DNA of 21,539 nucleotides from Nitrospinota bacterium (GTDB taxonomy: Bacteria; Nitrospinota; Nitrospinia; JACRGO01): contig JACRGO010000103.1 of assembly GCA_016212295.1 (NCBI GenBank), forward strand, positions 1-21,539, given 5' to 3'. Made by a program: the position numbers and the translations under genes. The notes below the pieces were generated by a model. The model ran no database searches. It was given only the letters and a program-made list of their open reading frames with translations, and had not been told where the DNA came from. Below are positions 1 to 21,539 of the stretch, piece after piece (the stretch's first letter is position 1; each line of letters begins with the position of its first letter).

Positions 1-127
1 ATCTTATGGGACTGCTTCAAAATTGACAAGTTTATATTTACTGGTTTTCAATTTACCCATAGACCCTAAAATCCTAACTCATTGATTTTGTTGGGTTTTT
101 TAAAATTGATTTGTTGTTTTTTAATTT

Positions 128-304
128 ATGCGTAGGCTCTCCAGACTGAACGCCATTCCCATGCCGGAAGAACTCCGTGTCGCCGTGTGCGCCGCGAAGG
201 CCTTAAAGCGGGAAGCCCTTCGGCGGCAGATGCAGTATATAGGCAGCCTTATGCGCGAAGTGGATGCGGACGCCATCCGTAGGTCCCTGGACGCCATATC
301 GTGA
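128..304 (+). pseudogene. darP: DarP/YjgA (DUF615) core fragment
   Basis: A 58-codon open frame resembles the middle of DarP (YjgA, DUF615), a factor that associates with the large ribosomal subunit. The visible match is the helical core: an IPMPEELR segment, then KREALRRQMQYIGSLMRE and a following 'D..IRRSLD' stretch. This corresponds to the family pattern 'IP...LR.A...A..I..E..RRQ.Q.IG.LMR'. Full-length DarP is about 170-180 residues. Here the N-terminal part is absent (in-frame stop just upstream at 122-124, AT-rich non-coding-like sequence before it) and the C-terminal part is absent too. No Shine-Dalgarno sequence is visible. It is most likely a truncated relic, although some lineages may have short versions. 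The family call rests on recognised motifs, not on a search. Confidence 0.6.
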
Positions 305-343
305 ATGTGGCCGTGTGAAGAAGGCTAATCATCACTTGCTGCC

Positions 344-397
344 GGGAGCGCGGGCGTCCCCGCCCGCAAAATGCAGCCGGGACGGCTGCGCGTTCCC
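344..397. repeat. Branched (three-way-junction) palindromic repeat
   Basis: Two hairpins lie side by side: GCGGGCG (350-356)/CGCCCGC (361-367) with a 4-nt loop, and GCAGCC (373-378)/GGCTGC (384-389) with a 5-nt loop. An outer stem, 344-349 with 392-397, encloses both (one G.T pair). This is a REP-like structured intergenic element. Its function is unknown. Confidence 0.55.
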
Positions 398-418
398 ATG
401 AAGGCCAAAGGATAATGT

Positions 419-456
419 CATAGCGCGACATGGCCGGAACCAAAATAAATTTCTAT
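419..456 (+). repeat. 38-bp dispersed repeat, copy 1
   Basis: Same length as, and 3 differences from, the copy at 20337-20374. The shared core reads GCGCG-ACATGG-CCGGAACC followed by AAAATAAATTT. Shorter relatives lie at 13121-13162 and, inverted, at 8483-8510. Confidence 0.6.
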
Positions 457-492
457 GTATTCAAACGTTCGATTGTATTCTTAACCATTTCA

Positions 493-573
493 AAATAGAA
501 CACACATAAAAATTCCCCTCCTTGGAGGGGTGGCGCGAAGCGCCGGGGTGGGTTATACCAATACTATTATGAG
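493..573 (+). repeat. 81-bp inverted repeat, left copy
   Basis: Matches the reverse complement of 2838-2918 over the full 81 bp with 6 differences, all transitions. It contains two internal hairpins: CCCCTCC-TT-GGAGGGG and GGCGC-GAA-GCGCC. The pair brackets the broken recombinase and broken methyltransferase genes. Confidence 0.75.
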
Positions 574-697
574 ACTGTTAATAAAGGAAGAAATCCACCT
601 GCGCTCAGAGTTTGAACGGGAAAGATTGGTTTTATAAAATTCGCGTCAATTCGTGGTTCAGGTAGCTTTTTTCAAACAGCTAAAATTTTACTTCCTA

Positions 698-1601
698 TCA
701 AGCAAAATCCAGAGGGCTCTTGGCCTCTTTCACTGTTTTGCTCGGCACGCAGTGAGTGTAAATCATGGTGGTTCTCACATCCGAATGCCCGAGCAATTCT
801 TGGATGGCGCGGATATCATAATTGGCCTGAAGCAGATGGGTGGCAAAGGAGTGGCGGAAGGTGTGGGATGTGACGTGTTTCGTGAGTTTCGCCCGGCGGA
901 CGGCCTCGTACAGGGCTTGCTGGACATGTGTGTCATGAAGATGATACCGGCGACGCTCCTTTTTTTCCTCAACAAAAGTCAATGATTGCTGCGGGAAGAA
1001 CCATTGCCATATAAAATCCCTGGCGGCGGAAGGGTATTTTTTTCCAGTTGGCCTTCAAGAAACACGCCCGCAAACCCGGACGCCAAATCCTCATCGTGAA
1101 GTTTCCTTATGGCCTCAAACTGTGCCGTTAACTCCGGCATGATCGACTGTGGAATCGGCACACGCATTCAAAGAGACGAAGCCCGCACCCGTACAAGAGT
1201 TTCACCGCTAGGCCGTAAGGGTGTCCCATATATTTCAAGACGGCGTCTATTTCCTTTCGGGAAAGAACCACAGGGATATATTTCGACTTCTTCGCGCGGG
1301 GAATGTCCTTGTGATCGCCAAAATCCTTTTTTAGAATGTGCCGATACAGAAAGAGCAAGGCATTGAACGCTTGGCTTTGCGTTGACGCGGAAACCTTGCA
1401 ATTCACCGCAAGATAGGTGAGGTAAGCCTTAACATCCGACGCCGGCAGTTCCTCATGGGGCTTGTTTTGCAGATAACTCTGGAATTTGCGGCTCCAATCC
1501 GCGTAAGCCTTCAGCGTCTTTCGCGAATAGTGGCGCATTTTGATCTCCGCCGCAAGATTGTGAATGATTTTATCCCAAGCGGGAGAGCCGGTCCTCTTCA
1601 T
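698..1601 (-). pseudogene. Integron-type tyrosine recombinase (IntI-like), frameshifted and internally deleted
   Basis: The start is ATG at 1601 with an AGGTGGAG ribosome-binding site just upstream. The first part encodes the SAM-like N-terminal domain (HYSRKTLKAYADWSRKF) through the first catalytic Arg (GCGLRLFEC). About 1160-1170 the frame changes, and roughly 25-30 residues expected in this family are missing, including the beta-hairpin that carries the catalytic Lys. The next part has the IntI-specific insert (reads as [18 protein letters not shown]), but a run of 7 A's near 1034-1040 (minus strand) puts it out of frame with what follows; 8 would restore it. The last part (698-982) keeps [17 protein letters not shown] and IYTH. 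The product cannot be active as it stands. The insert argues for an integron integrase rather than XerC/D. No convincing attC array is visible nearby. Divergent from the methyltransferase relic at 1682. Confidence 0.85.
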
Positions 1602-1681
1602 GCATCTCCACCTATTATAGCGGCTTACCGACTTCTGCTCTGATACACTGAACGGCTGTTGTTTCTCCGAAAGAGGGGGAC

Positions 1682-2833
1682 ATGCCGGTGGTATCGCCTT
1701 GGACGGAGAATACGAAGAAATTTGCCTTTCTCGATATAGATATTGACTCAGAGACTCAATCCGCCGATTCTGCCGAGCATCAAGATGCTTTAAACAAAAT
1801 TGAAACCCTTGACCGCAAGCTATCCCAACACTTCCACCGCAAGCTAAAAGTTCAACCAACGCTGACGCGCCAACTTGTCAGTTTTCAGGCCAGTAAATAG
1901 AGGCATACATACCGTTGGTATAAGTTTAAAGAGGCTTTTTCAGCATCTCTTATTGAATCTTTGTTGACAAATAACGGAATTATATCGGGCAAGGTGCTTG
2001 ATCCATTTGCTGGAAGCGGCACGGCCTTGTTTGCCGCTAATGAGGCTGGAATAGATGCAGACGGCATTGAACTGCTTCCTATAGGCCAACAGATAATTCT
2101 TGCCAGAAGGTGCCTGGAAAGAGAGTCTTCGGCAAAGGATTTTGCCGCCCTGAAGAAGTGCGTTAAAGAACGGCCCTGGCATCAAGCCGAGACAAAGGCA
2201 ATTCTTCTAAAATTGCGCATCACAGACGGCGCCTACCCGCAGGAGACGCTTGAATCCATAGAGCGTTATATGGGGGCCTGACAACGTGAGAATGAGCGTG
2301 TCCAGCCGGTATTGCGATTTGCCTTGTTGCGCGTGTTGGATTCAATCAGCTTTACACGGAAGGACGGCCAGTATCTGCGATGGGATTACCGTTCAGGCCG
2401 CCGACAAGGAATTAAACCTTTCGATAAAGGGGAAATCCTTGCTTTCGATAGGGCTATCTGTGCCAAAATAGAAGAAATTTGCCATGACATACAAGCTGGA
2501 AAAGACTCTGGCGATTTGTTTCCCACAAAGACCTTGCAGGGCAATATCCATTTATTTAAAGGTTCTTGCCTCGATATAATGCCGACGTTGCCGGATAACT
2601 CATACAATGCCGTTGTGACATCTCCCCCTTGTTGCAATCGTTACGACTACACCAGAACCTATGCGTTGGAGCTGGCGTTGCTTGGAGTGGGAGAGCAGGA
2701 GACAAGTGGATTGCGGCAGGAGATGTTAAGCTGCACGGTTGAAAACAGAGCCAAATATCTATTACAGACCAATCCAACCTTCGCCATTCTTCCCGCCTTT
2801 AGTGGACAGCATGATTTTTGCCTTGGTTATTAA
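1682..2833 (+). pseudogene. DNA methyltransferase (adenine-N6/cytosine-N4 type) with in-frame stops
   Basis: A single reading frame runs for 384 codons but is interrupted by TAG (1898-1900, codon 73) and TGA (2279-2281, codon 200). Homology-like sequence continues in the same frame across both. Features in order: an N-terminal segment with HFHRKLKVQPTL; YRWYKFKEAFSASLIE; the S-adenosylmethionine motif VLDPFAGSGTALF (near codon 105); [18 protein letters not shown]; and the catalytic region [18 protein letters not shown]. The catalytic motif is SPPC (Cys at codon 317) where active enzymes have SPPY. The C-terminal third is lost: family-like sequence ends around 2770, and the frame stops just before the right 81-bp repeat. 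ATG 1682 follows AGAGGGGG. It was probably once part of a restriction-modification system or a solitary methylase. No restriction gene is next to it. Confidence 0.85.
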
Positions 2834-2837
2834 GGGG

Positions 2838-2918
2838 CTCATAATAGCATCGATATAACCCACCCCGGCGCTCCGCGCCACCCCTCCAAGGAGGGGAATT
2901 TTTATGCGCGTTCTATTT
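2838..2918 (-). repeat. 81-bp inverted repeat, right copy
   Basis: Inverted partner of 493-573 (6 transitions in 81 bp). It begins 5 bp after the last stop codon of the methyltransferase relic, so it may mark the breakpoint that truncated that gene. Confidence 0.75.
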
Positions 2919-2932
2919 GCGACCGGCTCAAA

Positions 2933-2957
2933 AAATTTGCGCGGACAACGCAAATTT
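2933..2957. repeat. Perfect 9-bp hairpin
   Basis: AAATTTGCG (2933-2941) and CGCAAATTT (2949-2957) are separated by 7 nt. The hairpin sits in the 2834-3200 gene-free spacer, which otherwise shows only AT-rich sequence before moaC. No T-tract follows, so a terminator role is not supported. Confidence 0.5.
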
Positions 2958-3200
2958 CTGAACGTAATAATATAATGGCCGGATAAAGACAGTATATTGG
3001 GTTTTTTTGAATAATTATAAAAAGCCGCTCAATTCAGATTTTAAAATCCGCGTAGAGCCGTATCTTACGCGCCATCCGCGTTCCATATCTTTCTCTTTAA
3101 GCAACAATTTCTCCTTTTGACTCAATTTACTTTACCCTCCTCACACTGGTAGAATGGCAATCAAACCTAAATTGTAAGCAATGGCAAAGGAAAGAGACAT

Positions 3201-3683
3201 TTGGGAACGGAATTGACCCATTTCGACGAAGAAGGGCGCGCCCGCATGGTGGACGTTGGGGACAAAAAATCCACCAAAAGGGAAGCCGTGGCCAGGGGGA
3301 CGGTCTTCATGAAGGCGGAAACCTTCCGGAGGATACGGGACAAGGAGATCCAGAAAGGGGACGTGCTTGGGGTGGCCAGGGTGGCAGGGATCATGGCGGC
3401 CAAAAGAACGCCTGACGTCATCCCCATGTGCCACCCGATTCCCATAACCGGGGTCGACGTATATTTTTACCCTGACAAGAAAAAAAACGCCATTGAAGTC
3501 GAGTCCGTGGTCAGGACCACCGGCCAGACTGGAGTGGAGATGGACGCCTTGATGTCCGTTTCCGTTGCCGCTCTTACCATTTATGACATGTGCAAATCCA
3601 TCGACAAGGGAATGACCATATCGGATATCCGCCTCATGAAAAAGACCGGCGGCAAAAGCGGTGATTATGTGAGGGAGGATTGA
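3201..3683 (+). CDS. moaC: Cyclic pyranopterin monophosphate synthase MoaC
   Basis: MoaC acts after MoaA in the first stage of molybdenum cofactor biosynthesis, converting the GTP-derived cyclic intermediate to cyclic pyranopterin monophosphate in the cytosol. The 160-residue length is the family norm. Visible signatures: [17 protein letters not shown] at the N-terminus, the active-site loop [10 protein letters not shown] (residues 75-84), [15 protein letters not shown] and YDMCKSIDK (128-136, with the conserved Asp-x2-Lys). The TTG start at 3201 has AAAGGAAAGAG about 5-7 nt upstream and places the family's usual ELTHFD at residues 4-8; no in-frame ATG fits. The stop is 3 nt before the receiver gene, so the two are probably cotranscribed. 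No other moa genes lie in the window. Confidence 0.95.
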
Positions 3684-3686
3684 GCC

Positions 3687-4175
3687 ATGGCTGAACAGAC
3701 CCTGGAAACAAAACCGGAGGGCGTTCACGCCCAATACCGTTTTTCAAGGGACAAAAAGGCCATCCTGCTGGTGGACGACGATCCAATATTCCGGAAGATG
3801 CTGAAAATGACGCTGAAGCCGGAAAACTTCGATATCCACGAGGCGGGAAGCGCCACGGAATGCATGGAAAGGCTCTCACAGCATGGCGAAATCAATATGT
3901 GCCTTATTGATGTTGACATGCCCCACATGAACGGGGTCACCCTCGTGAGCATGATCCGGAATCAAGGCACTTATTCCCGCGTGTCCTTGATCATGGTCAC
4001 CGCCAAATCAGACCAAAAGACCATCATCCAATCCATCAAGGCCGGCGCCCAGGATTATGTGATAAAGCCGATCGACAAAAAGGCGTTGCTGGAAAAAATT
4101 TATAAACATTTACACCTGGGGCCTTACTTGGAGCCTCAATTGGAAAAGCGCCCTGAAGGAGACGCGAAAAAATGA
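3687..4175 (+). CDS. Stand-alone CheY-like response regulator
   Basis: A single receiver domain (about residues 24-142 of 162) with no output domain. The acidic pocket is LLVDDDP (D30-D32), the phospho-acceptor is D75 in LIDVDMPHMNG, followed by T105 (MVTAKS) and K127 (YVIKPID), so it should be phosphorylatable. The first 20 residues and the last 15 are charged, non-conserved tails. GGGAGGAT precedes the ATG. The last codons overlap the start of the HD-GYP gene (ATGA), which implies translational coupling. The receiver probably passes a phosphorylation signal to the HD-GYP protein or a partner. The nearest kinase is encoded at 5878-7131. Confidence 0.93.
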   Translation: MAEQTLETKPEGVHAQYRFSRDKKAILLVDDDPIFRKMLKMTLKPENFDIHEAGSATECMERLSQHGEINMCLIDVDMPHMNGVTLVSMIRNQGTYSRVSLIMVTAKSDQKTIIQSIKAGAQDYVIKPIDKKALLEKIYKHLHLGPYLEPQLEKRPEGDAKK

Positions 4176-5653
4176 TTAAAAAGGTCCCGGTGGAAAATTT
4201 GAGGGTAGGGGTCTTTCTTGAAAAGATCGACCAAAGCTGGTTTGCCACGCCTTTCCTTTTCACTAAATTCAAGGTGACAACCGAAAAGCAGATCCAAAAA
4301 CTAAAGGATTACGGCATTCAGGAGGTTTACATCGACACGGAAAAGGGCCTGGATGTGCCTGACTCCGTGGAGGCCGCCGAGGTAAAGAAAGAGAAATGTG
4401 ATATTCAATACACCGAACTCCCCATACGCAAGCTGGTGGCTGACACGATCATTCCTTTCAACTTATATATTAAAAAAGACAACGATTATGTCCCGTACCT
4501 GCGCCAGGGCCTTCCCTTCCATTCCAGGGTCCAGTTTGAATTGGAATCCAACAAGATTCATTCAGTCTATGTCGATTCAAGGTATATGCCTCTCTTTGAA
4601 AAATACGAAAAAGACACGCGGGTGGAAAGGGAATTATCGCGCAAGGGACTGGCCCCCGGCTTCGAGACCCAGGAGAAGGTGGAACGATACAATAACTATT
4701 TAAACAATTACATGCCGGTGGACCGGAATGTTTTTTTCCCTGGAATGGAAACCCCTGTCAGCCTTTACAAGGAAAATGACACCGAGGTTTCCCTGGTCCT
4801 GGAAAAAGGCAAGAGCATACCGGAAAACGAGATATTCTCCAAGGGCGCCAAGGCAAACAGCAAGATCAACCTCCTCATTCATGTCCTGGAAAATGAAGCA
4901 TACAGAAATTTTCTCAAGGAACTGTCCGCCGGCAAAATATCCGGCGACGCGGAAGAGGTCGCCAAGATTCGCGCGGTCGTGGTAAAGGAAAATTCCAAGC
5001 TGGTCACCAAGGACCTGCTGGATAACCCCAGGAGCGGGGAAGCGGTGAAAGAGGCCAAGAACGCCGTGGGGGACATCATCCAAGCTGTTCTGACAAATCC
5101 ATCCTCCTTTTACGGCCTTATGAAAATCAACACCTACGATTATTATACTTATGTTCACTCAGTCAATGTTTGCACGCTTTCCATAGGGCTGGCCATGGCC
5201 ATGAATCTGGACAAGACGCAGCTTTCCGATCTGGCCGTCGGCTCCTTGATGCACGACATTGGAAAGAGCCTTGTCCCCAGCCACCTCATCAATAAACCCG
5301 GCAAGCTGACGGATGTTGAATTCGTGCAGGTGAAAAATCATGTTAATTTCGGCCTGGAGGTGTTGAAGAGCAATACCGATATCTCCAAGAACGCTATCAT
5401 CCCGCTCGTGCAGCATCATGAGAAATTGAACGGGATGGGATATCCCAATAAGCTGGTCGGGGACCAGGTCCATATGTACGGGAGGATATCTTCCATAGTG
5501 GACGTGTACGACGCGCTGACCACGGAACGCTCCTACAAGAAGGCCTTCAAGCCCTTTGAAGCTGTCAGCCTTCTTGGAAAAAACAAGGATGAATTCGACG
5601 CTGAGATTTTCAGGATTTTTGTGCAGATGCTGGGAAAACAGGCGCTGGGTTGA
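4172..5653 (+). CDS. HD-GYP cyclic-di-GMP phosphodiesterase with DUF3391-like N-terminus
   Basis: A 493-residue cytoplasmic protein. Residues 1-60 (KKVPVENLRVGVFLEKID) resemble the DUF3391 module that often precedes HD-GYP domains. A second, similar-looking segment follows at about 85-150. The C-terminal half is HD-GYP: YVHSVNVCTLSIGLAMAM, MHDIGK with metal ligands H361/D362, QHHEKLNGMGYP with H415-H416 and G423-Y424-P425, then DVYDALTTERSYKKAF. All hallmark residues are present, so hydrolysis of cyclic-di-GMP (family activity) is expected. There is no receiver domain in the protein itself; the receiver is the overlapping upstream gene, which looks like a split RpfG-type arrangement. A weak hairpin (5665-5679) follows, then repeats. 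Confidence 0.94.
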   Translation: MIKKVPVENLRVGVFLEKIDQSWFATPFLFTKFKVTTEKQIQKLKDYGIQEVYIDTEKGLDVPDSVEAAEVKKEKCDIQYTELPIRKLVADTIIPFNLYIKKDNDYVPYLRQGLPFHSRVQFELESNKIHSVYVDSRYMPLFEKYEKDTRVERELSRKGLAPGFETQEKVERYNNYLNNYMPVDRNVFFPGMETPVSLYKENDTEVSLVLEKGKSIPENEIFSKGAKANSKINLLIHVLENEAYRNFLKELSAGKISGDAEEVAKIRAVVVKENSKLVTKDLLDNPRSGEAVKEAKNAVGDIIQAVLTNPSSFYGLMKINTYDYYTYVHSVNVCTLSIGLAMAMNLDKTQLSDLAVGSLMHDIGKSLVPSHLINKPGKLTDVEFVQVKNHVNFGLEVLKSNTDISKNAIIPLVQHHEKLNGMGYPNKLVGDQVHMYGRISSIVDVYDALTTERSYKKAFKPFEAVSLLGKNKDEFDAEIFRIFVQMLGKQALG

Positions 5654-5687
5654 AATAATACCGGCTCCGATAAACGGAGACAAAATT

Positions 5688-5865
5688 ATTTCAGATTTCA
5701 GATTTGAGATTTGAGATTTCAGATTTAAAATCTCAAATCCGCCTTTCGTTTATGCCATCCTGAACTGAACTTGTTTCAGGATTTAATACGCGTCGATAGC
5801 TACAATTGTTTTTATTTTCAATTTTAAATCCCAAATCCCAAATCTGAAATCTGAAATCTGAAATT
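5688..5865. repeat. Two opposed heptamer arrays around a small palindrome
   Basis: 5688-5740 is an array of TTTCAGA/TTTGAGA units. 5825-5865 is the opposite orientation, AAATCTG/AAATCCC units. The two could pair as a long stem. Between them lies a small palindrome, ATCCTGAA (5757-5764)/TTTCAGGAT (5774-5782). The same heptamers recur at 10869-10912 and 11668-11737. There are no unique spacers, so it is not CRISPR. Confidence 0.7.
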
Positions 5866-5877
5866 TTTTATTTTCTT

Positions 5878-7131
5878 ATGCCCCTAATTGCCAATCAAAA
5901 AGATTTGGTCTGCAGCGCCCTCCTGCACTCCAATGACGGGATAGCCGTGGCGGACGCGGAAGGGACCATCCTCTTGTGGAGCCGGGGGGCGGAAAGGATT
6001 TTGGGGATTTCGCCGGATGACGCCGTCAATCAAAAACTCCTGAGCCTTCCGCTTGAGCCTTTGGAGGAAGGCGGGAATTTTTTTTTCATCATGGAAAAAG
6101 CCCTTGCCGTAAAAAACTCGATGGATGTTGTTTCCACCTTGAAAGGGCCTGGCGGGTCGCTTGTAACCATAGCCATCAACGCGACCCCGGTCCAATTTGA
6201 GGAAGACCCGGAAAAAAGCCGCGGCTGCGCCTTTGTCTTCAAGGACATATCATCGATGCAAAAGCGCGAGGCGAAGTTGGAAAAGAACATTAATTTTTTA
6301 GAGACGTATCTGGCTAAATTCAATGAAGCCCAAATGGCCAATATGAAAATGATGAGGGAACTGGCTTTCAAGCGCAAAGAGGTGGTGGAGTTGAATGCCG
6401 CGCTCCATGCCTTGAACCAAAATATCTGCGGCGCGTTGGAGGACATATCCCATGAGATCCTTTCCCCGCTGGCCAATATCATCGGTTATTCAAATCTGAT
6501 AAAAAGCGGGGATGAGTCCATCTCGGAAGAGAGCAGGGAATTTCTCGATCTGATTCTTCGCTCCGGCGTTAAAATACAAAGCCTGGCGCAAAGGGTACTG
6601 GACGTTTCCAAGCTGGAAGCCGCTATTGAGTCCGGGACCATTGCTTTAAACCCCTGCCAGTTCGATTTGAACGGGTTTATAGGGGAAATTCTGTCCGACT
6701 TCCAGATTCCAATAGCGGAAAAGAAACTTCAGGCCGTTATCAACCTGGGAAAAGGCCCCCTTACATTAAACGCCGATATGGTAATGATCGGCCAGGTAGT
6801 CAGCAACCTTGTGTCAAACGCCATAAAATACAACTCCAAGGAAGGGAAGATAATAGTGGAGTCCGGGGAGGAAGACGGTTTTGTCTGGCTGCGAGTTTCC
6901 GACACCGGCATAGGTATCCCTGAAGAGGAACTCCCAAGGATATTTGACCGCTTCCATCGGGTCAGGCAGGGAAAGGGACAAGCCGCGCCTGGCATCGGGA
7001 TAGGGCTCAATTTGGTGAAATCCATCGTCGAACTCCACAAGGGCACGATCACGGTGAACAGCCGTCCTGGGGAAGGGTCGGCTTTTCATGTCATATTGCC
7101 AAGGGAACAACTGGAAAGGAGAGGTTTATAA
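5878..7131 (+). CDS. PAS-domain sensor histidine kinase
   Basis: A 417-residue kinase without transmembrane segments, so a soluble sensor. A PAS domain spans about residues 12-125 (NDGIAVADAEGTILLWSRGA, then a short PAC-like end FVFKDISSMQKRE). A charged coiled-coil region follows (about 130-185). The dimerisation domain carries the phospho-acceptor H192 in DISHEILSPLANIIGYSN. The ATPase domain has the N box (N314 in NLVSNAIKYN), G1 (DTGIGIPEEELPRIFDRF, D342) and G2 (GIGIGLNLV from 372). All catalytic boxes are intact. ATG 5878 has no Shine-Dalgarno sequence; the spacer repeat ends only about 12 nt before it. It is followed immediately by the GGDEF-like gene. A plausible partner is the orphan receiver at 3687. 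Confidence 0.93.
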   Translation: MPLIANQKDLVCSALLHSNDGIAVADAEGTILLWSRGAERILGISPDDAVNQKLLSLPLEPLEEGGNFFFIMEKALAVKNSMDVVSTLKGPGGSLVTIAINATPVQFEEDPEKSRGCAFVFKDISSMQKREAKLEKNINFLETYLAKFNEAQMANMKMMRELAFKRKEVVELNAALHALNQNICGALEDISHEILSPLANIIGYSNLIKSGDESISEESREFLDLILRSGVKIQSLAQRVLDVSKLEAAIESGTIALNPCQFDLNGFIGEILSDFQIPIAEKKLQAVINLGKGPLTLNADMVMIGQVVSNLVSNAIKYNSKEGKIIVESGEEDGFVWLRVSDTGIGIPEEELPRIFDRFHRVRQGKGQAAPGIGIGLNLVKSIVELHKGTITVNSRPGEGSAFHVILPREQLERRGL

Positions 7132-8328
7132 ATGAAGATGAACTATCTGCGGGGTTTTCCTGATGAAATAAGGATAATCAATAAAGCCACCTCCAACATC
7201 ATATCCAGCCTGAAAAAGGCATGCATTCCCCTCACCCCCAAAAACATACTTGAAATTTTTCATGCCCAGAAGGCCAAGAACACGGAACTGGCCATCGCGG
7301 TTGAAAATTATGAAAACCGGCTTGGAAAGGAAGACGAACTTATGGAGGTGAAGAGAATGGCCAGGGAAACCATCCTTTCCCTCTTTCACCTCCTGCAGCT
7401 TTCCAACATGGAGGACCTGGAAAATGTCCTCGCTGAAATAGACAAGTCAAAGGAGCACATTACCATCATATCCCTTTTCGGCACAGCGGCTTTTTTTATC
7501 GCTGAATTTTCCAAGTCTTCCCAGTTGAAGGACAATTCAGCCGGGACCCAAAGGATGAGCGCCAACGTCAAGCAAATGATGGAAATCAATAAGGAGGACA
7601 TCCGCTTTGGCATAGAAAGCAAGGCCATAGAAGAAAAGGCCGGCGGTAAGATTCTGTCTTCCATAACCAAGTCCCAGGCCACCATCGAGGACCATGCCAT
7701 GAAAATGGAAGACCAGGTGCGCCTGAAGGAACAGGAACTTTCCGTGCTTTTGCGGAGAATGGAAAATACCGAAAGGATGTTCTCGGAATTGAAAAAGCAC
7801 CACCTGGATATGGTCAAGAGGATGGATGACATCACGAGCGAAACAAGGACGGACATGCTCACGGGGATGCTCAATTGGAAGGGCTTCAATGAAGCCATGG
7901 AAAGGGAAATTTCCAGGTTCAAGCGCTACAAGACCGATCTGTCGCTGGCCATGATACACGTTGATAACTTCGTGGAGATCACGGACACGTTCGGGCCCAC
8001 GGTCCGGGACAAACTCCTTGCCGAGGTGTCCAATCAAGTGAAAAACGTCACGCGAAAAGGGGATATCTGCGGCCGCGTGGGGGCGGAAGTGGTGTCGGTC
8101 CTCTTCACCAATACCAAGCTAGCGGACGCCATATTGGCCGTGACAAAATTATATAAAAGCCTGGAGGACACTGATTTCACTGTCCGGGGCCAATCCATTC
8201 CCGTGGTCCTGAGCATAGGCGTGAACCAGTGTTCCCAGGAGGACACGCCGGAGACCTTTACCGAATCCGTCGACTCCCTGCTAAGCAAGGCTAAATCCAT
8301 GGAAGGCGTTCGTATCCGGCATCCGTGA
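7132..8328 (+). CDS. Degenerate GGDEF-domain protein
   Basis: A 398-residue protein whose ATG follows the kinase stop codon directly, with GGAAAGGAG upstream, so it is cotranscribed. The first 230 residues are mainly helical, with a coiled-coil-like stretch around 180-235 (KMEDQVRLKEQELSVLLRRM). The C-terminal domain (about 238-395) has the diguanylate cyclase layout: TDMLTGMLNWKGFNEAMERE, LAMIHVDNFVEI, then GRVGAEVVSVLF. The signature loop is V316-G317-A318-E319-V320 instead of GG(D/E)EF: the third-position acid is replaced by Ala. It therefore probably lacks cyclase activity and may act as a nucleotide-binding or scaffold domain. Its pairing with the kinase suggests an accessory or output role. 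No other domain is recognised. Confidence 0.88.
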   Translation: MKMNYLRGFPDEIRIINKATSNIISSLKKACIPLTPKNILEIFHAQKAKNTELAIAVENYENRLGKEDELMEVKRMARETILSLFHLLQLSNMEDLENVLAEIDKSKEHITIISLFGTAAFFIAEFSKSSQLKDNSAGTQRMSANVKQMMEINKEDIRFGIESKAIEEKAGGKILSSITKSQATIEDHAMKMEDQVRLKEQELSVLLRRMENTERMFSELKKHHLDMVKRMDDITSETRTDMLTGMLNWKGFNEAMEREISRFKRYKTDLSLAMIHVDNFVEITDTFGPTVRDKLLAEVSNQVKNVTRKGDICGRVGAEVVSVLFTNTKLADAILAVTKLYKSLEDTDFTVRGQSIPVVLSIGVNQCSQEDTPETFTESVDSLLSKAKSMEGVRIRHP

Positions 8329-8335
8329 TGGAAGG

Positions 8336-8445
8336 AAAAATAAATTCGAAATCCAAATAACGAAATCCTAAACAATATCAAAACTCAAAGGCTCAAATTT
8401 TAAAACTCAGGCCAACGTGGTTTGGTATATTGAAATTTGGTTATT
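8336..8445 (+). repeat. Long AT-rich spacer repeat, copy 1
   Basis: Shares AAAAATAAATTCGAAATCC-like blocks, GAAACAATATCAAAA-like blocks, CAGGCC and GTGGTTTGG with 13518-13611 in the same order. It lies in the 8329-8644 gene-free spacer, which also holds an inverted copy of the GCGGC..AACCAAAA repeat (8483-8510) and a 28-nt pyrimidine tract (8537-8564) before the radical SAM gene. Confidence 0.65.
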
Positions 8446-8482
8446 CGGATTTGTTTCGTATTTTCGATATTCGATATTCGGA

Positions 8483-8510
8483 TTTTGGTTGCGGCGAAGC
8501 CGCGCCGTGC
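8483..8510 (-). repeat. Short relative of the 38-bp repeat, inverted
   Basis: On the minus strand it reads GCGCGGCTTCGCCGCAACCA then AAA, matching the core at 20341-20360 with a different loop. The stem is GCGGC/GCCGC. Confidence 0.5.
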
Positions 8511-8644
8511 CCTCCGTGGTTAAAAAAGTTTTAAGGCCTCTTCTTTTTTCTTTCCTTCCCCCCCGTTTGCTGATATTCTTATAAGAAAGAGGCAGTAAAA
8601 AAGCCGTTTATTAATAAAAATAATGTAGAACCTGAAAGGAAGTC

Positions 8645-10834
8645 ATGGCTGTATCTAATTTAGTTCACCCTCGCGGAGCAAAAGCCGAGGTTTTGTTGTC
8701 CAGCGTGTTTGGCCCCTATGCCCAAAACGATGAGTACGGGAGCCGCGAAATCAACCCCATGGAACTCTACCACAACCAGGTGACCCGCGTTCAGGGTCCC
8801 TTTTCCCTCCGCATGTTCCACCGGTCCTTCGGATTGATGATGATCCAGGAAAACATCGACGCCCCGTGCAGGCTCCTTGATTTTCCCACCCTGGACCGTT
8901 TCATTGAGGAGATCAAAAGCCATTCCTACGACATCATCGGCATCAGTTCCATCAATTGTAACTGGGCCAAGGTGAAAAAGATGTGCGAGGTGGCGCGCGT
9001 CCATCTGCCCAAGGCGACCATAGTCGTGGGCGGCCATATCGCCAATGTCCAGGATATCCTGTCCAAGACCGGCGCGGACCATATTGTCCTCGGAGAGGGG
9101 GTCCGCTGGTTCCGGAAATTCCTGGGCCAGGACGAAAACGCCCCTGTCAAGCACCCCCTGGCCTATTCCGGGTTCGGGACCAGGAGTTTCGGAGTCACGG
9201 CCCCGGAAAAACCAGGAGACACGGCCGCCATTCTTATCCCTTCCGTGGGTTGTCCTTTGGGCTGTAATTTTTGTTCCACCTCCGCCCAGTTCGGCGGCAA
9301 GGGAAAGTTCATAAATTTTTACGAGACCGGGGACGCCCTTTTTTCCGTCATTTGCGGACTGGAGGAAAAACTCAAATCCAGGTCCTTTTTCGTCCTGGAC
9401 GAAAATTTTCTGCTCCATAAAAAAAGGGCCTTGCGGCTGCTTGAATTGATGGAGCAGCATGACAAGGGCTGGATCTTTTACGTGTTCAGCTCCGCCTCGG
9501 TGCTGAGGTCTTATACCGTTCAGCAACTGATAAGTCTTGGCATAACCTGGGTCTGGATGGGGCTGGAAGGGGAAAACAGCAAATACCCCAAGCTCCAAGG
9601 GGCGGACACCCTTTCCCTCGTGCGGGAGCTGCAGTCTCACGGTATTTGCGTGCTTGGGTCCTCCATCATCGGCCTTGAGGACCATACCCCGGAAAATATC
9701 GGCGAGGCCGTGGATTACGCGGTAAGACACAATACCGCCTTCCACCAGTTCATGCTTTATACCCCTCTGCCTGGCACGCCCCTTTATGATGAGCATCTCA
9801 GGGACGGGTCCCTTCTTTCCGAGGAGGAGTGCCCCACGGCGGACATACATGGCCAATACCGTTTCAATTACCGCCATGGCCATATTTCAGGGGGCCTGGA
9901 AACGGAATTTATTCTCCGCGCCTTCCAGCGGGATTTCGAGGCCAACGGACCCAGCCTCGCCCGCATGATGAGGACCATGCTGACGGGCTGGAAGAGGTAT
10001 AAGAACCATGCTGACCAGCGCATCCGCGAGCGCTACCAATGGAAATGCCGGAGATTAAAGGACAGCTACGCAGGGGCGGTTTGGGCCATGAAGAAGTGGT
10101 ACGGAAGCCGGAAACCCGCAGGGGAGCAGATGGCCTCTCTTCTTCACGACCTGTACGAGGAATTCGGGTGGCTGACCAGGGCCGTTGCCCCGATAATCGG
10201 GAGGGTGTTGCATTTCGCGATGAAACTGGAGGCCGCGAGGCTGGCCAGGGGGTGGACCTATGAACCCGGCGTGGTTTACGAAAAAAACGCGCGGGCGATT
10301 TCACTGGAAAAAGAAGAGCGGGCGTCGGCCTGGAAGAACGCGTTGAAATTCATCCCAAGGCTTATAGGCGGGATGATGCCCGAAAGGGGTTTCGGGGAAA
10401 ACCAGCGGCGCAAATTCGCCGGTTATTCCTGCCGCGTGAGGGAACGCCTTTCCAGCAGCACCCTTGTCCCAATGGAGCTTTTCGGCAAGGGGGTCCTCTA
10501 TATAAAATTGAGAACGCCGTTTGAGAACAGGCGTCCGCTCATTGTCGACCTGCAAGGAATTTTCAACGCCAAAACGGCCATGAAGTTGAAGAAAAAGATC
10601 AAGGCCCATTTAAGAGAAAACAGCGGGCACCTGGCGATCAACTTCAGCAATCTGGCGAGCGTTGAGAGCAAGGCCCTCCTGCGGTTTCTGAAAAAACTCA
10701 GGGGCTTCAAGGAGCGGATCAAGATCGTATACCTCGACTCCCTGGGCGAGGACATGGCCGAGGCCGTCCGCTACGCCAAAAAATACTTCGAGGTGTTCAA
10801 GGACGAAGAGCGTCTGGCCGGGTCAATGGCCTGA
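8645..10834 (+). CDS. B12-binding-type radical SAM protein with C-terminal STAS-like domain
   Basis: A 729-residue protein. Residues about 10-165 resemble the cobalamin-binding Rossmann domain of this superfamily (SYDIIGISSINCNWAKVKK, VVGGHIANVQDIL, HIVLGEG), but the DxHxxG motif for the lower ligand is not seen. The radical SAM core (about 195-420) has the cluster motif CPLGCNFC (C203, C207, C210), then LDENFLL, MGLEGENSKYPKLQG and TPLPGTPLYDEHL. A helical region (about 430-600) of unknown role follows. Residues 631-729 look like a STAS fold: VDLQGIFNAKTAMKLKKKI, then INFSNLASVESKALLRFLKK, where S675 aligns with the phosphorylatable Ser of anti-sigma antagonists. GAAAGGAAG precedes the ATG. 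The substrate is unknown. The STAS tail suggests regulated or protein-protein interactions. Confidence 0.85.
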   Translation: MAVSNLVHPRGAKAEVLLSSVFGPYAQNDEYGSREINPMELYHNQVTRVQGPFSLRMFHRSFGLMMIQENIDAPCRLLDFPTLDRFIEEIKSHSYDIIGISSINCNWAKVKKMCEVARVHLPKATIVVGGHIANVQDILSKTGADHIVLGEGVRWFRKFLGQDENAPVKHPLAYSGFGTRSFGVTAPEKPGDTAAILIPSVGCPLGCNFCSTSAQFGGKGKFINFYETGDALFSVICGLEEKLKSRSFFVLDENFLLHKKRALRLLELMEQHDKGWIFYVFSSASVLRSYTVQQLISLGITWVWMGLEGENSKYPKLQGADTLSLVRELQSHGICVLGSSIIGLEDHTPENIGEAVDYAVRHNTAFHQFMLYTPLPGTPLYDEHLRDGSLLSEEECPTADIHGQYRFNYRHGHISGGLETEFILRAFQRDFEANGPSLARMMRTMLTGWKRYKNHADQRIRERYQWKCRRLKDSYAGAVWAMKKWYGSRKPAGEQMASLLHDLYEEFGWLTRAVAPIIGRVLHFAMKLEAARLARGWTYEPGVVYEKNARAISLEKEERASAWKNALKFIPRLIGGMMPERGFGENQRRKFAGYSCRVRERLSSSTLVPMELFGKGVLYIKLRTPFENRRPLIVDLQGIFNAKTAMKLKKKIKAHLRENSGHLAINFSNLASVESKALLRFLKKLRGFKERIKIVYLDSLGEDMAEAVRYAKKYFEVFKDEERLAGSMA

Positions 10835-10868
10835 GACGGGCGGTATGACAGGATAAAGATAAAAAGAT

Positions 10869-10912
10869 AAAATCTACAAAAATCTGAAATCTGAAATTGT
10901 AAATCTGAAATT
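10869..10912 (+). repeat. Heptamer (AAATCTG) array
   Basis: Three AAATCTG units with interruptions fill most of the 101-bp gap between the radical SAM gene and ppa. Same family as 5688-5865 and 11668-11737. Confidence 0.65.
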
Positions 10913-10935
10913 TATTTTATTATTGAAAGGACCCT

Positions 10936-11559
10936 ATGAAATTCCCGGAACCTTTTTACCGTTGGCGGCCCCATCCCTGGCACGGCCTTGAGGCGGGAAG
11001 CAATCCGCCGCATGTAGTAAACGCCTACATTGAAATCACGCCCTTTGACTCCGTGAAGTACGAGGTTGACAAAAAGACCGGCTACCTCCTGGTGGAGCGG
11101 CCGCAGCGGACCAGTTCGCAGCCTCCCAACCTCTACGGATTCATTCCCAGGACATTCTGCGGCGAGAGGGTAGGGGCGCTGTCACCCACTAGTAAACGCG
11201 GGGACTGTGACCCGCTTGATATATGCGTGATCAGCGAGCGGCCCATCGACAAATCCGAGGTCATCCTGAAGGCCAAGGTCATCGGCGGATTGCAGATGGT
11301 GGATAACTGGGAGGCCGATGACAAGATCGTCGCGGTCCTGGCCAACGACAATATATGGGGATCAGCCGAGGGGATATCGGACCTTCCAAAGATAATGGTG
11401 GAGCGCCTGCGCCACTATTTCAGCACCTACAAGCTCGTCTTTGGGCAGGAATTGAATGTTTCCATTGAGTCGGTTTACGACGCGGACCAAGCGAAAAAAG
11501 TAGTCCAGGCCGCGATGGACGATTACGCTGATGAATTCGGGCTTCAGGGGTATGGCTGA
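10936..11559 (+). CDS. ppa: Inorganic pyrophosphatase, family I
   Basis: Hydrolyses pyrophosphate to two phosphates in the cytosol, pulling biosynthetic reactions forward. The length of 207 residues is somewhat more than the roughly 175 of the E. coli enzyme. Conserved residues are visible: [12 protein letters not shown] (K41, E43), [12 protein letters not shown] (R55), the YGFIPRT Tyr (67), the Asp triad GDCDPLD (D90, D92, D95) and [12 protein letters not shown] with D129/K130. The N-terminal 30 residues ([19 protein letters not shown]) resemble longer bacterial family I forms. GAAAGGA lies 5 nt before the ATG. It is separated from the upstream gene by a heptamer repeat and so probably has its own promoter, which I cannot place. 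Confidence 0.95.
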
Positions 11560-11667
11560 CAATAGCCAAATAACAAGCATCAAATAACAAATAAGCTCCA
11601 AAAATAAAATACCATGCAACACCTTGCGCTGTTGGAATTTTGATTTTAGCGGTTAGCTTCCAGGACT

Positions 11668-11737
11668 TTAAAATCTTAAATCTTAAATCTTAAATCTCAA
11701 ATCTCAAATCTGAGATCTCAAATCTGAAATCCCAAAT
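11668..11737. repeat. Heptamer (AAATCTT/AAATCTC/AAATCTG) array
   Basis: About ten tandem 7-bp units with drifting last bases lie between the convergent ppa and oadA genes, ending 8 bp before the oadA stop codon. No spacers, no CRISPR character. Confidence 0.75.
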
Positions 11738-11745
11738 ATCCTTGC

Positions 11746-13098
11746 CTATTCCTCAAACTCCGAGGGCTGTTTCCCCTTGTTTCCGTAATATTTAGCCGAG
11801 ATCTGCGGGAAAAGGGCATGCACCATCGCGTCCTCGTCGTCCCTGCCGTGCGACTCGGCCTTTGCCTTTTTCCACTCCGGCTGGATAAGGTCCGCCGGGC
11901 GGCAGGTTATTTGAGGCTCCTTGCGCAGGACTTTTTCCGCCAGCACAGGATCCACCGGACCTGGGAGTGCGCCGTAGTTGCCTCTGATAAGCTCCTGCAC
12001 TTCCATTGATATTATCTTGTACCTTTGCCCAAGCAGGACGTTTAGCACTGCCTGGCCGCCTACAATTTGCGAGGTAGGGGTCACAAGCGGCGGGTATCCC
12101 ATGTCATGGCGCACTTTCGGCACCTCTTCCAGCACTTCCTGGAGGCGGTGGCCGGCCTTCTGCATCTTAAGCTGGCTTTCCAGATTGGATATCATCCCGC
12201 CGGGTATTTGTGACTTCAGGATATTGACGTCCACCCCATTAAAGCCGCTCTCGAATTTCTTGTATTTTTTCCGCACCTCGGCGAAGTATGTTACTATTTC
12301 AATGCAGAGGTCCAGGTCAACGCCTGTATCGAGTTCTGTCCCCTTCAACATGGCGACCACGGATTCCGTGGGAGGGTGGGAAGTCCCCTGCGAAAGAGAG
12401 CTTATGGCGCAATCCAGTATGTCGCAGCCGGCCTCTATGGCGCGCATGAAGGTGAAGTTTGCTAGGCCGCTTGTGCAATGGCTGTGGAGGTGTATGGGGA
12501 CCTTTATCCTGCTCTTTAACTCGCTTATAAGCTCGTAGGCGGCGTCCGGGAAGAGCAGGCCGGCCATGTCCTTCACGCAAATGGAGTCGCTTCCCATCTT
12601 CTCCAACTCCACGGCCAGGTCAACGAACATCCTGGTGCTGTGCAACGGGCTTACGGTGTAGCTGATGGTCCCTTCAACGTGCTTGCCGAGGCGCTTCACG
12701 GTCTCCATCGACGTCTTAAGGTTGCGCAGGTCATTGAGCGCGTCGAATACCCGGAATATGTTTATCCCCGCCTCCACGGCAAGCTCTATGAAGCGGACCA
12801 CCACGTCGTCCGCGTAATGCCTGTAGCCCACCAGGTTCTGCCCGCGAAGCAGCATCTGGAAAGGGGTCTTGGGCATCATTCTCTTGAGGAGCCTCACGCG
12901 CTCCCAGGGGTCTTCATTGAGAAAGCGCACGCAGGTGTCAAAGGTCGCCCCGCCCCACATTTCCACGGACCAGAACCCGGCGTCATCCAGCTTTTCCGCT
13001 ATGGGCAGCATGTCCTTTGTGCGCATGCGCGTGGCAAGGAGTGACTGGTGGGCGTCCCTCAGAACCACTTCCGTTATATGTATCTTTCGTTTACCCAA
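11746..13098 (-). CDS. oadA: OadA/PycB-type carboxyltransferase subunit without biotinyl domain
   Basis: Transfers the carboxyl group between carboxybiotin and pyruvate/oxaloacetate, as in pyruvate carboxylase subunit B or oxaloacetate decarboxylase alpha. The protein has an HMGL-like TIM barrel (to about 300) with LRDAHQSLLATRMRT, MWGGATFDTC, RVFDALNDLRN, the active-site Lys in CVKDMAGLLFP and the metal motif HLHSHCTSG. The conserved carboxylase domain (to about 445) ends KQPSEFEE. Full OadA proteins have about 590 residues and a C-terminal biotinyl domain; this one stops at about 450 with no Met-Lys-Met site, so a separate carrier protein must exist. I prefer the TTG at 13098, because GGAGG (13108-13104) sits 5 nt upstream. 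An earlier in-frame TTG at 13110 overlaps that site. No carboxylase partner lies nearby. Confidence 0.9.
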   Translation of the reverse strand: MGKRKIHITEVVLRDAHQSLLATRMRTKDMLPIAEKLDDAGFWSVEMWGGATFDTCVRFLNEDPWERVRLLKRMMPKTPFQMLLRGQNLVGYRHYADDVVVRFIELAVEAGINIFRVFDALNDLRNLKTSMETVKRLGKHVEGTISYTVSPLHSTRMFVDLAVELEKMGSDSICVKDMAGLLFPDAAYELISELKSRIKVPIHLHSHCTSGLANFTFMRAIEAGCDILDCAISSLSQGTSHPPTESVVAMLKGTELDTGVDLDLCIEIVTYFAEVRKKYKKFESGFNGVDVNILKSQIPGGMISNLESQLKMQKAGHRLQEVLEEVPKVRHDMGYPPLVTPTSQIVGGQAVLNVLLGQRYKIISMEVQELIRGNYGALPGPVDPVLAEKVLRKEPQITCRPADLIQPEWKKAKAESHGRDDEDAMVHALFPQISAKYYGNKGKQPSEFEE

Positions 13099-13120
13099 GA
13101 TTTCCTCCAAATGTTATGGC

Positions 13121-13162
13121 AACGGCAAGGCGCGGCCTTGCCGCAACCAAAAAAAAATAAAA
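13121..13162 (+). repeat. Hairpin relative of the 38-bp repeat
   Basis: CGGCAAGG (13123-13130) pairs perfectly with CCTTGCCG (13136-13143), followed by CAACC and an A-rich run as in 20337-20374. It lies in the presumed 5' leader of oadA. Confidence 0.55.
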
Positions 13163-13270
13163 TTCCAAAACTTTAGTCATTTTAAACTTCAGCTCATTTT
13201 AGGCAATAGCGCAACAATCCCGTTAATCGAAAGAATCCTATAATATATGCTCCTGGGATTCCTTATATTT

Positions 13271-13300
13271 CCCCTTGGAAAAGGGGGACAAAGGGGGATG
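13271..13300. repeat. CCCCTT..AAGGGGG repeat hairpin
   Basis: CCCCTT (13271-13276)/AAGGGG (13281-13286) with a GGAA loop, followed by GACAAAGGGGGATG. It resembles dispersed intergenic repeats of the 'CCCCCTTTGTCCCCC' kind. One copy in this window. Confidence 0.4.
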
Positions 13301-13517
13301 TTATAATAAAAATAATCCATGAAAATTGGTTTTTCCGGGTGGATTTTCAGGGGTTTTTGGGGAATAGGAATTGTTTTGATTTCGCGTTGGCTTCCTGCCA
13401 TACAAAAAGCGTATTAAGTCTAGCAAAACGGCTTTGTAAAGTCAAAGTCTCACTTCTTCCGTACTTATAAACCTATAAATTTTGTTTTTCTATCACAGTT
13501 TTTTATGCAACACGTTG

Positions 13518-13611
13518 AAAAATAAATTCAAAATTCGAATAAAGAAATCCGAAACAATATCAAAATCCAAATTTCAGGCCCCGTGGTTTGGAATATTTGA
13601 ATTTGGGTATT
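13518..13611 (+). repeat. Long AT-rich spacer repeat, copy 2
   Basis: Second copy of the element at 8336-8445, collinear but about 16 bp shorter because of internal gaps. Confidence 0.65.
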
Positions 13612-13678
13612 ATGAAAAACAACAAATTGGCTGAGAGATCCAGGGGATTTGATCGGCGCTCAGGGTTGCTTCCTCGCC

Positions 13679-14062
13679 TTATTTAGTCTTTTGGAGATTA
13701 ATGATTTTTGTCTTTATGCCGCTGTAAAGATCAAAATGATCATCTGTCGTATAGATTTCCTTGCAGCCAGTTTCAAGAAGGCTGCTCAGGATAAGCGAGT
13801 CCAACCCTGGGATTTTGAGGTCATGCGAAAGGTGCCCGGCTTTTAATGCTATTTCAGGAGAGATTGAAACCAACGCTGTGGCGATCTTTATATCTTCAAT
13901 GATTTTGGGCCACTTATTGAAGTGTCCTTGCAATAGTTTTTTTTGTAATTCATATAGAACAATAGTGGAAGTTACTATTTCTTGTTCCTTCCAAGCCTTT
14001 ACCGCCAAGGGATGCTCATCTTCAAGGGCAAAGAAAAAGCCTGTATCAACGCCTGTCAGCAT
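13679..14062 (-). CDS. vapC: PIN-domain toxin (VapC-like)
   Basis: A 127-residue PIN-fold ribonuclease. Toxins of this family cleave RNA when not neutralised by their antitoxin. The acidic residues expected at the metal site are visible: D6 in LTGVDTGFFF, E38 in IVLYELQ, D88 in IPGLDSLIL and D107/D108 in YTTDDHFD. All four are intact, so it could be active. The ATG at 14062 lies inside the end of the antitoxin gene (17-nt overlap), the usual antitoxin-then-toxin order with translational coupling. It is more AT-rich than the core genes around it, which fits an acquired accessory gene. The exact target cannot be told. Confidence 0.85.
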   Translation of the reverse strand: MLTGVDTGFFFALEDEHPLAVKAWKEQEIVTSTIVLYELQKKLLQGHFNKWPKIIEDIKIATALVSISPEIALKAGHLSHDLKIPGLDSLILSSLLETGCKEIYTTDDHFDLYSGIKTKIINLQKTK

Positions 14063-14294
14063 CAGCGCCGGTCCTTTCCTTGTGAAGTCCTTCCCATTTT
14101 TTAAGGCCGCCTAACGGCCTTGACTTAGAGAGGGTGCTCAAGACACGTTTCTTGGCCGCCTTTTTAGCATCGCGAGAAAGATACTGCTCCACTGCTTCAC
14201 GAATTATACTGGATACGGGCTTATGCGATGCCTTTGACTTGGCCTTGATGGTATCCAACGTGCTCTGATCCAAATAAAAACTTACTCCAGGCAT
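14046..14294 (-). CDS. Ribbon-helix-helix antitoxin partner of the PIN toxin
   Basis: About 82 residues. The N-terminus (PGVSFYLDQSTLDTIKAKSK, then SSIIREAVEQYL) has the beta-strand, helix, helix pattern of ribbon-helix-helix DNA-binding proteins. The basic, poorly conserved C-terminus (from about residue 50) would wrap the toxin. I choose ATG 14294, which has GGAG 6 nt upstream. Another in-frame ATG at 14306 would add four residues and contains that GGAG within its own codons. It overlaps the toxin start. Such antitoxins normally repress their own promoter, which should lie at about 14300-14340, between this gene and the divergent antitoxin relic; the operator is not identifiable by eye. Confidence 0.8.
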   Translation of the reverse strand: MPGVSFYLDQSTLDTIKAKSKASHKPVSSIIREAVEQYLSRDAKKAAKKRVLSTLSKSRPLGGLKKWEGLHKERTGADADRR

Positions 14295-14364
14295 TTTATA
14301 CTCCATGACGTTTCAATTATGTTGGAATCGTAACATAGTTGTTTTTTTTGCGCAATATATTTTT

Positions 14365-14591
14365 GTGCTTGATCGCCGCTTTGATTCGGGAGAGGACGTT
14401 CATGAACTTATCGATATGTCAAAAGCCACGGTTATTCCTTATGGCAAAAAGGTGCGTATTACTCTCGGCATGGCCGAGTCCCTTGTTGATGAAATAGATG
14501 ATATCCGCGGAGAATAGGGGTTTATAGAGGCGCACTGATCAAAGTATGGCTTCATGAGCGGGTAAGGCAGGAAAAGGCCGTGGCCGGGTAG
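14365..14591 (+). pseudogene. CopG-like antitoxin relic, frameshifted
   Basis: From a GTG at 14365 the frame reads LDRRFDSGEDVHELIDMSKA then KKVRITLGMAESLVDEIDDI and stops at 14515-14517. Another frame immediately continues with RRIGVYRGALIKVWLHERVR and ends at TAG 14589-14591. Together they match the layout of ribbon-helix-helix antitoxins of the '(F)D.GED..E..D.SKA ... VN/RI..P...V..LD ... G..R..LIKVWL.ER' kind. The two halves need a one-base shift near 14505-14512. The extra Gly-Met in ITLGMAESL also departs from the usual Pro. No partner toxin is next to it. It is divergent from the RHH/PIN pair. Confidence 0.65.
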
Positions 14592-14760
14592 AAAATTTTC
14601 GGCGCTCAGGCCAAAGGCAGGCCCTCTTTCAAAAAACAAATAATTTACTATTCATGATCCCCAATTTTTATATTCTGCCTATTAATATCCGCATGCCCGT
14701 GAACAATCTTGATCATGAAAAACATAAACAGGGCGTCCTAGGGGAACGTTAATCTCTTCT

Positions 14761-16095
14761 TTACTCAATTCGTGTAATGACGTAGAACTTGCGCTCTTTA
14801 CCTTCCCCTTTTTCATAAGCTTTTATCTCCTTTAAAGATTCAGACAAGATCATTAAGACATCCACACCATTATTGCCACCACCAAGTATGCTACTCCTAT
14901 TAAATGGTTCGCCAACTTTATCCCTCTTCATGGTGCATATGATGGTTTTTCCACGGACATGGCCTTCGTACCTTATTTTATATTGCGTTGTTTTTGACTG
15001 CCCTATTGATGGAGCTGTTTTATGCGCATAATAGCCCAGTAACCCTAACAGTCCGGCGTCTGGTTGCCCATAAGTCCCTTCTGCCTCAAACCTATTGCCC
15101 TTTATTATTATATTTAACTCACAGTCAGGCCCGCGCCACCGTCCAGTGTGATCGCTTTGATCTTCTTGCAGTAAAGCATGTCCAAAATTTTTATAGAACT
15201 CGCTTAAAGGCTTGGCATTATCCACAATTTGTTTCTTCTTCTTTTCCTCCTCTTCAGGTGCGTCCTTGATTCTTGAAAGTGTATGATTTATGTTTGTGTG
15301 ATAATTCTTGATCTTTAACGCGCGATTGCATATTTCTTCAGCCTCTTTCAGGAAGCCTGCCTTTATTAACTTTTGCGCTAGGTTGCTCATTGCAAGAGTT
15401 TCGTCAAGCTCTTCTGCTTTTTTATAAGCATTAACTGAGCTGTTAGAAAGATCAAAATGGTCGAACTCAACACCAATATTATTCCATGTGCCGGACCCCC
15501 GCTCTCCATCTGGAATCTTTAGGTAATGAAATAATGAGAGATCATCATGGCCCGCCTGCGAATAGTTGTAGGCAAGGGTAAATCTACATTCAGAGTCTTC
15601 AGGTCTGAGTTGTAATGGTAGCTCAGTGAACCCGAACAATAAGTCTTTGTTATCCTCCGTTTCCGCTAATTCGCGGAACGTTTTAATCAAGCGGGCTTCG
15701 CCATCTTCTGCTAGAATTTTAATGCCCTTCATCTTTGTAATGATTGAAATCACCTTGTCCTTTCGTCCTGCTATATTGAAGGAAAGGACAGCGTCAGAAT
15801 ACATCGTGAATTTATTATTGACATCATCCGCCGTTTCCGCGGCAACTTCAAATTGTTGAGCAGCTTTTTCGTGGTCATCGTATTGTTTATATCCCATTGC
15901 TAAATATTTCATGATCTCAGAATTCTTAGGGTGAGACTTTGCAATCTCCTCTAATTTACGCAGTTCACCCCCTTTTGTGAGTAATATTCTAAGGTATTCC
16001 TGGCAGGCCTCCCAGCTTGACCTGTTTTCTGGCTTCTTCCCATCTTCAGAATTGATAAGCATTATTAATGCGTTGTGCGCCTTCCTCATTGTCAT
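14761..16095 (-). CDS. TPR protein with novel C-terminal beta-rich domain, partner of the TIR gene
   Basis: Up to 444 residues. Residues about 43-275 are helical repeats of TPR type (EIMKYLAMGYKQYDDHEKAA, TWNNIGVEFDHF then VNAYKKAEELDETLAMSNLA, KAGFLKEAEEICNRALKI). A charged linker (279-290) follows. The C-terminal about 145 residues appear beta-rich, with a GRWRGPDCEL motif, alternating strands (KIRYEGHVRGKTIICTMKRD) and a Gly-rich turn SILGGGNNGVD; I do not recognise this domain, though a calycin-like barrel is possible. The annotated ATG overlaps the TIR gene by 50 nt in another frame. The first ~15 residues look like out-of-frame TIR tail, and ATG 16062 is an alternative start. In relatives this may be one TIR-TPR protein. 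The gene is AT-rich compared with core genes. Confidence 0.75.
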   Translation of the reverse strand: MTMRKAHNALIMLINSEDGKKPENRSSWEACQEYLRILLTKGGELRKLEEIAKSHPKNSEIMKYLAMGYKQYDDHEKAAQQFEVAAETADDVNNKFTMYSDAVLSFNIAGRKDKVISIITKMKGIKILAEDGEARLIKTFRELAETEDNKDLLFGFTELPLQLRPEDSECRFTLAYNYSQAGHDDLSLFHYLKIPDGERGSGTWNNIGVEFDHFDLSNSSVNAYKKAEELDETLAMSNLAQKLIKAGFLKEAEEICNRALKIKNYHTNINHTLSRIKDAPEEEEKKKKQIVDNAKPLSEFYKNFGHALLQEDQSDHTGRWRGPDCELNIIIKGNRFEAEGTYGQPDAGLLGLLGYYAHKTAPSIGQSKTTQYKIRYEGHVRGKTIICTMKRDKVGEPFNRSSILGGGNNGVDVLMILSESLKEIKAYEKGEGKERKFYVITRIE

Positions 16096-16735
16096 TTTTA
16101 ATCATTCTCATTAAAGCAAGCTTATATCTCTTTATGTCCCAATCAGCTTTGGGCTCTAACATCTCTTCTGTTTGCTCCTTTATCTCTGTTTTTTCTTCAG
16201 AAAGAACACGGATTTCTGTTTCTGTGGCCGATGTAGGTTTAGCTTTAGGAAAAAGTGATTGAATCATATCAAGAATTTTGCAGAACGATTTTTCAGGAGC
16301 TTTTCGTTCAAAAGTGATGTACTCTATATTGCCTTGTAATCCCCCAGGTGGACGAATGCCTTTTTCTACCAAAAGGATAAGGTCCATACGGCGGCCAATA
16401 GCAAGACCAATTTCCTGTATGATCCAATCAGACGTCTTCGAGTAAAAATTATTAGCCTCCGCTTTGAAAATCTTTTTTTTCAGACGGCATTTCCTAAGCT
16501 TGTCTGGTAGAATTGCGGCCTCTTTGTTAGTACAAATGCCAATAAATAGGTTCTTGTCCTCAATAAGACGTAAGACTTTTTCTGCCAGTTCATTAGGCTC
16601 AGCATCTTTAGCATGTTCCCAACTGAACCCAATATTCATTTTCTTCACTTTATCGAAGAACTCCAGAAATGCTCTAACCACTGCGTCGTCATCTTCCGTG
16701 AAGCTATGGCCTACAAATGCTTTTAGTTGATTCAT
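16046..16735 (-). CDS. TIR-domain protein (putative NAD-cleaving immune effector)
   Basis: 229 residues. Residues 4-150 resemble a TIR domain: QLKAFVGHSFTEDDDAVV (strand A and box-1-like), LIEDKNLFIGICTNKEA, then KTSDWIIQEIGLAIGRRMDL, where W104-x3-E108 lines up with the catalytic-Glu helix of SARM1-type TIR NADases, and ILLVEKGIRPPGGLQGN, IEYITFER. Residues 150-229 are a charged tail ending in a helix (DWDIKRYKLALMRMIK). The ATG has an exceptionally strong ribosome-binding site, GGGGGGAGGAG. Bacterial TIR domains commonly degrade or cyclise NAD during antiphage defence; that role here is inference. The downstream TPR gene overlaps it by 50 nt and could be its sensor. An hsdS relic lies 18 bp upstream on the same strand. 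Confidence 0.75.
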   Translation of the reverse strand: MNQLKAFVGHSFTEDDDAVVRAFLEFFDKVKKMNIGFSWEHAKDAEPNELAEKVLRLIEDKNLFIGICTNKEAAILPDKLRKCRLKKKIFKAEANNFYSKTSDWIIQEIGLAIGRRMDLILLVEKGIRPPGGLQGNIEYITFERKAPEKSFCKILDMIQSLFPKAKPTSATETEIRVLSEEKTEIKEQTEEMLEPKADWDIKRYKLALMRMIKNDNEEGAQRINNAYQF

Positions 16736-16753
16736 AAACTCCTCCCCCCGGAT

Positions 16754-16981
16754 TCAAATTCTCTTAATGTGATAAAGAGTAATCCTTATACCAAATGAAG
16801 CATTCAGAGAAAATATTTTAAAGATCGACTGCCGCAGGTGTTCCAGAATTTTTGAAATTTGTTTTGATGTTCGTTTCGATTTCTTCAGCGGCTGCGAGAC
16901 AGCTTTCAATGTTTTGCTAATAATTTTTTGTTGTTCTGCATGAAGAGGCAGAGGAATAGAGAGTGCTGAGGCTTTGTTCCA
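16754..16981 (-). pseudogene. Type I restriction specificity subunit (HsdS) 3' relic
   Basis: One open frame (no start codon) reads ALSIPLPLHAEQQKIISK at its beginning and EHLRQSIFKIFSL near its end. A second frame in between gives NIESCLAAAEEIETNIKTN, stopping at 16818. Alternating frames reconstruct the familiar HsdS end: 'IPLP..EQQ.I...IE..L...EEIE.NI...LK..E.LRQSIL'. At least two frameshifts have occurred. Upstream (to about 17069, minus) other short frames are open but not recognisable. It suggests that a type I restriction-modification system once lay here. Confidence 0.6.
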
Positions 16982-17435
16982 TTAACCTTGAGTCTATTAG
17001 GTCGGTTTTTCCTGTTGTTTCGGGTTGAGGTTTGCTTTCTCTGTTTGCCGCCTTATTTAGATGGCGGCGTCAAAATATTTCAACCGTGATGAAAATGGAA
17101 AGAAATTTAGTGATTTTATAAGCGTTCCAGGAATTTGCCCAAAGATTAGCAGAACAGCGTATTGAAGTCAAAAGATTTCAGCGTTTTTTGCTTCAACAAT
17201 TTTTTTATAACAACGCTGAACTTATACGCTAGGACCGTGAAATAAGAAGAATTTTGTTGTGGATGCCAGCGTAGCCAATAAATAGCGCCAGAACGGAAAT
17301 CATGTTTTTTGGTTTTATTGGTTCGTAGTTCCGCCTTCAGGCGGCTTCTTTTTCTTTTAAAAATAAAAGGCCAGCCTGAAGGCGGAACTATGAACCTCGA
17401 TCCAAATATTTTTGGCTGTGGTTTTCTTTCAGGTA
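16982..17435. other. Gene debris between the hsdS relic and clpB
   Basis: No intact gene. From 17125 (plus strand) a frame of 35 codons reads like protein (FAQRLAEQRIEVKRFQRFLL) to a TAG at 17230, and continues past it (DREIRRILLWMPA) to a second TAG at 17272. It may be the end of a decayed gene, which I do not recognise with confidence. A short ATG frame at 17061-17168 precedes it out of frame. A long inverted repeat lies at 17321-17395. Confidence 0.4.
17321..17395. repeat. 22-bp inverted repeat downstream of clpB
   Basis: 17321-17342 and 17374-17395 are inverted copies with one mismatch (core AGTTCCGCCTTCAGGC), separated by 31 nt of A/T-rich sequence. Its position 41 bp past the clpB stop would allow a bidirectional stop for transcription, but no clean T-tract follows the stem. 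It may equally be a dispersed mobile repeat. Confidence 0.6.
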
Positions 17436-20015
17436 TTAAACGGCGTCCTTCCCCCCGCCCAGTATGAAAATTTTCCCGTCCTCATAATCGATTTTGACCG
17501 AGTCCTTTTCCTTTATCTTTCCTTCAATGATCCGCAAGGACAGTTCATCAAGGATTTTGTTCTGGATCAGCCGTTTAAGCGGCCGCGCGCCAAAGACCTT
17601 GTCAAAGCCCTCAGAAGCCAGGTATCGGGAGGCGGCCCTGGTGATATCAATTTTTATGTCTTTTTTAGCGAGCCGCCCGGCCACGAGTTCCATTTGAAGC
17701 TCCACTATCCTCGCGATCTCTTCCCCGGTCAACTGCTGGAAGATTATGGTCTCATCAATTCGATTCAGAAACTCCGGCCTGAAGGTCCCACGCAGGATCC
17801 TGTGTACTTCTTCCTCCTGGCGCTCCCGGTTGCCAGTATACGCGGCGATCTCGGCGCTTGCGATGTTGGAGGTCATGATGATCACAGCGTTTTTGAAATT
17901 AACGGTCCTTCCCTTGGCGTCGGTAAGCCGCCCATCGTCCAGGATTTGTAGCAATATGTTAAAGACATCCGGGTGGGCCTTTTCTATTTCGTCAAAGAGA
18001 ATAACAGTGTATGGATGGCGGCGCACAGCCTCGGTCAGTTGGCCCCCTTCCTCATACCCGACGTAGCCTGGAGGAGACCCCACCAGACGCGCCACTGAAT
18101 GCTTTTCCATGTATTCGCTCATGTCGATGCGGGTGAGCATCTTCTCGTGGTTGAAAAGGAACTGGGCCAGGGCCTTGGCAAGTTCCGTCTTTCCCACTCC
18201 GGTGGGACCAAGAAAGATGAAGGAGCCTATGGGCCGGTCCTCCTCCTGAATTCCAGCTCGGCTTCTGCGGACCGCATTGGACACCGCATGAATGGCCTTT
18301 GTCTGCCCAACCACGCGCTTGGCCAGCTCTTCCTCCATCCGGGAAAGTTTTTGGGTCTCCTCCGAAAGTATCTTTGACACTGGAATGCCGGTCCATCTGG
18401 AAACAACGCTTGCGATGTCCTCCTCAGCCACTTCCTTTTTCAGGATTTGATGGTCCCTTTGGAATTCGGCCAGTTTTTCCTGGGACGCCTTGATCTTTTT
18501 CTCCAGTTCAGGGATGGCGCCGTAGGTGATCTCAGCCGCCTTTTGCAGGTCCCCGGCCCTTTCGGCCCTGGCCGCCTCTCCCTTCAATCTTTCCTGCTCC
18601 TCGTTGAATCCCTTCAACTGGTTAATGATCTCCTTTTCGGTCCTCCAGTGAAGCTCCACCTTTTGGCATTCTTCCTTCAACTCGGCCAACTCCTTTTCCA
18701 GTTCGCCCAGCCTTTTTCCGGATGGCTCGTCCGTTTCCTTTTTCAACGCCTCTTTTTCTATCTCCAGTTGACGGATCTTCCTGTGAAGGCGGTCGATTTC
18801 AGTCGGCTTGCTGTCGATTTCTATCCTCAACACGGAGGCCGCCTCGTCCATCAGGTCAATGGCCTTGTCCGGCAGGAAGCGGTCGCTTATGTATCGCTCC
18901 GAGAGCTGGACCGCCGCCACCAGGGCGTTGTCCCTGATCCTCACCCCGTGGTGCACCTCGTACTTTTCCTTGATGCCGCGAAGGATTGAAATGGCGTCCT
19001 TGTCCGTTGGTTCTTCCACATTGACCGGTTGGAAACGCCTCTCCAGGGCCGCGTCCTTCTCGATGTATTTCCTGTATTCCTTGAGGGTCGTGGCGCCGAT
19101 GGCCCTCAGAGTTCCACGCGCCAGGGCGGGCTTGAGAAGGTTTCCGGCGTCCATGGCCCCTTCCGCGGCCCCTGCTCCGACTATGGTGTGGAGTTCATCA
19201 ATGAAGAAGATGATCCCTCCGCTTGAGGACTCAATTTCCTTGAGCACGGCTTTCAGGCGGTCCTCGAACTCCCCGCGATATTTGGTCCCGGCTATCATTG
19301 CCCCAAGATCAAAGGACAGGAGCCTCTTGTCCTTCAGGGTTTCCGGTACGTCTCCGTCAATTATCTTCTTTGCCAGGCCCTCAACTATTGCGGTCTTCCC
19401 TGTGCCTGGCTCGCCCACAAGGACCGGATTATTCTTGGAGCGCCGGGAGAGGATCTGCATGATCCGGCGGATTTCCTCGTCCCTGCCGATGACAGGATCA
19501 ATCTTTCCCTCACGCGCGAGGCGGGTGAGGTCCTGCGTGTATTTTTCCAGGACGCGGAATTTTCCCTCAGGCTCGGGGTCCGTGACTCTTTGGGTTCCGC
19601 GAATGGATGCCAGTTCCTTTAGCATGTCCTCCTTGGATATGGAAAGGAGTTTTCTAATCTCCGGCTGTTCTATCAAGGCAAGAAACAAGTGCTCGGTGCT
19701 GATGAACTCGTCGTGCAGTTGGGCGGCTTCGGTCCCGGCTTGATCCAGGACCTTTTTCATCTCAGGTGTGATGTAAGGTCCCTCCGCCCCCTGGACCCTT
19801 GGATAGGTTTTCAGCCTTTCCTGTATTTTGTAGGAAAGGGACCTCGTGTTGATCTCGAATTTTTCCAGCAGGGTGGGGATGAGTCCCTCTTTTTGCTCCG
19901 CAAGCACAAGCAGGAGATGGAGCGGGGTGATGGCCTGGTGCGAGAGTTTTCCCGCCAGATGCATGGTCCCTTGAATCGCCTCGGACGCCTTTGTTGTGTA
20001 ATTGTTGAAGTTCAT
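17436..20015 (-). CDS. clpB: Protein disaggregase ClpB
   Basis: An AAA+ hexameric ATPase that rescues aggregated proteins with DnaK/DnaJ/GrpE in the cytosol. The 859 residues match the family. Order: Clp N-domain repeats (1-145, [20 protein letters not shown]); first AAA+ domain with Walker A GEPGTGKT (201-208), Walker B FIDE (271-274) and the pore motif [12 protein letters not shown] (243-254); the long coiled-coil middle domain (about 403-535); second AAA+ domain with GPTGVGKT (603-610), Walker B ILFDE (672-676), pore loop [11 protein letters not shown] and sensor TSN; C-terminal domain to 859. All catalytic residues are present. The coiled-coil length marks ClpB rather than ClpA/C. GGGAGGT lies 7-8 nt before the ATG. 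It appears monocistronic. Confidence 0.97.
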
Positions 20016-20220
20016 TTGCTTAACCTCCCATGGTTAACGTAAAGACGCAAGGGCCGTGGGACGTGACCGTGATTCGTGTCCGGGAGAAAAACAAAAACAG
20101 ACACGGTAAACGGACACGGACGGAGGGCGGCCCTATCCAAAATCCGCGATCCCAAACCCAGAATTTCCATTGCGCTCTTGGCGAGCTTTGCGTGAGGTAA
20201 AATATTTTTTACTTTCTTTT

Positions 20221-20250
20221 TATAAATAAGATTAAAGCTGGATATGTCAA
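20221..20250 (-). promoter_or_regulatory. Candidate sigma70-type promoter for clpB
   Basis: On the minus strand: TTGACA (20250-20245), 18 nt, then TTTATA (20226-20221). The -35 is a perfect consensus; the -10 is weaker. It would give a leader of about 200 nt before the clpB ATG. No clear sigma32 or CIRCE element is visible. Confidence 0.45.
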
Positions 20251-20336
20251 CTATAATAGCAAAGGGCAGGAGGGAGGGGAAACAAATACCGCCGCGCTTT
20301 TTCCTTAGCCTCTATTTCAACTGGGACATTTCTTCA

Positions 20337-20374
20337 CATAGCGCGGCATGGCCGCAACCAAAATAAATTTTTAT
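20337..20374 (+). repeat. 38-bp dispersed repeat, copy 2
   Basis: Three differences from 419-456 in 38 bp. The core hairpin is GCGGC-ATG-GCCGC. Confidence 0.6.
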
Positions 20375-20477
20375 AGAAGCATTCAACGCTAATTTTATTT
20401 CAGGCGAAAACAAGAAATATGAGATGGGAGCAGATGATGATTGCAAAAAGGAATAAATTGTTTTAAATTCAAGATAT

Positions 20478-20720
20478 ATGAGTCCTTCAATTTTCAGAGA
20501 GAAAGGCTGTAGATTTTATTTTCTTTCAAACGAAGAGGAGCGAATCCATATCCATGTTACATGCGAAAATGGAGAAGCTAAGTTCTGGCTTGAACCTATA
20601 GTATCGTTAGCCGTATATCATGGGTTGAATCAAAGAAAATTGAACGAAATTCAAAAAATTGTAGGGGAACATAAAAATGAAATCACTAAAGCATGGCAAA
20701 AACATTTTAGTCAGCGTTGA
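20478..20720 (+). CDS. DUF4160 family protein
   Basis: An 80-residue protein with the family signature: PSIFREKGCRFYFLSNEEER, the conserved HIHV (Ile-His-Ile-His-Val near residue 24), then GEAKFWLEP and a helical C-terminus ending EITKAWQKHF. DUF4160 proteins are small and frequently encoded next to DUF2442 proteins, as here, in what has been proposed to be a toxin-antitoxin-like pair; the biochemical role is not established. The next gene starts 44 nt before this one ends. No Shine-Dalgarno sequence stands out before ATG 20478. Codon use is AT-rich compared with clpB. Confidence 0.85.
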   Translation: MSPSIFREKGCRFYFLSNEEERIHIHVTCENGEAKFWLEPIVSLAVYHGLNQRKLNEIQKIVGEHKNEITKAWQKHFSQR

Positions 20721-20985
20721 AAATATAACACCTTTTGGCATATGGCTGTATGTAAGAGAAAAAGAATATTTTCTGTGCTATAAAGATTACCCATACTTTA
20801 GAGAGCAAACAATAAAATCCATACAAAATGTCCAACTGCTCCATGGCTATCATTTATACTGGCCTGATTTGGATGTTGATTTGGAGATTGATAATCTCGA
20901 AAACCCTGAAAAATATACCCTGCAATTTAAAACAAATACACATCTAACAAAAAAACCCAACGGGCGGGCTGTTGCCCGCCGCTGA
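20677..20985 (+). CDS. DUF2442 family protein, partner of DUF4160
   Basis: 102 residues. It has the family layout: ITPFGIWLYVREKEYFLCYK, then PYFREQTIKSIQNVQLL and the diagnostic HGYHLYWPDLDVDLEIDNLE followed by PEKY. AGGGGAAC lies about 6 nt before ATG 20677, inside the end of the DUF4160 gene, so the two are translationally coupled. The last ~15 residues (TKKPNGRAVARR) are translated from a hairpin-rich GC stretch and are probably not conserved. Some DUF2442 proteins are predicted DNA-binding antitoxin-like partners; function here is inferred only from the pairing. Confidence 0.85.
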   Translation: MKSLKHGKNILVSVENITPFGIWLYVREKEYFLCYKDYPYFREQTIKSIQNVQLLHGYHLYWPDLDVDLEIDNLENPEKYTLQFKTNTHLTKKPNGRAVARR

Positions 20986-21018
20986 TTTTGGCGGCGGCTC
21001 AACGCCTCATTAGCCGCC
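20963..21018. repeat. Three mutually exclusive GC hairpins
   Basis: GGCGGGC (20963-20969)/GCCCGCC (20974-20980); CCGCCGC (20976-20982)/GCGGCGG (20991-20997); GGCGGCT (20993-20999)/AGCCGCC (21012-21018). Each stem shares a strand with the next, so only alternative folds can coexist. They cover the DUF2442 stop codon and end 11 nt before the HNH start. Confidence 0.6.
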
Positions 21019-21029
21019 ACGGACATAGC

Positions 21030-21437
21030 ATGGCTGAACTGTCTTCCCCAACCTCTCGCAATATCCCTTTGCGAATTCAACGGGAGGTACGGCGGCGCTG
21101 TGGCTTTGGCTGCGTCGTCTGTGGCATGCCGCTGCATGAATACGAGCACATGCTCGGTTGGGCCAATGTTCAAAGGCATGCCGCAGAGGAAATCACCTTG
21201 CTGTGCGATCAACATCACCGAGAACGCACTGCTGGTCTCCTGCCAATTGAGGCCGTAACGGAAGCAAACGCCAATCCATTCAATCTACGCGCAGGCGTAT
21301 CGAAACCCTACGACCTACATTTATCCGGCGATAAATGCGAGGCGGTACTCGGTTCGAATACGTTCACATTTAGGTATCGCGGCGAGCCGACGTTTACCAT
21401 CCCGCGCGCTACCGGCTATTGCAACACTTGTAGATAG
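21030..21437 (+). CDS. HNH nuclease family protein, C-terminally truncated
   Basis: 135 residues from ATG 21030 (an in-frame TTG at 20988 lies within the hairpins and is less likely). The N-terminal region has SRNIPLRIQREVRRRCGFGC with a zinc-type CxxC (C28, C31), a YEHM (H40) in the HNH position, and EITLLCDQHHRERTAGLLP with C59, H62 and H63. This is a recognisable HNH family in which a beta-rich C-terminal region normally follows (it begins here as GVSKPYDLHLSGDKCEAVLG). That region breaks off near residue 117; the last 18 residues (to GYCNTCR) look unrelated and seem to be translated from the adjoining insertion element. It is probably inactive or altered. Possible role: DNA cleavage in defence or mobile-element biology. 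Confidence 0.75.
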   Translation: MAELSSPTSRNIPLRIQREVRRRCGFGCVVCGMPLHEYEHMLGWANVQRHAAEEITLLCDQHHRERTAGLLPIEAVTEANANPFNLRAGVSKPYDLHLSGDKCEAVLGSNTFTFRYRGEPTFTIPRATGYCNTCR

Positions 21438-21539
21438 AAAAAGCCACGCGAGGTAAGCTACGTTCTTCGTATTGTGCCACAACACAAGGAGAACGACATG
21501 GCTTACACACGCGTGACCAAAGAAGAACGCAATCTCATG
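21416..21539 (+). mobile_element. Left end of an IS30-like insertion sequence (runs off the window)
   Basis: Homology of the HNH gene breaks off near 21375-21400. TTGCAACACTTGTAGAT at 21418-21434 resembles IS30-family terminal sequence, and a transposase start follows at 21498. The exact left boundary and any target duplication cannot be set without the right end. Confidence 0.45.
21498..21539 (+). CDS. IS30-family transposase, N-terminal start (partial)
   Basis: Only 14 codons are present: MAYTRVTKEERNLM, the usual opening of IS30-family (Tra8-like) transposases just before their helix-turn-helix. AAGGAGAA lies 5-6 nt before the ATG. The DDE catalytic domain would lie beyond the window. The call rests on this short signature and on the interrupted HNH gene upstream. 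Confidence 0.6.
   Translation, partial: MAYTRVTKEERNLM

Follow-up and report, generated by a model that had tools for sequence, protein, structure and literature searches.

The window, i.e., the whole stretch of 21,539 nucleotides that was analysed (contig C50 of a Nitrospinota genome of 3.7 Mb that is 90.5% complete), carries on its minus strand two flagged open reading frames (ORFs), 16046-16735 (229 aa) and 14761-16095 (444 aa), which overlap by 50 nt. The first-pass annotation had placed both ORFs at these positions, as the ORF listing does, and had taken them for a TIR effector gene and a separate partner gene. When the protein of the nearest relative (L123) was aligned to the window using tblastn, its residues 1-228 matched 16735-16055 with 67% identity and its residues 229-657 matched 16056-14764, in a second frame, with 51% identity. 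A second homologue (L121) was also continuous across both frames, with residue 228 at 16055 and residue 229 at 16056. As consecutive residues fall in two frames, the pair is, judged from the sequence, one gene interrupted by a frameshift at 16055..16056 (minus strand), due either to a real mutation or to an indel or assembly error in the contig. The first distant relative, from a genome of the same class as the window genome (G007, L003), is a single 647-residue ORF spanning both window proteins, and all but a few of the contig-complete copies of the family form one ORF of about 640-670 aa. These single-ORF homologues and the cross-frame alignments demonstrate a single-chain architecture and rule out a two-gene operon; the separate partner gene was dropped, and the annotation, in which a frameshifted single gene had been read as a two-gene system, was corrected.

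The 5' half of the gene (16046..16735, minus strand) encodes the TIR domain (residues 1 to ~163) and a linker, and ends in an off-frame run to a premature stop. The 3' half (14761..16095, minus strand) encodes a TPR superhelix, which extends to about 15211, and then a C-terminal beta domain; it is unlikely that the ATG at 16095 is a native start. Both ORFs are stop-free apart from the frameshift, and a lone break over about 655 codons suggests that the frameshift is recent or a sequence error.

Directly upstream of the TIR segment lies the decayed C-terminal tail of an hsdS gene (IPLPLHAEQQKII ... LRQSIFK; 16757..16981, minus strand), spread over more than one frame. An hsdS relic had been recognised in the first pass, and a profile of the hsdS C terminus, built from the neighbours of the homologues, found it again: of 630 six-frame segments of the window, the best was 16757-16981 on the minus strand (E 3.3e-4), and a second hsdS piece in another frame was weak (E 0.19). 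The locus lies in a low-GC stretch (39-43% vs 50-57% on the flanks). Since the tail occupies the position of an intact hsdS in seven homologous loci, the window locus is most likely what is left of the same hsd-TIR-TPR operon, as far as position and sequence similarity indicate. Given the frameshift and the loss of the hsd genes save this tail, the gene in the window is probably broken and defunct, without function as a full protein.

The toxin-antitoxin genes that had been reported nearby were found as a PIN toxin with an RHH antitoxin (13679-14306, minus strand), and a DUF4160 and DUF2442 pair resembling a type II toxin-antitoxin unit (DhiT-like) lies at 20478-20985 on the plus strand. A tyrosine recombinase (698-1859, minus strand) and an N6/N4 DNA methylase (1961-2833, plus strand) each extend over at least two ORFs and are apparently decayed. 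Short interspersed repeats of two types (~84 and ~70 bp; 11565-11740, 5688-5731 and 5814-5864) are REP/MITE-like and have more than 40 matches in the genome. A CCGCCTTCAGGCGG hairpin (17331-17344), also repeat-like, sits downstream of clpB within a longer inverted repeat.

Fold and domain order of the TIR-TPR protein

The window TIR protein had no curated match in Pfam, NCBIfam or PADLOC, and a HMMER search against solved structures gave no TIR match by sequence. Structure prediction, which had been named as a check of the TIR fold, supported it. The AF2 model (pLDDT 84) was best matched in VIA-align by the SfSTING TIR (7un8; Z 14.6, 126 aligned, 2.8 Å), with further matches to DNPH1 (Z up to 13.6), MilB (~12), ThsB (6lhy; 12.0) and SPARTA TIRs (~12), and Foldseek matched it to the SARM1 TIR and nucleoside 2-deoxyribosyltransferase. 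By profile, 13 of the 21 family TIRs weakly matched Pfam CAP12-PCTIR_TIR (PF10137; best E 1.2e-4). The window TIR aligned to positions 2-113 of the 119 in this profile (E 0.051), its 14 bits falling below the curated cut-off of 24.7, and a divergent member (L124) matched TIR_2 over the full domain (E 1.2e-5) with 26.3 bits vs a cut-off of 28. By these scores the window domain is a divergent TIR and a curated member of neither PF10137 nor TIR_2.

The Trp-x3-Glu helix described in the first pass withstood comparison, as none of the 21 aligned TIR homologues departs from either W104 or E108. In the model, the motif (W104-I-I-Q-E108; 16412..16426, minus strand) belongs to helix 103-114, i.e., helix C, on which the catalytic glutamate of characterised TIRs sits (PMC9402430); from the alignment and from its position read from the model, E108 is the predicted catalytic glutamate. 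The TIR identity of the N-terminal domain is well supported, with a modelled TIR/nucleoside-hydrolase fold. Nucleotide N-glycosidases share this fold and score nearly as well against the model, and so the domain is best described as a putative NADase.

TPR repeats had been noted in the second window ORF, and they were seen both by domain scan, with sub-threshold matches only (Pfam, NCBIfam and PADLOC), and by structure. The AF2 model of an intact Chromatiales homologue (L049; pLDDT 82) begins with an N-terminal domain of alternating alpha and beta elements, followed by TPR helices at 200-521 and strands at 528-647, and the TIR linker leads straight into the TPR helices. Domain scans gave no match to an NTPase domain between TIR and TPR and found neither ABC ATPase nor anticodon-nuclease domains in the protein. 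The top matches listed by Foldseek and VIA for the full-length model were all TPR-type. The C-terminal domain (14764..15210, minus strand; about 145-149 residues), which contains the GRWRGP motif, had been described as ~145 beta-rich residues, and the homologue model agrees, with eight strands and no long helix (528-647). The eight predicted strands are compatible with the calycin-like barrel that the first pass had raised for this domain. In the motif, all homologues share the W and most keep the G; HMMER found no sequence match to this domain in solved structures.

The proposal of an effector plus a sensor thus survives in part: the TIR is joined to a TPR/beta module, in one polypeptide that is broken here and not in two genes. 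No family in PADLOC, NCBIfam or Pfam spans the protein from end to end, PADLOC has no model for the family, and our literature search found no paper on this TIR-TPR-beta architecture or its place in restriction-modification (RM) operons, in agreement with the earlier statement that no named defence system has exactly this architecture.

Family distribution, type I RM operons and module exchange

The homologue search that worked relied on a DNA pattern, composed by hand, that encodes the W-[IV]-[hydrophobic]-x-E-[hydrophobic]-G-x-A-[hydrophobic]-G helix; it gave 21 loci encoding relatives, the G007 copy included. No homologue was matched by single-protein scans of genome contigs and viral contigs, by a two-row profile scan of viral contigs, or by tblastn against plasmids and phages. 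The 21 loci come from Pseudomonadota, Nitrospirota, Nitrospinota, Bacteroidota, Desulfobacterales, Marinimicrobia and Chloroflexi records and from one predicted provirus contig (L026/L087). Intact relatives, present in at least four named phyla, share the order TIR, TPR superhelix and C-terminal eight-strand beta domain. Three other members are broken by frame or stop breaks at sites unlike that of the window (L042, L050/L092 and L043), and one is split over separate contigs (L041/L094 and L095). The family is rare (2/77, 3/369, 4/385, 6/295, 2/345 and 2/296 genomes, seed genomes counted in) and its presence is patchy, at about 1% of genomes.

A slot in type I RM operons recurred among these loci. 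The order hsdR-hsdS-TIR-TPR-hsdM was found in Nitrosomonas (L083), Chromatiales (L079), L121 and L123, three of these four having an extra gene between the TIR-TPR gene and hsdM; the last two loci were sampled from the phylum of a Nitrospiraceae genome (G083) and were found by a profile search blind to RM. The order is hsdR-hsdS-TIR-TPR in L085 and L086 and hsdS-TIR-TPR in L034. In the six loci measured, the spacing from hsdS to the gene was 2, 2, 22, 35 and 41 nt and a 4-nt overlap. In total, hsdS lies directly upstream in 7 of the 26 loci with usable upstream sequence, for which a generously assumed chance of 0.3% per locus gives a binomial probability of about 1e-12 or less, to be taken as a guide only as the loci are related. 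About 19 of the 26 have no hsdS neighbour, and several of them lie amid housekeeping genes, so RM linkage is not a requirement across the family. The defence-island reading of the first-pass annotation is thereby narrowed: a repeated link to type I RM, right after hsdS, stands, and the general form goes too far, with many homologues alone amid housekeeping genes.

Other neighbours were also recorded. The hsdS of the Chromatiales locus (L079:10986-12728) has a GIY-YIG nuclease domain mid-protein; such a domain within hsdS is unusual for type I RM. A small protein encoded between the TIR-TPR gene and hsdM (L121:10229-10945) has an R-x4-H motif that is HEPN-like by eye, and no Pfam match. Fic genes lie downstream of L079, which is RM-linked as well, and of L081, and resolvase/recombinases adjoin L088. 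The provirus TIR-TPR copy is followed after only 5 nt by a gene for an 8xMP membrane protein (PF24838; L087:8426-8965), a possible membrane partner. Neither the 8xMP nor the Fic neighbours are constant across the homologous loci.

The N-terminal module of the family is exchangeable. Searches with the family and TPR/beta profiles, in samples around Gammaproteobacterium, Alphaproteobacterium, Desulfobacterales and Maribacter genomes, recovered four proteins in which a single N-terminal transmembrane helix, assigned by hydropathy only, replaces the TIR (L126/L101, L119, L131 and L132). In a tree of the TPR/beta part these proteins form one side of a branch (support 94/90), and one module exchange therefore suffices. 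All RM-linked rows and the window fall in one 16-row clade (82/82), the RM-linked rows spread over both of its halves. Within the tree the window groups with the RM-embedded L123, not with the other copy of its own phylum, and the Chromatiales and Maribacter copies are sisters with 65% identity, which together indicate horizontal transfer.

Proposed role, alternative readings and known systems

Invariant active-site residues, patchy horizontal distribution, RM linkage and an exchangeable N terminus make a defence role plausible, and at that strength we retain the antiphage role suggested in the first pass. We consider it reasonably probable that the family is a ~655-residue, single-protein abortive-infection NADase that in one subclade is wired to type I RM. 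The TPR/beta module would sense infection and gather the TIR domains, and the clustered TIRs would cleave NAD+ and halt cell growth. In the RM-linked subclade, where the gene is an additional cistron placed between hsdS and hsdM, the protein is probably a second line that is silenced by, or monitors, the Hsd complex, and, by analogy with PrrC, it would probably be released once a phage defeats restriction. A bolder proposal, which we hold to be rather doubtful, is that of a second, unrelated PrrC-like strategy, in which a TIR NADase in the hsdS-hsdM slot, equipped with a TPR/beta sensor, is silenced by Hsd and triggered by phage anti-restriction proteins, the same sensor driving a membrane effector in the sister clade.

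Several other readings were weighed. It is possible, if on the whole unlikely, that the protein is a stand-alone sensor whose TPR/beta part binds a phage structural protein and oligomerises the TIR, the proximity of hsd genes being mere co-localisation. The majority of loci lack hsd neighbours, one homologue is in a predicted provirus contig (L026/L087), and phage portals trigger SpbK (PMC12847820) and Swarozyc (PMC13174449), which are NADases of the TIR or TIR-like sort, all of which would fit; however, the slot right behind hsdS recurs through both halves of the 16-row clade and is more regular than loose clustering. Alternatively, a nucleotide N-glycosidase of the DNPH1/MilB kind could destroy modified nucleotides that let phages escape restriction, as a metabolic backup in RM operons. 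The RM-linked position would suit this, and DNPH1 (Z up to 13.6) and MilB (Z about 12) come near the SfSTING TIR (14.6) for the window model, but sequence profiles favour CAP12-PCTIR_TIR and TIR_2, and the swap with a transmembrane helix fits an effector better than a metabolic enzyme, leaving such a glycosidase very unlikely.

A housekeeping or regulatory scaffold, ancestrally a membrane-anchored TPR/beta protein, in which the TIR would serve protein-protein interaction without a role in immunity, would accord with the membrane-anchored relatives in four lineages and with the TIR copies amid housekeeping genes. The patchy presence (~1%), the cross-phylum near neighbours (Chromatiales/Maribacter, 65%), the invariant catalytic-type residues, the RM operons and the recombinases beside L088 all speak against it, and we assign it little probability. 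For the window itself, the two ORFs might be functional as found, as two cooperating proteins or through programmed frameshifting, given that they are otherwise stop-free and that the second has an ATG close to its start. This is improbable: no intact relative is split there, the splits elsewhere being at other sites or at contig ends, the adjacent hsdS, integrase and methylase are decayed, and inspection by eye revealed no recognisable slippery sequence.

As a candidate single-protein abortive-infection NADase, the family resembles several known systems in part. The TIR-NLR of P4-like satellites (Rousset 2022, PMC9122126) also joins an N-terminal TIR and TPR in one gene, but has a central STAND NTPase, whereas the TIR-TPR family is without it and ends in a beta domain. 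By profile (PF10137) and fold (7un8, Z 14.6), the nearest TIRs are those of the CBASS Cap12 and Pycsar effectors and TIR-STING (PMC9402430); in the family, by contrast, no STING or cyclic-nucleotide-binding domain was recognised, no cyclase gene was noticed nearby, and the sensor would be TPR plus beta domain. The ThsB TIR fold of Thoeris resembles the window TIR (6lhy, Z 12.0), but Thoeris pairs ThsB with ThsA, and no ThsA-like neighbour was noticed by the TIR-TPR gene in the partly annotated neighbourhoods. SpbK (PMC12847820) and Swarozyc/DUF4062 (PMC13174449) are likewise NADases, TIR or TIR-like, in which one protein also carries the sensor; the TPR/beta module would set the family apart from them, and Pfam gave no DUF4062 match in the family at E 0.5-1. 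Our literature search found no description of this kind of TPR plus beta-domain sensor.

The RM-linked clade has its closest working analogue in PrrC, whose gene is embedded in a type I operon and whose toxicity stays latent until phage infection releases it (PMC3874165; PMC3506569). Like PrrC in EcoprrI, the RM-linked members are an extra toxin-like gene inside a type I hsd operon; PrrC combines an ABC-ATPase with an anticodon nuclease, whereas these members are TIR-TPR proteins, and their silencing by Hsd is proposed by analogy. TIR effectors and RM-guarding toxins are each known, but nothing in the literature we searched describes a TIR carried by type I RM operons. Makarova et al. (PMC3506569) list HEPN, Sir2, ParB and REase-fold domains for RM systems and do not use the word TIR. 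If the RM-linked proteins do guard the Hsd complex, the PrrC principle, i.e., restriction with a fallback suicide, would extend to NAD+ depletion, through a sensor with two interchangeable N-terminal modules.
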